The notes under the pieces: model-generated
Seen by the model: the letters and a program-made list of their open reading frames with translations, nothing else
What the model was told of the DNA's origin: nothing
Databases searched by the model: none
Source: Flavobacteriales bacterium
GTDB lineage: Bacteria > Bacteroidota > Bacteroidia > Flavobacteriales_F > PHOS-HE28
Direction: 5' to 3'
DNA: 64,000 bases
NCBI GenBank assembly: GCA_013360395.1
Contig: JABWBQ010000022.1
Coordinates: forward strand, 1-64,000
Translations under genes and position numbers: made by a program
Part shown: positions 1 through 64,000 of the stretch, piece by piece
Layout: every line of letters begins with the position of its first letter
Numbering within the stretch: the stretch's first letter is position 1

Positions 1-883
1 CGAAGCTGTTGTTGGGCTCGGTATCATTGGCGAAAAGCGGTGCCGTGATCGTGTAGCTCAACTGGTAGCTGGCACCGCATACCGAGGTGCTGCTTACTTC
101 CAGGTAGTACACCCCCTGTGCGTCGCAGGTATAGGAGTGGGTCACCGAATTCGGCGTACCACCGGTGCCGACGGTGTAGTTGTTGTAATGCAGCTGGGTG
201 CCGGCATAGTTGTACACATCAATGCGCAGGCTGCCTGCGGCGGCGGCTTCGGAGTTGAGGGTGATGTTGAGGACGCCATCCCCGGGCGTCTCGATGCGGT
301 AGTAGTCCGAGTTGTCCACGTAGTGGCTGAAGTTCACATGGCCTTCGGTGACCGTGGCCGGGGCCAGCGCGCCGTAGACATCGGCCTGGACGGGGGTGTT
401 GTTGGGCTCGGTGTCATCCGCAAAGACCGGTGCCGTCAGCGTCAGCGTGAGCGCATAGGTGTAGCATAGGCTGCCGTTGCTGCCCTGCAACCGCAGGTAG
501 TAGGTGCCCTTGTTCAGGCAGTTCACCGTGGTGGTATCGCTGTTCGGCGAGCCTTGGGGGCCCGAGACATGGTAGAAATAGGTGAGCTGCGAACCACTGG
601 AATTGTACAGATCGACCCGGATGTTGGAATTGCCGCCGCTCGAATTGTCCGCGACGGTGTTGATGTTCAGCTGCCCGTCCGCGGTCAGGTTCAGCATGAA
701 GTAGTCGACGCTGGCCCCGGAGGCGCACGGCACCGGCCCCATGTCGCCGTTCATGGCGGTGCCCAGGGTGATCGTGTTTGCGTTGACGATGTCGTCGTTC
801 GGTTCGCTCTCCGTCTGCGCCCACGTACACAACGGTACGGCCAGGGCCAGTGCGGTGGAGAGCAGTTTGTTCCGTGTTCTCAT
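1..883 (-). CDS. Secreted PPC-domain protein, C-terminus beyond left edge
   Basis: This gene reads leftward from an ATG at 883 and is open to the edge, giving 294 codons. It begins with a signal peptide (MRTRNKLLSTALALAVPLCTW, then AQ) followed by TESEPNDD. Two repeats of about 130 residues follow, each opening with a TEPNN-type motif and containing a DYF/DYYRIE strand and a YYLRL/YYLEV strand. These are features of bacterial pre-peptidase C-terminal (PPC) domains, which fold as beta-sandwiches on exported proteins. The same layout occurs in the protein at 8856-10721, so the two are paralogues. Any T9SS sorting domain would lie off the edge. It is the last gene of a minus-strand group led by a LuxR-type regulator. 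The specific function is unknown. Confidence 0.85.
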   Translation of the reverse strand, partial: MRTRNKLLSTALALAVPLCTWAQTESEPNDDIVNANTITLGTAMNGDMGPVPCASGASVDYFMLNLTADGQLNINTVADNSSGGNSNIRVDLYNSSGSQLTYFYHVSGPQGSPNSDTTTVNCLNKGTYYLRLQGSNGSLCYTYALTLTLTAPVFADDTEPNNTPVQADVYGALAPATVTEGHVNFSHYVDNSDYYRIETPGDGVLNITLNSEAAAAGSLRIDVYNYAGTQLHYNNYTVGTGGTPNSVTHSYTCDAQGVYYLEVSSTSVCGASYQLSYTITAPLFANDTEPNNSF

Positions 884-947
884 GAGGGTTGGGGGTTTTG
901 GTTGTGGGAAGGAGTACTTACTGAGGGTCCATCGGTGAGGTAGGCAG

Positions 948-960
948 GATGTGAACGATC
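948..960. promoter_or_regulatory. Possible regulator site GATGTGAACGATC
   Basis: This 13-mer lies 65 bp before the start of the secreted-protein gene that begins at 883. It is identical to 3467-3479, which lies before the LuxR-type gene in the same orientation relative to the gene. It is a candidate binding site; no protein-DNA evidence is visible. Confidence 0.35.
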
Positions 961-962
961 GG

Positions 963-1907
963 TCACTGCTTCATGAAGCGCGTGCTCCAGCTACCGGTCT
1001 CATCACTGATCCGCAGCAGGTAACTGCCGGCGGCCAGCCCGCTGATATCCCAGTTGCGGTAGGTGCTGCCGCTCACGCCCCAGCTGCGCAGGTCGGCCAC
1101 CACCGCACCGGACAGGTCCAGAACCTCCAGCTGAAGCGTGCGCGCCTGGTCGGTGGTGAGCCGAAGTCCGAGTTGATCCGTGGCCGGGTTGGGGAACAGC
1201 AGCAGGTCCGTGATCCCTGGAAGCTCCGGTGTGCTCAGGACCGCGCTGAACTCCGCGGTGAGCGGGACGCTCCAGCTGCCGTTCGCTCCGCTGAAGCGGA
1301 TGGTGAAGAGGTGGTACCCGTTCGGAACGCCGGTGGGCAGGTCCGCGATCAGGTCCACCACACCGGCAGGACCGATGCTTCCGCTCTGGCTGTTCGCGAT
1401 GTCATCGTCGATCCAGTACTGATAACCGTTCACCAGGCCGCTGTTGAGGACGAACACGGAGGTCTTCGGTACGCTCCATTCACCATCGGCGTCACGGAAT
1501 TGGATCGTGACCGTGTTGTAGTCCCTGGTCAGCGTTCCCGGGTCGATCAGGGCGTTGAGGTCCGCCGTCTGGGCGGGCCCGACGGAACCGCTGGTGAGCG
1601 TGCCGAAGTCATCGTTCACCCAGTAGCGATAGCCCACGATGTCGTGTGCGCTGCGCACGAACGGTCTGGTGCCGGGGGCCGACCATTCGCCGTTGGTGTC
1701 GCGGAACTGGAAGCTCACGCGATGATAGCCCGGGGCCATCGATCCGGTCGGCCAGGTCGTGGAGAGTGTCAGTTCATCGGTGGCGCCCACGGTGGTGGTG
1801 ACCGCGCCGGCGGCGTCATCGTCGAACCAGTAGCGGTAACCATCGATCTGTTGTGCCTGCACGCTGCACATGGCCGCGAACGCAGGCAGGAGCACAAGGC
1901 TGCGCAT
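963..1907 (-). CDS. Secreted repeat protein with T9SS C-terminal domain
   Basis: The 314-residue protein has a signal peptide ending near residue 18 (CSVQA|QQ). Three tandem repeats of about 75 residues follow, each starting GYRYW(F/V/I)(D/N)DD and ending in a F(Q)FRDxxGEWS-like strand. The last about 80 residues (from ELPGITDLLLFPNPATDQL to the terminal STRFMKQ) look like a type A Por sorting domain, so export through the T9SS in this window is expected. It starts 3 bp after the stop of the beta-helix gene and is probably co-transcribed with it. A single protein at 44500-48201 carries both a beta-helix and a related YEYLLDSD repeat, so the two genes here may act together. Ligand and function are unknown. 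Confidence 0.88.
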   Translation of the reverse strand: MRSLVLLPAFAAMCSVQAQQIDGYRYWFDDDAAGAVTTTVGATDELTLSTTWPTGSMAPGYHRVSFQFRDTNGEWSAPGTRPFVRSAHDIVGYRYWVNDDFGTLTSGSVGPAQTADLNALIDPGTLTRDYNTVTIQFRDADGEWSVPKTSVFVLNSGLVNGYQYWIDDDIANSQSGSIGPAGVVDLIADLPTGVPNGYHLFTIRFSGANGSWSVPLTAEFSAVLSTPELPGITDLLLFPNPATDQLGLRLTTDQARTLQLEVLDLSGAVVADLRSWGVSGSTYRNWDISGLAAGSYLLRISDETGSWSTRFMKQ

Positions 1908-1910
1908 GGC

Positions 1911-2951
1911 TCAGTTCGTTTGCGCGGCCACGCGGATGTTCACCGGCAGGTCGCCATTGGGGTTGGTGGCCGTGGCGATCGTCGCACTGCGGAAATGCGG
2001 GTTGTAGGGTACGTTGCCGGGCTTGTAGGGCGAACTCGTTCCGTACAGGCCGATGTCCGTTCCGTCGTTGCCCGCGTTCACCCCGGGGCTCCCCGGCAGC
2101 AGGTGCAGGTCGTCGGTGAACTCATAATTGCCGTTGGTCTCGCTCACGAAGGTCATGGCCGGGGTCTGGCTGTAGATGGTGTTGGTCTCCGTGTTCCCGC
2201 TGGAGTTGCTGAACATGCCGGCGCTGTTGATGATGCAGTTGGTGATCTGCACGCCGTGCACCTGCCAGAGCGGAGCACCGTTGTAGGTGAACACGCAGTT
2301 CTCGACGATCGCGTTATCCGAATCCTGCAGGCGCTGGTCCAGGACCACGCTGTTGCGCAGAATGAGCCCGCTTGGTCGGAAAATGTGGATGGCTCCGCCT
2401 TGGAAAATGCAGCGTTCCACGGTGGCAGCCCCGCCATATCCGCCAAGACCGTCGTAGAACACGCACTCATTGAAGGTGGTGCTCGACGTGGATGGCTCCA
2501 CCCAGCCGAGCCGGACGTACTTGAACGCGCAGCGCTCGAAGAGCATGTCCACGGCATCATCATCGGTCCCATTGGTGCCATAATAGAGCTCACCGTCGGG
2601 GTTGAACCGGATGCCGGTGAAGCTGCTGCCGCTGGCACTTGTGGGGAATACGAAATCGGCGCTGCCGTTCGTGGTCAGCACCGTGGGCAGGGTCGCCGCC
2701 GTGCTGTCCGGATGGATGCCCGCGCCGATGAAGTGCAAGGGCATGGTGATGGTCAGTCCGCTATCGGCCAAAAAGGTCCCGCCACTGAAGTAGAGCTTGT
2801 CGTTCGGCTGAGCCGCCGCCACGGCATCATAGATGGAGGTGAAGACCTGCGGCGCGCCACTGCCCTGGACGACGATGCGCTGCAGTTGGGCCTGGAGAGG
2901 TGCGCTCAGCAGCGCAGTGCAGGCCAGAAGAAGGGTCGATCGATGGTTCAT
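1911..2951 (-). CDS. Secreted right-handed beta-helix protein
   Basis: The 346-residue protein has a signal peptide (MNHRSTLLLACTALLSAPLQA|Q). It opens with a pectate-lyase-like start (FTSIYDAVAAAQPNDKLYFSGGTF) and then a series of short strands such as FERCAF, FNECVF, VERCIF, VENCVF and ITNCII, typical of parallel beta-helices. It closes with LLPGSPGVNAGNDGTDIGLYG, common in this class. No catalytic set is evident and no T9SS sorting domain is seen, which is odd beside the sorted neighbour. The gene lies 31 bp downstream of the LuxR-type gene on the same strand, so they probably form an operon. Confidence 0.87.
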   Translation of the reverse strand: MNHRSTLLLACTALLSAPLQAQLQRIVVQGSGAPQVFTSIYDAVAAAQPNDKLYFSGGTFLADSGLTITMPLHFIGAGIHPDSTAATLPTVLTTNGSADFVFPTSASGSSFTGIRFNPDGELYYGTNGTDDDAVDMLFERCAFKYVRLGWVEPSTSSTTFNECVFYDGLGGYGGAATVERCIFQGGAIHIFRPSGLILRNSVVLDQRLQDSDNAIVENCVFTYNGAPLWQVHGVQITNCIINSAGMFSNSSGNTETNTIYSQTPAMTFVSETNGNYEFTDDLHLLPGSPGVNAGNDGTDIGLYGTSSPYKPGNVPYNPHFRSATIATATNPNGDLPVNIRVAAQTN

Positions 2952-2982
2952 GGATCTTGGTTTGTGGGTTGTTGTTCTCGGT

Positions 2983-3441
2983 TCATGCGCACCGGGCCAG
3001 CATGTTGCAACGCAAGGCCATCGCCACGGCCTCGGTGTTCGTCCGTACGCCCAGCTTTGCGTAGATGTGGCGCAGGTGGGTGCTCACCGTCTGGAAACCG
3101 ATGCCCAGCCGGTCGGCGATCATCTTGTAGCTCAGTCCCGCCACCAGGGCCTGCAGCACCTGCCGTTCACGCGGGCTGAGGCGGATGTCCCGGAGCTCGC
3201 TGCGCCGCACCACCTGCAGTTCCACGCGTTCCACCTCCGGGTTCATCGGCAGGCAGGCCGGCCGGTCCAGCAGCCCCTGCAGCAGCTCCTGCACGGTGCC
3301 GGGGTCGTCCGCCGCGATCATGTGGCCGCTGCGGACGATGGGGGCGCCGTCACCGCCGTCGGGCAGGTCCACCACGGCGATCAGAACACGGCGTATCGGC
3401 TTGCCACCCTTCGGCGCCGGGGAGGGGAGAACGCTTTCCAT
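2983..3441 (-). CDS. LuxR-type HTH transcriptional regulator
   Basis: A 152-residue protein whose C-terminal half (about 84-150) is a LuxR/GerE helix-turn-helix: LSPRERQVLQALVAGLSYKMIADRLG followed by TVSTHLRHIYAKLGVRTNTEAV. The N-terminal 80 residues resemble a reduced receiver domain (RRVLIAVVD, later LLQGLLDRPACLPM) but lack a clear phospho-acceptor aspartate pocket. It heads a minus-strand group of three secreted-protein genes and is divergent from the ECF sigma operon. An inverted repeat lies just upstream, suggesting autoregulation. The ATG at 3441 is used because no better upstream start exists. Confidence 0.88.
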   Translation of the reverse strand: MESVLPSPAPKGGKPIRRVLIAVVDLPDGGDGAPIVRSGHMIAADDPGTVQELLQGLLDRPACLPMNPEVERVELQVVRRSELRDIRLSPRERQVLQALVAGLSYKMIADRLGIGFQTVSTHLRHIYAKLGVRTNTEAVAMALRCNMLARCA

Positions 3442-3466
3442 GCCCCACCATCGGGATGTGTCGCCC

Positions 3467-3510
3467 GATGTGAACGATCACCCCGGAGATCCCTCCGGAC
3501 CGTTCACATC
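3467..3510. promoter_or_regulatory. Inverted repeat in the LuxR/sigma divergent region
   Basis: The arms GATGTGAACG (3467-3476) and CGTTCACATC (3501-3510) are perfectly complementary with 24 bp between them. They lie between the start of the LuxR-type gene (3441) and the ECF sigma gene (3599). The left arm extends to the 13-mer that is repeated at 948-960. This is a candidate operator for the LuxR-type protein. Confidence 0.5.
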
Positions 3511-3598
3511 CGATGGGGTTGACCGATGTACGCTCGGAACGTCCCGTACCCGCCATGGACAAGATCGCCATTTCTCCGTATCATCGCATGGCCAGCCC

Positions 3599-4177
3599 GT
3601 GCCAACCACCCGACCATCCGGCCCTGCCACGGGCGACCGCCTTGCCGGCCTTCGGCGGAACGACCCCGCCAGCCTGCGCGCCCTCTACACGACGCACTTC
3701 CCCACCGTACGACATTTCGTGCTGGCCAACCACGGCACGGCCAACGATGCGAGCGACGTGTTCCAGGAGGCCGTCACCGTCCTCTGGCTGCGCGCCCGCG
3801 AAGGCTCCCTGGCCCCTGACACCGACCCCGGAGCCTTCCTCTTCAGCATCGCCCGCAACAAATGGCTGGACGTGGTCCGGTCGGCAGCCCATCGCCGCAT
3901 GACCATCGTGCACGACCAGCGCCCTGCCGTGGCCACCGGCGAGGCCGATGACGGTATCGAAGAGCGGCTCGCACGCCTGCGTTCCATCTATGACACGCTG
4001 GACGACAAGTGCCGCACGGTCCTGGACCGGTTCTACTTCGAACGCAAGGACCTGGCGACCATCGCCCGCGAGCTCGGCGTGGAGGAGGACAGCATCCGCA
4101 CCATCAAGTACCGCTGCATGATGAAGCTGCGTGCATACCGCGATGCCCTTCGCGGCGAAAAGGATCTTCGGCCATGA
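3599..4177 (+). CDS. ECF-type RNA polymerase sigma factor
   Basis: With the GTG start at 3599 the protein has 192 residues, normal for ECF sigma factors; the open frame extends further upstream but has no recognisable sequence there. Region 2 is LRALYTTHFPTVRHFVLANHG, then DASDVFQEAVTVLWLRA and the promoter-melting helix FLFSIARNKWLDVVRS. Region 4 is LDDKCRTVLDRFYFERKDLATIARELGVEEDSIRTIKYRCMMKLR, a typical HTH. The stop overlaps the ATG of the anti-sigma gene (ATGA), so the two are translationally coupled. It should direct transcription of its own operon and unknown targets when released. Confidence 0.92.
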   Translation: MPTTRPSGPATGDRLAGLRRNDPASLRALYTTHFPTVRHFVLANHGTANDASDVFQEAVTVLWLRAREGSLAPDTDPGAFLFSIARNKWLDVVRSAAHRRMTIVHDQRPAVATGEADDGIEERLARLRSIYDTLDDKCRTVLDRFYFERKDLATIARELGVEEDSIRTIKYRCMMKLRAYRDALRGEKDLRP

Positions 4178-4902
4178 GCAGCACCGCACCGGACCGGGAG
4201 ACCTTCGAGGCCATCGAGGCCTATGTCCTCGACCGCATGCCCGCCGAGGAGCGCGCGGCCTTCGAACGGCGCCTGGCCGCAGACCCGAAGCTGCGGGCCG
4301 AGATGGAGCTCGAGCGCGACCAGATCCTGGCCGTGGAACTGGGGGGCGTGCGGCGTGTGCTGGCCGCCCTCGGCCACGAGGAACCGGGCCGTGGCGGCGG
4401 CCGTGCTCCGTGGTCGCTGCTGAAATATGCCGCCGGCATCGCGTTGCTCCTCGCCGGAACGCTCTGGTGGTTCCTGCGCCCCTCGGACAACGAACGCCTC
4501 TTCGCGGAGCACTTCACGGCCGATCCCGGCCTGCCGGTGGCCATGAGCGCGACCAACGACCCGGTGTTCGCCGATGCCATGGTGTCCTACAAGGAGGGGC
4601 GATACGCCAAGGCCAGGGCCCAATGGGCCCCCCTGCTGCAACGGGAGCCGCAGAACGACACCCTGCGCTATTACACGGCCAGCACCTTCCTGGCCGAAGG
4701 CGACCCGGAAGCCGCCATCCCCCTGCTGGAACCTTTGGCCACCACGGATAGCACGGCCTTCGTACACAAGGCACGCTGGTACCTCTTCCTGGCGTACGTC
4801 CGCACCGGCGCCGTGGACAAGGCCATGGCCCTGCCCGTGGAGAAGGACCCGGTACGTGGCGAGCGGGCACGATCCATCAAGCAACGGCTGGGCGCGCGAT
4901 GA
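4174..4902 (+). CDS. Membrane anti-sigma factor with periplasmic TPR region
   Basis: A 242-residue protein. The cytosolic N-terminus (1-85) has the anti-sigma pattern FEAIEAYVLDRMPAEERAAFERRLAADPKLRAEMELER, seen in Bacteroidota anti-ECF proteins without a zinc motif. One membrane helix follows (SLLKYAAGIALLLAGTLWWF, about 87-106). The periplasmic tail (about 130-242) resembles TPRs: FADAMVSYKEGRYAKARAQW, DTLRYYTASTFLAEGDPEAAI. The start overlaps the sigma stop and its own stop overlaps the CHAT start (both ATGA), giving a tight three-gene operon. It presumably holds the sigma factor at the membrane until a periplasmic signal arrives. Confidence 0.88.
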   Translation: MSSTAPDRETFEAIEAYVLDRMPAEERAAFERRLAADPKLRAEMELERDQILAVELGGVRRVLAALGHEEPGRGGGRAPWSLLKYAAGIALLLAGTLWWFLRPSDNERLFAEHFTADPGLPVAMSATNDPVFADAMVSYKEGRYAKARAQWAPLLQREPQNDTLRYYTASTFLAEGDPEAAIPLLEPLATTDSTAFVHKARWYLFLAYVRTGAVDKAMALPVEKDPVRGERARSIKQRLGAR

Positions 4903-7900
4903 AGCGCTGGCTGATCCTTCTTGCCGGAGCGCTGCCCATCGTCGCACCGGCGCAGCAGTCCACCACGGTGGCCGCGCGCCATGCACGCATCGAAGCCCTG
5001 GACAAGGCCGGGGACCATGCCGGGGTGATCCGTGAAGTGGAGACCCAGCTGCGCGAGGCCTCCGGCACCGTCCATGCCGATTCGCTGCACCGCTACCTGT
5101 ACAAGTACGCCCGCGCCCAGCGCAAGCTCCACGGTCCGGCGGCGGCGATCACGGCCGGGGAAAGGGTCCTGCGGCTGGTGCGTGAACGTGGGGTGGCGGC
5201 CCATGAGATGGAGGCGCTCTTCGACCTCAGCTGGGTGTACTACGAACTGGGCGAGGCCCGCCAATGTGCGCGGGTGGACTCCATGGCCGTCGTCGTCGCC
5301 GACCGCGACCCCGCGATCCCCTTCGTGCAGAAAGGCCGCGCACGCCAGTACCTCGCCTTCGACCACAGCATCCTCGGCGAGCACGCCGCCTCCGCCCACT
5401 GGGCCCAGGAGGCCCTGCGGCAATACGGCCTCGCCGACTCCGTTCCCGCGGTCCAGTGGGCCGAGTCCTACACCGCCGTCGGCGTGGCCTTCTGGCACCT
5501 GGGGCGCATCCGGGAGGCCGAAGCGCAGTACGCCAAGGCGCTGGCCAGGTTGAACGGACGCACGGACGAGGCGAGCATCAGCCGCAAGGCCAGCACCTAC
5601 GGCAACCTCGGTGTGCTGTGGCAGAATGCCGGCGACCTGCCCAAGGCCCAGGCCTATTACGAGGATGCGCTCCGGCAGTGCGAACTTCTCCTGCGCAGCG
5701 CCAAGGACGATCTCACACGGGAGGAAGCCATCATCAGCCGGTCGCGCACCTACCTCAACCTGGCCACGGTGTACCACGGCCTGGGCGATCTGGGCCGTGC
5801 GCGCGAGCTGCTGGACCTGTGCTGGCGGGATCGCAGCGGGGTGCTCGCCCCGGATGATCCACAGCTGCTCGCGGTGAAGGAGCGCTTCGCCGATCTGGAG
5901 ATGAACGCCGGCAACCTGTCCAAGGCCTACGACCTGCTCCACAGCTACGTGGCCGCTGCGGAACGTCGGTTCGGGCCGGGCAGCGAGGAGTATGTCCGCG
6001 CCGTGGCCAAACTGGGCGGGATCCGCAGCCGCCAGGGCATGCACCTGCAGGCCGACTCGCTGTTCGCCCGCAGCCTGGCGGCCGGCCGGGCCCACCGCGA
6101 CCCCGCCATCGACCCCGTGCTGGCCGGCACCCTCCGCGAACGCGCGTCCCTGCGCACCGGGCTCGGCCGTACGGGCGAGGCCCTCGCCGACCTCGGCCAG
6201 GCGCGCAGTATCCTCACCAGCATTTACGACAGCACCCATCACCTGGTGGCGCAGGTGGACGTGCAGCGCGCCGAAGCGGCGTTCAAGGCGGGCGACCACC
6301 GTGCCGCCCTCGAACATGCCGAACGCGCCCTCCGCGCGCTCGATGCCCGTGTGCGGGCCATCGGATCCGACCCCCTGCCGCACACCGGCCCAGCACCCGA
6401 GCTCCTGCCCGATGCGATCTACTGGAAGCTGCGCGCCTCGCGCGCCCTGGCCGCACCGGGCTCAGGGCCCGCCGATGCCTGGAACGCGGACCTGGACCTG
6501 GCCATCACCGCCCTGGCCCGCAGCCGCGGTGCCGTGTACGACGCCGCCTCGCAGCTGCTGCTGGTCGCCGCCCAGAAAAGGCTCTTCGACCTGGCCCGGA
6601 ACATCGCCTTCGAAGCCTACGAGCGGTCCCCGGGCCCGGCGACCATCGGCCGCTTTCTGCACCTCGCCGAGGCCGACCGTTCCGTGCTGCTCAAGGCCCG
6701 GCTGAACGCCTTCGCGGGCCTGCGCTTCGCCGGCATCCCGGACTCGCTCGTGGCACGCGAACAGGAGCTGCTCCAGGCCCTGACCGTGGATGCGGGCGAC
6801 CGTACCACCGCGGCGGACCTGGCCCGCAGGGAGGCCGCCATGCGCGATCACATGCGCATGCTCGCCGAACGCCATCCCCGGTATTTCGCGCTGCGGTATG
6901 GCGAGCCGACGGTGACCCTGGACCAGTTGCGCGCCAAGCTCGTCACACCACAGCGCCCGCTGCTGGCCTATACGATGCACGACGAGCACCTGTACCTGCT
7001 GGTGGTTCGCAGCGATACGGCCGCCTTGATGCGTGTGGACGGCAGCGGCCTGGACGCCGATGTCCGCGCCTTCAACCGCAGCATCCGCGATCGGGAGGTC
7101 GTTCCGTACATCGACGTGGCCCACCGCTTGTACCAACGCATCCTCGCACCCGTGGCCGGCATGCTCACCGGCGAAGAACTGCTCATCATCCCCGACGGAT
7201 CCCTGCACCAGGTGAGCTTCGAGGCGTTGGTGGATGCCCCTTGCACACCGACCCGCCTGCGCGACCACTTCTTACTGCGGCGCTTCGCCATCGCCTACCT
7301 GCACTCGGCCACCACCGCCATCCGGTTCACCGACCTCGCCCGCGAACACGCCGACGGTGCGCTGGCCCTGGCACCGGGCTTCTCCGACGAGGACAAGGAC
7401 CGCTATGTGAAGGACCTGGGGGACAGCACGCGGCTGGACCGGCACTATCTCGCGTTCGTGCGCCAGCCCTTCGCCCTGCGCACCGCCGAAGGCCTGGGTC
7501 GTACCCTCTCGGCCACGCTGCTGCTCGGCACGGCCGCCAACGAGCGGAGCCTCCGCGAACAAGCGGCACGCCACGGCATCCTCCACCTCGGCACCCACGC
7601 CGAGATGAACCCCAGGGACCCGATGTACGCCCGCCTTGTGCTCAGCAAGGGCGACCCCGAAGGCGGGACCGACGATGACGGCTACCTGCACGCCTACGAG
7701 ATCTACGCGCTCGACCTGCACGCCCAACTTGCCGTGCTCACGGCCTGCGAGACCGGTGCGGGCACCGACGAGGCCGGCGAAGGGGTCCGCTCCCTCGGCT
7801 ATGGATTCGCCTACGCCGGATGCCCCAGCCTGGTGATGGCGCTTTGGAACATCGACGAGAAGGTCACCGCGGACCTCGTGGCCGGTCTCTACGAGCACCT

Positions 7901-8138
7901 CGCCGACGGCATGCCGCGGCACAAGGCACTGCGCCAGGCCAAGCTGGACCACGTGATGCAGGCACGTGACGAGCTCGTGCTGCCGTACTACTGGGCCGGC
8001 CTGGTGCTGGTGGGCGATGTGACCCCGGTGCGCTTCGAAAGTCGCCCGGTCTGGCCCTGGTTGCTGGCCGGCCTGGCCGTGGTTGCGGTGGTCGTCCTGT
8101 TGCTCCGCCGCCGTCGGCGCCGGAGCGCGACGCACTGA
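4899..8138 (+). CDS. Periplasmic TPR-CHAT caspase-like protein
   Basis: This 1079-residue protein has a signal peptide (MKRWLILLAGALPIVAPA|QQ), many TPR units over about 20-570 (for example AQYAKALARL, AQAYYEDALRQCE), a linker, and a C-terminal CHAT domain (about 700-1035). The caspase-like dyad is visible: His900 in LHLGTHAEM and Cys950 in LTACETGAG. A GEGVRSLGYGFAYAGCPSLVMALWNIDE motif follows. The C-terminus is a membrane helix (WPWLLAGLAVVAVVVLLL) and a run of arginines, so TPR and CHAT domains should face the periplasm. It is translationally coupled to the anti-sigma gene. I infer a role in sensing or in cleaving a periplasmic partner; the substrate is unknown. Confidence 0.92.
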   Translation: MKRWLILLAGALPIVAPAQQSTTVAARHARIEALDKAGDHAGVIREVETQLREASGTVHADSLHRYLYKYARAQRKLHGPAAAITAGERVLRLVRERGVAAHEMEALFDLSWVYYELGEARQCARVDSMAVVVADRDPAIPFVQKGRARQYLAFDHSILGEHAASAHWAQEALRQYGLADSVPAVQWAESYTAVGVAFWHLGRIREAEAQYAKALARLNGRTDEASISRKASTYGNLGVLWQNAGDLPKAQAYYEDALRQCELLLRSAKDDLTREEAIISRSRTYLNLATVYHGLGDLGRARELLDLCWRDRSGVLAPDDPQLLAVKERFADLEMNAGNLSKAYDLLHSYVAAAERRFGPGSEEYVRAVAKLGGIRSRQGMHLQADSLFARSLAAGRAHRDPAIDPVLAGTLRERASLRTGLGRTGEALADLGQARSILTSIYDSTHHLVAQVDVQRAEAAFKAGDHRAALEHAERALRALDARVRAIGSDPLPHTGPAPELLPDAIYWKLRASRALAAPGSGPADAWNADLDLAITALARSRGAVYDAASQLLLVAAQKRLFDLARNIAFEAYERSPGPATIGRFLHLAEADRSVLLKARLNAFAGLRFAGIPDSLVAREQELLQALTVDAGDRTTAADLARREAAMRDHMRMLAERHPRYFALRYGEPTVTLDQLRAKLVTPQRPLLAYTMHDEHLYLLVVRSDTAALMRVDGSGLDADVRAFNRSIRDREVVPYIDVAHRLYQRILAPVAGMLTGEELLIIPDGSLHQVSFEALVDAPCTPTRLRDHFLLRRFAIAYLHSATTAIRFTDLAREHADGALALAPGFSDEDKDRYVKDLGDSTRLDRHYLAFVRQPFALRTAEGLGRTLSATLLLGTAANERSLREQAARHGILHLGTHAEMNPRDPMYARLVLSKGDPEGGTDDDGYLHAYEIYALDLHAQLAVLTACETGAGTDEAGEGVRSLGYGFAYAGCPSLVMALWNIDEKVTADLVAGLYEHLADGMPRHKALRQAKLDHVMQARDELVLPYYWAGLVLVGDVTPVRFESRPVWPWLLAGLAVVAVVVLLLRRRRRRSATH

Positions 8139-8309
8139 AAGGATCGGCCCCCGTTTGTCGGCCAGGCGCATCGCGCACCGTCGATCCCCTGTCCCTCAAG
8201 GCGATGGGGAGCCGTTCACAAAAGCCTGTTCAAAGCTCTTGGAAAGTCGGTCGTCACAGCCGTTCCGTCAGCGGCGGACCGGACCTACTTTTTGCCCCCG
8301 GCGATCGAC

Positions 8310-8738
8310 ATGTTCCTCGTCGATCCGATGGCAGAGCCCATGAACGCGGACGAACTGGGCGCCGATCTGGCGCAATGGGTCTCGGGACTGGACCACACCG
8401 ACCAAGTCGTGTGGGCGATCCTGCGTTTCGAGGATGTGCTGTTGGGCGACCGCCTGGCGGATGTGCACCTGCGGCTCAAGCTGCTCCGGCGTCAGCTGGC
8501 CCCGCGGATCACCGTGGCCCAGGTGCTCGCCGTGGATGCCTTGCTGGAGCTCCCCACCTGGAAGGACCCGGATGCCGGGTTCGCGGCGTTCCGCGATGCC
8601 TATCAGGCCCGGCGTGAATGGCGGCGCCGCGATCCCATCCCCGCCGTGTGGCTCCACCCTACGGTGAGCCGGAACGCGGTGGACCGGGTGTCGCACGATG
8701 CCGTTCCCGGTCCTGGCGATGCGGTCCGCTCCACGTGA
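8310..8738 (+). CDS. Hypothetical protein, 142 residues
   Basis: The ATG at 8310 gives MFLVDPMAEPMNADELGADLAQW and a helical, charged protein with no signal peptide or membrane segment. The middle part (VVWAILRFEDVLLGDRLADVHLRLKLLRRQLAP) is amphipathic. I do not recognise a family. It lies 171 bp after the CHAT gene and is convergent with the secreted protein downstream. The sequence TACTTTTTG at 8286-8294, just upstream, resembles the Bacteroidota -7 box with one extra base. The opposite strand is also open across most of it, so coding status is likely but not certain. Confidence 0.6.
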   Translation: MFLVDPMAEPMNADELGADLAQWVSGLDHTDQVVWAILRFEDVLLGDRLADVHLRLKLLRRQLAPRITVAQVLAVDALLELPTWKDPDAGFAAFRDAYQARREWRRRDPIPAVWLHPTVSRNAVDRVSHDAVPGPGDAVRST

Positions 8739-8855
8739 TGCCCCACCCGGCCTCGGCCATGGGCACCCGCACGGGACCAGGCTCCTCCGCGCTCCCGTCC
8801 GTTCCCGCCGATGATCGGAGGTGCCTTCCCGCTGCGCCGTGCGTCCCCTTCTGGA

Positions 8856-10721
8856 TCAGCGTGCATGCATCAGGCGCACCAGGTTCGCCCGGCCATCGGC
8901 GTCGAACACCAGGCACGCATGCACACCGGGTGTTGCGCCCGTGAGGTCGATCGCCACCACGGTGCCGTTGCCGCGAATGGTGCGCACCAATGCACCCTGC
9001 ATGTCGAAGACCAGCACCTCGGCAACGGCACGGGGGGCGGTGAGCAGATAGTGCCCGTCCGCTCCAGGGACCGGCCGGACGCGGAGGTCTTGATGTGCTC
9101 CTTCCGCGTCATCGATCCCGATGATCCCGCCTGCGAACCGGAAGGCATAGCTCATGCACGTCGCGTTCAGGTACGAGGCTTGAAGGATCAACGTGTCCTG
9201 CGCCGTCACGTTGAAGGTGTGCGGAGTGTAGGGGTTCGTTGCGTTGTCCGTACCGGTCACCATGGACGTCTGGTCCAGCACAGTGCCGTTCATATCGAGG
9301 ATGGTGAAGTGGATGGTGCCTGGCGTCGGGGTTTGCGTCGAGGCGCGGAGGTCCATCTGCAACGGGCCGCTGTATTGCTTGTAGAAGCGCCAGACGTCAA
9401 CATCGCTGTCGCGGAGGAAGCCGTGGTTGGCGGTATCGGGCACGGCCAGGAGCGAGGTGGCGATGCTGTTGTTGGGTTCGGGGTCGTCCCCGTAGGCCGG
9501 GGGATCGACGAAGGCCCGCAGGCGGTAGCTCACGCCGCAACCGTTGATGTGCGTCAGCCAGACCCCATAGGTGCCCGCAGGCAGGCAGCCGATCACATGG
9601 ACGTTCGTGTCCGGATCGTTGTTCGGGCCGCTTTCGCCATACCAGCTGGCCACGTTCGTGCTCAGACTATCGTACACCCGCAGGTCCGTGGTGGCGGAAC
9701 CGCCGTTCATGTCCGCAGCGAGCAGCTCCAGGCGCAGGACATGATGCTCGGGCACCTCCACCGAGAACCAGTCCGAGGTCGGTTCGCCGCCGTTGCCGTT
9801 GAAGCTCATGTGCCCTTCCACCCAGAGCCCCGGAGGCAGCACGGTGGTCATGTCCTGGTCGTCCGCCCACGGTGCCGGCGAATGGTCGTAGCGCAAACGG
9901 TAGGAGACGCCGCATGTGTTGATGCCGTAGATCACCACCGCGTATCGACCGTCCTTCAGGCAAAGGAACTCCATGCTCGTGGTGTCGGTATCGCCGTTGG
10001 CACCGACCTCCGCGTACATGGATGTCATCACGGTGCCTGTCGTGTCCACCAGGCGTACATCCAGGGAAGCGCCCGGCCCGGACAGGTATGAGGCGATCAC
10101 GGTCACTTGTACCGCCCCGTCCTCGGGGATCTCCAGCATGTGCACGTCCACGTGGTCGGTCAGGGCGTCGGAGATGTTGAATGAGTGATGGCCTTCCCGC
10201 CACACACCATCCTGCAGGAGGCCGTTGGCCAGGGCCTGCACGCCGTCCGCGTTGGGCTCCGCATCGTTGCCGAAGAGCGCGCCCTGGTATGTCCAGGTGA
10301 TGGCGTAAGTGATGTTCGATCCCTGATCGGGCGTGAGCTGGAAGAAATAGGTCCCCGCCTGGAGGCAGTCGAACACGAGCGAGGATGAGACCGGGCTGCT
10401 CGCGGCACCGAATCCGTTCCCCAGGTGGGAGATCGCGGTGCCGTTGACGTCGTAGATGGTCACCACCACATTGGCCGCCGCCGGGGAGGAGGCCACCACG
10501 TCCATGGTCACCGTGGCGTCCTCCAGCAGCTCGATGCGGAAGAAGTCGTAATAGTCCAGCGGTGGCGGGTCCATGGCGATGGAGCCCGAATAGGTCGCTC
10601 CTGGCGCCCAAGCCGGATTGACCGTGGCATCGGGCAGACCCTGGTTGGGCTCCGTCTCGGTCTGCGCTTTCGTGGTGAACGGAACGAGGAGGAGCAGTAC
10701 GGTGGAAAGGTGTTGGCGCAT
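8856..10721 (-). CDS. Secreted multi-PPC-domain protein with T9SS sorting domain
   Basis: Starting at the ATG at 10721 the protein has 621 residues; the ATG at 10769 would place 16 extra residues before the signal peptide (MRQHLSTVLLLLVPFTTKA|Q). Four PPC-like repeats follow, each with an (E)EPN motif (TETEPNQ, DAEPNADG, DPEPNNS), a D(Y/H)-rich strand (DYYDFFRIELLED) and a strand like GTYFFQLTP or GTYGVWLTH. The C-terminal about 80 residues (RVRPVPGADGHYLL to VRLMHAR) form a type A Por/T9SS sorting domain. It is a longer paralogue of the gene at 1-883. A cell-surface or secreted role is expected; no catalytic domain is seen. Confidence 0.9.
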   Translation of the reverse strand: MRQHLSTVLLLLVPFTTKAQTETEPNQGLPDATVNPAWAPGATYSGSIAMDPPPLDYYDFFRIELLEDATVTMDVVASSPAAANVVVTIYDVNGTAISHLGNGFGAASSPVSSSLVFDCLQAGTYFFQLTPDQGSNITYAITWTYQGALFGNDAEPNADGVQALANGLLQDGVWREGHHSFNISDALTDHVDVHMLEIPEDGAVQVTVIASYLSGPGASLDVRLVDTTGTVMTSMYAEVGANGDTDTTSMEFLCLKDGRYAVVIYGINTCGVSYRLRYDHSPAPWADDQDMTTVLPPGLWVEGHMSFNGNGGEPTSDWFSVEVPEHHVLRLELLAADMNGGSATTDLRVYDSLSTNVASWYGESGPNNDPDTNVHVIGCLPAGTYGVWLTHINGCGVSYRLRAFVDPPAYGDDPEPNNSIATSLLAVPDTANHGFLRDSDVDVWRFYKQYSGPLQMDLRASTQTPTPGTIHFTILDMNGTVLDQTSMVTGTDNATNPYTPHTFNVTAQDTLILQASYLNATCMSYAFRFAGGIIGIDDAEGAHQDLRVRPVPGADGHYLLTAPRAVAEVLVFDMQGALVRTIRGNGTVVAIDLTGATPGVHACLVFDADGRANLVRLMHAR

Positions 10722-10738
10722 GATCACGGATCGGGCCT

Positions 10739-10746
10739 CAAAGTGA
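10739..10746 (-). promoter_or_regulatory. -7-like box of the PPC-protein gene
   Basis: Read on the minus strand it is TCACTTTG, one mismatch from the Bacteroidota consensus TAnnTTTG, with a TTG about 20 bp further upstream and an 18-bp spacing to the ATG. Confidence 0.4.
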
Positions 10747-10876
10747 CAACGCCATGTCACGCGCATCAATCACGGGTTCACGGGATGCGGGGGCATGCCC
10801 TGGATCCAGGACCGTCCCCCGGCTGCAACTCCCGGATGATGCTTCGCCGCGGACGGTCCGGCCCATCCTGCAACGG

Positions 10877-10906
10877 ACAAGCCCCGGCCTTTCGACCGGG
10901 GCTTGT
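10877..10906 (-). terminator. Hairpin terminator downstream of groEL
   Basis: ACAAGCCCCGG (10877-10887) and CCGGGGCTTGT (10896-10906) form a perfect 11-bp stem with an 8-base loop, 24 bp past the groEL stop. No strong U tract follows. Confidence 0.7.
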
Positions 10907-10929
10907 GCTCATGGTTGCGAACAGATGGC

Positions 10930-12567
<1,638 letters not shown>

Positions 12568-12647
12568 TTAGAGCTTGGTTGTTTCGTTGGTTGGGATCGT
12601 GTGCTTGTCCTGTAACGGTGGCATTGATCCAATGGATCGACGGTACC

Positions 12648-12941
<294 letters not shown>

Positions 12942-13094
12942 GGTGAATCGGATCGTTCGGTTGGTTTGCGGCCCGCGCACGTCAACCCGCATGCCAAGGC
13001 ATCACCTTCTGCCATTGGACTGACGATCTTGCAAGGTCCGGTCACACCAAGACCCTTCGGCCTGACAGGCGGTCTGTCAGGTTGGCGCGGACGC

Positions 13095-13442
13095 TCAAGG
13101 GGTGGCGGGCGCAGGCTCCTGGGCCGGAGCCTCCTCTGCCGCGGGCGCCACATCCTCCGGGGCCACCTCGCCGCTGGTCACCTGCTCGCTGGGGGCATCC
13201 AGCTCGTCCACCTGGGTGGCGCTGCCGCCTTGGATCGCGCTGCTCACCAGGCAGAGCACCATCAGCGCGCCGGCCAGGGTCCAGGTGCCCTTCTCCAGGA
13301 AGTCGGCCGTGCGCTGCACACCCCCGATCTGCTGCGCGCCGGTGAAGCCCGCCGCCAGGCCGCCACCCTTGGGGTTCTGGGCCAGCACGACCAAGGCCAG
13401 CAGGGCGGCCACGATGAGGATGAGGATGGAGACGACGATCAT
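13095..13442 (-). CDS. secG: Preprotein translocase subunit SecG
   Basis: The protein is 115 residues from the ATG at 13442. Two membrane helices are visible: [20 protein letters not shown] (1-20) and [16 protein letters not shown] (about 54-70). Between them is the family motif [12 protein letters not shown], an FTGAQQIGG loop and an FLEKGTW segment. The tail is rich in Ala, Glu and Pro ([19 protein letters not shown]), as in many Bacteroidota SecG proteins. It is part of the SecYEG channel in the inner membrane. A -7-like TTACTTTG lies about 45 bp upstream. Confidence 0.95.
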
Positions 13443-13516
13443 GGCAAGGGAGCGTTGGGACAGGGACCCGCCTGCAAGCGGGGGCGCAAAGTAAGTGGAT
13501 CTCCGCGATCCGGCGT

Positions 13517-14620
13517 TCAAGCCTTGCCCCGCTCCAGGGCTCGCGCCCGGCCCAGGAATTCCTCCTTCCGCTGCGGATGCCGCTCGGCCAACCGCCGGTA
13601 GGCCGCCGCCGCCCGGGCGACATCGCCCTGCTGCTCGTAGATGCGCGCCAGGGTCTCGGTCACCAGCTCGGCATGTTCCTCCAAGCTGCGCTTCGCCGCC
13701 TGTTGCGGGGTGAAGAACTCCGCCTTGTGCGCAGGTGCCGGCGCCTGCCCCTGGATGAAACGGTCGATCAACGCCCGGATGTCCGCAGCGCCGGGGGCTG
13801 CCGGTTGCGCCGCAGGAGCTGCCTCGGTGCGGGGCGGAGGCAAGCCCGGTCCCGTCGGCGGGGCGACCGCGGCCTCCTGCGGTCCGGTGTCCTGCTCCAG
13901 CCAGGCCGTGAAACGCCTCCGCCCGGCATGCACGGGCATGGTGGGCGGGGAGGGTGGAGCTTCCTTCTCCGGAGCGGACGGCACCCCGGTTCCCGGGTCG
14001 GCGGCCTGTGCAGGCGCCGGTGGGGCCTGCGGGACGGCCTCCGGCGCCACCGGTGAGGACGAACGCGTGATGTCGTAGGCGCCGGCCAGCACTTCGGTAC
14101 GGATCAGTACATCCAACGCGTCGCCGGGGACCGGGGCAGGGGAGGGGGCGTCCGCGTCGGCGGGTGGGATCGGAGCGATGACGTCGGCACCGCGGTCCGC
14201 CGAGGGCGTTCCCGTCGACCGTTCCTCCGGAGCTGTACGGGCTTCATCGAGTTCCGCCGCGCGAGGTCCGACCGCCGATGGTGCCGGGGGGGCCTGGGCG
14301 GGGTGGGGCAGGGGGGGGTCCAACGGCATGGGCACCGCCAAGGGGCCCGCGTCCACCGGGGTGGATCGTCGGCGGGGTGCGGGGCCCGCATCGGCATGGA
14401 CCAGGTCGTACACCCGGGCCCGGCTGGGCAGGTGGGCCGCCGCCGTGCGCAGGTGCTCGTCGTACAGCAACCCACCGCTGGCCGCCTCGCCCACCGTGAG
14501 CAGCACCTGTGCCCCGCTGAACCACGGATACCGCCCGGCCAGCTCGCGCAACCCGGCCACATCGGAGGCCTCCACCTTCGTGGGCTCGGTCAGCAGGGTG
14601 TTCAGCCGTTCGCGGTCCAT
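13517..14620 (-). CDS. Conserved Bacteroidota protein, Pro/Ala-rich with C-terminal TPR-like helices
   Basis: A 367-residue protein from the ATG at 14620; a GTG at 14629 overlapping the lptE stop (GTGA) is the alternative. The N-terminus ([24 protein letters not shown], then [13 protein letters not shown]) is the conserved part of a protein commonly found between lptE and secG in this phylum. The middle (about 85-290) is a low-complexity Ala/Pro-rich linker. The C-terminus ([34 protein letters not shown]) is a TPR-like helical pair. Probable assembly or scaffold role, not known. Confidence 0.85.
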
Positions 14621-14625
14621 GGGTC

Positions 14626-15180
14626 TCACCAGTTGCCCAGTGTGCGGTCGAAGATATCCTGCACCAACTGGTCGCTGATCGTGCGCACCAGCCCTTCCTC
14701 CACCGCCACCAGGTCGGCCCCGCTGTCGTAGTCGGCGAACCGGCTCACGCTGAAGGTGCTGCTGCGTGTGGCATCCAGGGTGTTGGTGTAGGTCACGCTC
14801 ACGGTGATCGTCAGCCGGTTCAGGGCGGCGGTCTCGTTGGCCTGGATGGCCACGGGCTGCACGTCGTAGCCGGTGATGGCCCCTTCGTAGCGCAGGTCGC
14901 CCCCTTCGCGCACCAGCTTCAGCGGGGTCTGGGCCTGCAGCAGGTCGCGCAGCGTTTCGGTGAACACCTGGGCGGTGCGGGGCGAGCTCAGCGGGGCCCG
15001 TGCCTCGAACACCGCCACGCCGTAGGTGCCCGCCGCCGCCGGGATGTCGGCCCCGGAGAAGGAGTAGTTCACCTTGCAGGCGGTGGGGAGCAGCATCGCG
15101 AGCAGGAATAGGGGCCAGGGCGGCCGGGCCGGCGACGCGTGGAGGGTGGGACGGGTGCAGGCCAGGGGGCTGCGCATCAC
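14626..15180 (-). CDS. lptE: LptE-like outer-membrane LPS assembly lipoprotein
   Basis: A 184-residue protein with an N-terminal hydrophobic stretch ([14 protein letters not shown]) whose lipobox-like Cys is followed by [20 protein letters not shown], the hallmark of Bacteroidota LptE-family proteins. The rest ([41 protein letters not shown]) matches that family. LptE plugs the LptD barrel and helps insert LPS in the outer membrane. It overlaps the upstream sigma54-type activator gene by 4 bp (ATGA) and precedes the TPR gene, as is usual in this phylum. Confidence 0.9.
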
Positions 15181-16418
15181 TCGATCCGGTATTCCTTGAT
15201 CTTGCGGTACAGCGTGCGCTCGCTGATGCCGAGCTCCTGGGCGGCGGTCTTGCGGCGGTTGCGGTGCTTGGCCAGGGCCTTGATGATCAGCTCCTTCTCC
15301 TTCTCCTCCAGGCTCAGGGATTCCTCGACCTCGGTGTGGTCCACGTCGTGGTGCGGTTCGCCACCCCGGTGCGGCATCTGGATGCTCACCGTGCCCGAAG
15401 GGGTGCCCTGCATGGGCAGCACGATCTCCTCGTGGTAGCCTGCCGGCTTCATCACCGGCAGCGGTTGGCCGTGCATCAGGGCGGCCACCTGTTCCTTCAG
15501 CACGGTCAGGTCGTTCTTCATGTCGAACAGGAACTTGTACATCAGTTCGCGTTCGTTCACGCTGTCCATGCCCGCCCCGCGCCCATCCCCGGCGGGCACC
15601 AGGCCGGTGCTCTCCTCGGGCAGGTATTGGCGCAGGGTGGCCGCATTGATGGTGCGCGTCTGCTCGATCACGCTCAGCTGGTCGGTGATGTTGCGCAGCT
15701 GCCGCACATTGCCGGGCCAGCGGTAGGCCGTGAGCAGCTTGAGGGCCTCGGCGTCCAGCTCGATGGGCGGCATCCGGTACCGCTCGGCCGCATCGCTGGC
15801 GAACTTGCGGAACAGCAGGTGGATGTCCTCGCGCCGTTCGCGCAGCGGCGGCACGTGGATGGGCACGGTGTTCAGCCGGTAGTACAGGTCCTCGCGGAAG
15901 CCGCCCCGCTGCACGGCCTGCAGCATGTTCACGTTGGTGGCGGCCACCACGCGCACGTTGGTGCGCTGCGCCTTGCTGCTGCCCACGCGGATGAACTCGC
16001 CGGTCTCCAGCACCCGCAGCAGGCGCACCTGCGTGCTCAGCGGCAGCTCGCCCACCTCGTCCAGGAAGATGGTGCCCTTGTCGGCCACCTCGAAGTAGCC
16101 CTTGCGCGCCTCGTGCGCCCCGGTGAAGCTGCCTTTCTCGTGGCCGAAGAGCTCGCTGTCGATCGTGCCCTCCGGGATCGCCCCGCAGTTCACCGCGATG
16201 TACGGGCCGTGCTTGCGCGCGCTCAGCTGGTGCACGATCTGCGGCATCACCTCCTTGCCCGAGCCGCTCTCCCCGGTGATCAGCACCGTGAGGTCCGTGG
16301 GCGCCACCTGCGCGGCGATCTCGATGGCCCGGTCCAGCAAGGACGAGCCCCCGATGATGCCGAACCGCTGTTTGATGGGTTGTACGTTCATGGCCTTGTC
16401 ATTCACTTCCGTGTTCAC
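15177..16418 (-). CDS. Sigma54-dependent AAA+ transcriptional activator without receiver domain
   Basis: A 413-residue protein. The AAA+ domain fills about 18-260: Walker A GESGSGKE, the sigma54-contact loop written GSFTGA (GAFTGA in the consensus), Walker [24 protein letters not shown], and the arginine-finger region [11 protein letters not shown] linker with an acidic helix follows. The C-terminus is a Fis-type HTH ([30 protein letters not shown]). There is no N-terminal sensor, so activity may be set by level or by a partner. This protein is a fixed neighbour of miaB and lptE in Bacteroidota. A 9-bp tandem repeat separates it from miaB. Confidence 0.95.
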
Positions 16419-16440
16419 GATCCCCGCACGCCCTTCCGCT

Positions 16441-16503
16441 CACCACGCTCACCATTCCCACCACTCTCACCACTCTCACCATTCTCACCACTCTCACCAT
16501 TCC
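16441..16503. repeat. Nine-base tandem repeat, seven units
   Basis: Seven consecutive 9-mers read CACCACGCT, CACCATTCC, CACCACTCT, CACCACTCT, CACCATTCT, CACCACTCT, CACCATTCC. The array covers the miaB stop (16494-16496) and most of the 75-bp gap before the sigma54 activator start at 16418. On the coding strand the unit is AGARTGGTG, rich in GTG starts and TGA stops. Confidence 0.9.
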
Positions 16504-17888
16504 TCCACGCCCTCCCGCACCCGCTCCACCACCTCGCCCTGCAGCGACCCGCTGGTACCGCTGGTGATCCGCGTTCTCACAAGGTCGCCCGGCATCAGCT
16601 CCGTCCCGGCGTATTGCCGGTCCACGATCACCACGGCGTTCTGGCTGTTGCGGCCATACATGTGCCGGTCGCTCCGCTTGCTCACCCCTTCGATGAGCAC
16701 CTCCTGCACCTGGCCCACGTGCTGCCCGTTGCGTTCGGCCGCATGCTTCATCTGCAGGTCGATCACTTCCTGCAGGCGCCGGCCCTTCACCTCGTCCGCC
16801 ACATCGTCCGGGAACTTCCGCGCCGCCAGGGTCCGGGGGCGTTCGCTGTACTTGAACATGTACGCCATGTCGTAGCGCACTTCCTCCATCAGGCTGAGGG
16901 TCTCCCGGTGCTCGGCCTCGGTCTCGCCGCAGAAGCCGCTGATGATGTCGGTGCTGATGGCGCAATCCGGGATGTGGCGGCGGATGGCCGCGATCCGGTC
17001 CAGGTACCAGGCCCGGTCGTAGCCCCGGTTCATGCGTTGGAGCACGCTGCTGCTGCCGCTCTGCACCGGCAGATGGATGTATTTGCAGATGTTGTGGTGG
17101 CCGGCCATCACCCGCAGCACCTTGTCGGTCATGTCCTTGGGGTGGCTGGTGCTGTAGCGGATGCGCAGGGTGGGGCAGGCGCGGGCCACCATTTCCAGCA
17201 GGTCGGCGAAGTCGGCGGTGGGGCGGGCGGCGTCCCTGGGGTTGTGGTCCGCGTCCAGGTTCCAGCGGTAGCTGTCCACGTTCTGCCCCAGCAGGGTCAC
17301 TTCGCGGTAACCCTGGGCCACCAGCTGGCGGCATTCGGCCACGATGCTTTCGGGGTCCCTGCTGCGCTCGCGCCCCCGGGTGAAGGGCACCACGCAGAAG
17401 GCGCACATGTTGTCGCAGCCCCGCATGATGGTCACGAAGGCCGTGACCCCGTTGCTGCCCAGGCGCACAGGCTCGATCTCGGCGTAGGTCTCCTCCCGGC
17501 TCAGCAGCACGTTCACCGCCTTCTGGCCGCCCTCCACCTCGTCCAACAGCAGGGGCAGGGTGCGGTAGGCGTCGGGGCCCACCACCAGGTCCACCAGTTT
17601 CTTCTTTTCCAGGAGGTCCTCCCGCATGCGCTCGGCCATGCAGCCCAGCACGCCCACCCGCAGTCCGGGGTTCCTCCCCTTCAGATGGTTCAGCCCGTCG
17701 ATCCGGTTCAGCACCGTCTGCTCGGCCTTCTCCCGCACGCTGCACGTGTTGAGCAGCACCAGGTCCGCGTCCTCGGCCTTCTCCACCAGCGTGTAGCCCT
17801 GGTCGGCCAGGATGCTCGCGACGATCTCGCTGTCGCTGAAGTTCATCTGGCAGCCGTAGCTCTCGATGTAGGCGCGCTTGTTCGTCAT
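16494..17888 (-). CDS. miaB: tRNA-2-methylthio-N6-dimethylallyladenosine synthase MiaB
   Basis: A 464-residue radical-SAM methylthiotransferase. The N-terminal UPF0004 domain carries cysteines in ESYGCQMNFSDSE, LLNTCSVREKAE and VGVLGCMAER. The radical SAM motif is GCDNMCAFCVVPFTRGRERSR (C-x3-C-x2-C). The middle has HLPVQSGSSSVLQRMNRGY and the end a TRAM domain (GRNSQNAVVIVDRQYAGTELMPGDLV). It methylthiolates i6A37 in tRNA. A perfect -7 box lies 14-21 bp upstream, implying a very short leader. It heads the minus-strand run down to groEL. Confidence 0.98.
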   Translation of the reverse strand: MTNKRAYIESYGCQMNFSDSEIVASILADQGYTLVEKAEDADLVLLNTCSVREKAEQTVLNRIDGLNHLKGRNPGLRVGVLGCMAERMREDLLEKKKLVDLVVGPDAYRTLPLLLDEVEGGQKAVNVLLSREETYAEIEPVRLGSNGVTAFVTIMRGCDNMCAFCVVPFTRGRERSRDPESIVAECRQLVAQGYREVTLLGQNVDSYRWNLDADHNPRDAARPTADFADLLEMVARACPTLRIRYSTSHPKDMTDKVLRVMAGHHNICKYIHLPVQSGSSSVLQRMNRGYDRAWYLDRIAAIRRHIPDCAISTDIISGFCGETEAEHRETLSLMEEVRYDMAYMFKYSERPRTLAARKFPDDVADEVKGRRLQEVIDLQMKHAAERNGQHVGQVQEVLIEGVSKRSDRHMYGRNSQNAVVIVDRQYAGTELMPGDLVRTRITSGTSGSLQGEVVERVREGVEEW

Positions 17889-17901
17889 GGCCGGAAGGTT
17901 G

Positions 17902-17909
17902 CAAAGGTA
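17902..17909 (-). promoter_or_regulatory. -7 box TACCTTTG of miaB
   Basis: On the minus strand the sequence is TACCTTTG, a full match to TAnnTTTG, ending 13 bp before the miaB ATG. It should also drive the genes downstream in the run. Confidence 0.65.
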
Positions 17910-18218
17910 GGGCTTTCCGCCCGGGCGCCTGACAAGGTGGCAGGGTGGGGCGGCCGACCGGATCCGGGGGAAGCGGACCCGCGGTTCATCGCAGGTCTTC
18001 CGGGCGTTACGCCGGACCGACCGCCCGGCCGACGAACAGGATAGTGCCTCGTGCGTGTGCCCGGGCAGGCCTGCGCGCGTGGCGCGCTGCCGCGCGCGAA
18101 GCCCCGCCGCTGTTGAAAAAATGCTTCCCCATAGGGGAAGGGGGACGGGAGGCGGCAGGTCCCCGCTGCGATGGGCTGGTGATGCCTTTTCCTTTGTCCG
18201 CTCACAACCCGCATTCCC

Positions 18219-20846
18219 ATGGCGAAGAAGAAGGAAGCAGGCAGCGGCAACCTGGTCATCGTGGAGTCCCCCGCCAAGGCGAAGACCATCGAGAAATACC
18301 TGGGCGACGGCTATACGGTGCTGAGCAGCTACGGCCATGTGCGCGACCTGCCCGAACGCGACCTGAGCGTGGATGTGGAGAACGGCTTCGAGCCTACCTA
18401 CATCGTTCCCGACGATAAAAAAGGCAGGCTCGCCGAACTGAAAAGGGAGGCTGACAAGGCGGCCACCGTGTGGCTCGCCACCGACGAGGACCGCGAAGGG
18501 GAGGCCATCAGCTGGCACCTGAAGGAGGCGCTGAAACTGGACGACGACAAGGTGAAGCGCATCACCTTCAACGAGATCACCAAGAAGGCCGTGCTCGACG
18601 CCATCGCCAACCCGCGTGGGATCGATGTGCACTTGGTGGACGCGCAGCAGGCCCGCCGCGTGCTGGACCGGCTGGTGGGCTATGAACTGAGCCCCATCCT
18701 TTGGCGCAAGGTGAAACCCAGCCTCAGCGCGGGCCGGGTGCAGAGCGTGGCCGTGCGCCTGATCGTGGAGCGTGAACGGGAGATCCTCGGCTTCGCCGAG
18801 AAGAGCGCCTTCCGCATCACCGCAGTGCTCCGAACGGAGAACGGCGCCTCCGTGAAGGCCGAACTGCGCGCCGCCGCCGGCCCTGGCGAAGTGCGGCCGC
18901 TCCGCTTCGCCACCGAACCCGAGGCCATGGCCTTCCTGCAGGGATGCATCGGCTCTTCCTATTCCGTGGCCGCCGTGGAGAAGAAGCCCGGCAAACGCAC
19001 GCCCGCCGCGCCCTTCACCACCAGCACACTGCAGCAGGAGGCCAGCCGCAAGCTCGGCTTCGGGGTGGACCGCACGATGCGCATCGCCCAGGGGCTGTAC
19101 GAGCAGGGGCACATCACCTACATGCGTACCGACTCGGTGAACCTCAGCGAACAGGCCATCGCCGCCGCCGAGGCCGCCATCACCGCCCAGTACGGTGCGC
19201 GGTACTGCAAGGCCCGGCGCTACCAGAGCAAGAGCAAGGGTGCCCAGGAGGCGCACGAGGCCATCCGCCCCACCGACCTCCAGGTGCGCACCGCCGGCGC
19301 CGACCGCGATGCCGAACGCCTGTACGACCTGATCAGCAAACGCACGCTCGCCAGCCAGATGGCCGATGCCGAACTGGAGAGGACCGTGGTGAACATCGCC
19401 ATCAGCGGGCACGCGGGGGAGAGCCTGGTGGCGCAGGGTGAAGTGATCCTCTTCGACGGTTTCCTGAAGGTGTACATGGAAGGCCGCGACGACGAGGACA
19501 ACGGCGAGGAACAGGAGGGACTGCTGCCCGACCTCAAGCAGGGTGAGCCGCTGGCCCTGCAGGAGATGACCGCCACCCAGCGCTTCGAGCGGCCTGCGCC
19601 CCGCTTCACCGAGGCCAGCCTGGTGAAGAAGCTCGAAGAGCTCGGTATCGGCCGCCCCAGCACCTACGCGCCCACCATCAGCACCGTGCAGAAGCGCGGC
19701 TACGTGGTGAAGGAGAACCGCGAGGGCACGCCCCGCAACTACCGCATCCTCACCCTGGCGGACGGCGTCGTGAGCGACCGCACCGCCTCGGAGAACGTCG
19801 GGGCCGAGAAACAGAAGCTCTTCCCCACCGACATCGGCATGGTGGTGAACGACTTCCTGGTGGAGCACTTCCCCACCATCGTGGACCTCAACTTCACGGC
19901 CTACGTGGAAGGCGAATTCGACCTGATCGCCGAGGGCACCATGAACTGGCGCGCCATGCTCCAGGAGTTCTACACCCCCTTCCACCGCACCATCGGCACG
20001 GTGACCGAGACCGCCGAACGCGCCACCGGCTCCCGCGAGCTGGGCGTGGACCCGGCCAGCGGGCGCAAGGTGGTGGCCCGGATCGGCCGCTTCGGCCCCA
20101 TGGTGCAGATCGGCGAGGCCGAGGAGGAGGAGAAGCCCCGGTTCGCCAGCCTGCGCAAGGACCAGAGCATCGGCACCATCACCCTGGAGGAAGCCCTGGA
20201 CCTGTTCAAGCTGCCGCGCACCCTGGGCGAACGCGACGGCGAGGTGGTCACCGTGGCCATCGGCCGCTTCGGCCCGTACGTCCGGCTGGGCGGCACCTTC
20301 GCCAGCCTCACCGCCGAGGACGATCCGCTCAGCATCGACCTGGCCCGCGCCATCGAGCTCATCGACCTCAAAAAGGCCGCCAGCGCCACCCGCGACCTGG
20401 GCGAGCACAAGGGGGAGATGGTGGTGGCCGGCCGCGGCCGCTTCGGTCCGTATGTGAAACTGGGCAGGACCTACGCCAACATCCCCAAGGGCGAGGACCC
20501 CGCGGCCGTGACCCTCGAACGGGCCGTGGAGCTGCTGGAGGCCAAGCTCGCCGGCACCCGCCAGAACGTGCTCAAGGAGTTCCCCGGCTCGGCCGTGCAG
20601 GTGCTCGACGGGCGCTATGGCCCTTACGTCACCGACGGGAACAAGAACGCCAACCTGCCCAAGGACACCAAGGCCGAGGAAGTGACCCTGGAGCAGGCCA
20701 CCGCGCTGCTGGCCGCCGCGCCCGAACGCAAGGGGGGACGCAAGGGCGGTGCACGCCGCAGTACCGCCACCTCCACCACCAAGGCGGCGAAAGCACCGGC
20801 CAAGAAGGCCTCCGCCGCCCGCAAGGCACCCCGCAAGAAGGCCTGA
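18219..20846 (+). CDS. topA: DNA topoisomerase I
   Basis: An 875-residue type IA topoisomerase. The Toprim domain is at the start (NLVIVESPAKAKTIEKYLG, later ATDEDREGEAISWHL). The catalytic Tyr lies in GHITYMRTDSVNLS, and the SAGRVQSVAVRLIVERERE and EAHEAIRPTD motifs are present. C-terminal zinc-finger-like repeats are replaced by repeated GRFGP(Y/M)V units (for example ARIGRFGPMVQIG, AIGRFGPYVRLG), usual in Bacteroidota. A Lys/Ala-rich basic tail ends the protein. It relaxes negative supercoils. TTCCTTTG at 18189-18196 resembles the -7 box. Confidence 0.98.
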   Translation: MAKKKEAGSGNLVIVESPAKAKTIEKYLGDGYTVLSSYGHVRDLPERDLSVDVENGFEPTYIVPDDKKGRLAELKREADKAATVWLATDEDREGEAISWHLKEALKLDDDKVKRITFNEITKKAVLDAIANPRGIDVHLVDAQQARRVLDRLVGYELSPILWRKVKPSLSAGRVQSVAVRLIVEREREILGFAEKSAFRITAVLRTENGASVKAELRAAAGPGEVRPLRFATEPEAMAFLQGCIGSSYSVAAVEKKPGKRTPAAPFTTSTLQQEASRKLGFGVDRTMRIAQGLYEQGHITYMRTDSVNLSEQAIAAAEAAITAQYGARYCKARRYQSKSKGAQEAHEAIRPTDLQVRTAGADRDAERLYDLISKRTLASQMADAELERTVVNIAISGHAGESLVAQGEVILFDGFLKVYMEGRDDEDNGEEQEGLLPDLKQGEPLALQEMTATQRFERPAPRFTEASLVKKLEELGIGRPSTYAPTISTVQKRGYVVKENREGTPRNYRILTLADGVVSDRTASENVGAEKQKLFPTDIGMVVNDFLVEHFPTIVDLNFTAYVEGEFDLIAEGTMNWRAMLQEFYTPFHRTIGTVTETAERATGSRELGVDPASGRKVVARIGRFGPMVQIGEAEEEEKPRFASLRKDQSIGTITLEEALDLFKLPRTLGERDGEVVTVAIGRFGPYVRLGGTFASLTAEDDPLSIDLARAIELIDLKKAASATRDLGEHKGEMVVAGRGRFGPYVKLGRTYANIPKGEDPAAVTLERAVELLEAKLAGTRQNVLKEFPGSAVQVLDGRYGPYVTDGNKNANLPKDTKAEEVTLEQATALLAAAPERKGGRKGGARRSTATSTTKAAKAPAKKASAARKAPRKKA

Positions 20847-20970
20847 GCCGCCTGGCGCCTCACCACCGGTTGCCAACAGCGACCTGTGCGTAGCTCGCGG
20901 GGCAACGGCGCCGGGCCGCGAACTGTGCGATGGACCTTCGCGCTGACCGCCCCGCCGGTCCGGAACGCCC

Positions 20971-22140
20971 ATGGACATCAGCCTTTACTTCCGTCCCAGC
21001 CCGCGCTTCGGCGCCCAACGGCCCGACCCTGCCGCCCACACCCTGGGCGACGGGGCGCTGTTCCACGGGCCCTCGGGCTTCCCGGAGCTGGAAGGAGCGC
21101 AGGTGGCCATCCTCGGTGTGCTGGACGACCCCGGCCATGCCCGCCCGCGCCGCTGCGTGGAGGCCCCCGACGCCGTCCGCGAGCACCTCTACGCCCTCTT
21201 CCGCCCGCAAGGCCGCCTGCAACTGGTGGACCTGGGCGACATCCACCCCGGAGCCACCGCCCAGGACACCCAGCACGCCCTGGCCGAGTCCATCGCCGAA
21301 CTGGTGCGGCGGGGCATCGTGCCCATCGTGCTGGGCGGTGGCCAGGGCCACACCTTCACGCAGTACCTGGCCTACGAGAAGCTGGAGCGCACGGCCAACC
21401 TGGTGTGCATCGATGCCCGCTTCGACCTGGGCGAGCCCGGGCAGGGGCTGGCCGATAGCAGCTACCTGAGCCACATCGTGCTCCGACAGCCCAACTTCCT
21501 GTTCAATTACAGCAACCTCGGCTTCCAGACCTACCTGGTGGACCAGCCAGGCATCGAGCTGATGGACAAGCTCTTCTTCGATGCCCACCGCCTGGGGGAG
21601 CTGCGCGATCACCTGGCCGATGCCGAGCCCGTGCTGCGCAACGGCGACACCCTGAGCGTGGACCTCTCGGCCGTGCGGCGCAGCGATGCCCCCGGCACCT
21701 CCCGCCCCGGCCCCAACGGCTTCCACGCCGAGGAGGTCTGCCAGCTGATGCGCTACGCGGGCGTCAGTGAGAAGATCTCGTCCGTGGGCCTGTACGAGCT
21801 CGATCCCGGTCGTGACCCCGACGGGGTGACCGCCCAGCTCGCCGCGCAGATGATCTGGTGCTTCCTGGATGGGTTCCGGTCGCGCACCAACGACCTGCCC
21901 TGGCTGGACCGCAAGCGGTTCACCCGCTTCCGCATCCCCATCCGTGGCAACGAGCAGGAACTGGTGTTCTATAAGAGCGGGGTGAGCGACCGGTGGTGGA
22001 TGGACGTGCCCTACCGTGCCGAGCAGGAGGCGCGCTTCGAGCGCCACCACCTGGTGCCCTGTTCGTACGCCGACTACCAGATGGCCTGCCGCGAGGAGGT
22101 GCCCGACCGCTGGTGGCGCACCTTCCAGAAGCTCGCCTGA
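20971..22140 (+). CDS. Arginase/formimidoylglutamase-family protein with degenerate metal site
   Basis: A 389-residue member of the ureohydrolase fold. The family landmarks are present but changed. The GGGHD box reads VLGGGQGHTFTQY. The DAHxD box reads CIDARFDLG, with the metal-binding His replaced by Arg. The SxDxD box reads LSVDLSAVRRSDAPG, lacking the second Asp. The C-terminal about 90 residues form an extra segment (LVFYKSGVSDRWWMDVPY ... DRWWRTFQKLA). Such proteins sit between topA and T9SS genes in Bacteroidota and are often annotated as formimidoylglutamase, but these residues argue against normal Mn2-dependent hydrolysis. The function may be structural or altered. Confidence 0.82.
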   Translation: MDISLYFRPSPRFGAQRPDPAAHTLGDGALFHGPSGFPELEGAQVAILGVLDDPGHARPRRCVEAPDAVREHLYALFRPQGRLQLVDLGDIHPGATAQDTQHALAESIAELVRRGIVPIVLGGGQGHTFTQYLAYEKLERTANLVCIDARFDLGEPGQGLADSSYLSHIVLRQPNFLFNYSNLGFQTYLVDQPGIELMDKLFFDAHRLGELRDHLADAEPVLRNGDTLSVDLSAVRRSDAPGTSRPGPNGFHAEEVCQLMRYAGVSEKISSVGLYELDPGRDPDGVTAQLAAQMIWCFLDGFRSRTNDLPWLDRKRFTRFRIPIRGNEQELVFYKSGVSDRWWMDVPYRAEQEARFERHHLVPCSYADYQMACREEVPDRWWRTFQKLA

Positions 22141-22165
22141 CCGCCTTCGCCCGCCCCTGCCGGGC

Positions 22166-22195
22166 TTGGGGAAATTTGGCCGGTCCGGATCTTTG
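22166..22195 (+). promoter_or_regulatory. Probable promoter of porP-gldKLMN
   Basis: TTG at 22166-22168, a 19-bp spacer and GATCTTTG at 22188-22195 fit the Bacteroidota -33/-7 pattern with one mismatch (G for the first T). The leader to porP would be about 70 nt. Confidence 0.5.
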
Positions 22196-22273
22196 CTATA
22201 TTGGCGCCGGGATCAACGCTGGTCCCGGGGGGGCTTTGTCCCATCCCGGCCCGGCACAGAACCGGAACCAAGG

Positions 22274-23206
22274 ATGAGGGGGATACTGACCGCAGCGCTA
22301 TGCGCGGGCCTGGCAGGTGTTGTACACGCCCAGCAGGACCCGCAATTCACCCAATACATGTTCGACCGCCTGTCGGTGAACCCGGCCGTGGCGGGCACCA
22401 CCGGCAACATGTGCGTGACCGCCCTGCTGCGCCAGCAGTGGAGCGGTTTCGACGGGGCACCCAAGACCGGCCTGTTCAACTTCCAGATGCCGATCAGCAA
22501 GATCAGCAGCGGGGTCGGCCTCTCCGTGTACATGGACCAGCTCGGGCAGCAGAAGGGCACCATCGCGCGCATCAGCTATTCCTTCCATCGCAAGTTCGGT
22601 CCGGGCACCTTCGGCGTGGGCCTCTACGGGGGCATGACCAGCCGCTCCCTGGGCAGCAACTGGGTGGCGGTGGACCCCGTGGGCGACGATGAGGCCATCC
22701 CTGATGCGGGCACCTCCGATTCGGGCTTCGATCTGGGTGCGGGTCTCTATTATGTCGCCCCGACCTTCTGGGTGGGCCTCAGCAGCACCCAGCTCCCCGA
22801 GACATCCCTGGACGAGGTGAGCATCAAGAACGCCCGCCACTACTACCTGCAGGGCGGCTACGATTGGGCCATCGGCGGCAACAAGAAATATGTCCTCCAG
22901 CCCAGCGTTCTGGTCAAGAGCGATGCGGCCACCACCCAGCTCGACGTCAACGCCACCTTCCTGTACAATGACATGGTCTGGCTGGGCGTTACCTACCGCA
23001 CCGAGGATGCCATCGCCCCCATGATCGGCTACCAGTACAAATTCCCCAAGGGCAACTCCAGCATCCGCCTGGGCTACAGCTACGATGTGACCACCTCCAA
23101 GCTCAGCAACTACAGCAGCGGGAGCCACGAGGTCATGCTGAACTACTGCTTCAAGATCATCAAGCCCGAGAAGCTCGAGATCTACCGGAACGTCCGCTTC
23201 CTGTGA
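22274..23206 (+). CDS. porP: PorP/SprF-family type IX secretion outer-membrane protein
   Basis: A 310-residue protein with a signal peptide (MRGILTAALCAGLAGVVHA|QQ). Next is the family opening DPQFTQYMFDRLSVNPAVAGT, followed by alternating beta strands of an outer-membrane barrel (ISSGVGLSVYMDQLGQQKG, GTFGVGLYGGMTSRSLG, VWLGVTYRTEDAIAPMIGYQYKF). It ends in YRNVRFL. PorP/SprF proteins work with PorK/GldK-PorN/GldN and PorE in T9SS, and some anchor specific substrates such as SprB. It lies 103 bp before gldK and is probably the first gene of the T9SS operon. Confidence 0.93.
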   Translation: MRGILTAALCAGLAGVVHAQQDPQFTQYMFDRLSVNPAVAGTTGNMCVTALLRQQWSGFDGAPKTGLFNFQMPISKISSGVGLSVYMDQLGQQKGTIARISYSFHRKFGPGTFGVGLYGGMTSRSLGSNWVAVDPVGDDEAIPDAGTSDSGFDLGAGLYYVAPTFWVGLSSTQLPETSLDEVSIKNARHYYLQGGYDWAIGGNKKYVLQPSVLVKSDAATTQLDVNATFLYNDMVWLGVTYRTEDAIAPMIGYQYKFPKGNSSIRLGYSYDVTTSKLSNYSSGSHEVMLNYCFKIIKPEKLEIYRNVRFL

Positions 23207-23309
23207 ATCGGTAACCCAAACACCTGCACGCCCGTACGAAGTCTAGCCTGAAGTGTTCGCTTACCCGGACCCGAAGGCCCTGCGATCGAACGGCACAAAC
23301 GGAGGAACC

Positions 23310-24659
23310 ATGCAACTTCGTCCCATCTTCTACATCGGCGCTGTCGGCTTGCTGGCCAGTTGCGGCGGCGGCGGTCAGGGGCAGCTCATCGGCGTCATCG
23401 GGCGCCCGGACTGGTACCAGGTGGATCCCTACGGGATGAACTACATCCCCATGGGCAGCTACACCATGGGTCCCAGCGACCAGGATGCCCCTTACGCCAT
23501 GGTCTCCAAGAGCAAGACCGTGTCCGTACAGGCGTTCTACATCGACCAGACGGAGATCTCCAACAACGAGTACCGCCAGTTCGTGTACTACGTCATCGAC
23601 AGCACCGCCAAGCGCCTGCTGGGCGAGGACGACATCGGAGAGCACGTCATCAGCGAGGATGAGTTCGGCGAGGAGATCGACCCCCCGGTGATCAACTGGC
23701 GCGAGCGCATCAACTGGTGGGGTGAGGAGGAGCGCGAAGCCCTGGCCGACATGTTCTACAGCGAGAGCGAGCAGTTCTATCGCCGCAAGGAGATTGACAC
23801 CCGCAAGCTCATGTTCGAGTACTACTGGATCGACCTCAAGGAGGCCGCCCGGAAGGCGGGCCGCGACCTGGACCTGAGCTATACCAATACCAAGGGCCAG
23901 AACAACGCCATCCGCGGCCACAGCGACCGCAGCAAGTTCATCATCAAGGAGGTCATCAACGTGTATCCCGACACCCTGGCCTGGGTGCACGACTTCACCT
24001 ACTCGTTCAACGAGCCGATGACCGAGAACTATTTCTGGCATCCGGCCTACGACGACTATCCCGTGGTGGGCATCACCTGGACGCAGGCCACCGCATTCAA
24101 CGTGTGGCGGTCCATGCTGATGAACAGCTGGCTCAGCTCACAGGAGGAGCCCTTCGTGAACCGCTTCCGCCTGCCCACCGAGGCCGAGTGGGAGTATGCC
24201 GCCCGCGGCGGCCTGGACCTCCAGCCCTATCCCTGGGGCGGCCCTTATATCCGCAACCGCCAGGGCTGCTTCCTGGGCAACTTCAAACCCCTGCACGGCA
24301 ACTACACCGACGACGGCGGCTTCCACACCGTGCCCATCGATAGTTACTCGCCCAACGACTACGGCCTGTACAACATGGCCGGCAACGTGGCCGAGTGGAC
24401 CAGCACGGCCTTCGACGAGGCGGTGTACGATTTCGACCACGACCTGAACTCCGAATACAGCTACGACGCCCTGGCCAACGACCCGCCCTCTCTCAAGCGC
24501 AAGGTGATCCGCGGTGGTTCCTGGAAGGACATCGGCTGGTTCCTGCAGACCGGTACCCGCAGCTACGAGTACCAGGACACCTCCAAGTGCTACATCGGTT
24601 TCCGCAGCGTGATGACCTACCTGGGCCGCGGAAAAGCCGTGAACGCCGAGGATCTTTAA
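23310..24659 (+). CDS. gldK: T9SS/gliding lipoprotein GldK (PorK)
   Basis: A 449-residue lipoprotein. A GGAGG ribosome site precedes the ATG at 23310. The lipobox is GLLASC (Cys about residue 16). The body is an FGE-sulfatase-like domain: MNYIPMGSYTMGP, FYIDQTEISNNEYRQF, FRLPTEAEWEYAARGG, YGLYNMAGNVAEWTS and KVIRGGSWKD. GldK and GldN form the periplasmic ring of the T9SS attached to the outer membrane. An acidic insertion (GEDDIGEHVISEDEFGEEID) is present. It could be confused with GldJ, but its position before gldLMN supports GldK. Confidence 0.95.
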   Translation: MQLRPIFYIGAVGLLASCGGGGQGQLIGVIGRPDWYQVDPYGMNYIPMGSYTMGPSDQDAPYAMVSKSKTVSVQAFYIDQTEISNNEYRQFVYYVIDSTAKRLLGEDDIGEHVISEDEFGEEIDPPVINWRERINWWGEEEREALADMFYSESEQFYRRKEIDTRKLMFEYYWIDLKEAARKAGRDLDLSYTNTKGQNNAIRGHSDRSKFIIKEVINVYPDTLAWVHDFTYSFNEPMTENYFWHPAYDDYPVVGITWTQATAFNVWRSMLMNSWLSSQEEPFVNRFRLPTEAEWEYAARGGLDLQPYPWGGPYIRNRQGCFLGNFKPLHGNYTDDGGFHTVPIDSYSPNDYGLYNMAGNVAEWTSTAFDEAVYDFDHDLNSEYSYDALANDPPSLKRKVIRGGSWKDIGWFLQTGTRSYEYQDTSKCYIGFRSVMTYLGRGKAVNAEDL

Positions 24660-24751
24660 GACACGAAGGACGGCCCCCGCACTGAACCTGCAAGGGGGCT
24701 CCCGATAGAAGGACCTACTCCCAGACCAACCCAAAAACGCAAGGACGAACG

Positions 24752-25540
24752 ATGAAACCCGGTAGCAAGAAGTGGAAGAACTTCATGGCCAAGCTGTACG
24801 GCATCGGTGCCGCCGTCGTGATCGTGGGCGCGCTGTTCAAGATCCAGCACTGGCCCGCTGCGGACCTTTTCCTGATCCTGGGCCTGAGCACAGAGGCCAT
24901 CATCTTCTTCTTCTCGGCCTTTGAACCCCCGCACGAGGACCCCGATTGGAGCCTGGTGTACCCTGAACTCGCCACCGGCGAGCGCGCCGAGGGCGACGAC
25001 TTCCGCAAGGACGACCAGCGCTCGATCACCGAACAGCTGGACGACATGCTGGAGGCCGCCAAGATCGAGCCCGAGCTGATCGCGAGCCTCGGCAATGGCA
25101 TGCGCTCCCTGAGCGACCAGGCCAAGCAGATGACCGAGATCACCGGTGCCGCCGCGGCCACCAACGAGTACGCCAACAGCCTCAAGGACGCCAGCACCAA
25201 GGTGAGCACCCTGAGCGACAGCTACGCCCGTGCCAGCGAAAGCCTCGTGGGCCTCACCGCCAACGTGGATGCGGGCAAGAGCGCCGGCGAAAGCCTCAGC
25301 CGCATGAGCCAGAACCTCAGCGCCCTCAACGAGATGTACGAGATGCAGCTGCGCAGCAGCCGCGAGAAGCTCGAGGCCGCCAACCAGATGTTCGAGGGCG
25401 TGGGCGAACTGCTCACCAACCTGCGCAACAGCGTGGACGACACCAAGCGCTACAAGGACAACATCGCCCAACTGAGCGACAACCTCCAGAAGCTCAACAC
25501 GGTGTACGGCAACATGCTGGCCGCGATGACGGTGCGCTGA
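24752..25540 (+). CDS. gldL: T9SS motor protein GldL (PorL)
   Basis: A 262-residue protein with two N-terminal membrane helices (YGIGAAVVIVGALFKIQHWP, about 11-28, and LFLILGLSTEAIIFFFSAF, about 34-55). Between them is the conserved KIQHWPA, and after the second helix EPPHEDPDWSLVYPEL. The rest is a long cytoplasmic coiled coil (SLKDASTKVSTLSDSYARASESL and similar). GldL forms the proton-driven pentamer of the T9SS motor with GldM in the inner membrane. The acidic residue in helix 2 (STEAIIF) fits the proton-path Glu of the family. Confidence 0.96.
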   Translation: MKPGSKKWKNFMAKLYGIGAAVVIVGALFKIQHWPAADLFLILGLSTEAIIFFFSAFEPPHEDPDWSLVYPELATGERAEGDDFRKDDQRSITEQLDDMLEAAKIEPELIASLGNGMRSLSDQAKQMTEITGAAAATNEYANSLKDASTKVSTLSDSYARASESLVGLTANVDAGKSAGESLSRMSQNLSALNEMYEMQLRSSREKLEAANQMFEGVGELLTNLRNSVDDTKRYKDNIAQLSDNLQKLNTVYGNMLAAMTVR

Positions 25541-25593
25541 GCACCACTTGCATTCCCTGAACTGGCCCGGACCTAACACCCGCTGGTAGTACA

Positions 25594-27246
25594 ATGGCAA
25601 GTGGCAAACTGTCCCCGCGTCAGAAGATGATCAACATGATGTACCTCGTGTTGACCGCCCTTCTGGCCCTGAACGTGTCCAAGGAGATCCTGGACAGCTT
25701 CGTGACCGTGAACAACGGTCTGGAGACCACCAAGCTCACCCTCAAGGAGAAGATGGACGCCACCTATGCGAGCTTCTCCTCCCTGGCCGCCGAGAACCCC
25801 AAGAAATTCGGCAAGGCATGGGGTGAGGCGCAGGCCGTGCAGACCATGGCCGCCGACCTGCTGTCCCACATCGACCGCCTGAAGGTGAAGGTCATCTCCG
25901 CCACCGAAGGCATCCCCGAGGACAAGGTGATCGGCAAGGACGAGAAAGGTCGTGACACCATCATCAACCTGGCCCTGCTGGGCAAGAAGGACAACTACGA
26001 CAAGATCACCGAACTGATGATCGGGTCCGAACCCGCCAAACCCAAGGAAGGGGAGATGTCCGCCCGCGAGCTGCGCGCCAAGATCGAGGCCTTCCGCGAC
26101 AAGATCAAGTCGGTGTCCGCGGCCAACCCGGGCCTTGTGGCCCAGGTGGAGCGCGTGTTCGATCTGTCCGACCGGCGCGATGCGAGCGGCACCATGAACA
26201 ACTGGGAGAGCATCAACTTCTACCACGTGCCCCTGGCCGCAGGCATCACCATCCTCTCCAAGCTCCAGAGCGACGTGCGCAACGTGGAGAACGAGTGCGT
26301 GGGCTTCCTCATGGGCGCCGTGGAGGGCAAGGCGATGAAATTCTCCGAACTGGCCCCCGTGGTGCTGCCCGTGAGCAACTACATCACCGTGGGCGATTCG
26401 TTCCGCGCCGACGTGTACCTGGCCGGCTACGACCCGCTGAACCCGCCCGTGGTGGAGCTCAGCAAGAACGGCACCATCGACACCGTGAAGATGGAGGTGA
26501 TCGGCGACAAGGAGGTGGTGCCCATCGGTGCGGACGGCAAGGGCAAACTGCGCCTTCCTGGCCAGGGTGTCGGCTCCAAGGAATGGAAGGGCATCATCAA
26601 GTTCAAGCAGGCCGGCCAGGAGGAGAAACGCTATCCCTTCTACGCCAACTACGAGGTGGCCCAGCCCAACGTGGTGGTGAGCCCCACCAAGATGAACGTG
26701 TTCTATCGCGGCATCGACAACCCGGTGGACGTCAGCGTGCCGGGCTTCAGCGCCGACAAGATCACCCCCAGCATCGACAACGGCTCCATCTCCAAGGCGG
26801 CCCAGGGTTACATCGTGAAACCGGGCAAGGGCAGCGACGCCACCGTGAGCGTGAGCGTGGAGATGCCCAACGGCCAGCGCAAGAGCATGCCGGGCGTGAA
26901 ATTCCGCGTGAAGTCCGTGCCCAACCCCACGCCGATGTTCGCCAACAAGGGCGCGGGTGATGCCACGGTCAAGAAGGCCGAGCTCACCGCCGCCGCCGGT
27001 GTGATCGCCAAGATGGAGGGCTTCGAGTTCGACCTCAAGTTCGAGGTGGTCGAGTTCAACATCGGGGTGTCCGTTTCCGGCACCTACGCCGAGAAGAGCA
27101 CCAAAGGGAACAAGCTCAGCCAGGACCAGAAGGAGCTGCTGAGCAAGGTGAAGGTGGGCAGCAAGGTGTACGTGGACAACATCAAGGTGCGCAAGCCCGA
27201 CGGCACCGTCACCGGCATCGCCTCCCTGTCGTTGAAGGTCGTTTGA
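25594..27246 (+). CDS. gldM: T9SS motor protein GldM (PorM)
   Basis: A 550-residue protein with one N-terminal membrane helix (MINMMYLVLTALLALNVS, residues about 10-27) preceded by GKLSPRQK, the family signature. A large periplasmic part follows, with the D2-D4 type beta domains (LPVSNYITVGDSFRADVYLAGYDP, VVVSPTKMNVFYRGIDNPVDVSVPGF, FEFDLKFEVVEFNIGVSVSGTY). Its dimeric shaft connects the GldL motor to the GldK/GldN ring. It lies 53 bp after gldL; its TGA shares an A with the ATG of gldN. Confidence 0.97.
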   Translation: MASGKLSPRQKMINMMYLVLTALLALNVSKEILDSFVTVNNGLETTKLTLKEKMDATYASFSSLAAENPKKFGKAWGEAQAVQTMAADLLSHIDRLKVKVISATEGIPEDKVIGKDEKGRDTIINLALLGKKDNYDKITELMIGSEPAKPKEGEMSARELRAKIEAFRDKIKSVSAANPGLVAQVERVFDLSDRRDASGTMNNWESINFYHVPLAAGITILSKLQSDVRNVENECVGFLMGAVEGKAMKFSELAPVVLPVSNYITVGDSFRADVYLAGYDPLNPPVVELSKNGTIDTVKMEVIGDKEVVPIGADGKGKLRLPGQGVGSKEWKGIIKFKQAGQEEKRYPFYANYEVAQPNVVVSPTKMNVFYRGIDNPVDVSVPGFSADKITPSIDNGSISKAAQGYIVKPGKGSDATVSVSVEMPNGQRKSMPGVKFRVKSVPNPTPMFANKGAGDATVKKAELTAAAGVIAKMEGFEFDLKFEVVEFNIGVSVSGTYAEKSTKGNKLSQDQKELLSKVKVGSKVYVDNIKVRKPDGTVTGIASLSLKVV

Positions 27247-28133
27247 TGAACCAACGCCCCATGGCCATGAAGCACGTTGTTCCTTTCCTGCGGACCACCC
27301 TCATCGGGGCGGTGCTGCTCGCGTCCTTCGCCGGTACCGCCACGGCCCAGACCGTGCTGGACGGGGCGTACATCAAGGAGCACACCAAGACCAAGCGTGT
27401 GGTGCCTTACGCCCACATCCGCGAAGCCGATGTGATGTGGGCCCGCCGCGTGTGGCGCGAGATCGACCTGCGCGAGAAGATCAACCACCCCCTGTACTAC
27501 CCGGTGACGCCCATCAGCGACCGCAAGAGCCTGTTCGACGTGATCCGCCAGGCCCTGCTCACCGACGGGTCCATCACGGCCTACAGCGCCGGGGCCCTGG
27601 GCGACGAGGATGAGTTCAAAAAGGCCCTGCTCCCCAGCGAGCTCAAGGAGATGTTCATGAAGGTGGACACCCAGCTCACCGAGGACCCGGACAACCCCGG
27701 GGAGTACCTCCAGGTGGTGCAGGAGATCCCCCTGGAGTCGGGCGAGGTGAAACGTTACCAGATCAAGGAGGACTGGGTGTTCGACAAACAACGGAGCACC
27801 ATGGACATCCGCATCATCGGCATCGCACCCATGCGCGAGAAGATCGGCGATGACGGTGAGTCCAAGGGCTTCCAGACCCTCTTCTGGCTCTACTTCCCGG
27901 AGTGCCGCTACGTGTTCGCGAACTGGGACGTCTTCAACCGCGAGAACGATGCCGAAAGGCGCAGTTACGAGGACCTGTTCTGGAAGCGGCAGTTCAACAG
28001 CACGATCATCAAGTGGAGCAACGTGTATGACCGCCGCATCAACCAGTACCGCACCGGCCTGGACGCCTTGTTGGAGGGCGAGGAGATCAAGCAGTCGCTC
28101 TTCGAGTTCGAGCACGACCTCTGGAACTTCTGA
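27246..28133 (+). CDS. gldN: T9SS/gliding protein GldN (PorN)
   Basis: A 295-residue periplasmic protein. The ATG at 27246 overlaps the gldM stop by one base; ATGs at 27261 and 27267 are alternatives directly before the signal peptide (MKHVVPFLRTTLIGAVLLASFAGTATA|Q). The family sequence follows: VVPYAHIREADVMWARRVWREIDLREKINHPLYYP, SLFDVIRQALLTDGSITAY, FQTLFWLYFPECRYVFANWDVFNREND, SYEDLFWKRQF. It interacts with GldK in the outer-membrane-associated ring. A strong hairpin follows, so this is the last gene of the operon. Confidence 0.96.
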   Translation: MNQRPMAMKHVVPFLRTTLIGAVLLASFAGTATAQTVLDGAYIKEHTKTKRVVPYAHIREADVMWARRVWREIDLREKINHPLYYPVTPISDRKSLFDVIRQALLTDGSITAYSAGALGDEDEFKKALLPSELKEMFMKVDTQLTEDPDNPGEYLQVVQEIPLESGEVKRYQIKEDWVFDKQRSTMDIRIIGIAPMREKIGDDGESKGFQTLFWLYFPECRYVFANWDVFNRENDAERRSYEDLFWKRQFNSTIIKWSNVYDRRINQYRTGLDALLEGEEIKQSLFEFEHDLWNF

Positions 28134-28152
28134 GCGGTCCCGACCGCTTGAT

Positions 28153-28179
28153 GGAGCCCTCTGCACGGCAGGGGGCTCC
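28153..28179 (+). terminator. Hairpin terminator after gldN
   Basis: GGAGCCCTCTGC (28153-28164) and GCAGGGGGCTCC (28168-28179) form a 12-bp stem with one G-U pair and a 3-base loop, 20 bp after the gldN stop. Only a weak U-rich stretch follows. Confidence 0.7.
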
Positions 28180-28213
28180 GTCGTTCAGGCCCCTGGCAGG
28201 TGCCCGAAGCCCG

Positions 28214-28221
28214 TACCTTTG
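28214..28221 (+). promoter_or_regulatory. -7 box TACCTTTG of the ABC-F gene
   Basis: A full match to TAnnTTTG lying 23 bp before the ABC-F ATG and after the gldN terminator, which marks a new transcription unit. Confidence 0.65.
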
Positions 28222-28244
28222 CAGCCTTTTCCGCCACCCCGGCC

Positions 28245-30173
28245 ATGATCGACGTTTCCGGCCTCACACTGCACTTCGGCCAGCGCCCCATGTTCGATGG
28301 CGTTTCGTTCTTCATCGGAAGCGACGACCGCATCGGCCTGGTGGGGCGCAATGGTGCCGGCAAAAGCACCCTGCTGAAGATCCTGGCCGGCCAACAGACC
28401 TACGACAAGGGCAGCATCGGCCGCCCCAGGGAGCTCACCCTGGGCTACCTGCCCCAGCAGATGGACCACGACCTGGCCCTGAGCCCCCGCCAGGTGGCCG
28501 AGAAGGCCTTCGAGGAGGCCCAGCACCTGCGCGCCTCGCTGGAACGCATCGAGGAGGAGCTCGGCACCGCCACCGAGGTGGAGCGGCAGATGGAACTGGC
28601 CACCATGCTGGCCCATGCCCATGAACGCCTGAACGCCCTTGGTGCCGCCGACCACGACCAGCAGGTGGAACGCATGCTGAAGGGCCTGGGCTTCGTGGGG
28701 GAGGACATCCACCGGCCGCTCGCCGAACTGAGCGGCGGCTGGCGCATGCGTGCCGAACTGGCCCGCATCCTGCTCCTGCAGCCCGACCTGCTGTTGCTCG
28801 ACGAGCCCACCAACCACCTCGACCTGCCGGCCATCCAATGGCTGGAGGACCTGCTGCGCACCTACCCCGCCGCCCTGGTGCTCATCAGCCACGACAAGAC
28901 CTTCCTGGACCGGCTCACCAAGCGCACCCTGGAGGTGGCCGGTGGCGAACTGATCGACCGCAAGGTGCCCTGGAGCCAGTATGTGGAGCTGCGCAAGGTG
29001 GAACGCGAGCAGCAGCTGGCGGCGGCCAAGGACCAGCAGAAGTACATCGAGAAGACCCAGGAGCTCATCAACAAGTACCGCGCGAAAGCCAGCAAGGCCG
29101 CCTTCGCCCAGAGCCTGATCACCAAGCTGGAGAACCTGGACCGCATCGAGGTGGAGGACGAGGACCTGCGCAAGCTCGTGGTCCGTTTCCCGCCCGCCCC
29201 GCATGCCGGCAAGCTCATCGCCGAGATCAAGGACGTGAGCAAGGCCTACGGGCCCAAGCGCATCTTCAGCCGGGCCGAGCTCACCATCGGCAAGGGCGAG
29301 CACCTGGCCCTGGTGGGCGCCAACGGCACGGGCAAGAGCACCCTCATCCGCATGATCGTGGGCGAGGAGCCGTTCGAAGGGGAGATCCGGCTGGGGCACG
29401 GCGTGGTGCTGGGCTACTACGCGCAGGACATGCCCGAGCGCCTGGAGCCCCGCCGCACCGTGCTGGAGACCGCCGAGGACGCCGCCAGCGAGGAGAACCG
29501 GCCCCGCGTGCGCGCCATGCTGGGCGCCTTCCTGTTCAGCGGCGAGGATGTGGACAAGCGCGTGAAGGTGCTGAGCGGTGGCGAACGCGCCCGCCTGGCC
29601 CTGTGCTGCATGCTGCTGAAGCCCCTGAACTTCCTGCTGCTCGACGAGCCCACCCACCACCTCGACATCCAGAGCAAGGACGTGCTCAAGGAGGCGCTCC
29701 GGAACTACGACGGCACATTCCTGTTGGTGAGCCACGACCGCGACTTCCTGCACGGCCTCACCCACCGCATCCTGGAGCTCGATGGCGGCCGCATCCGCGA
29801 CCAGCACCTGGACATCCTGGAGCTCATCGAGAAACGCAAGGCCCTGCAGGCCGCCGACATGGGCGCCAGCAGCGCCCGGACCACCCCCGCCAAGGCCGCC
29901 GGCGGCGCGCGCAACGACTACCACGACCGGAAGGAGCGCGAGAAGGAGCGCCGGCGTGTGCAGAACCAGGTGGCGCGCGCTGAAAAGGAGCTGGCCGCCC
30001 TGGAAAAGGAGGAAAAGGAACTGCAGACCCGGGTGATGGCCGCCGGCCTGCCCGCCGCCGAGCTGGACCGGGGATATGCCCGCCTCGGCGAACTGGCCCA
30101 GCGCATCGCCACCCTGATGGCCGAATGGGAGGCCGCCGCCGCACGCCTCGACGAGCTCGACGTGGAGGCGTGA
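28245..30173 (+). CDS. ABC-F family ATPase (Uup/YheS-like)
   Basis: A 642-residue protein with two ABC cassettes and no membrane part. Cassette 1: Walker A GRNGAGKSTLLK, signature LSGGWRMRAEL, Walker B LLLLDEPTNHLD. Cassette 2: GANGTGKSTLI, LSGGERARLAL, LLLDEPTHHLD. A linker of charged helices lies between (VEREQQLAAAKDQQKYIEKTQ). The C-terminus is a coiled coil (about 565-640), as in Uup. Family members bind the ribosome E site or resolve DNA/ribosome problems; the exact subfamily cannot be fixed by eye. The start at 28245 lies 23 bp after a clear -7 box. Confidence 0.93.
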   Translation: MIDVSGLTLHFGQRPMFDGVSFFIGSDDRIGLVGRNGAGKSTLLKILAGQQTYDKGSIGRPRELTLGYLPQQMDHDLALSPRQVAEKAFEEAQHLRASLERIEEELGTATEVERQMELATMLAHAHERLNALGAADHDQQVERMLKGLGFVGEDIHRPLAELSGGWRMRAELARILLLQPDLLLLDEPTNHLDLPAIQWLEDLLRTYPAALVLISHDKTFLDRLTKRTLEVAGGELIDRKVPWSQYVELRKVEREQQLAAAKDQQKYIEKTQELINKYRAKASKAAFAQSLITKLENLDRIEVEDEDLRKLVVRFPPAPHAGKLIAEIKDVSKAYGPKRIFSRAELTIGKGEHLALVGANGTGKSTLIRMIVGEEPFEGEIRLGHGVVLGYYAQDMPERLEPRRTVLETAEDAASEENRPRVRAMLGAFLFSGEDVDKRVKVLSGGERARLALCCMLLKPLNFLLLDEPTHHLDIQSKDVLKEALRNYDGTFLLVSHDRDFLHGLTHRILELDGGRIRDQHLDILELIEKRKALQAADMGASSARTTPAKAAGGARNDYHDRKEREKERRRVQNQVARAEKELAALEKEEKELQTRVMAAGLPAAELDRGYARLGELAQRIATLMAEWEAAAARLDELDVEA

Positions 30174-30194
30174 ACAGGGCACCGAAAAGAATGT

Positions 30195-30202
30195 TACCTT
30201 TG
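30195..30202 (+). promoter_or_regulatory. -7 box TACCTTTG of the initiator tRNA
   Basis: A full TAnnTTTG match 8 bp before the first base of the tRNA, as expected for a stable RNA promoter with a start very near the mature end. Confidence 0.7.
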
Positions 30203-30210
30203 CCGTCCAC

Positions 30211-30283
30211 TGCGGGGTGGAGCAGATGGTAGCTCGTCGGGCTCATAACCCGAAGGCCGTAGGTTCGAGTCCTACCCCCGCTA
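30211..30283 (+). tRNA. Initiator tRNA-fMet (CAT)
   Basis: A 73-base cloverleaf: acceptor TGCGGGG/CCCCGCT with an unpaired 1-72 position, D stem GAGC/GCTC, anticodon stem TCGGG/CCCGA with loop CTCATAA, T stem GTAGG/CCTAC with loop TTCGAGT, discriminator A, and no encoded CCA. The 1-72 mismatch and three consecutive G-C pairs next to the anticodon loop identify the initiator type. Confidence 0.93.
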
Positions 30284-30287
30284 CAAG

Positions 30288-30314
30288 AGAGCCCGGTCCG
30301 CAAGGCCGGGCTCT
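30288..30314 (+). terminator. Hairpin terminator after the tRNA
   Basis: AGAGCCCGG (30288-30296) and CCGGGCTCT (30306-30314) form a perfect 9-bp stem with a 9-base loop directly after the tRNA; TTC follows. It sits in the 43-bp gap before era. Confidence 0.7.
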
Positions 30315-30326
30315 TCACTTGCCCCC

Positions 30327-31202
30327 ATGAGCCACCGCGCCGGCTTCGTCAACATCATCGGCCTGCCCAACGCGGGCAAGAGCACGCTGCTGAACGCACT
30401 GCTCGGCGAACCGCTGGCCATCACCAACCCCAAGGCGCAGACCACCCGCCACCGCATCCTCGGCCTGATCAACGGCCCCGGCCACCAGTTGGTGATCGGC
30501 GACACACCCGGCATCCTGGAGCCGCAGTACGGCCTGCAGGAGCGCATGATGGCCGCGGTGGACGAAGCCCTGCGCGATGCCGACCTTCTCGTGGTCCTGG
30601 TGGAACTGCACCAGCGCCCCGACCGCTCGCAGGCCCTGCTCGACCGCGCCCGTCGGGCCCGCTGCCCCCTGCTGGTGCTGGTGAACAAAGTGGACCTGGG
30701 CGGCGAGGCCGAGGTGTTGGAGGCCTGCCAGCGCTGGCAGCAGGCCCTGCCCCAGGCCAAGGTGGTGCCCGTGTCCGCGCTCCACGGCTTCCACATCGAG
30801 GAGCTGCGGCAGCATCTGGTGCAGGCCCTGCCCGAACACCCGCCCTACTTCCCCAAGGACGAGCTCAGCGACCGCAACATGCGCTTCTTCGTGGCCGAAC
30901 TGGTGCGCGAACGCATCCTCGCCCTCTACAAGCAGGAGGTGCCTTACAGCTGTGAGGTGGTGGTGAACAGCTACGAGGAGGGCGACACCCTCACCCGCAT
31001 CCAGGCGGACATCATGGTGATGCGCGAAGGCCAGAAGGCCATCCTCATCGGCGAGGGCGGCAGGGCCCTGCGCCGCCTGGGCACCCAGGCACGCGAGGCC
31101 ATCGAACGCTTCGTGGGCACCAAGGTCTTCCTCGACCTGAAGGTGAAGGCCGACCCCGACTGGCGGGAGGACATGAAGAAGCTGAGGAAATACGGATACT
31201 GA
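30327..31202 (+). CDS. era: GTPase Era
   Basis: A 291-residue protein. G1 is GLPNAGKSTLLNALLG, G2 TNPKAQTTRHRILG, G3 DTPGILEPQYGLQ, G4 NKVD, and G5 VSALHGFHIEEL. The C-terminal KH domain contains VVVNSYEEGDTLTRIQADIMVMREGQKAILIGEGGRALRRLG. Era binds 16S rRNA and assists 30S maturation. It starts 44 bp after the tRNA and is followed 100 bp later by der, a second ribosome-assembly GTPase. The final FLDLKVKADPDWREDMKKLRKYGY is typical of the family. Confidence 0.98.
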   Translation: MSHRAGFVNIIGLPNAGKSTLLNALLGEPLAITNPKAQTTRHRILGLINGPGHQLVIGDTPGILEPQYGLQERMMAAVDEALRDADLLVVLVELHQRPDRSQALLDRARRARCPLLVLVNKVDLGGEAEVLEACQRWQQALPQAKVVPVSALHGFHIEELRQHLVQALPEHPPYFPKDELSDRNMRFFVAELVRERILALYKQEVPYSCEVVVNSYEEGDTLTRIQADIMVMREGQKAILIGEGGRALRRLGTQAREAIERFVGTKVFLDLKVKADPDWREDMKKLRKYGY

Positions 31203-31302
31203 TGAGAGCGGCGGGCGAGCGACGGGTGGTGAACGCGTTCCTTCCGGGACGACGGCATCCCCGTGCGCCATTCCCCATGCACCGCTCGCCACTCCCCGGG
31301 AC

Positions 31303-32607
31303 ATGAGCAACATCGTCGCCATCGTGGGCCGCCCGAACGTGGGCAAGAGCACCCTGTTCAACCGCCTCACCGAGCAGCAGGAGGCCATCACCGATCCCAC
31401 CGCCGGCACCACCCGCGACCGGCACTACGGCCAGGTGGAATGGACCGGCACGACGTTCAGCATCATCGACACCGGCGGCTACGTCACCGGCAGCGACGAC
31501 GTGTTCGAGTCCGAGATCCGGCGGCAGGTGGAGCTCGCCATCGATGAGGCCGACGCGATCCTCTTCCTGGTGGACGTGCGCCAGGGCCTCACGCCAATGG
31601 ACGAGGCCATCGCCGGCATGCTGCGCAAGGCGCGCAAGCCGGTGCTCCTGGTGGCCAACAAGGTGGATACGGGTGACAAGCAGGCCGATGCCGGCGAGTT
31701 CTACGCGCTGGGCATGGGCGAGGTGCACTGCATCAGCGCCCAGAGCGGCTCCGGCACCGGCGACCTGCTGGACACGCTCGTGGCCGGGTTCCGCAAGCCC
31801 AGCGCCGAGACCCTGCCCGATGTGCCCAAGCTGGCCATCGTGGGCCGGCCCAACGTGGGGAAGTCCTCGCTGGTGAACGCCCTGCTGGGCCGCCAGCAGA
31901 ACATCGTGACCCCCGTGGCCGGCACCACGCGCGACCCCATCCACACCCGCTACAACGTGTTCGGCTTCGATGTGGTGCTGCTGGACACCGCCGGCATCCG
32001 CAAACGCCAGCGCGTGAACGAGGACATCGAGTTCTACAGCGTAGTGCGCTCGGTGCGGGCCATCGAGGACAGTGACGTGTGCCTGCTGCTGGTGGACGCC
32101 ACCGAAGGCGTGCAGCAGCAGGACCTGCACATCTTCTCCATCATCGCGCGCAATGGCAAGGGCGTGGTGGTGGTGGTGAACAAGTGGGACCTGGTACCCA
32201 AGGAGACCAACACCATGAAGGCCTTCGAAGCCGAGGTGCGGCAGCGCCTGGCCCCCTTCACCGACGTGCCCGTGGTGTTCACCTCGGTGCTGGAGAAACA
32301 GCGCATCCACAAGGTGATGGAACTGGCCATGCAGGTGCATGCCGACCGCGCCCGCAAGATCCCAACACGCCAGCTCAACGACGTGATGCTGCCCGAGGTG
32401 GAGCGCATGGGGCCGCCCATGTACAAGGGGAAGACCGTGCGCATCAAGTTCATCAACCAGCTGCCCACGCCCGTGCCCTCCTTCGCCTTCTACGCCAACC
32501 TGCCGCAGTACATCAAGGCGCCCTACGTCCGCTTCCTGGAGAACAAGCTGCGCCAGCACTTCCGCTTCACCGGCGTGCCCGTGCGCATCTTCCTGCGCAA
32601 GAAGTGA
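31303..32607 (+). CDS. der: GTPase Der (EngA)
   Basis: A 434-residue protein with two tandem G domains: first GRPNVGKSTLFNRLTEQ with DTGGYV and NKVD; second GRPNVGKSSLVNALLG with DTAGIRKRQRVNEDIEFYS and NKWD. A C-terminal KH-like domain carries PPMYKGKTVRIKFINQLPTPVPSFAFYAN and FLENKLRQHFRFTGVPVRIFLRKK. Der acts in 50S subunit maturation. Nothing is unusual. Confidence 0.98.
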   Translation: MSNIVAIVGRPNVGKSTLFNRLTEQQEAITDPTAGTTRDRHYGQVEWTGTTFSIIDTGGYVTGSDDVFESEIRRQVELAIDEADAILFLVDVRQGLTPMDEAIAGMLRKARKPVLLVANKVDTGDKQADAGEFYALGMGEVHCISAQSGSGTGDLLDTLVAGFRKPSAETLPDVPKLAIVGRPNVGKSSLVNALLGRQQNIVTPVAGTTRDPIHTRYNVFGFDVVLLDTAGIRKRQRVNEDIEFYSVVRSVRAIEDSDVCLLLVDATEGVQQQDLHIFSIIARNGKGVVVVVNKWDLVPKETNTMKAFEAEVRQRLAPFTDVPVVFTSVLEKQRIHKVMELAMQVHADRARKIPTRQLNDVMLPEVERMGPPMYKGKTVRIKFINQLPTPVPSFAFYANLPQYIKAPYVRFLENKLRQHFRFTGVPVRIFLRKK

Positions 32608-32661
32608 GGGATGCCGGTCGGGGAGCGTCGCGCCCCACGGCCGCCTGAGCGGGGCAACCGC

Positions 32662-32669
32662 TACCTTGG
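32662..32669 (+). promoter_or_regulatory. -7-like box TACCTTGG
   Basis: One mismatch from TAnnTTTG, 4 bp before the ATG at 32674. A leader this short would make the transcript nearly leaderless, so the assignment is tentative. Confidence 0.4.
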
Positions 32670-32673
32670 CCAC

Positions 32674-33225
32674 ATGCTTCGGCGTGCCGCCCCCTGGCTG
32701 TTGATCCTGGCGATGACCGCCCTGGGCTACGCGCAGTTCGGCGCCCTCCTGCGCTTCGAGCGGCAGCGTGCGGCGGCGCAACGGGCCATCAAGCTGCGGC
32801 TCAAGCAGGGCGTCCCCGAGGAGGAGCTCACCACCTTCACCCTCACCGGTGCCCAGCTGCGCGGCCTGCACTGGGTGAAGCCGGAGCGCGAGTTCAGGCT
32901 CGCCGACGGGCGCATGTTCGACGTGGTGCACCGCAAGGACCTGCCGGACGGCACGGTGCTGCTGCGCTGCATCGCCGACCATCAGGAGACGGCCCTCTTC
33001 GCCGGGCTGAAGGAACACGTGGCACGCGACCTCGAAGGCCGGGCACCCGGCACCCGGGAACGTGTGGTGCACCTGCTGCTGGGCCTGGCAGGCCCACCGA
33101 GCGGACCGGCCCTGCCCGTATGCGGGGCCGACGCCGTGGACCTTCCCGGCGTGCGCGACGGCGTCCCGTCCGAGGGATGGACCCTGGAGCACCTGCGACC
33201 ACCCGAGCTTCCTGCGGTCGGTTGA
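32674..33225 (+). CDS. Small membrane-anchored hypothetical protein
   Basis: A 183-residue protein from the ATG at 32674, which begins the hydrophobic N-terminal anchor (MLRRAAPWLLILAMTALGYAQ). A short charged linker and a small soluble domain follow (EEELTTFTLTGAQLRGLHWVKPEREFRLADGRMFDVVHR, then DGTVLLRCIADHQETALFAGL). Two Cys are in the periplasmic part. The family is not recognised. It lies 98 bp upstream of, and on the same strand as, a TonB-dependent receptor, a pairing that suggests a related role in uptake, but no binding motif is visible. Confidence 0.7.
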   Translation: MLRRAAPWLLILAMTALGYAQFGALLRFERQRAAAQRAIKLRLKQGVPEEELTTFTLTGAQLRGLHWVKPEREFRLADGRMFDVVHRKDLPDGTVLLRCIADHQETALFAGLKEHVARDLEGRAPGTRERVVHLLLGLAGPPSGPALPVCGADAVDLPGVRDGVPSEGWTLEHLRPPELPAVG

Positions 33226-33323
33226 CCCACGTCCCCATCCGGGGAGGACGGCGGGCACCCTGCGGCGCGGTGGACCGTGCCCAACAGGGTGTGCGTTCCC
33301 CGGTCCATTCATCCCATCCCAAA

Positions 33324-35735
33324 ATGTACTGGAGCAAGACCCTTCCGGTCCTCGCCCTCCTGCTATCCTTCCCTGCGGCCAAGGCCCAGGTGGTGCAGGT
33401 GGTGGACCGGGACGACCAAAGGCCCCTCGAAGGGGTCGTCATCACCGGCAGCGACCCGGCCACGGGGCGCATGACCGACGCACGCGGGCGCGCCGCCATC
33501 GGCGACCTGCGAGGCGATACCCTCACCTTCACCACCCTGGGCTATGCCGAACAGCGGCTTCCCAGGACCGCCCTCACCGCGGCCGATGCCCGTGTGGAGA
33601 TGCGCGCCCTGCCCTTCACCCTGCGCGAGGCCGTGGTGAGCGTGAACCGCTGGGAGCAGGCCTCCGAGCGGGTCCCCGACCGCATCACCGTGATGCGGCC
33701 CCGCGACGTGGCTTTGTACAACCCCGGCACCTCGGCCGACATGCTGCAACGCACCGGCGAGGTCTTCATGCAGAAGAGCCAGCTGGGTGGCGGAAGCCCC
33801 ATGATCCGAGGCTTCGCGGCCAACCGTCTGCTCATCGTGGTGGACGGGGTGCGCATGAACAATGCCATCTACCGCTCGGGCAACCTGCAGAACATCATCA
33901 GCACCGACGCCAACGCCATCGAACGCGCCGAAGTGGTCCACGGCCCCGGCGCGATGACCTACGGCAGCGATGCCATCGGCGGTGTCATGGACTTCCACAT
34001 GCTCCGCCCCCGCTTCAGCCAGGACAGCAGCCTGCTGCTGCGCGGTGGGGCGATGGCGCGCTACGGCAGTGCCGCCAACGAGTTCGGCGGCAACGTGAAC
34101 ATCGGCCTCGGCGGCCGGCGCGTGGCCTTCGTGGGCAGCTCCTCCTTCAACCGGTTCGGCGACCTGCGCACGGGCTCGGTGGGTCCTTCGGACTACCAGC
34201 GACCTTGGTACACGGAGACCATCAACGGCGTGGATTCCATGGTCACCAACGATGATCCGGACCTGCAGGTCGGCAGCGGCTACGACAACATCAACCTGTT
34301 CGGCAAGATCGCCTTCAGGCCGGTGGATGCCTTGGAGATCGGCCTCAACGTTCACCACAGCACCACCTCCGACGTGCCGCGCTACGACCGCCTCACCGAA
34401 TTGCGGAGCGGGAAGCCGCGCGCTGCCGTGTGGTTCTATGGACCGCAACGCTGGACCATGGGCGCGCTCACCGTGAAACACACCGCCCGGAAAGGCCCAT
34501 GGAACACCGCAAGGCTCAGTGTGGCCTACCAGGATTACGAGGAGAGCCGCAATGACCGCCGGTTCGGCAAGACGAGCCTGCGCACGCAGGCCGAGCATGT
34601 GACCGGCGTGTACATCAACCTCGACATGGAACGTGAACTGAAAGGCCGCGGGCAGCTGTTCTACGGCGCGGAGTTCGTCACCAACGCGGTGGGCTCCACC
34701 GGCAGGACCGTGGACCAGGAGTCCGGTGAAGAGGAGGTGATCGCCCCACGCTATCCGGACGGTTCGTCCTGGAGCACCGGTTCGGTGTACGCCGGGACGA
34801 TGTACGACCTGGCGGAGCGATTCACCCTTTCGGCCGGACTGCGTTTCAACTGGAGCGCGCTGGACTGCCGCTTCGACACCAGCCTGTTCCCCTATCCGGC
34901 CACCGGGACCGAACTGAGCAACACGGCGCTCACCGGCAACCTGGGCCTGGCCTATCGCCCGGGCACGGACTGGAAGATCGCGCTCGACCTGAGCACCGGC
35001 TTCCGCGCACCGAACATCGACGACATCGGCAAGGTGTTCGACAGCGAGCCGGGCGCTGTGATCGTGCCCAACCCCGATCTGGCACCGGAGTACGCGTACA
35101 GCGCCGAACTGGGCGTGGAGAAGGTGGTTTCCGACCGGGTGCGGGTGCGCGGCAGCGGGTACTACGTGCTGCTGGACAACGCCATGGTACGCCGGCCCTT
35201 CACGCTCAACGGCCAGGACAGCACCCTCTACGACGGGGAGCTCAGCCGCGTGGACGCCATCCAGAACGCCGCGCAGGCCACCGTCATCGGCTGCATGCTA
35301 TCGGTGGAGGCCAGGGTGTGGTCCGGCCTGGGCATCGACCTGCGGCTGAACTGGCAGGACGGGGTGGAGCAGGACGACGACAACACCACCGATGTGCCCC
35401 TGCGCCATTCGCCACCGCCCTTCGGCAGCGCGGGCATCTCGTGGCAGCAGGGCCGGGTGCGTGCCCGGTTCTTCGCCGACATCAGCGACGGCTTCAGCTA
35501 CCAGGACCTGCCGCCCAGTGAGCAGGGCAAGACCATCTACGCCCTGGACGCCAACGGCGACCCCTACGCACCGTCGTGGTACACCCTGAACATCAACGGC
35601 AGTTATCAGCTGAACAAGGTGCTGCTGATCAGTGCCGGAGTGGAGAACATCACCGACCAACGTTATCGCCCGTATTCCTCCGGCATCTCGGCGCCGGGCC
35701 GGAACTTCACGTTGGGGCTGCGCGCTTCGTTCTGA
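33324..35735 (+). CDS. TonB-dependent outer-membrane receptor
   Basis: An 803-residue protein: signal peptide (MYWSKTLPVLALLLSFPAAKA|Q), a carboxypeptidase-D-like N-domain (VVQVVDRDDQRPLEGVVITGSDPATGRMTDARG), a plug domain (SADMLQRTGEVFMQKSQLGGGSPMIRGFAANRLLIVVDGVRMNNAIYRSG, then VVHGPGAMTYGSDAIGGVMDF) and a 22-strand-type barrel ending YRPYSSGISAPGRNFTLGLRASF, with a terminal Phe. The plug and NPDLAPEYAYSAELGVEK region resemble haem/iron-siderophore receptors, but the substrate cannot be fixed. It takes energy from TonB-ExbBD, not encoded here. Confidence 0.93.
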   Translation: MYWSKTLPVLALLLSFPAAKAQVVQVVDRDDQRPLEGVVITGSDPATGRMTDARGRAAIGDLRGDTLTFTTLGYAEQRLPRTALTAADARVEMRALPFTLREAVVSVNRWEQASERVPDRITVMRPRDVALYNPGTSADMLQRTGEVFMQKSQLGGGSPMIRGFAANRLLIVVDGVRMNNAIYRSGNLQNIISTDANAIERAEVVHGPGAMTYGSDAIGGVMDFHMLRPRFSQDSSLLLRGGAMARYGSAANEFGGNVNIGLGGRRVAFVGSSSFNRFGDLRTGSVGPSDYQRPWYTETINGVDSMVTNDDPDLQVGSGYDNINLFGKIAFRPVDALEIGLNVHHSTTSDVPRYDRLTELRSGKPRAAVWFYGPQRWTMGALTVKHTARKGPWNTARLSVAYQDYEESRNDRRFGKTSLRTQAEHVTGVYINLDMERELKGRGQLFYGAEFVTNAVGSTGRTVDQESGEEEVIAPRYPDGSSWSTGSVYAGTMYDLAERFTLSAGLRFNWSALDCRFDTSLFPYPATGTELSNTALTGNLGLAYRPGTDWKIALDLSTGFRAPNIDDIGKVFDSEPGAVIVPNPDLAPEYAYSAELGVEKVVSDRVRVRGSGYYVLLDNAMVRRPFTLNGQDSTLYDGELSRVDAIQNAAQATVIGCMLSVEARVWSGLGIDLRLNWQDGVEQDDDNTTDVPLRHSPPPFGSAGISWQQGRVRARFFADISDGFSYQDLPPSEQGKTIYALDANGDPYAPSWYTLNINGSYQLNKVLLISAGVENITDQRYRPYSSGISAPGRNFTLGLRASF

Positions 35736-35756
35736 CGAACGTACGGAGCGCAATGG

Positions 35757-35789
35757 CTGGCCCGGGTGTGCACGTCACATCCGGGCCAG
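35757..35789. terminator. Shared hairpin between convergent genes
   Basis: CTGGCCCGG (35757-35765) and CCGGGCCAG (35781-35789) form a perfect 9-bp stem with a 15-base loop, 22 bp after the receptor stop. It overlaps the last codons of the convergent PLP enzyme gene, so it may end both transcripts. Confidence 0.55.
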
Positions 35790-36941
35790 TGCGTTCTCCA
35801 GGTCGGCGATCAGCACAGCGGGGTCCTCCAGGCCGATGTACAGGCGCACCAGGGTGAAGGGCAGTTCGGTGTAGTACCCGCTGGGGCCCTTGAGCGCGCA
35901 CACCGGCCATTGCAGGCTTTCGTGGCCGCCCCAGCTCACGGCGATGAGGAAGCGGCGCAGGTGGTCGCAGAAGCGCTCCACGGCGGCCTCGTCAGGGGCG
36001 TCCAGGTCAATGGTCATGAGCCCGGCGCAGCGGCGCATCTGTCGGCGGGCCAGCGCATGCTGGGGGTGGCTCTCCAGCCCCGGCCAGTGCACCTTGCGCA
36101 CCCTGGGGTGGGCCTCCAGGAATCGCGCCACCCGTTCGGCGGAATCGGCACTGCGGCCCACGCGCAGTTCCAACGTGCGCAGGCCACGCATCAGCAGCCA
36201 GGCATCGTGCGGGCCGGGCACCGCGCCCAGGGTCATGAACTCGCGCGCCATCACCTGCCGCATGTGCGCCGCGCTGCCCGCCAGCACCCCGCACACCACG
36301 TCGCTGTGACCGTTGAGGTACTTGGTGCCCGAATGCGCCACCAGATCGATGCCCAGGTCGATGGGGTTCTGGAACAGCGGGCTGCTGTAGCTGTTGTCGC
36401 AGAGGGTGACGATCCCCTTCGCCCGGGCGATCGCCGCCACCGCGGCCAGGTCCTGCAGCTCGAAGGTGAGCGAGTTGGGGCTCTCGGTGATGAACATCCG
36501 GGTGTTGGGCCGGCTGGCACGCCGGTAGTTCTCCGCGTCGGTGCCGTCCACGAAGGTGGTCTCCACGCCGAAACGCACCAGCAGCTCGCCCAGCAGTTTG
36601 CGGGTCCAGCTGTACGGTTTGTGCACGCACACCACGTGGTCTCCCGCCCCGGTGAAGGCGACCACGGCCGCCGCGATCGCCGCGCTGCCGCTGCTGAAGA
36701 GCAGGGCGTCCTCGGCATGCTCCAGGGCGGCGAGCTTGCGGCGCACCATGGCCACCGTGGGGTTGTGGCCGCGCGTGTACAACGGCCGGTCGAACTCCTG
36801 CTGCACCACGGCGCGCATGGCGGCCACGGTGGGGTAGGCGAAATTGCCGCTCTGCACCACGGGCGGCACCACGGCATTGAACCCGGCGGCACGGTCCTCG
36901 CCCAGGTGGTTCAGGATGTGGGAAAGGTCGTCGGGGTCCAT
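35775..36941 (-). CDS. PLP-dependent Cys/Met metabolism enzyme (cystathionine lyase family)
   Basis: A 388-residue protein from the ATG at 36941. Signatures of the Cys/Met-metabolism PLP family are present: YTRGHNPTVAMVRRKLAALEHAEDALLFSSGSAAIAA, ITESPNSLTFELQDLAAVAAIA, the aspartate in TLCDNSYSSPLFQNPIDLGIDLVAHSGTKYLNGHSD (Lys binds PLP) and the C-terminal RLYIGLEDP. It could be cystathionine beta-lyase, gamma-lyase or methionine gamma-lyase. It stands alone between convergent and co-directional neighbours; the 354 bp upstream hold no clear promoter or gene. Confidence 0.93.
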   Translation of the reverse strand: MDPDDLSHILNHLGEDRAAGFNAVVPPVVQSGNFAYPTVAAMRAVVQQEFDRPLYTRGHNPTVAMVRRKLAALEHAEDALLFSSGSAAIAAAVVAFTGAGDHVVCVHKPYSWTRKLLGELLVRFGVETTFVDGTDAENYRRASRPNTRMFITESPNSLTFELQDLAAVAAIARAKGIVTLCDNSYSSPLFQNPIDLGIDLVAHSGTKYLNGHSDVVCGVLAGSAAHMRQVMAREFMTLGAVPGPHDAWLLMRGLRTLELRVGRSADSAERVARFLEAHPRVRKVHWPGLESHPQHALARRQMRRCAGLMTIDLDAPDEAAVERFCDHLRRFLIAVSWGGHESLQWPVCALKGPSGYYTELPFTLVRLYIGLEDPAVLIADLENALARM

Positions 36942-37295
36942 GGACGGGGTGATCGGTGCGGAAGTTATCGCGATCCCGACCGTTGGTCGTACCTCCCCCG
37001 AACGCACCGGTGCCGCGCGCGAACCACCCGGGATGGCCGGACGTGATGGCGTTGTTCATGGCCGCTGGATGCGGACCCGGGGTCGACCCGGACGGATGAC
37101 CGCTCCCGGCATGAAGGCGCGCACGCCCACAGGGCACCGGCCGACCGGAGCACCCACCGTTCCGCAGTCCACCTGACCACACACGGCGTCCACCGTCGAT
37201 CGGAGGTGGCGCTGGCCGGCTATGCGCGCGCCCCTGGTCGTAACGGGTCCGCATCATGGGCGGCAAGTGTGCTGCCGAACGTAGGTGACGGAGAC
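36942..37295. other. Intergenic stretch without recognisable feature
   Basis: These 354 bp separate the start of the PLP enzyme from the end of the AAA ATPase gene. Short open frames on both strands are Arg/Pro-rich and composition-driven. I see no gene, tRNA or clear -7 box. Confidence 0.5.
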
Positions 37296-38471
37296 CTACC
37301 GCAGCGCCCGTTCCAGATGCCCCCACAGCGTGCCGAGTGAACACACCCGGATGCCCTTGCCGTACGGAAAGTCGTCGGAGGTGGGTGTAACGATCAGTTG
37401 CACGGGAGCCTTCACCGCCTCGAACGCCAGTTGGTTGCCCTTGCTCAGCGAGGGCGAGTTGGTGGTCTTGATCTCCAGGGCGACGACCGGTCGCAGCGAC
37501 CGGGTGATCAACAGGTCGAGCTCCGAACCGTCGTGCGTGCGGAAATAGTGGAGCTCAGCGCGGCCCTTCAACCAGGCCCGCACTTGCTGGATCACGAAGC
37601 CCTCCCACGAATTGCCCGCCACGATCCCCGACCGCAGCGAGGCCAGGTCGTTGATGCGAAGCTGGCTGTGCAGGAGGCCGGTATCGGCGAAATACACCTT
37701 GGGGGCCGTGGTGAGCCTCTTGCGCAGGTTCATGTGGTAGCTGGGCAATACGTTGATGAGCATCGCCTGCTCGAACCACGAGAGGTAGCGCTTCACCGTT
37801 GGCCCGGTCATGCCGATGGACTTGGCGATCATGCTCATGTTGAGCGGTGCACCATGCACGGTGGCGAGCATGGCCAGCATCGCCCGTGTGTCCTTGGGAT
37901 CCGCGTTCAACCCCAGCACACGCATCTCCCGTTCGGTGAAGTCCCGCAGGTAGTCCTGCGTCCAGGTCGCCGCGCTCGCATCGCTCTGGGCCAGAAAGGC
38001 GCGCGGGAACCCACCGCGCAACCACAACTTATCCCGGTCGCGCTGCGCCACTTCGTGCAGACAGAACGGGTACAGATCCAGGTAGGCGATACGCCCGGCC
38101 AGTGATTCGGCGCTGCTTCTCACGATCTCCGGAGAGGAGGACCCCAGCAACAGGAACCTGCCGGCACGGCGGTCCCGATCGATCAGCGAACGCAACAGCG
38201 GGAACAGGTCCGGCTTGCGCTGCACCTCGTCGATCACCACCAGCTTCTTCCGATGCTCGTGAAGAAAAGCCTCCGCATCGCGCAGGCGCTCCAACGCGGC
38301 CGGGCTCTCCAGGTCCAGGTACAGCACCTCTCGTTGCGCGGCTTTGGCCAATTGCTTGGAGAAGGCCGTCTTCCCCACTTGCCGCGCGCCGAGGATGCCA
38401 ACAGCGGGCGCACGCTTCACAGCAGCGAGCGCATCAGCTTGCAGATAGCGCGTTCGTAGTCGGGTGGGCAT
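37296..38471 (-). CDS. DUF4143-type AAA ATPase
   Basis: A 391-residue protein from the ATG at 38471. The N-terminal AAA_14 domain has Walker A GARQVGKTAFSKQLAK, Walker B KKLVVIDEVQRKPDLFPLLRSLID and sensor GRFLLLGSSSPEI. The middle is a winged-helix-like part (LNMSMIAKSIGMTGPTVKRYLSWFEQAMLINVL) and the C-terminal DUF4143 domain has a nuclease-like DGSELDLLITRSLRPVVALEIKTTNS (E-D-E-K pattern). Members are widespread, often near mobile DNA, and poorly understood. A 37-bp dyad containing the predicted -7 box lies directly before the ATG, and a truncated paralogue follows upstream. Confidence 0.9.
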   Translation of the reverse strand: MPTRLRTRYLQADALAAVKRAPAVGILGARQVGKTAFSKQLAKAAQREVLYLDLESPAALERLRDAEAFLHEHRKKLVVIDEVQRKPDLFPLLRSLIDRDRRAGRFLLLGSSSPEIVRSSAESLAGRIAYLDLYPFCLHEVAQRDRDKLWLRGGFPRAFLAQSDASAATWTQDYLRDFTEREMRVLGLNADPKDTRAMLAMLATVHGAPLNMSMIAKSIGMTGPTVKRYLSWFEQAMLINVLPSYHMNLRKRLTTAPKVYFADTGLLHSQLRINDLASLRSGIVAGNSWEGFVIQQVRAWLKGRAELHYFRTHDGSELDLLITRSLRPVVALEIKTTNSPSLSKGNQLAFEAVKAPVQLIVTPTSDDFPYGKGIRVCSLGTLWGHLERALR

Positions 38472-38508
38472 GACCGCAAATCTAATATCAGATATTACAT
38501 CTGCGGTC
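38472..38508 (-). promoter_or_regulatory. 37-bp dyad operator overlapping a -7 box
   Basis: Outer arms GACCGCA (38472-38478) and TGCGGTC (38502-38508) and inner arms TAATATC (38483-38489) and GATATTA (38491-38497) share one centre at 38490. On the gene strand TAGATTTG (38477-38484) matches TAnnTTTG and lies 5 bp before the ATG at 38471. A repressor bound here would block transcription; the mRNA would be nearly leaderless. Confidence 0.75.
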
Positions 38509-38537
38509 TTAAATCGTGCACCGACCACACGTTCCGA

Positions 38538-38681
38538 TCACGGGAAAATGTGATGTGCCTGCTCCGCCAAGGTGGTCTTGCCCACCTGGCGCGGACCCAA
38601 AACGGCAACGGCGGGCCGCTCCGCCAGCCGTTCCGGGACAACGGGAGGCAGGCTTCTGGCTATCAGCGCATTAGCTGGCAT
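38538..38681 (-). pseudogene. Truncated DUF4143-type AAA ATPase fragment
   Basis: The frame from the ATG at 38681 gives 47 residues and stops at 38540. It contains ERPAVAVLGPRQVGKTTLAEQ, the start of an AAA_14 domain with Walker A, aligned with residues 1-45 of the intact neighbour (APAVGILGARQVGKTAFSKQ). No remaining domain follows, so it is a remnant of a paralogue. Its upstream region repeats the neighbour's operator. Coding sequence has diverged much more than the operator. Confidence 0.75.
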
Positions 38682-38718
38682 GACCGCAAATCAAATATCG
38701 GATGTTACAACTGCGGTA
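38682..38718 (-). promoter_or_regulatory. Second copy of the dyad operator
   Basis: Outer arms GACCGCA/TGCGGTA and inner arms AAATATC/GATGTTA are centred at 38700, exactly 210 bp from the first copy. About 35 of 40 bases including the adjoining CAT match the first copy, but the symmetry is weaker. Confidence 0.7.
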
Positions 38719-38965
38719 AGGAGCGATCCGCCCTTGGCCAGCGCGACTTTCCGGTGCGGGAGACCTCGGCCACGGGATAGCCGTTCGGCCGTACCGAACG
38801 CGAGGCCCATGCGGTACCGGTCACGCAGGTCATGGCACAGATCCGCGCCAAGCGACGGACACGCCATACCGCTCGCGCCAACAAAAGCGGATCCTCGTGC
38901 AACCCGGGCGACCGGCCTGATAACCCGAGCCGCGTTCCGGGTATGAACCACCAAACCACGAGATC
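38719..38965. other. Intergenic stretch
   Basis: These 247 bp lie between the operator copy and the small secreted protein gene. Open frames are Arg-rich and look like composition effects. I see no supported gene. Confidence 0.45.
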
Positions 38966-39361
38966 ATGAAAACGCTGCTGCTCCCCCTCTGCCTGACCGT
39001 CGCCACCAACTTGGCTGCGCAGGACAAAGCCCCGCTCACGCTCTGGACCGATGCCGGTGCGCACGGGCATTGCCAACGGATCCAAGGGACCGGCATCACC
39101 GACCGGCTGCGGCCCCTGATGCACGCGCAAGTGAGTGCGTTGGAGGTGGGCGAAGGATACCGCGTCACGCTCTTCAACGGCGAGGATGGCGAAGGTCCGG
39201 AGCGGATCACGGTGCAAGGTCCCCGGCGTGTGGACGACCTGAAAACACTGCTTCGGTTGCACGGGACCGGCAACTGGGACAATGCGATCGGCTCCATCCT
39301 CATCCAAGCTGCGGAGCCTGCCGCACCCGCCGCACTGGATGTGCTCGCCGGAACGAACTGA
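38966..39361 (+). CDS. Small secreted beta/gamma-crystallin-like protein
   Basis: A 131-residue protein with a signal peptide (MKTLLLPLCLTVATNLAA|QD). The mature part holds one domain: LTLWTDAGAHGHCQRI, YRVTLFNGEDGEGPERITVQGP and a closing NWDNAIGSILIQA. The pattern VTLFxxxxxxG followed by (N/D)(N/D)xx(S/T)S (here DNAIGS) resembles single beta/gamma-crystallin domains that bind calcium. No sorting domain is present. It sits 9 bp before the LytTR gene on the same strand, so the two probably form one transcript. The crystallin link is by motif only. Confidence 0.65.
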   Translation: MKTLLLPLCLTVATNLAAQDKAPLTLWTDAGAHGHCQRIQGTGITDRLRPLMHAQVSALEVGEGYRVTLFNGEDGEGPERITVQGPRRVDDLKTLLRLHGTGNWDNAIGSILIQAAEPAAPAALDVLAGTN

Positions 39362-39370
39362 AACACAGCC

Positions 39371-39736
39371 ATGATGGTACTTCGAGCACCGCTGGTCCTC
39401 CGGACCGCCCATGGGCCGCAGCTGTTCGATGCGCGCACCTTGTTGCGCTTCGATGCGGAGGACAAGTATGCCCGGGCCACCACCACCGACGGCAGGCGCA
39501 TCGTGGTACTCCATCCCCTCAGCGACCTGGAAGAACGGCTGTGCTGTGGCGAACGTATCGGCGACTTACTCTTCGCACGCACCCACCGCAGCTGCATCGT
39601 GGCCCTGCACCACGTGAGCGGCATGGACAAGCTGCGCAACCTGGTGTTCGACGAACATCCTGCCGCACCGCTCAGCAAGCGCGCATGGCAGGAATTGGCG
39701 GACCTGCTCGGCTCCCTGCGTCATCGGCGTCCTTGA
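39371..39736 (+). CDS. Stand-alone LytTR DNA-binding protein
   Basis: A 121-residue protein consisting almost only of a LytTR domain: LLRFDAEDKYARATTTDGRRIVVLHPLSDLEERL, then LFARTHRSCIVALHHVSGMDKL, matching the family pattern of FxRxHRSxLVNxxxI. No receiver or membrane part is present. LytTR proteins (AgrA, ComE, VirR) bind direct repeats related to TACAGTTA. A similar TACGGTTAT occurs, on the minus strand, in the boxes before the acyltransferase genes downstream, so this protein is a candidate regulator of that array. Confidence 0.85.
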   Translation: MMVLRAPLVLRTAHGPQLFDARTLLRFDAEDKYARATTTDGRRIVVLHPLSDLEERLCCGERIGDLLFARTHRSCIVALHHVSGMDKLRNLVFDEHPAAPLSKRAWQELADLLGSLRHRRP

Positions 39737-39859
39737 CCGACCGTTCGCGCCGACTCCAAGTGCATTCACGCCGACCTGCGTCCATTCAGCGGGATCGCGC
39801 TCGCAGCGCTGGGAACGTGCATTTCCCCAAGGTAAAATTGAAATGCTCTTGAGCGGATC

Positions 39860-39866
39860 GATAACC
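39860..39866 (+). promoter_or_regulatory. Array box 1 (GATAACC core)
   Basis: CGGATCGATAACCCGGTAG resembles the box at the other array genes (consensus GGATGATAACCG(G)TACC), with an extra base. It lies 17 bp before the leader ATG at 39884. Confidence 0.5.
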
Positions 39867-39883
39867 CGGTAGCTGGTCGCGGA

Positions 39884-39913
39884 ATGAACGAGCAGAAACA
39901 CCCCAAGCCATGA
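39884..39913 (+). CDS. Nine-residue leader peptide 1 (MNEQKHPKP)
   Basis: A short frame, MNEQKHPKP then TGA, whose stop overlaps the ATG of acyltransferase 1 at 39910 (CCATGA). The identical leader with the same overlap precedes acyltransferase 4 at 42471-42500. The overlap suggests translational coupling; translation is not proven. Confidence 0.5.
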   Translation: MNEQKHPKP

Positions 39914-40593
39914 TCATCCTCACCCGCATCTCCGAGTCCGACAAGCTGGAGGAATACTACCGGTTCCGCTACCGCATCTACAGCGAAAGCCGTTTGAAGG
40001 GCGTTTTTACCAACGAGGAGGGTCTGGATAAGGACGTGTTCGATAACCGCGCCTACCACTACGGCTGGTACGTGGACGGGGTGCTGGTGGGCTGTGTGCG
40101 CTTCATCGAGGCGGATGACAGCGCGACGCCGATCCCGATGTTGAACTACATGCCGTGTGAAGTGGCCGATGCGGTGCGCGGCTATATCGCTGAACGCCGT
40201 GCGCAGGGGCAACCCATGCTGGAGGCCAGCCGCTTTTGCCTGGCGCCGGAACACCGGGGCCTCCGCACCGCGCGGGAGTTCGTGCTGGCCATGGTGCGCA
40301 CCATGCAGCCCCTGGGCTACGAACACGGCCTGTTCGATTGCGACGACGCGCACGCGCCGTTCTACCGTCACTGCGGATTTGAGCCGTTGGCAGGGGCGGT
40401 GCGCTTTGGTATTTCGAACATGCACAGAACCTGTACCTGCCTTACCTACAACTACGACCACATCGCCCGCAAGCAGGGCTGGGGCAAACCTGCACGGGGG
40501 CATAAGCGGCCTTGTTCGGTCCGCAGAGCCGCTGAATATGGACGGCTGCGAAAAGTGAATAGGATGATAACCGTACCAGGGACACAGGAATGA
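39910..40593 (+). CDS. LuxI/FeeM-like acyltransferase, array copy 1
   Basis: A 227-residue member of the autoinducer-synthase branch of the GNAT fold. Features: LEEYYRFRYRIYSESRLKG (Arg18/Arg20 where LuxI has Arg24), DKDVFDNRAYHYGWY (Asp42, Asp45), LVGCVRFIEA (Arg64) and MLEASRFCLAPEHRG (Glu105, Arg108), corresponding to conserved LuxI D45, D48, R69, E97 and R100. The typical LuxI Trp after the first motif is missing, so the product may be an N-acyl amino acid or other acyl compound rather than an AHL. The C-terminal half is almost the same as copy 5. Its last residues are shared with the next gene's leader region. Confidence 0.85.
   Translation: MIILTRISESDKLEEYYRFRYRIYSESRLKGVFTNEEGLDKDVFDNRAYHYGWYVDGVLVGCVRFIEADDSATPIPMLNYMPCEVADAVRGYIAERRAQGQPMLEASRFCLAPEHRGLRTAREFVLAMVRTMQPLGYEHGLFDCDDAHAPFYRHCGFEPLAGAVRFGISNMHRTCTCLTYNYDHIARKQGWGKPARGHKRPCSVRRAAEYGRLRKVNRMITVPGTQE
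40562..40577 (+). promoter_or_regulatory. Array box 2
   Basis: GGATGATAACCGTACC, identical to the box at 42443-42458. Lies 12 bp before the leader-like ATG at 40590 and inside the 3' end of copy 1. Confidence 0.6.
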
Positions 40594-40616
40594 AAGATGT
40601 GGGATCACCCCAAGCC

Positions 40617-41218
40617 ATGATCACCCTCACCCGCATCACCGAGCCGGACAAGCTGGAGGAATACTACCGGTTCCGATACCGGATATACAGCGAGAGCCGA
40701 TTGAAGGGCGTCATCACGGGCGAGGAAGGCCAGTACAAGGACGCGTTCGATGACCGCGCCTACCACTACGGCTGGTACGTGGATGGGTGCTGGTGGGCTG
40801 TGTGCGCTTCATCGCGGCGGATGACAACGCGACGCCGATCCCGATGCTGAACTACTTTGATGACGTATGCGCTGAAGCTGTTCGCCAGCATATTGCGGAT
40901 CGGCATGTGGCAGGGCAGCGGATGATCGAAGCCAGCCGCTTTTGCATGGCGCCCGAGCATCGCGGTCTCCGCACCGCGTGGGAGTTCGCCCTCGCCATGA
41001 CCGAAACACTGTTCTCGCTCGGTGTGGAACATGGGCTCTTCGGATGCTTCACCGCTCATGCGGCCTTTTACAAACTCTTGGAATTCCGACCCCTCAACAG
41101 CGCTGGAGACCTGCACTATCCGGGTGCGGCATGCAGCTGCATGACATACGCCTACAAAGAGGTGTTGGCCGCAACGAACCGCCTGGGCACCACGCGGGGC
41201 ATTCGCCAGCGCAACTAG
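40617..41218 (+). pseudogene. LuxI/FeeM-like acyltransferase, array copy 2, frameshifted
   Basis: The first part (MITLTRITEPDKLEEYY, then the region DKLEEYYRFRYRIYSESRLKG and DAFDDRAYHYGWYVDG) is nearly the same as copy 1, then the frame is lost. Copy 1 reads GTGGACGGGGTGCTGG while copy 2 reads GTGGATGGGTGCTGG, one G fewer at 40785-40787. The second half continues in another frame to 41218 (LVGCVRFIAADDNATP, MIEASRFCMAPEHRGLRTA, ending RGIRQRN). Both halves keep the conserved residues, so the lesion is recent, programmed, or a sequencing error in a G run. The leader ATG at 40590 is fused in frame (MKDVGSPQA then MITLTR). Confidence 0.8.
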
Positions 41219-41268
41219 CTGAGCGAGGCGGCGTGAAGGGTGACGATACCGGAACGATGGATGTATCC

Positions 41269-41284
41269 GGATGATAACCGGTCC
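41269..41284 (+). promoter_or_regulatory. Array box 3
   Basis: GGATGATAACCGGTCC, 13 bp before the ATG at 41297 that begins the in-frame leader of copy 3. Confidence 0.6.
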
Positions 41285-41296
41285 GGGGGCGTTGGA

Positions 41297-41953
41297 ATGA
41301 ACGAGCAGAAACACACCAACGCCATGTTCACCCTCACCCGCATCACCGAGCCCCATAAGCTGGAGGAATACCATCGGTTCCGGTATTCGGTATATGCCAA
41401 CAGCACCCAACGTGGTTTCCTCGCGGGGCCGGATGGCTTCGATACGGATGAGTTCGATGCGAACGCCCTGCATCTGGGTTGGTACGAAGGCGATACGCTG
41501 GTTGGCTGCGTGCGCCTCCTGAGCCCTATCAAAGGTGTGCATCCGCTTCATTTCACGAAGGACCTGCTGGACCCTGAACAGCACGGACTTGCCTTGGCGC
41601 TGCTAGCGGAAGCGAAGGCTGCTGGTCAACCGCTCCGCGAAGTGAGCCGCCTTTGCCTCGCACCCGAGTACCGTTCGCTCGCCTCCGTTCGTCGTTTCGT
41701 GCTCGAGATAATCAGCACGGCCCACCGCTGCGGCCGGGATCATTGCCTCTTCACCTGCGAAGACCACCATGTCACCTTTTGGAAGCGCATGGGTTTCGCG
41801 ACCGTTAACGGCTTCGAGGGATACACGTGCCCCCGAAACCCAAGACCCAACTACTTGCTCCAGGGGGACTACCACGCACTGCTCCCACTGCACCGGGCCG
41901 AGTTGCAGCGGATCGGGTCCCGTCAGATGGTCGGCGTGTCTGTTGCTGCTTGA
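41297..41953 (+). CDS. LuxI/FeeM-like acyltransferase, array copy 3
   Basis: A 218-residue protein if read from the leader ATG (MNEQKHTNA then MFTLTRITEPHKLEEY); the ATG at 41324 would give 209. One extra base relative to copies 1 and 4 puts the leader in frame with the enzyme. Key motifs: YHRFRYSVYANSTQRGF, FDTDEFDANALHLGWYEGD, LVGCVRLLSP and LREVSRLCLAPEYRS. It is more diverged than copies 1, 2 and 5, with its own C-terminal extension (NYLLQGDYHALLPLHRAEL). It is followed by the only long gap in the array. Confidence 0.83.
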   Translation: MNEQKHTNAMFTLTRITEPHKLEEYHRFRYSVYANSTQRGFLAGPDGFDTDEFDANALHLGWYEGDTLVGCVRLLSPIKGVHPLHFTKDLLDPEQHGLALALLAEAKAAGQPLREVSRLCLAPEYRSLASVRRFVLEIISTAHRCGRDHCLFTCEDHHVTFWKRMGFATVNGFEGYTCPRNPRPNYLLQGDYHALLPLHRAELQRIGSRQMVGVSVAA

Positions 41954-42442
41954 CCGGAAAGTGCCTGAGGGTTCCCAGGCTCGCCTTCTGATCGCGCTGT
42001 ACGTAGGTGTCCGTGGTCCTGATCGCCAATGTATTCGTCACACTGATCGATCAAGTGCATTGCCACGCTGCGGTCCTCCTACCGTGAACCGCGCATGACC
42101 AGTACTGACGATCCGCTCGCTCCGCCGATCCGAGCACTTGTGCGGGTGATGAAGGTGGTGCAAGGGATGAGCAAGTACGGGCATTTCGTCGCTCCCTGGT
42201 CGTTACCGGAAGCAGAATACCGTTCAAGCCGCGCCACAGCGTCCCGCCCAAGCTCCTGCCCGACAGGATCGATGCCCGGCCCGCTCTTCCGGAATGGAGC
42301 GCCGGCGCGCCGAGGCGGAAAGCTTCCCGCTCACACCGCATACCGACCATTGGCGCTGACGCAGACCCGCTGCGCGGAAACCCTGGTCTCTACCGCCGGG
42401 GAATGCGGGTCGCTCGGTAGACTTGAAAAGGGATCCCCGCAT
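41954..42442. other. Non-coding gap within the array
   Basis: About 490 bp between copy 3 and the box of copy 4. A frame from 42095 (MTSTDDPLAPPIRALVRVMKVV) shows no family features. I see no acyltransferase remnant that I can align. Confidence 0.45.
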
Positions 42443-42458
42443 GGATGATAACCGTACC
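42443..42458 (+). promoter_or_regulatory. Array box 4
   Basis: GGATGATAACCGTACC, identical to box 2, 12 bp before the leader ATG at 42471. It is not in a coding region, which supports a regulatory role. Confidence 0.65.
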
Positions 42459-42470
42459 GTGAGTGCCGGA

Positions 42471-42500
42471 ATGAACGAGCAGAAACACCCCAAGCCATGA
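42471..42500 (+). CDS. Nine-residue leader peptide 4 (MNEQKHPKP)
   Basis: The same peptide as leader 1. Its TGA overlaps the ATG of copy 4 at 42497. Confidence 0.5.
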   Translation: MNEQKHPKP

Positions 42501-43072
42501 TCACCCTCACCCGCATCACCGAGCCGGACAAGTTGGAGGAGTACTACCGGCTCCGTTACCGGATATTCTCGGATAGCGACTACCACAGCTTGGTGGACCA
42601 CACGAAGGGCCAGTTTGATAGGGATGAATTCGATGACAAGGCGCTCCATTGGGGATGGTATTCGGGGCAGGAGCTGATCGCCACGGAGCGATTCCTTCCC
42701 GTTCGCGAACCGGCAGATTCCTACTGTCTCTCCGTAATAAAAGATCCCAAGGAGCGGGCCCCGCTCCTCAAGCACATCATGGACCGCGCGGAACGCAGTA
42801 GCGGTATGGCGGAGAGCAGCCGCATAGGTATTCGCCAGGACCATCGCTCACTCACCAATTTCATGGGGCTGGTGCGTGCGATCATCCGGCAGGCGCACGC
42901 CTGCGGGTTTGACGAGGGCTGGTTCATTTGTTTGGCAAGCCACGTTCCCTTCTACCGCCGTGCTGGATTCCATGTGCTGCCCGGGACCGAATCGATCACG
43001 TCATGTACGGCTCACCGAACAAGCATTGTCACGTTCGAGAGCTCGAATTTCTCGGATCTGATCGGGGTTTGA
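42497..43072 (+). CDS. LuxI/FeeM-like acyltransferase, array copy 4
   Basis: A 191-residue protein, the most divergent copy. The first 25 residues (MITLTRITEPDKLEEYYRLR) match the others, then sequence differs: RIFSDSDYHSLVDHTKGQFDRDEFDDKALHWGWYSG, LIATERFLPVREP, and MAESSRIGIRQDHRSL. The Asp pair, Arg and Glu-x-x-Arg are kept. The end (SNFSDLIGV) is unlike the other copies. Different central residues suggest a different acyl donor or acceptor. It is preceded by a box and leader and followed 49 bp later by copy 5. Confidence 0.8.
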   Translation: MITLTRITEPDKLEEYYRLRYRIFSDSDYHSLVDHTKGQFDRDEFDDKALHWGWYSGQELIATERFLPVREPADSYCLSVIKDPKERAPLLKHIMDRAERSSGMAESSRIGIRQDHRSLTNFMGLVRAIIRQAHACGFDEGWFICLASHVPFYRRAGFHVLPGTESITSCTAHRTSIVTFESSNFSDLIGV

Positions 43073-43121
43073 GCTGTGGATGGGTATCAACCCGGACGTT
43101 CGACTGAAAACACTGTGAGCC

Positions 43122-43763
43122 ATGATCACCCTCACCCGCATCACCGAGCCCCATAAGCTGGAGGAATACTACCGGTTCCGGTACAGGATCTACAGCGAGA
43201 GCCGACTGAAGGGCTACGGGGCCGGTACAGCCGGTTTGGACAAGGACGCGTTCGATGACCGCGCCCACCACTACGGCTGGTACCTGGCCGGGGTGCTGGT
43301 GGGCTGTGTGCGCTTCATCGAGGCGGATGGCAGCGCGACGCCGATCCCAATGCTGAACTACGTGTCGAACGAGGCGGCCGATGCCGTGCGCGGCTATATC
43401 GCTGAACGCCGTGCGCAGGGTCAACCCATGCTGGAGGCCAGTCGCTTCTGCCTGGCGCCCGGGCACCGGGGTCTCCGCACCGCGCGGGAGTTCGTGCTGG
43501 CCATGGTGCGCACCATGCAGCCCCTAGGCTACGAACACGGCCTGTTCGATTGCGACGACGCGCACGTACCGTTCTATCGTCACTGCGGTTTTGAACCGTT
43601 GGCAGGGGCGGTGCGCTTTGGTAAATCGAACATGCACAGAACCTATACCTGCCTTACCTACAACTACGACCACATCGCCCGCAAGCAGGGCTGGGGCAAA
43701 CCTGCACGGGGGCATAAGCGGCCTTGTTCGGTCCGCAGAGCCGCGATCAACGCACAAGGATGA
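43122..43763 (+). CDS. LuxI/FeeM-like acyltransferase, array copy 5
   Basis: A 213-residue protein nearly the same as copy 1 in both halves: RYRIYSESRLKG, LDKDAFDDRAHHYGWYLAG, LVGCVRFIEADGSATPIPMLNY, MLEASRFCLAPGHRG. From 43646 to 43744 the DNA is identical to 40434-40532 of copy 1 (99 bp), indicating recent duplication or gene conversion. It lacks the box and the ATGA leader directly upstream; a short unrelated frame ends 4 bp before its start. Its stop TGA lies inside the box of the next gene. Confidence 0.85.
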   Translation: MITLTRITEPHKLEEYYRFRYRIYSESRLKGYGAGTAGLDKDAFDDRAHHYGWYLAGVLVGCVRFIEADGSATPIPMLNYVSNEAADAVRGYIAERRAQGQPMLEASRFCLAPGHRGLRTAREFVLAMVRTMQPLGYEHGLFDCDDAHVPFYRHCGFEPLAGAVRFGKSNMHRTYTCLTYNYDHIARKQGWGKPARGHKRPCSVRRAAINAQG

Positions 43764-43769
43764 TAACCG
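43758..43769 (+). promoter_or_regulatory. Array box 5, before the methyltransferase
   Basis: GGATGATAACCG, covering the copy 5 stop and 16 bp before the leader ATG at 43786. It links the methyltransferase gene to the acyltransferase array. Confidence 0.55.
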
Positions 43770-43785
43770 AAGGTACCAGCTGGGT

Positions 43786-43818
43786 ATGAACCGTGGTACA
43801 ACACAGACAACCCCATGA
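43786..43818 (+). CDS. Ten-residue leader peptide 5 (MNRGTTQTTP)
   Basis: A short frame whose TGA overlaps the methyltransferase ATG at 43815, as with leaders 1 and 4. The sequence is different after the first two residues, so position rather than peptide sequence is kept. Confidence 0.45.
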   Translation: MNRGTTQTTP

Positions 43819-44453
43819 AAAAGCTCACCTCCACCACCGGTTTCCTGCTCCTGTTCTACGTGCTCCCGCTCGGCCTTCGTCCGGCATTGCTGCTCAGCTG
43901 GCCGGTGCTGGTGCTTGCCTTCTTCTGCACGGTGCTTTTCCTGACGCAACCTGCGTTGAGCATGCAGGAGAGCAAGGCCCACCGAGGTACTGATGGTTGG
44001 ACCATCTGGCTCATCCTTGGTGTGAGCGGACTGGGCCAGATCCTGAGCCTGGTGGACTGGGCGTACTTCCAGGGTGCACCTCTGGGTTTGGACATGTGGA
44101 AGACAATCGGCACGGGCCTGCTCTTCGCTGGTACCGCCTTCCGCCTTTGGGCCATCCGTACGCTGGACAGGGCCTTCGCCGCCGTGGTGCAGATCAAACA
44201 GGACCAGCAGCTCGTGACCAGCGGTCCCTACCGCTGGCTGCGGCACCCCAGCTACACCGGAGCCTGGCTGGCCATGATCGGTGCGGCATTGCTCATGCAC
44301 AGCTATCTTGGCCTGGTGATCATGGGCCCGGGCATGCTGCTGGTGTACATGCGGCGGATCGCGGTGGAGGAACGCACATTGGAGCAGGCCTTCGGGGCAG
44401 AGTACACGAACATGAAACGGAACACCCAGCGGTTGGTACCGGGGGTGTGGTGA
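43815..44453 (+). CDS. Isoprenylcysteine carboxyl methyltransferase-like membrane protein
   Basis: A 212-residue protein with about five membrane helices: FLLLFYVLPLGLRPALLL, WPVLVLAFFCTVLF, WTIWLILGVSGLGQILSL, IGTGLLFAGTAFRLWAI and a late pair (WLAMIGAALLM, LVIMGPGMLLVYM). The SAM-binding signature is LVTSGPYRWLRHPSYTGAW and EERTLEQAFGAEYTNMKRNTQRLVPGVW, typical of ICMT/PEMT-fold enzymes that methylate carboxyl or amine groups of lipophilic substrates. It shares the box and overlapping leader of the acyltransferases, so it may modify their product; the substrate is inferred only. Confidence 0.85.
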   Translation: MKKLTSTTGFLLLFYVLPLGLRPALLLSWPVLVLAFFCTVLFLTQPALSMQESKAHRGTDGWTIWLILGVSGLGQILSLVDWAYFQGAPLGLDMWKTIGTGLLFAGTAFRLWAIRTLDRAFAAVVQIKQDQQLVTSGPYRWLRHPSYTGAWLAMIGAALLMHSYLGLVIMGPGMLLVYMRRIAVEERTLEQAFGAEYTNMKRNTQRLVPGVW

Positions 44454-44499
44454 TCGACCCGACCGATACCGAACCACTCAGCAACAACAACCCACGACC

Positions 44500-47400
44500 A
44501 TGAAGCACCTCATTACCGCCTTGTTCCTGGCGTGCGCGGTCAGCGTGAACGCTACACAGTGGACCGTGAGCAATGACGTACAGGCGCCGGCACAGTTCAC
44601 CGCACTGCAACAGGCCATTGATTCCGCCAGTGCCGGGGATACACTGCTTGTCGCAGGAACCGGACTTTCGTATGGCAATATCGTCGTGGACAAGCCGCTG
44701 CATCTGGTCGGTGAAGGGTACTGGCCGGACGATGCCGCCACCATGGTGGAGCAACTGGACATCCGGTCTTCCAATGTCCTGGTCACGGGCTTCTACGCCA
44801 CCAGCACACCGTTCAATGGGATCAAGCTGAATGCTTACCTTGCAGCAGGACAGGAACTTACTGACGTGCGCGTAACGCGCTGTCGCGGCGGCATTGACCT
44901 GAGGGGGTCGAATACCCTTGGTTCTGGGTTGATCTCCAACGTCCAGGTCGACCAGTGCATCATCATTGCCTTCAACTTTGCCAATGGATGGAACGAGAAT
45001 CGATTTGTTTTCGATACGCTCATTTTCAGGAATAACATCTTCAGTACAGGGTTTTACGCCAACCCTAACGGAACACAGACGAGTGACTTCATTGGAACCG
45101 GCACTATCATCATCGATCACAATGACTTCTTGGCCAGTGCCAATGGATGGGGAGCCTTCTGGTCCCAGTATTTCGCTACCCCCGCATGGCCAGCGGGCGA
45201 AATGGTGGTGTCGAACAACATCTTTCATGGCACCGGGCCACGAGGTTGTCCGAATTGCTGTTTCATCAACAACATGACCTTCAATGCGGGTCCAGAAGAC
45301 AGCGACGTCGTCGATCCGCTGGTCTGCGGCGGGGGTAATTTCTGGGCAACGGATCCCGGCATCACGGGCGGCCAGTTCAACTTCAACAACGACTACACGC
45401 TGCCACCGGGTTCGCCGGCCATAGGAACGGCCAGCGACGGAACCGATATCGGGATCACAGGTGGTGCCACAGCGCTGACACTTGGCGATCGGCCCTTGGG
45501 CCCTGAGGTCCATGGGTTGGAGATCCAGGAAGTGGCCGTGCCACCTGATAGTGTGTTCCACTTTCTGGCGGTGGTCCTCGGTAACCAAGACCCAGTGGTT
45601 CCCATCAATTCGTACGAGTACCTGCTGGACAGTGACCCGGGCGTCGGTATGGGTTCCTTGACGTTCACCGGGGCGAGTGACTCGCTGGTGGTGGCCGACC
45701 AGGGCGTGGCTGCTGGTCTTTCGTTCGGTTCGCATCTCTTTGGCCTTCGTGCAAGGGATATGAACGGTTCGTGGAGCCACACCGAATGGATCCCGCTGAA
45801 CATCTGCACGACCTATGGACCGACCGCCGCCTTCAAGCCGTTCCTCTCCGGCAGTACGGCAAGCTTTGTGGACAAAAGCAGATACGCGACGGCCCTCACA
45901 TACGAATTCGGGGATGGGCAGACCAGCGAGGCTATCAATCCGGTGCATGCGTATCCTGATGCCGGTATCTACGGGGCGAAGCAGATCGCATTGAATTCGT
46001 GCGGGGTGGATACGGCATTCCAGGTGATCGGTATTTCAGGCCTGAGCGGGCACCAACCACGGAAAGCGGCCAACGGTGGTTTATGCACGATCACGCTGAA
46101 CGGGGCAGGATTCAGTGGCGCCATGCAGTTCAGCTTGCACAGGGCGGGAAGCACGTTGATCCCGCAGTCTTTGGATGTCGTTTCCGAATCACTGGCATTC
46201 GCGGAGTTCGATCTCAACGGCGCGGACGTCGGGTACTGGGACCTGGAACTGGTCATCCCCGGTGATACCACCCACCTCCTCAGTAATGGTTTCGAAGTGG
46301 TCCCCACCGAATGGCCGAGCCAGGTCGTATGCACGGTGACAGGTCCTTCGGTGATCCGATCGCATACCTGGACCACGATGAATGTCGACGTGCACAACCC
46401 GAATGGTAACGATCTGTTCGCCGTGCCGGTGTGGATCGCCTACCCATCGGACCTGGACATGGATATGGTCACACCGGTTGATGACATCGTTTTCCCCGGG
46501 TCCGACACACTACAGCTCGATTTCCAGACCGAAATGCTTTGGGGGCAGCCCTATGATGGTACCGCATATCCGGTGCTTATTTCCCGGATCCCGGCCTTTT
46601 CCACAGTATCGCTCTCCATCCGTACCTACACGACCCAATTGACCGGCGCAGCGTCGCTGATGGCCTGGGCTGAACGACCGATGCTGGGGTTCACCGGTGA
46701 TGAGACCGGGCTGGACCAATCGTTCGGGCCAGGCCCCACCAACGGTAATCCTTCAGGCGGAGGCAGTGCCTGGAGCTGCACGAAGTGCTTTCTGGACCTT
46801 GTGCCTACCCCGCCGGGATGGTCCTGTGGAACATCCATTGGCGGGGCGATCAACTATGTGATAGGGTGGTCACAGGTGAGCGGGAGCCGCACCGAAATTG
46901 CCAACTGGGGCCCTGTTGCCTTGGACCTGGCCTGGGACTGCGGTAGCCTGCTCGCACCACCTGCCGCAATACTCGAGTACCTGGCGAAACTGAAGGAGGC
47001 GGCCGATTTCGGCGACTGTATTGCCGAACAGTGCCTACCTCCGCTCGCCGGTCCGAAGGTCGTTGGTCTCGGATGCGCCTGCGATCCGAACGATAAGTAC
47101 GGGCCTCTTGGTGCGGATACGGACAATTGGATCTCCCCTCGTGAACACGCTGCGTATTTAGTCGCATTCGAGAACGTGGACAGTTCGCTTTTCGCCGCCC
47201 AGCGTGTCGTGATCAAGGACACTATAGACGCGGCCGTTTTCGAGCTTTCTGACGCGCGGCTTGGTGCTATAGGCCTCGCGGATTCGCTGATCTACGCGGG
47301 TGGCATCTCACAACAGTGTTCCCAAGTGTTCCCGCTCTCCTCTGGTTACAACCTGCGTGTGGATGCGGAGATCGATACGACCACCGGTATCGCCCAATGG

Positions 47401-48201
47401 GAACTGTTCATCGTGGACCCGGTCAATGACAGTCTGCCATCGGATCCCTTCGCCGGTTTTCTGCCGCCCAATGTCTCCTCTCCTGAGGGCCAAGGCTTCG
47501 TTGTGCTGGACCTTGCATTGAAGAGCGGTCTGCCGCATGGAACGATCGTTAGCAATAAGGCGACCATCGTTTTCGACAACAATCCGGCCATCACGACCGG
47601 CACGTGGCAGAACACCATCGATTCAGAGGCCCCGTCGACCCACTTGGCACCGATCTCTCCGATCACCTTGGACAGCACGGTGTGGTTGGAGGTGGATGGC
47701 GATGACCTCGGTTGTGGTATCGAATGGTACGAGATCTATACTTCCACGGATACGACCACTGGTTTCCAACTCTGGACCGTGACGGACACCGCATTTGTTC
47801 CGTTCCAAGGTGTCCACGGCGTCACCTATCACTTCTACGCGTTGGCGGTCGATTCCGTGGGCAACCGAGAGGTCAAGGGTGATACCACTGAAGCCATCAC
47901 GCAATTCGATCTCACCTCGGCCATAGAGTCGTCGTACAGCGCTGGTGTCATGCGGCTGGTCCCGAACCCGGCATCCAGGGAGCTTCGGATCGTCCTCGCC
48001 GGCACTGGGAACGTCACCGGTCCGGTCCAATTGCTCAATGCGATCGGACAGCAGGTACCCGTTCCGGCCGGATCGTTGGTTGTAAACGAGGTTGCCGTCC
48101 AATCCCTGACCCTGGATGTCTCCGGATTACCAGCAGGTGCTTACTTCGTGGTGGTGCCCACGGCAACGGGCAAGGTGCATGGAAGGTTCGTCAAGGAGTG
48201 A
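44500..48201 (+). CDS. Giant secreted beta-helix/PKD protein with T9SS sorting domain
   Basis: A 1233-residue protein. Signal peptide MKHLITALFLACAVSVNA|T. Residues about 25-320 form a parallel beta-helix (LLVAGTGLSYGNIVVDKPLHLVGEG, ending PPGSPAIGTASDGTDIG). Around 360-440 is a repeat like those at 963-1907 (YEYLLDSDPGVG, FGLRARDMNGSWSHTEW). A PKD domain follows (LTYEFGDGQTSEAINPVHAYPDAGIY). Around 830-1040 lies a conserved CDPNDKYGP domain of the large Bacteroidota cell-surface proteins. The end (RLVPNPASREL to GRFVKE) is a type A Por sorting domain. Probably an adhesin or surface layer component. It overlaps the next gene by 23 bp. Confidence 0.9.
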   Translation: MKHLITALFLACAVSVNATQWTVSNDVQAPAQFTALQQAIDSASAGDTLLVAGTGLSYGNIVVDKPLHLVGEGYWPDDAATMVEQLDIRSSNVLVTGFYATSTPFNGIKLNAYLAAGQELTDVRVTRCRGGIDLRGSNTLGSGLISNVQVDQCIIIAFNFANGWNENRFVFDTLIFRNNIFSTGFYANPNGTQTSDFIGTGTIIIDHNDFLASANGWGAFWSQYFATPAWPAGEMVVSNNIFHGTGPRGCPNCCFINNMTFNAGPEDSDVVDPLVCGGGNFWATDPGITGGQFNFNNDYTLPPGSPAIGTASDGTDIGITGGATALTLGDRPLGPEVHGLEIQEVAVPPDSVFHFLAVVLGNQDPVVPINSYEYLLDSDPGVGMGSLTFTGASDSLVVADQGVAAGLSFGSHLFGLRARDMNGSWSHTEWIPLNICTTYGPTAAFKPFLSGSTASFVDKSRYATALTYEFGDGQTSEAINPVHAYPDAGIYGAKQIALNSCGVDTAFQVIGISGLSGHQPRKAANGGLCTITLNGAGFSGAMQFSLHRAGSTLIPQSLDVVSESLAFAEFDLNGADVGYWDLELVIPGDTTHLLSNGFEVVPTEWPSQVVCTVTGPSVIRSHTWTTMNVDVHNPNGNDLFAVPVWIAYPSDLDMDMVTPVDDIVFPGSDTLQLDFQTEMLWGQPYDGTAYPVLISRIPAFSTVSLSIRTYTTQLTGAASLMAWAERPMLGFTGDETGLDQSFGPGPTNGNPSGGGSAWSCTKCFLDLVPTPPGWSCGTSIGGAINYVIGWSQVSGSRTEIANWGPVALDLAWDCGSLLAPPAAILEYLAKLKEAADFGDCIAEQCLPPLAGPKVVGLGCACDPNDKYGPLGADTDNWISPREHAAYLVAFENVDSSLFAAQRVVIKDTIDAAVFELSDARLGAIGLADSLIYAGGISQQCSQVFPLSSGYNLRVDAEIDTTTGIAQWELFIVDPVNDSLPSDPFAGFLPPNVSSPEGQGFVVLDLALKSGLPHGTIVSNKATIVFDNNPAITTGTWQNTIDSEAPSTHLAPISPITLDSTVWLEVDGDDLGCGIEWYEIYTSTDTTTGFQLWTVTDTAFVPFQGVHGVTYHFYALAVDSVGNREVKGDTTEAITQFDLTSAIESSYSAGVMRLVPNPASRELRIVLAGTGNVTGPVQLLNAIGQQVPVPAGSLVVNEVAVQSLTLDVSGLPAGAYFVVVPTATGKVHGRFVKE

Positions 48202-51200
48202 GGGCCGGGCTGTCCGCCTCCTTTTCCTCTGTGCATTGGTCGTGTTCGCGGCCTGTGGCGACCGAACGAATTCTTCCACCCCGGATACGACCATTCCGGA
48301 CGATCCATCGCACACGCCGTCATTGAAAGACACCTTGACCGACTTGTTCCAGGGAGGCGCGCACGATCAGGCCCTCCACCTGGCCGAGGATAGATGGCGG
48401 ACCGACAGTCTGAACTGGGCGAACAAGCATGACGCGGAGACATGGCATAAGTGGGCGACCCTGTTCCACCATGAGCTGATGGATCCATTGGTCGGCGCCC
48501 ATCTCGAGCGTGCCTTGGGCATGATGGATGCGGTGATCGGTGCGGGTCACGCCCATGTGCCGGGTGAGCATCTCCTACTCGCCGCCTTGCACAAGGAACA
48601 TTCCAAGTACCTGAATCGTGCAGGTCGGAAGGAGGATGCGTTGCTCACTGCCCGAGCGGGCTACGACATGCTCGCCTCCACCGGTGACACGATCACCGAA
48701 GAAGCCATCGGTCTGTTGAACGCCCTCGGGATCCGGATGTTCGCACGTGGCGGGTACGATGCCGGGATCGCGTACATGAACCGGTCCATCAACATCGCCA
48801 GGAGCCTGCAGGATCCAAAGCAGGAAGCCACACAAAAGCTCCGTTTGGCGGGGCTCCTCCTGCCTGCCGATTCGGGCCTCGCGATGCGTTTGTTCCGGGA
48901 GGCGGAAGCCACGGCGCGTGCAGCAGGCGACACGATCACATGGTGTACCGTGCTGAACGGTCGTTCCGTATACATCTTCAACAACTTCGGTGTTTATGAC
49001 ACCAGCGCGATCCTCAGGCCAGCACGCCTGATCAATTACTGGAGCGGTTTCAGCCAGGAGGTCTATGCCACCAATGTGGGCAATGCCATAGTTTTCTGTA
49101 GGGAGAATTTCCTCTACTTCGAATTGGAAGAACTTTTGAAGGGCTATGAGCGCAAGGTCGCATCCCAGCCTTTCGATCCTGTTCTCCATGCCGCGCTACG
49201 AACCAGCCAAGCCGAGGCTTATAGGGCCATGCACGACGATCGCGCGGCGATGGCCTACGCCACGGAGGCCGTCGCACTGGTGAGGGAACATGGTTTGATG
49301 GCTGTACATCCGCAAACGTCCTTGCGGGCGTGCTTGATTCTCATGGCGACCCAATCCTGGGCGAACGACCATCCTGCTGCAATAGCCACGGCTGAAGAGG
49401 TGCTGGCCATCCCTGCTTTCGGTGGGGTACAGGAACGTACCATGAGAAGCCACATCATGGCGAACCTTGCCAACGCGCAAGCACTGAACGGAGACCCTGC
49501 CCGGGCGATCGGGACCATGAGCCAGTTCCTTGAAGACCCCACGTTGCGACACCGCGCGCTGACCAACCTTGGTAAATACTACCGGATGCTGGGGGAAGGG
49601 AAGAAGGCGGACAGCTGTGACTTCCTTGTATTGCGCGATCCAAACGTGAACTATCGTCTGCGCGGGGAGGCCGCGATCGCTCTGAGTGAAGATCGCGCGG
49701 CGACGGGCATGCATTCGGAAGCAGAGGACTTCGCCCGGGAGGCACTTGTGGCATGCGGTGCGATCGTTCCATCACAGGAAGGACGACCGCGGATCACCTT
49801 TTCCGCCGACGAAGTATCCCGCCATTTCGATGCAACAAGACAATGGTGCCGCTGCTTGGAAGGCTCCTTGCCGATGCGTACGGACCAACATGCGGCGAAG
49901 CAGGAGCTGCTCGACTGCGATTCCGTGTTCCGGATCCATGTCGATACATTGCTCCGCACCACGCGGGATCCCATGGCACGCACGGGTCTGTTGGACCTTA
50001 TGACCGAAAGTCTGGATCGCACTATCCGGTTGTTGACCGAAGGCGACCCGAAAATGGTGCCGTGGAGAAAGGTGCTGCAACTGATGGAATTGCGGCGGGA
50101 CCATCGCTGGCGTTCCATGCAACGGGAGGAGCAGGCCGGACTACGGTACGGCGTGCCGGATGATCTGTTGCGAACCGAACGTCGGCTCATCGGTCTCCTG
50201 GAATCCATGATGCGCAATGACGCGCAACCTCAACTTTTGAACGGTGCTCGCTCTCCCATGACCTTGGTGCGTGATTCATTGATGGTCGTCAGCGCCCTGA
50301 TCAGATCCATCGCCCCAGGCTACTATTCCGCGCTCAACGGATTGGAGCCGATCGATCCCGGATCCGTAATGAAGGCACTGGCTCCAGGCGAACATATCGT
50401 TGTCCTGCACCTCGATACCGTGGATCGGACCCTCGTTTCGGTCCATGTGGATCACGATACCATTGTTGGACAGCGAGGTGAGATGCTGGCGGATGGGGTG
50501 GACGAGTGTGTGCATGCGCTTAGGAACATGCATGGACGGGATTCGACTGTTTCCAGAGCACTCGCCGATCTCGTTTTCGGTACTATTGGGAGGTCGGCTC
50601 CCACGGGCTCTTTGATCATCCTACCTGACGGACCGCTTTGGGGTGTTCCGTTCGATGTCCTTTGGTCGGCGACAGGATCAGCGTCTACGGAACTGACGAA
50701 CATCCGAAACGCAAGCTCGCTTACCACATTGGTTCAGCGGTCTTCTCAAGGGGCGCGAACGAGCAATTCGGAGCTGTTCGCCTTTGCCCCCAGCTATCGT
50801 ACCGGGTCCAAGGGGACCATGGTGTCCGACAGGGCCGGGCGGTTGCGCGATCTTGGGCCTTTGGTGGCCAATGTCGAGGAGGTATCCGAGATCGTGGATC
50901 TGGTAGTGGGCAGCGAGTACCTCGCGACCGATGCGAACGAATCAGGCTTCCGGCTCAAGGCCCCCGCAGCCGAGGCTGTCCATTTGGCCATGCACGGGGT
51001 GATCAATGCCGAGGAACCGTTCAATTCCTACCTCATGTTCGAGCGCGTGGACAGCAGCGCGGAGAATGATGGTCGACTAACCGTTGCGGAAATCCATGAC
51101 CTGAAACTCCGTGGTGATCTGGCCGTGCTGAGCGCCTAGACCGGTATCGGGAAAGCGATCAACGGCGAGGGAGTCATGAGCCTCGGGCGCGCCTTCAACT

Positions 51201-51523
51201 ACGCAGGTGTCCCCAATGTGGTCGCCTCCCTCTGGAAAGTCGACGACCTGGCCACCAAGGAGATCATGGTGAAGTTCTACGAGAAGCTCGCGGAGGGCAT
51301 GGGCAAAGCCGATGCCTTGGCCGAGGCGAAGCGCTGGTACCGGAACGAGCATCCGGACGCACCGCCGAGCAAATGGGCGGCCTTCATCCTCATCGGGGAC
51401 AATGAGCCGGTGCATCTGAAGAAACGCAGTCCGGTGCGGCCCTGGATGTGGGGCGGCCCGGTGCTCGTGTTGGTGGCGGCCTTCGTCTGGCACCGGCGGC
51501 GCAGGGCACGGCTGGCGGCGTAG
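48179..51523 (+). pseudogene. TPR-CHAT lipoprotein interrupted by TAG at the catalytic Cys
   Basis: The ATG at 48179 gives MEGSSRSEGRAV, a hydrophobic stretch and lipobox FAAC, then TPR helices and a CHAT domain. His939 (AVHLAMHGVIN) is in place. At 51137-51139 the frame meets TAG: the sequence AVLSA-stop-TGIGKAINGEGVMSL stands where the family has SACETG. Frame continues unchanged to 51523, with the motif LGRAFNYAGVPNVVASLWKVDD and a C-terminal membrane helix. The homologue at 4899-8138 reads LTACETG. The change equals loss of three bases turning TGC GAG into TAG. Without read-through the product is 986 residues lacking the catalytic Cys and the anchor. Confidence 0.85.
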
Positions 51524-51947
51524 CCCTACCCGGGTACTGGTTCAACAACCTAAATGCGTGTGCACCGTCCGTAGGGAGCGGGCCGTGGTGCCATCGCCAT
51601 CAGGATGGTCGTTGGCATGCGGGGTTCCAGTCTTTTTCACATCAAGGTTGCAGATCCGAAGGGATCAATTCATTGAATGATCTGACCGGAGTATTGCTGG
51701 AAAAAATGGGGCGGCGACACCGCGGACAAGCTAACGGACGGAGAATGCCTTATCCTGCCTGCTGGAAGACAGCGCGGATCCGTCCATGCTACATCCATGT
51801 TGCAAAAGCACTTTGTCGGTATCGCTCAGCATGTGGATCTTGTCGGAAAGAGCGAGGTCGGCACGCGCGGAGCAGACGTGCGGTTTGCTCCAACATGACC
51901 GCATTTTTGAGCGGAACGTTCCAAAAAAACGGTGATCGGATCAGGGC
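51524..51947. other. Intergenic stretch between convergent genes
   Basis: These 424 bp are less GC-rich and hold no supported gene on either strand. A perfect 10-bp palindrome GGAACGTTCC lies at 51913-51922, followed by seven A. On the minus strand it falls after the anti-sigma stop and may take part in termination. Confidence 0.45.
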
Positions 51948-52724
51948 TTAATCCATCCATTCCCGCAGGTCGCCCGGCAGGCAACCGGCGCGGTCCGCCC
52001 GCCTGAACTCCTCCTGCACGCGGGACCTGTTGTCCTGCAGCGCGCCCACCAGCCCGCGGACAACGGCGGCTTCGCAGTTCTCCCACCGCTGCGGGTCGCG
52101 CAATGCGGTCAGTTCCGCCATGGCCTTGTCGGGTTCGTTCAGCCGCAGCCATACGATGGCCCTGTCCAGGATCACCGGATCATGGAACTGGCGGGCGAAC
52201 GCCGTGTCCTTCTTCAGCAACTCCCCGCTGCGTTCCAGGTAGGCCTCGAGCTGGCCGGTCCGGCGCAGTTCGTTGAGCTGGTCGTCCAAGTCATCCGCTG
52301 CTCCACTGCGCAGTCCGCTGAACTCGTATCCTGTCCCGGCGTTCAGTTCGGCGAGCGCATCCGCGGGCAAGCCGTTGCCGCCGACCCATTGTTGAAGCGC
52401 AAGTCCGACCACCAAGGCCACGCTCGCGGCCGCGGCGAGCCACTTCCAGCGTCCGTGTTGGATGGGGATCACGGGTGTTTCCGAGACACCACTTTGTGTG
52501 GTCTTTTGCTCCTGCGCACCGGACACGCGTTGCACCAGGTCGCGGAACCTCAATTCCTGCCCGCGTTGCAGTGTCCCGGAAAGCGTCCGCTCGACCTCCA
52601 CCTCCGCACGCAGGCGTTCATCCTGCGCCAGTTCCGATTCGAACGTGCGCAGTTCCTCCCCGCCGAGCTTGCCGCTCACGTAGGCCTCGATACGCTCCAG
52701 GCGCTGGAAGTCAGGCTCGTGCAT
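51948..52724 (-). CDS. Membrane anti-sigma factor of the second CHAT set
   Basis: A 258-residue protein with cytosolic N-terminus FQRLERIEAYVSGKLGGEELRTFESELAQDERLRAEVEVER, the same pattern as the anti-sigma at 4174-4902. One membrane helix follows (WKWLAAAASVALVVGLALQQW, about 93-113), then a helical periplasmic tail (LNELRRTGQLEAYLERSGELL, AIVWLRLNEPDKAMAELTAL). It overlaps the sigma gene by 14 bp. It is convergent with the damaged CHAT gene. It is intact. Confidence 0.87.
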   Translation of the reverse strand: MHEPDFQRLERIEAYVSGKLGGEELRTFESELAQDERLRAEVEVERTLSGTLQRGQELRFRDLVQRVSGAQEQKTTQSGVSETPVIPIQHGRWKWLAAAASVALVVGLALQQWVGGNGLPADALAELNAGTGYEFSGLRSGAADDLDDQLNELRRTGQLEAYLERSGELLKKDTAFARQFHDPVILDRAIVWLRLNEPDKAMAELTALRDPQRWENCEAAVVRGLVGALQDNRSRVQEEFRRADRAGCLPGDLREWMD

Positions 52725-53334
52725 GGCTGTGTACAGGGGCTTCCTGCTTGTAAAATTCGATCCATTTGGCCTTGCACCGGTGGCGTTTCACCTTCACGGA
52801 GCCCAGGTTGGTCATGGCCAGTTCGTGCATGATCTCCTGCTCCAGCCGGTCCGCCATGTCGGCCTGGAACAGGCGCTGGCAATCGGTACTGAGCTTCTTG
52901 AAGGCCCGCCAGGCCCGTTGGGTGTCTTCGGAAACGAATTCGTGCTCTTCCACGGTGGTGATGATATCGAGGGGAGTGCTCCCCTCCACCGCTTCATTCC
53001 CCATCCCCCCTGCATGGTTATCAACCGGCCGGATTCTTCTTCTGCGAAGCTCCTTCAGCCAGAGGTTCATGCCCACCCGGATGCACCAGGTGCTCAGCTT
53101 GGTGCCTTCCAGCAGCGTGAATCCTCCGGTGCCCACCTTCTCCCAGAGCACGACGACGGCTTCGTTGGCCATGGTCACCCCTTCCTCGTGGCTCCCGCTG
53201 TTGCTACGCACATAGTGGATGATGGCCGGTTTCAGCTGGCGCAGCAGCACATCCACCGCGCGGCTCTGGACCAACTGGTTGCCGCCGCGCAGGGCCTCCA
53301 CGATCTCCGGGTCGCTCATGGTGCCACGATCCAT
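52711..53334 (-). CDS. ECF-type sigma factor of the second CHAT set
   Basis: A 207-residue protein. Region 2: IVEALRGGNQLVQSRAVDVLLRQLKPAIIHYVRSNSG, HEEGVTMANEAVVVLWEKV, LSTWCIRVGMNLWLKELRRRR. Region 4: DTQRAWRAFKKLSTDCQRLFQADMADRLEQEIMHELAMTNLGSVKVKRHRCKAKWIEFY. The sequence is related to, but clearly different from, the sigma at 3599. The start is the ATG at 53334, or the ATG 15 bp further in. It is divergent from the metalloprotease gene, with 134 bp between. Confidence 0.88.
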   Translation of the reverse strand: MDRGTMSDPEIVEALRGGNQLVQSRAVDVLLRQLKPAIIHYVRSNSGSHEEGVTMANEAVVVLWEKVGTGGFTLLEGTKLSTWCIRVGMNLWLKELRRRRIRPVDNHAGGMGNEAVEGSTPLDIITTVEEHEFVSEDTQRAWRAFKKLSTDCQRLFQADMADRLEQEIMHELAMTNLGSVKVKRHRCKAKWIEFYKQEAPVHSHARA

Positions 53335-53468
53335 GTGATGCTAAAATACTGGCCGTTGTGATAACAGATCTGGCGGGGAGGGAATACATGGTCGGACCCG
53401 GAGGATCCGGTGTTCGGGCGGAGGCCGAAAAGCCCGGATAGAGTAGGCGATGATAAACCCTTGCACCC

Positions 53469-55490
53469 ATGCGGCACGCGGCCTTCACCATTTCAATGGC
53501 AGCGGTACTGTCCACCCATGCCACGCACCTCCATACCACCTTCAACGACCTGGTCTCCAACGCACAGGTGATCCTTGTGGGCACTTGTACGGGCACAACA
53601 TCAACCCTCGATCCAGAACGCCATGGCATCGTGGGGTCCATCGCCTATTTCACGGACCTGGAAGTGATCCGGACCAACCGGGCAGGCTCCGCACCTGTGA
53701 CGGATACACTGTTGGTGTCTTTCCTAGGTGGAAGCGTCGAGGGCGTGACCATGAGCACATGCGACATGCCACTTTTCGAGGACGGGCAACGCTACCTCCT
53801 CTTTCTTCTGAACGATGGGACCAAGTACATGAATCCCCTGGTCGGTGGGGCCCAAGGACAATTCCGAGTATTGCATGACGAGCAGAACGGTGAAGCGTAT
53901 ATAATCGACCGGGGTGGCCATGGCCTGGTCCAGTTCGACGACGAGGGGATCCTGAAGACGCGTTTCCCTGTGGTGCGGATCAGCGGTGGGCGGCCCGAAT
54001 TCGATCCTGATGCGGTTCCCGACGCCCAGATGGTGATCGACCTGGATCCAGAGACATGGATCGACGAACTACCGCTGCTTCCACTGGCTGAGATCGCTAA
54101 GGCGATCAAAACGCACATTTTCAGCGAGCCGAGCTTCGATGTGCTCCGCAAGAACGCGGTGGACATGCCATCGACCCCGGCCGATCCTGCAGTTGGTGCA
54201 CAGCGCCCATCTGACCATCGCCCTTTCATGGAACAGCGCGGAACGCTTGGCGCGTGCACGCACCAGGATGTGTACTTGTGGTTCGAACAGAACGATGCGG
54301 TGCCCGGATTCTCTTCCTGGGCTGCCATCGATGACTACTGCAAGGCGATCTGGGATGTGCATATCAACATCTATTCCGATGATCCCAACCCGACCAACGG
54401 ATTTTACCCTGGCAACGATGACTGCGAGATAGCAGGTTGGCTCTCGAGCAGCGAGTTGTCCAACCACTATGGATATGCCTGGGGTGGGGCGCTGGCCATG
54501 TGTGTCTCTTGGTACAGTGGGTCTGAGATCGTGGAGTCCGACATCATGTTCAACGAATCGTACGCTTGGACAGATGATTGGAACGAGGCTTTCCAAGGAA
54601 CGGCGGTGGACTACCGAAATGTGATGCTCCATGAGATGGGTCACAGCTGGGGGTATCAGGCCGGATCGTGCTATCCCGAGACATACGACTATGCGTACCC
54701 CAGCGTGATGCACGCGTATCATGACTTCGTGTGGGAGAACGGCCGCGAGATCCATGCCCGCGATGCGCAGATCATTCGAGCCAACTACGACGATCAGGCG
54801 ACCATCAAGGATGTGGACGACATCGGTGTGGAGTCGTACCGGGCATTGTCAGGAACCGGACTGATGGATGGCTACGCGAGCAACTACAACGTGCTTGCGG
54901 GTCAAAGCGTGACCGTGTATCGCGTCACTGTGGAGAATTGCTCTGAGGATGCCCAGACCGGTGTACGGTTGCGACTGTATCTATCGACCAACCGATCGCT
55001 CACCAGCAGCGATCATCTGGTCGGCAACTACAGCCTCGGCACAATTAGTCCGGTAACCCGGATCATCGACAGCTATGACCTGGATACAGAGGGCATTCCT
55101 CCTGGGACGTACTATGTCGGAATGAAGGTGAGCCGTGGTGGTACCGCCTACAATGATGACGATCGCCCCGCGAACGATGTGACCTGGAGCACTTACCAGA
55201 TCACCATCACGGGCACCGTGGGTGTCGCGGAGATCACACAGACGGGAGAACTTGGCGCTTTCCCGAATCCGACGACCGGGGTGGTCCACGTGACCATGCC
55301 GAACGGGGTGGGAAGTGGCAGGTTGGAGGTGTTTGATACCGCAGGTCGTTCAGTGCGGGATCTGGAAGTGCGCGGAGGTGAGCGGATGCAGGTGCCTGTT
55401 GACCTCTCACCGGTGACGCCCGGACTTTATCTACTGCGATTGAGCACGGCGGATGGACGCTACTACAGCGCGCGGGTGATGAAGCAGTGA
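53469..55490 (+). CDS. Secreted zinc-metalloprotease-like protein with T9SS sorting domain
   Basis: A 673-residue protein, signal peptide at the start (MRHAAFTISMAAVLSTHA). The first 200 residues form a beta-rich N-domain. The zinc motif is LHEMGHSWGYQ (HExxHxxG) near residue 390, and a Met-turn-like YPSVMHAYHDF follows. The usual third ligand three residues after the Gly (HExxHxxGxxH) is Ala here, so the third ligand must lie elsewhere or activity is lost. A CARDB-like domain follows (TVYRVTVENCSEDAQTGVRLRLYLS) and a Por sorting domain (LGAFPNPTTGVVHV to ARVMKQ). Upstream GATGATAAACC resembles the array box. Confidence 0.88.
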   Translation: MRHAAFTISMAAVLSTHATHLHTTFNDLVSNAQVILVGTCTGTTSTLDPERHGIVGSIAYFTDLEVIRTNRAGSAPVTDTLLVSFLGGSVEGVTMSTCDMPLFEDGQRYLLFLLNDGTKYMNPLVGGAQGQFRVLHDEQNGEAYIIDRGGHGLVQFDDEGILKTRFPVVRISGGRPEFDPDAVPDAQMVIDLDPETWIDELPLLPLAEIAKAIKTHIFSEPSFDVLRKNAVDMPSTPADPAVGAQRPSDHRPFMEQRGTLGACTHQDVYLWFEQNDAVPGFSSWAAIDDYCKAIWDVHINIYSDDPNPTNGFYPGNDDCEIAGWLSSSELSNHYGYAWGGALAMCVSWYSGSEIVESDIMFNESYAWTDDWNEAFQGTAVDYRNVMLHEMGHSWGYQAGSCYPETYDYAYPSVMHAYHDFVWENGREIHARDAQIIRANYDDQATIKDVDDIGVESYRALSGTGLMDGYASNYNVLAGQSVTVYRVTVENCSEDAQTGVRLRLYLSTNRSLTSSDHLVGNYSLGTISPVTRIIDSYDLDTEGIPPGTYYVGMKVSRGGTAYNDDDRPANDVTWSTYQITITGTVGVAEITQTGELGAFPNPTTGVVHVTMPNGVGSGRLEVFDTAGRSVRDLEVRGGERMQVPVDLSPVTPGLYLLRLSTADGRYYSARVMKQ

Positions 55491-55534
55491 TCCTGTAGCG
55501 TCATCGCCCAGGAAGGCCCGGCCGAGCGCTGGGC

Positions 55535-57160
55535 CTACTGCGTTCCGGCCTCCGCCGGATCGCGCCGCCAGAACACGAAGCCGTTGCTCCGTCCGATCTC
55601 GGTGAAGGTGCCCAGGGCCTGCACCGCCTCCACGGACGTCACCTTGCAGGACAGGTACACCGGGCGGTCGACGGGGCCGTGGAAGAGGACCTCCTCCGGC
55701 GGGGTGGGGCCGGTGGTGCGACCGTAGAACCACGGCGCGTAGCTCTTGTAGTCCTTGGTGGCCAGGTGGCAGCGTTCCCCCTGCCGTTCGGTGAAGAAGG
55801 TGATGGCCGCACGCTGGCTGTACGCCTCGATGTTGTTGATGAAGGCGTACAGGGTGGCGGTGACGAACAGGGCGCCGCCCGCGAAGGTCACCAGCACACC
55901 GGACCGGTACCGCCGCGCGCCGTGCAGGAAGTGGGCCGCCACCAGCGCGGCGAGGAGCAGCACACCTGCGAGGGCCTCCCATCCCGTCCAATGCACCTGC
56001 GCATCCAGGTTGCCCAGGGCGAAGGGGTCGGCCGCGAGCAGCGGGCGCAGCAGGTCCGGTCTTCGGCCCAGGAAAGGCACGGCGATGACCACCGCGGCGA
56101 TGAGGCTGCCCAGCATCCCCAGCAGATACCGCGACCGGCCGAACGCAACGCGGTGCGTCCAGATGTGCTCCAGCCGCAGCGCGGCGAGGTAGGTGAGCGG
56201 GAAGTAGCACAGGCTGCTGTAGTGCACGATCTTGGTCTTCACCACGCTGAAGAGCACCAGCACCACCAGCAACAGCACGACCATCCAGCGGCGTTGGTCG
56301 CGCTGCGGACCGCCCTGTGCCGAAGGCCGCACCAGTTCGTGCAACGCGAACACCGAGGCCGGGAAACAGCCCACAAGCAGCACCACGAAGTGGTAGCCCG
56401 GGAAGCCGCCATGACCGGCATCCTCCGTGGTGAGCATGGCCACCTGGCGCCAGAAGAAGGCCTGCATGAACGCCGGACCGTTGCGCCACAGGTCCACCAC
56501 CGCCCAGGCCCCCACGGTGACCGCCAGCGCGAGCGCCATCCAGAGCAGCGGCACCACGGGCACGCGGAGGCGCAGGCGTGTCCACAGCAGCATCACGCCG
56601 ACGGTGAGCCCGGGGATGAGCACCCCGACCGGCCCTTTGGTGAGCGCCGCCAGGCCGAGGAAGAGACCACCCCACAGCGCATCCCGCCGCCCCCGGTCGT
56701 TGAACACCCGGATGATGCGGTCGATCCCGAGGAAGATGAACAGGTTGAACCAAGGATCGATGATCCCGCTGCGGAAGTACAGGTGCGGGAGGATCGAGCC
56801 CACATAGGCCAGCGCCCACAACCGACCGAAGAGTGCGCTGCGCCACCGGCCGCCCATGCCATGGATCACCAGCAGGGTGAGCACCCCGCACAATGCGTTG
56901 GGCAGGCGCGCAGCGAACTCGCCCACGCCCCAAACCGCCATGCACGCGGCCTGCAACCAGATGAACAGCGGCGGCTTCTCGTGGAAGGGCTTGAAGTCGA
57001 TCTGCGGCCGCAGCACATCGCCCGTCACCACCATCTCCCGCGCCATCTCGGCGAAGTTGATCTCGTCCCAGTCGAAGAGGTGCACGGCGCCCAGGCCGGG
57101 GACGAAGAGCACCAGCGCCACCAGGACGATCACCAGCCGGTCGCGCAACGTGGCGGACAT
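55535..57160 (-). CDS. GT39/GT83-type (ArnT-like) membrane glycosyltransferase
   Basis: A 541-residue protein with about 11 membrane helices. The first periplasmic loop carries the family acidic motif FDWDEINFAEMAREMV and PFHEKPPLFIWLQA. Further on are LTKGPVGVLIPG and LCYFPLTYLAALR. These resemble ArnT/PMT enzymes that move sugars from polyprenyl phosphate to lipid A or proteins in the periplasm. It is 2 bp from the GT2 gene, a likely source of its polyprenyl-phosphate-sugar donor. Confidence 0.9.
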   Translation of the reverse strand: MSATLRDRLVIVLVALVLFVPGLGAVHLFDWDEINFAEMAREMVVTGDVLRPQIDFKPFHEKPPLFIWLQAACMAVWGVGEFAARLPNALCGVLTLLVIHGMGGRWRSALFGRLWALAYVGSILPHLYFRSGIIDPWFNLFIFLGIDRIIRVFNDRGRRDALWGGLFLGLAALTKGPVGVLIPGLTVGVMLLWTRLRLRVPVVPLLWMALALAVTVGAWAVVDLWRNGPAFMQAFFWRQVAMLTTEDAGHGGFPGYHFVVLLVGCFPASVFALHELVRPSAQGGPQRDQRRWMVVLLLVVLVLFSVVKTKIVHYSSLCYFPLTYLAALRLEHIWTHRVAFGRSRYLLGMLGSLIAAVVIAVPFLGRRPDLLRPLLAADPFALGNLDAQVHWTGWEALAGVLLLAALVAAHFLHGARRYRSGVLVTFAGGALFVTATLYAFINNIEAYSQRAAITFFTERQGERCHLATKDYKSYAPWFYGRTTGPTPPEEVLFHGPVDRPVYLSCKVTSVEAVQALGTFTEIGRSNGFVFWRRDPAEAGTQ

Positions 57161-57162
57161 GG

Positions 57163-57915
57163 TCAGCGGTCCCTTCGGCCCAGCAGGTCCCAGCGCAGGA
57201 GCCCGGTGCGTGCCAGGAAATAGCGCCAGCTGGTGCGCACCACGCCCATGCCGTAGGTCATGCTGCGGCTGAAGTTGATGCTGCTGGCCTCATCGAAGTA
57301 CTTGGTGGGGCAGGTGATCTCGGCGATCGTGAACCCGTGCCAGAAGACCTGGGCGATCATCTGGTTGTCGAACACGAAGTCGTCCGAACAGGCATGGTAC
57401 GGGCAGGCCTCGAGCACCCGGCGGTGGAAGGCGCGGTAGCCGGTGTGGTACTCGCTGAGCTTCTCGCCCATCAGCAGGTTCTGGCCCATGGTGAGCAGGC
57501 GGTTGGCCACGTACTTGTACAGGGGCATGCCGCCCTTGAGCGCACCGCCCCCCAGGATGCGCGAGCCGAAGACCACCGGATACACGCCGTTGCCGATGAG
57601 CGCCACCATGCTGGTGAGCAGCTTGGGCGTGTACTGATAGTCCGGATGCAGCATCACCACGATGTCGCCGCCGAGCTCGCGGGCCTTGTCGTAGCAGCTC
57701 TTCTGGTTGCCGCCGTACCCCCGGTTCACGTCGTGCACCACGATGTGCCGGATGCCCAGCTTGCGCGCCACCTCCACCGTGTCGTCCGGGCTCTTGTCGT
57801 CCACCAGCACCACCTCGTCCACCAGGTCGAACGGGATCTCATCGTAGGTCTGCTTCAAGGTGCGCGCCGCCCGGTAGGCGGGGAGCACCACGATGACTTT
57901 CTGGCCGAGGTACAT
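57163..57915 (-). CDS. GT2 family glycosyltransferase (polyprenyl-phosphate sugar synthase-like)
   Basis: A 250-residue GT-A fold enzyme from the ATG at 57915: VIVVLPAYRAARTLKQTYDEIP, VVLVDDKSPDDTVEVARKLG, NRGYGGNQKSCYDKARELG, VVMLHPDYQYTP (acidic metal motif region) and SEYHTGYRAFHRRVLE. The C-terminus has no clear membrane helices, unlike many DPM1-type relatives. Probably makes the lipid-linked sugar used by the adjacent GT39/83 enzyme. CATCTTTG on the minus strand (57955-57962) resembles a -7 box. Confidence 0.9.
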   Translation of the reverse strand: MYLGQKVIVVLPAYRAARTLKQTYDEIPFDLVDEVVLVDDKSPDDTVEVARKLGIRHIVVHDVNRGYGGNQKSCYDKARELGGDIVVMLHPDYQYTPKLLTSMVALIGNGVYPVVFGSRILGGGALKGGMPLYKYVANRLLTMGQNLLMGEKLSEYHTGYRAFHRRVLEACPYHACSDDFVFDNQMIAQVFWHGFTIAEITCPTKYFDEASSINFSRSMTYGMGVVRTSWRYFLARTGLLRWDLLGRRDR

Positions 57916-57963
57916 GCGGGTCGGTGGGCGGCGGTCGGCGCACGACCGGCCGGACAAAGATGC

Positions 57964-58887
57964 TCAACCTGCGCCGACCGTTCCGGTGCGGTCCGAGGCG
58001 CTCACCAGATACACCCCGCCCAGCACCACGGCGATCATCAGCACCTGCATCGCCCCGAGCTGTTCGCCATCGAGCAGGCCCCAGCCGATGGCCACCACAG
58101 GCATGAGGTAGGTGACGGACGAGGCCCGTACGGCGCTGGTGCGCTTCAGCAGGGCGTTCCACAGCACCAGCGAAAGCGCCGAACTGAGCAGTGCCAACAA
58201 GGCCACATACCCCAGGGCGCTCCAGGCACCGGGGACCTCGCGGAGGGTGCCGGCCAGGTCGGTGGCCACGCAGCCCCCGAAGCCGATGGGCCCCACGAAG
58301 GTGAGGGCCAGGGCGGCCGTGGCCGTGGCGGGGAGGCGGTGCAGCTGATGTTTCACCACGTTGGCGCTGGCGCCATAACACACCGTGCCCAGGACCGGCA
58401 GCAGGGCGTAGGGCGACCAGCCCGCGGCGCCGGGCCCCAGGTCGAAGCCCACCAGGCCCACCGCGCCCACCAGCCCCAGGAGCACGCCGCCGAGCTGGGC
58501 CAGGCGTGCCTGCGTGCCGAACAACAGCAGCCCGACCACCAGGGTGAAGAGCGGTGTGAGGCTGTTGAGCATCCCGCTCAGGGCGCTGTCGATGCGGGTC
58601 TGGGCCGTGGCGAACAGCAGGGCGGGGACCCCGTTGCCCAGCACACCGGCCAGCAGAAGCGGGCGCCAGTAGGGGCGCAGCAAAGGCCAGTGGCGCAGGG
58701 TCGCCGGCACCAGCACGGCCCAGGCGATGGCCAGCCGCGCGGAAGCCACCTGACCGGGGCTCAACATCGGCCGGCCCTCCGCCCAAAGCCCGCGCTTCAT
58801 CAGTATGAAGGAGGAGCCCCAGATCAGGGCCAGGGTGCCCAGCAGGAACCAGGACGAACGGTCGGTCCCACGGCCCGGCACTTGCAT
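57964..58887 (-). CDS. DMT-superfamily (EamA) transporter
   Basis: A 307-residue protein from the ATG at 58887, with ten membrane helices in two EamA repeats: WFLLGTLALIWGSSFILMKRGL at the start, LSGMLNSLTPLFTLVVGLLLF ending the first repeat, ALLSSALSLVLWNALLKRTSAVRASSVTYLMPVVAIGWG in the second. Substrate unknown (metabolite efflux is usual for the family). It is 48 bp before the GT2 gene on the same strand. TACCTTCG at 58897-58904 (minus) is one mismatch from TAnnTTTG. Confidence 0.92.
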   Translation of the reverse strand: MQVPGRGTDRSSWFLLGTLALIWGSSFILMKRGLWAEGRPMLSPGQVASARLAIAWAVLVPATLRHWPLLRPYWRPLLLAGVLGNGVPALLFATAQTRIDSALSGMLNSLTPLFTLVVGLLLFGTQARLAQLGGVLLGLVGAVGLVGFDLGPGAAGWSPYALLPVLGTVCYGASANVVKHQLHRLPATATAALALTFVGPIGFGGCVATDLAGTLREVPGAWSALGYVALLALLSSALSLVLWNALLKRTSAVRASSVTYLMPVVAIGWGLLDGEQLGAMQVLMIAVVLGGVYLVSASDRTGTVGAG

Positions 58888-58920
58888 GCGGCGCGAAGGT
58901 ACCGGAACGACCGAACACAC

Positions 58921-58928
58921 TACTTTTG
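58921..58928 (+). promoter_or_regulatory. -7 box TACTTTTG of the HMA lipoprotein gene
   Basis: A full TAnnTTTG match 27 bp before the ATG at 58956, in the divergent region with the DMT transporter. Confidence 0.6.
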
Positions 58929-58955
58929 TAACAATTCCGTTCGTACGAGCGTCCC

Positions 58956-59498
58956 ATGTTCAACGAACCCCTCCGCCCCATGCGCCGCCGGACCCTCACC
59001 GCCACCCTGCCGCTCCTGCTCCTCTTCGGCTGTTCCACCGGCCCGGCGGACCAGCCCGGCACTGCCACGGAGGTGACCCGTGTGGTGAAGGAGGAAGTGA
59101 TCGCCCAGGGCGATCCGGTGACCTTCGCGGACCTGAGCATCTCGGGCATGAGCTGCGAGATGATGTGCGGCGGCGCCATCAAAAAGGCCCTGGCCAAGGT
59201 GCCCGGTGTGTCGGGGACCGAGATCAAGTTCATCGAGGGCGACGAGAACGACCATGCCATCGTGACCTTCGACCCCGCCCGGGTGAGCGACGCACAACTG
59301 GTGGAGGCGGTGCAGGGCATCCACGACGGTCAGTACAAGGTGGTGGCCGTGGCCGTCACCAAGCAGGTGAAGGGAACGACCGCCACCTCCGACGACGACG
59401 AGGCCGAAGGGACCGTGCCGGCCAAGGTGAACGCCCGGCTCCCCGCGGTGCTGCTGCCGAGCCTGCTCGAGCTCCTGTCCCAGGTGCTGCGGGCCTGA
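58956..59498 (+). CDS. HMA-domain lipoprotein with CxxxC metal motif
   Basis: A 180-residue protein; ATG at 58956 or 58980 (MRRRTLTATLPLLLLFGC, lipobox Cys). The HMA domain is about 55-130: DLSISGMSCEMMCGGAIKKALAKVPGVSGTEIKFIEG, then AIVTFDPARVSDAQLVEAVQGIHDGQYKV. The metal loop is GMSCEMMC, with three rather than the usual two residues between Cys, which would change copper geometry. A divergent DMT transporter lies upstream; the next gene on this strand is ctaA, for a copper-using respiratory chain, which fits a copper-handling role (inference). Confidence 0.87.
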   Translation: MFNEPLRPMRRRTLTATLPLLLLFGCSTGPADQPGTATEVTRVVKEEVIAQGDPVTFADLSISGMSCEMMCGGAIKKALAKVPGVSGTEIKFIEGDENDHAIVTFDPARVSDAQLVEAVQGIHDGQYKVVAVAVTKQVKGTTATSDDDEAEGTVPAKVNARLPAVLLPSLLELLSQVLRA

Positions 59499-59524
59499 GC
59501 CGTACGCATCGTTCGTTCGCGATG

Positions 59525-59542
59525 GAGGGGTCCTGCGGCCCC
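59525..59542 (+). terminator. Possible hairpin after the HMA gene
   Basis: AGGGG and CCCCT arms with a GC-rich loop, 27 bp past the stop; a short T-rich stretch follows. Weak evidence. Confidence 0.35.
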
Positions 59543-59578
59543 TTCCTTCATTACCGGCCTGCCAGGGATGCACCGTGG

Positions 59579-59586
59579 TAGCTTTG
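59579..59586 (+). promoter_or_regulatory. -7 box TAGCTTTG of ctaA
   Basis: A full TAnnTTTG match ending 6 bp before the ATG at 59593, giving a nearly leaderless transcript. Confidence 0.6.
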
Positions 59587-59592
59587 CCGGCC

Positions 59593-60675
59593 ATGGACGC
59601 ACACCCCCGGCATCGCCCCGTGGTCCGCTGGCTGGTGACGGGCTGCGTGCTCATCGCCTGCATGGTGGCGATCGGCGGCATCACGCGCCTCACCGGCAGC
59701 GGCCTCAGCATCACCGAGTGGAAGCCCATCATGGGCGCGCTGCCCCCGATGAACGACGCCGAGTGGCAGGAGGCGTTCGAGAAGTACAAACAGATCCCGG
59801 AGTACACGCTGAAGAACCGGCTCATGGACCTCGAGGGGTTCAAGGCCATCTTCTTCTGGGAATACCTGCACCGCAACTGGGGCCGCCTGATGGGCCTGGT
59901 CTTCCTGCTGCCCTTTCTCCACTTCCTGCGCCGGGGGTGGCTGCGCGGCTGGCTGCTGCGCCGCAGTCTGGCCATCCTGGTCGGCGGCGGGCTGGTGGGC
60001 GCGCTGGGCTGGTTCATGGTGATGAGCGGCCTGTCCGAGGATCCGGACGTGAGCCATTTCAGGCTGGCCATCCACCTGTGCGCCGCCTTCGCGGTGTTCC
60101 TGCTGGTGCTGTGGACCGTGCTGGACCTGCAACACGGGCGGCGCGCCTGGCGGAGCGATGGTTCGGCGGCGGGACGGTGGTCGCGCCTGCTGTTGCCGCT
60201 GCTGCTGTTACAGGTGGTGTACGGGGCCTTCACCGCCGGGCTCGATGCAGGCCGCATCTACAACACCTGGCCGCTGATGCACGGGGCCTTCATGCCGGAG
60301 AACGTGCACGCCTTCGGCGACCTGGTGAAGGACCTCACCGACCACCGCGATGGGGTGCAGTTCGTGCACCGCAACCTGGCCTGGCTGGTGGCCGCCGCAT
60401 GCATCGCACTGGTCGTCGCACTGCGCCACGATGTGCGCGTGGCCCGTACGGGACACTGGCTGGTGGCCACCGTGGTCCTGCAGTTCGCGCTGGGGGTGGC
60501 CACGCTGCTCACCACCGTGCAGATCGCCCTGGGGGTGTTGCACCAACTGGGCGCCTTGCTACTGCTGAGCGTGCTGCTGGCCCTGATCCACGCCACCGGA
60601 AGGGCCGTTCCAGCGCAGGCTGCCGACGAAGTGGCGCATGTCGGCCCGCACACGGTCGGTCACGGGCGCGAGTGA
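59593..60675 (+). CDS. ctaA: Haem A synthase CtaA/COX15
   Basis: A 360-residue type 2 COX15/CtaA with eight membrane helices: VVRWLVTGCVLIACMVAIGGITRLTGSGLSITEWKPI, then EFIxxH-type FFWEYLHRNWGRLMGLVF, HFRLAIHLCAAFAVF, GAFTAGLDAGRIYNTWPLM and FVHRNLAWLVAAACIA. His residues in each of these act as haem ligands. It oxidises haem O to haem A for cytochrome oxidase. The last about 39 codons overlap the gldD gene on the other strand by 117 bp; the core ends before that, near LALIHATGRA. Confidence 0.96.
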   Translation: MDAHPRHRPVVRWLVTGCVLIACMVAIGGITRLTGSGLSITEWKPIMGALPPMNDAEWQEAFEKYKQIPEYTLKNRLMDLEGFKAIFFWEYLHRNWGRLMGLVFLLPFLHFLRRGWLRGWLLRRSLAILVGGGLVGALGWFMVMSGLSEDPDVSHFRLAIHLCAAFAVFLLVLWTVLDLQHGRRAWRSDGSAAGRWSRLLLPLLLLQVVYGAFTAGLDAGRIYNTWPLMHGAFMPENVHAFGDLVKDLTDHRDGVQFVHRNLAWLVAAACIALVVALRHDVRVARTGHWLVATVVLQFALGVATLLTTVQIALGVLHQLGALLLLSVLLALIHATGRAVPAQAADEVAHVGPHTVGHGRE

Positions 60676-61173
60676 GTCCGCGTTGGGCCGGGCCAGGAAG
60701 TAAAGGGCGCCGTAGAGGAAGTGCCTGCTGCTGTCCGTGACATAGAACACCATCGGGCTGGCCACATCCCCCTCCACGTCGAAGATGGTGCCGTGCACCC
60801 GGGCGCTGTCGCGATGCACCACCTCGGTACGGATCCGCGCCGCCTTCAGCTCGTGCTTGCGCTTCAGGATGTGGGCATCCTCGATCAGCCGGTCCAGGTC
60901 GCCGTTCACCGTGCGGTAGGTGAGGTGCACACGGGCCTTGTACGGTCCGTAGTCCAGGTCGCTCCAGCAACGCTGCCCTTCGGCCTGGCGGGGCCGCACA
61001 TGCACGGCCGCGGGCACCTCGGCGGTGTAGCAGCCGGCGTCGTGCACGGTGTAGGCCACGGGCGGCAGGTCGATGCGGAAGTAGCCGTGCGGCAGCGGGC
61101 GCGGGTCCGGGGTGCAACCCAGGGCCAGCCCCAGCGCGGCGGCAACGACGGCATGTTCAGGCCGCACCCTCAT
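60559..61173 (-). CDS. gldD: Gliding motility lipoprotein GldD
   Basis: A 204-residue lipoprotein (ATG 61173; MRVRPEHAVVAAALGLALGC lipobox). The family core is visible: PHGYFRIDLPPVAYTVHDAGCYTAEVP, CWSDLDYGPYKARVHLTYRTVNGDLDRLIEDAHILKRKHELKA, VASPMVFYVTDSSRHFLYGALYFLARPNADSLAPV, HFVGSLRW. Members are needed for gliding and T9SS function. It overlaps gldE by 17 bp upstream. A short low-complexity extension (GGVDQGQQHAQQ) follows the conserved end. Confidence 0.94.
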   Translation of the reverse strand: MRVRPEHAVVAAALGLALGCTPDPRPLPHGYFRIDLPPVAYTVHDAGCYTAEVPAAVHVRPRQAEGQRCWSDLDYGPYKARVHLTYRTVNGDLDRLIEDAHILKRKHELKAARIRTEVVHRDSARVHGTIFDVEGDVASPMVFYVTDSSRHFLYGALYFLARPNADSLAPVTDRVRADMRHFVGSLRWNGPSGGVDQGQQHAQQ

Positions 61174-62470
61174 CGCCCACGCTGATCTTGACACGTCGCA
61201 CCCGCTTGTTGTCCGAGGATTCCACCACGAAGGTGAGGTTCCGCAGCGACACCCGTTCGCCCTTGAGCGGGATCCGCCCGGTGAGCTCCAGCACGAAGCC
61301 GCCCACGGTGCCGCTGTCGCCCCGGTGTTCCTCGAACAGGCTGCCGTCGATGCCCATGATCCGATAGAGGTCGTTCAACGGCGTGCGTCCCTCGAACACC
61401 CAGGTGCGGTCGTCCAGCTTGGTGTACGTGAGCTCCTCGTCGTCGAACTCGTCGGTGATGTCGCCCACGATCTCCTCCAGCACGTCCTCCAAGGTCACCA
61501 GGCCGCTGGTGCCTCCGTACTCGTCCACCACGATGGCCAGGTGCATCTTCTGCCGCTGGAATTCCTTGAGCATGTCGTCCAGCTTCTTGGTCTCGGGCAC
61601 GAAGCACGGCTCGCGCAGGTGGGCCAGCCAGTCCATGTCCGGCTTGTCCAGGTACGGCAGCACGTCCTTGATGTGCAGCACCCCGATCACATGGTCCAGG
61701 GTGCCCTCGTACACCGGCACACGGGAGAAGCCGCTGCCGATGATGGCCGTGACCAGGTCGGGGAAACGGAGCGCCTTGTCGAAGGCCACCATGGCGGTGC
61801 GCGGGCGCATCACCTCGCGCACTTCCACGCGGCCGAACTTCACGATGCCTTTCAGGATCCGTCGTTCCTCGTCGGTGGTGCTGGCCGCAGGGGCCAGTTC
61901 CAGCGCCTGGCCCAGACTGTCCACCGAGAGGCCCTTGGAGGGCTTCCGGCGGTAGCGCCGTTCCAGGAGGGTGCTGGCGCGCACCAACAGCTCGTTCACC
62001 GGGGTCAGCAGCCAGCGGAGCGCGGCAAGCGGCCCGGCCAGCACGGTGGCCACCCCCAGGGCATGGCCGGCGGCGAAGGCCTTGGGCAGCATCTCACCCA
62101 GCAACAGGATCGCCAGGGCCACGCCCAGCACATGAATGCCCAGGGTCAGCCATGGCGCCCCACCGCCTGCATCCAGCAGCCCTTGGATCACCACGGCGCT
62201 GAGCACCACCACGCCCATGTTGACGAAGGTGTTGGTGATGAGGATGGTGGCCAGCAACCGGCGCGGCCGCGACAGCAGGTCGAGCACTCGGGCACCGCTG
62301 CGGCCACCCCGCTCGCGCAGGTCGCGCAGTTGGGTGGGGTTGAGGCTGAAGAGGGCCACTTCGGCGGCCGACATCGCCGCCGATCCGAGGAGCAGCACAC
62401 CGATGGCCGCCCAGGCTGCGATCAGCAGCGGATCGGTGAGGGGTGTGTGCAGGGCAGGCGGTGGCTCCAT
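61157..62470 (-). CDS. gldE: Gliding motility-associated protein GldE (CNNM/CBS/CorC)
   Basis: A 437-residue protein from the ATG at 62470. A CNNM membrane domain (LLIAAWAAIGVLLLGSAAMSAAEVALFSL, ATILITNTFVNMGVVVLSAVVIQG, LAILLLGEMLPKAFA), a CBS pair (VMRPRTAMVAFDKALRFPDLV, FVPETKKLDDMLKEFQRQKMHLAIVVDEYGGTSGLVTLEDVLEEIVGDI), and a C-terminal CorC/HlyC domain. Related to magnesium/cobalt efflux proteins; in Bacteroidota named GldE and always next to gldD. The 17-bp overlap with gldD indicates coupling. Confidence 0.95.
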   Translation of the reverse strand: MEPPPALHTPLTDPLLIAAWAAIGVLLLGSAAMSAAEVALFSLNPTQLRDLRERGGRSGARVLDLLSRPRRLLATILITNTFVNMGVVVLSAVVIQGLLDAGGGAPWLTLGIHVLGVALAILLLGEMLPKAFAAGHALGVATVLAGPLAALRWLLTPVNELLVRASTLLERRYRRKPSKGLSVDSLGQALELAPAASTTDEERRILKGIVKFGRVEVREVMRPRTAMVAFDKALRFPDLVTAIIGSGFSRVPVYEGTLDHVIGVLHIKDVLPYLDKPDMDWLAHLREPCFVPETKKLDDMLKEFQRQKMHLAIVVDEYGGTSGLVTLEDVLEEIVGDITDEFDDEELTYTKLDDRTWVFEGRTPLNDLYRIMGIDGSLFEEHRGDSGTVGGFVLELTGRIPLKGERVSLRNLTFVVESSDNKRVRRVKISVGDEGAA

Positions 62471-62504
62471 GGACGGCCCGGCCAAGGGCGGGCAGCAGGC
62501 GCGT

Positions 62505-62945
62505 TCAGAAGGGCAGGTCGTCCGCAGGCTCGCTGGTAACGGCCGGGGCCGTGCCCACCGGTTCGGCGGCAGCGGCCGCGGCGGGTGGCGGTGCGCTCTG
62601 GCGGTCGCCCGCGGGGCGGTCCAACAGCGTCATGTCCTCGGCATGGATCTCCGTGGTGTAGCGCGTGTTGCCGTCGCGATCCTGCCAGGAACGCGTGCGC
62701 AACTTGCCCTCCACGTACACTTTGCTGCCCTTGCGCAGGTACTTCTCGGTGATCTCGCCCAAGGCCCGCCAGGCCACGATGCTGTGCCACTCGGTCTGCT
62801 CGCGCTTCTCGCCGGTCTGCCGGTCCTTGAAGGTCTCGCTGGTGGCGATGCGGAAGTTGGCCACGGTGGCACCGTTCTGCAGGTGGCGCACTTCGGGGTC
62901 GGCACCCAGGTTGCCGATCAGGATCACTTTGTTGACTCCGGACAT
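62505..62945 (-). CDS. ssb: Single-stranded DNA-binding protein
   Basis: A 146-residue protein: [37 protein letters not shown], then [41 protein letters not shown], the OB fold. A Pro/Ala-rich linker leads to the acidic tip DDLPF, the partner-binding tail. It lies between mutY and gldE as in other members of the phylum. A full -7 box lies 20 bp upstream. Confidence 0.97.
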
Positions 62946-62965
62946 GTTGGTCTTGAACAGGATCC

Positions 62966-62973
62966 CAAAGATA
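62966..62973 (-). promoter_or_regulatory. -7 box TATCTTTG of ssb
   Basis: A full TAnnTTTG match on the minus strand, 20 bp before the ssb ATG and after the mutY stop; ssb can therefore be transcribed apart from mutY. Confidence 0.65.
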
Positions 62974-63016
62974 ACCCGGGGCCGACCGTCGCCGGGGCGA
63001 TCGTGGATAACTGAAG

Positions 63017-64000
63017 CTACGGCCCCGGTTCCGCAGGTCGCCGCAGGGCGAGGTAGCGCTCGATGGGGCGCGGCACAGGGTGGCGGTCCAGGTGCGGTCC
63101 GGCCACGGCGCGCCAATCCGCAGGTGGGGCGAAGGACCTGGGCGGTGTCACTTCCCAGTAGGTGAGGTGGAGCACCTGGTGGCTCAGGACGTGGCGCACC
63201 GGGCCGGTGTGGCCATGCACCTTCCAGCCCGGACCGAACGCGCGGCGCAGGGCGGACCTGAACGCCGCCGGTGCCAGGGGGTGCGGCGATTCCAGCAGGG
63301 GCGGCTCGTGCAGGCCCGCCCAGATGTCCTTGCCGGTCCGCTTGCGCAACACCAGCCCGCCGTCGGTGGCGATGCACAGGTGGTTGAAATGGCGTTCGCG
63401 CACCCGACCCCGCCCGCCCTTGACCGGAAGACGGTCGATGCATCCCTGCCGCCGGGCCAGGCAGCGCGGGGACACCGGGCAGCGGTCGCATAACGGTGCG
63501 CGCGGCACGCATACCGTGGCACCCAGCTCCATCACGGCCTGGTTGTGGTCGCCGGGGGCGGTCTTGGGCAGCAAGGCGGCGGCGAGCGCACGGAATTCAC
63601 GCTGCCCGGCCGTGCTGTCGATGGGGGTGCCGATCGCGAAAACGCGGGCCAGCACGCGGTACACGTTGCCGTCCACCACGGCCTCGGGCCTGCCGAAGCA
63701 GATGGAGGCGATGGCTCCGGCGGTGTATTCGCCCACCCCTTGGAGTTGGCGCAGCCCGGCACGCGTGTCGGGGAAGCGGCCGCCGTGCACGTGCACCACC
63801 TGGCGGGCGGCGGAGAGAAGATTGCGGGCCCGGCTGTAATAGCCCAGGCCCTGCCAGGCCTTGAGCACTTCCTGTTCATCGGCTGTCGCCAGCGCTTCCA
63901 CGGTGGGCCATCGCTCTACAAAGCGTTCGTAGTAGGGCATGCCCTGGTCCACCCGGGTCTGTTGCAGGAGCACTTCGCTCAGCCAGATCCGGTAGGGGTC
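63017..64000 (-). CDS. mutY: A/G-specific adenine glycosylase MutY, 5' end beyond right edge
   Basis: 328 codons are visible, open to the edge. It begins (edge) [19 protein letters not shown], with the catalytic Glu, then [35 protein letters not shown], the HhH-GPD motif with the catalytic Asp. The iron-sulfur cysteines are in [17 protein letters not shown] (C-x6-C-x2-C-x5-C). The C-terminal NUDIX-like domain ([39 protein letters not shown]) checks for 8-oxoG. It removes A opposite 8-oxoguanine. Only the first residues are missing. Confidence 0.96.

Follow-up and report, generated by a model that had tools for sequence, protein, structure and literature searches.

Two questions are raised by a run of adjoining acyltransferase genes in the genome of a Flavobacteriales bacterium: which kind of acyl product these genes serve, and whether the genes around them belong to the same system. 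The run occupies positions 39910-43763 on the + strand of the window, i.e., of the whole 64,000-nucleotide stretch of DNA that was analysed. According to the list of open reading frames and their translations, it consists of five paralogues that adjoin each other on the same strand:

39910..40593, + strand: FeeM-type N-acyltransferase copy 1; intact; PF21926 E=2.5e-11; AF2 model with pLDDT 83.8
40617..41218, + strand: FeeM-type copy 2; one-base deletion near 40785; larger piece PF21926 E=2.6e-7
41324..41953, + strand: FeeM-type copy 3; intact; PF21926 E=5e-9, PF13444 E=3.4e-10; orthologue in genome G026
42497..43072, + strand: FeeM-type copy 4; intact, the most divergent of the copies; PF21926 E=4e-9
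43122..43763, + strand: FeeM-type copy 5; intact; PF21926 E=3.1e-10; 87% identity with copy 1

A preliminary description of this DNA had reported five adjacent paralogues. Their adjacency holds and the coordinates are exact, but copy 2 is frameshifted, which leaves four intact genes. That description mentions neither this frameshift nor the ICMT-type and LytTR genes and the common promoter-like element described below. Its reading frame extends from 40617-40790 and then continues at about 40784-41218 in another frame that is still open, and the shift reflects either recent decay or an assembly error. Because copy 2 is broken, the case for dose amplification, one of two explanations offered earlier for the array, is weak, while the other, product diversity among the divergent copies, is plausible as judged from their sequences. 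The motifs quoted before are all present, namely the LTRI opening, (D/H)KLEEY, RYR(I/V), D-x-F-D, GCVR or ATER, and E-x-S-R, with RYSV as the variant of RYR(I/V) in copy 3. For this copy, ATG at 41297 and GTG at 41240 are alternative starts in frame. The paralogues are mosaic, and the differences between copies 1 and 5 are greatest at residues 32-37. No further FeeM-type copies beyond these five were found in the source genome (G000).

All five copies score above the curated cut-off of 27 bits for the Pfam family PF21926 (FeeM), with 44, 31 (for the copy 2 fragment), 36.6, 36.9 and 40.5 bits for copies 1-5, respectively, and E-values between 2.6e-7 and 2.5e-11 place this similarity far beyond chance. 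When the model of copy 1 was compared with 350,542 PDB chains by Foldseek, the 14 best matches were AHL synthases and FeeM. The chains of FeeM (2g0b) took ranks 2, 5, 9 and 12-14 (E 4.5e-9 to 4.7e-8), and the model fits 2g0b with a target-normalised TM-score of 0.63-0.69. The residues E105, S107 and R108, which form the E-x-S-R motif with the catalytic Glu, are invariant across all copies; the homologous Glu is indispensable in Nas354 (PMC4897644). The proposed counterparts of R24, D45, D48, R69, E97 and R100 could likewise be placed by HMM alignments. The structural assignment to the FeeM/LuxI fold is thus well supported by the Pfam scores, the fold comparison and the aligned residues.

Two other readings of the enzymes have to be weighed against this evidence. 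That they are true AHL synthases, forming a LuxI system of Bacteroidota, is highly improbable. Copy 1 passes PF00765 by 0.9 bit (24.9 vs 24 bits) and its structure retrieves BjaI, MesI, RpaI and LasI, but copies 2-5 stay below that cut-off, the NCBIfam AHL models reach 12-24 bits against cut-offs of 250-292, and FeeM outscores Autoind_synth in every copy. A six-frame search with PF00765 missed the locus at threshold, and its negative outcome carries no weight. The absence of the conserved LuxI Trp had been noted before and is borne out by alignment to 6wns, in which the Trp34 position corresponds to Lys30 of copy 1; the earlier caution that AHL may not be the product agrees with the profile scores. 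The model TIGR03694 for PEP-CTERM/exosortase acyltransferases gave 19-43.5 bits, below its threshold of 111.95. It is also unlikely, if less so, that the proteins are ordinary short-chain GNAT acetyltransferases with another function and a mere resemblance to FeeM. Generic GNAT families do match, and for copy 3 the Acetyltransf_5 score even lies slightly above that for FeeM. However, the 14 best structural matches are without exception autoinducer or NAS enzymes that use acyl-ACP or acyl-CoA, and the catalytic Glu is retained along with the R/D/D/R set. On fold comparison the copy 1 model does not fall into an unrelated GNAT branch, the outcome that the preliminary description had named as speaking against its assignment. 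Given the FeeM match, the fold, the retained Glu and R/D/D/R residues and the exchange of Trp for Lys, we therefore state that the copies are FeeM-type N-acyltransferases and not proven AHL synthases.

The array is flanked by three further genes of interest:

38966..39361, + strand: small protein, 131 aa; open reading frame with a signal-peptide-like start; LytTR gene 9 bp downstream
39371..39736, + strand: single-domain LytTR regulator, 121 aa; PF04397 E=3.6e-10, 40.4 vs 22.6 bits
43815..44453, + strand: ICMT-family integral-membrane carboxyl methyltransferase; PF04140 E=1.5e-19, 70.6 vs 24 bits

In the methyltransferase, the RHPSY and EE..L motifs, which hold the His and Glu of the SAM site, align with the ICMT structures 4a2n and 5vg9. 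The first characterised bacterial enzyme of this family, RhlM, esterifies the carboxyl group of its neighbours' acyl surfactant (PMC11069360). A sensor domain is missing from the LytTR protein, nor is there an obvious receptor. The small protein encoded upstream of it is probably secreted, as its sequence, read by eye, has a hydrophobic, signal-like segment at the N-terminus and no other, and it is possibly beta-gamma-crystallin-like, again as read by eye. It matched no Pfam family above cut-off and no entry in a PDB sequence search; its structure model (pLDDT 52) was left out as too poor.

What connects these genes is a two-box element, GATAACC-N14-GG(A/T)AT, which precedes every transcription unit of the locus, 47-57 bp upstream of the start codon. 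An exact whole-genome pattern search yielded the following sites:

38919..38949, + strand: element of the secreted-protein/LytTR operon, GATAACC-N14-GGTATGAACC
39860..39890, + strand: element of copy 1
40566..40596, + strand: element of copy 2
41273..41303, + strand: element of copy 3
42447..42477, + strand: element of the copy 4-5 unit
43762..43792, + strand: element of the methyltransferase gene

The units that carry the element are thus the small protein gene with the LytTR gene, copies 1, 2 and 3 individually, copy 4 (with copy 5) and the ICMT-family gene. Copy 5 lacks an element of its own and probably forms an operon with copy 4. Genome-wide, there are six exact matches in G000 and five in G026, all of them within the locus and on one strand, compared with a chance expectation of about 0.27 per genome; the backward element, used as a control, has no match in either genome, and eight other genomes of the genus contain zero or one exact match each. 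With one mismatch permitted, no second cluster was found genome-wide. A one-mismatch site at 53360, which has no GAAC extension in box 2 and lies at a different distance from the start codon, was taken as a chance occurrence. Part of the relatedness among the elements of copies 1-4 goes back to duplication. As the element stands in front of every unit and nowhere else in either genome, we conclude that the locus is one regulon. The spacer is not conserved in sequence and fold z-scores of -1.05 to +1.37 argue against an RNA structure or riboswitch; we therefore regard it as a DNA element.

Canonical LytTR sites consist of 9-bp direct repeats with a spacer of 11-13 bp and lie upstream of the -35 region (PMC6193735). 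The element differs from these in having unlike boxes, a 14-bp spacer and a core-promoter-like position, and a sigma factor may therefore be its reader. It is accordingly a possibility to be taken seriously, though one we put short of even odds, that an ECF-type sigma factor with its gene elsewhere uses the element as its promoter and that the LytTR protein does not regulate the units. The fixed spacing, the AAC-containing upstream box and the location 47-57 bp ahead of the start codon resemble a -35/-10 pair, and no other conserved upstream element was found, a motif search for an extra operator performing no better than on shuffled sequences. On the other hand, an ECF sigma factor would usually mark its own gene as well, whereas all exact matches fall within the locus, and the locus has no sigma gene common to both genomes. 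An ECF-like sigma gene at 52711-53334 was considered as a common regulator and rejected, its orthologue being absent from G026.

The locus is present in two of 45 genomes of the genus, G000 and G026, and orthologues of the FeeM-type, ICMT and LytTR genes are confined to this pair. The single orthologues in G026 share 77% (ICMT) and 72% (LytTR) identity with their counterparts, and that of the small protein, at 40% identity, adjoins the LytTR gene there too. Gene order in G026 is rearranged while the elements are retained. For the orthologous pairs, dN/dS values of 0.16-0.21 (0.21 for copy 3) indicate purifying selection. Since only two genomes carry the locus, the co-occurrence of its genes is one evolutionary event and not a statistical trend. 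No other FeeM arrays were found in 396 genomes of the class; a GTDB scan returned the BJ7 MAG, identical with G026, as its sole find, viral contigs yielded none and plasmids one weak match. Neither an ICMT nor a LytTR gene lies near other FeeM-like genes of Bacteroidota (0/22 loci checked). A standalone LytTR protein in genome G067 (36%) was set aside, as that genome has no FeeM match and the portion read of an 18-kb stretch of it showed no FeeM-type gene.

Taken together, we propose, with a probability of about one half, that the locus is a self-contained regulon for an acyl metabolite that combines FeeM-type synthesis, ICMT methylation and LytTR control. The FeeM-type enzymes would take long-chain acyl groups from acyl-ACP and attach them to amino acids at the amino group, and the divergent copies may yield several products. 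The ICMT-family enzyme, following the precedent of RhlM, would then methyl-esterify the carboxyl group of the N-acyl amino acids. The LytTR protein, whose own operon bears the element, could switch all units together by binding it and so create positive feedback, and the product would be released as a signal or surfactant. A competing reading, tentative but worth keeping in view, dispenses with signalling: the locus would make N-acyl amino acids as surfactants or as lipids of the envelope, for life on surfaces or in biofilms, and the element would merely co-express the pathway with secreted partners. FeeM-type products can indeed act as surfactants (PMC4897644), methylation by RhlM raises surfactancy (PMC11069360), and a Stieleria cluster of four NAS genes alters biofilm composition, signalling being merely speculated upon in that case (PMC7293339). 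The units also hold the signal-peptide-like small protein and, in G026, a collagen-like lipoprotein. Nevertheless, a locus-restricted element that includes the operon of the regulator itself is equally expected of an autoinduction circuit.

In the proposed regulon, an array of FeeM-type genes, a carboxyl methyltransferase and a regulator are brought under a single promoter-like element specific to the locus, and the questions that the locus raises can therefore be addressed with few genes in an ordinary laboratory host. If the proposal holds in its boldest form, which we consider rather unlikely, the locus would also be a first model, at the level of genes, for products of the methyl-ester (NAME) type, the candidate product class here, whose synthase genes have been reported as unidentified (PMC11580390). 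In the rhamnolipid methyl ester pathway of Paraburkholderia, an ICMT-family membrane enzyme, RhlM, is likewise encoded next to the synthases for an acyl conjugate whose carboxyl group is free; these are RhlA/B there and FeeM-type here, where methylation is proposed by analogy. The LytTR systems HdrRM and BrsRM share a small soluble regulator, a two-gene operon and a promoter with a putative regulatory element. However, their partner is a multi-pass membrane inhibitor, not a small secreted-type protein, and the element described here lacks the canonical repeat and spacing. With LuxI-type AHL synthases the copies have the fold and most active-site residues in common, and differ by the Lys at the Trp34 position and by low AHL profile scores; moreover, no partner of the LuxR type was noticed at the locus. 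With the FeeM-type synthases FeeM (2G0B), Nas354 and the stieleriacine NAS the copies share the above-cut-off family score, the fold, the catalytic Glu and the R/D/D/R set, and the four clustered NAS genes of Stieleria maiorica are comparable to the several found here. The present array is distinguished from known FeeM-type systems by its close tandem arrangement with homogenised 5' ends and by its coupling to an ICMT-type methyltransferase and a LytTR gene through one common promoter-like element.

Five paralogous acyltransferase genes lie side by side on the same strand at 39910-43763 of the window. The preliminary description had announced five adjacent genes, and this number holds; copies 1, 3, 4 and 5 are intact, and copy 2 is split by a one-base deletion near 40785. 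Since its reading frame past the deletion is still open, the break is either recent or an assembly error. The genome contains no copies beyond these five. All motifs named initially were recovered, the sole deviation being RYSV instead of RYR(I/V) in copy 3.

The array enzymes are very probably FeeM-type N-acyltransferases, as predicted from profiles and structure, which both bear out the proposed kinship with LuxI and FeeM. All copies exceed the Pfam FeeM cut-off of 27 bits (copy 1, 44; copy 3, 36.6; copy 4, 36.9; copy 5, 40.5; larger piece of copy 2, 31), and the NCBIfam models for exosortase-associated acyltransferase and AHL synthase match only below threshold. When the AlphaFold model of copy 1 (pLDDT 83.8) was compared with 350,542 PDB chains, the top 14 matches were BjaI, FeeM, MesI, RpaI and LasI chains, and ordinary GNATs appeared only thereafter. 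HMM alignments to AHL synthases locate the R24/D45/D48/R69/E97/R100 set and place Lys30 at the Trp34 position, in agreement with the reported absence of the LuxI Trp. In Nas354, the equivalent of the catalytic Glu is essential (PMC4897644).

Over coding bp 1-60, identity is 83-95% for each of the ten pairs; over bp 120-180 it drops to 27-62% outside the copy 1/2/5 group. Copies 1 and 2 are alike up to about 240 bp and divergent beyond. This mosaic would fit recurrent duplication together with gene conversion. Despite 87% identity, copies 1 and 5 share none of the six residues 32-37, which lie in the loop ahead of the D-x-x-D pair (permutation p = 0.004); this may reflect substrate tuning. Orthologous pairs show dN/dS of 0.16-0.21.

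Genes flanking the array (window coordinates)
38966-39361, array strand, upstream: small protein with signal-like N-terminus
39371-39736, array strand, 9 bp past the small-protein gene: LytTR-domain regulator, 121 aa
43815-44453, downstream: ICMT-family methyltransferase with RHPSY and EE..L residues as in solved ICMTs

A second genome of the genus (G026, MAG BJ7, JACTMO010000040.1) has the same gene set in rearranged order: three FeeM-type genes, small protein, LytTR, the same DUF4143 ATPase, a collagen-like lipoprotein and ICMT (orthologue identity 77% for ICMT, 72% for LytTR). FeeM-type genes and the ICMT and LytTR orthologues occur only in these two of 45 genus genomes; given their linkage, it amounts to a single presence/absence event. 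The DUF4143/AAA_14 ATPase gene (37296-38528, minus strand; 84% DNA identity) adjoins the locus here and in G026; it is encoded opposite to the locus genes and lacks the two-box element described below. Window 44500-51139 encodes a large secreted protein (PKD/DUF7619, T9SS tail), then a CHAT-domain protein; in G026 a secreted-type and a TPR-like gene follow ICMT near the contig end. The G026 copy 3 orthologue (L027, 9465-10115) has ATA at the other copies' ATG start, its sole in-frame usual start being a GTG ahead of the second box. A second small-secreted-protein homologue, without the element, lies amid sugar-nucleotide genes in both genomes (L100 6097-6540; L101 6843-7268), and another follows a collagen-like lipoprotein gene in a further genome, G067 (L102 7437-8416).

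We consider the locus to be one regulon (probability about 0.9). Joint function of the genes is best supported by a two-box element, GATAACC-N14-GG(A/T)AT, 47-57 bp ahead of each transcription unit's start codon: in the window's genome small protein-LytTR, copies 1, 2, 3 and 4(-5), and ICMT; in G026 the three FeeM-type genes, small protein-LytTR and lipoprotein(-ICMT). Exact matches genome-wide number six and five, respectively, all within the locus and on one strand, with about 0.27 expected per genome from base composition, none for the reversed pattern in either genome, and 0 or 1 in eight other genus genomes. Permitting one mismatch adds scattered matches. Across the 11 sites twelve positions are invariant and the spacer is free; RNA folding is at chance level. 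Some sites share ancestry through array duplication; those of the small-protein, ICMT and lipoprotein genes have nothing in common except the two boxes. At copies 1 and 4, the small-protein gene and ICMT, an ATG in the second box opens a leader frame of 8-10 codons that ends in a TGA overlapping the gene's own ATG (ATGA; 39883-39912, 42470-42499, 38942-38968, 43785-43817); at copies 2 and 3 this ATG is in frame with the gene. Translational coupling and chance are both possible.

In the mechanism we propose, the synthases would produce N-acyl amino acids whose carboxyl the ICMT-type enzyme would cap as a methyl ester, and LytTR would drive every unit, its own operon included. The methyl-ester step follows the precedent of RhlM, an ICMT-family protein encoded beside rhamnolipid genes and needed for rhamnolipid methyl ester (PMC11069360); by this analogy, ICMT may act on the synthase product, at slightly less than even odds. 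A signalling role is a more tentative suggestion. The LytTR step is the weakest, and that LytTR reads the element is an evenly balanced proposition. In LytTR systems described so far, the sites are 9-bp direct repeats that are separated by 11-13 bp and lie upstream of -35 (PMC6193735), whereas the element here resembles a core promoter, which makes reading by an unlinked sigma factor a serious competing explanation. Against the sigma factor, G026 has no orthologue of the one ECF-like gene that was spotted in the window; this gene (52711-53334, minus strand) matches Sigma70_r2 weakly and diverges from a gene for a T9SS-type secreted protein.

Neither ICMT nor LytTR was found near other Bacteroidota FeeM-like genes (0 of 22 loci checked). 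Multi-NAS clusters, such as the four NAS genes of Stieleria maiorica (PMC7293339), ICMT-type lipid methylation and LytTR regulation are already known; no counterpart was found elsewhere for their combination, for the mosaic tandem array or for the element confined to this locus.
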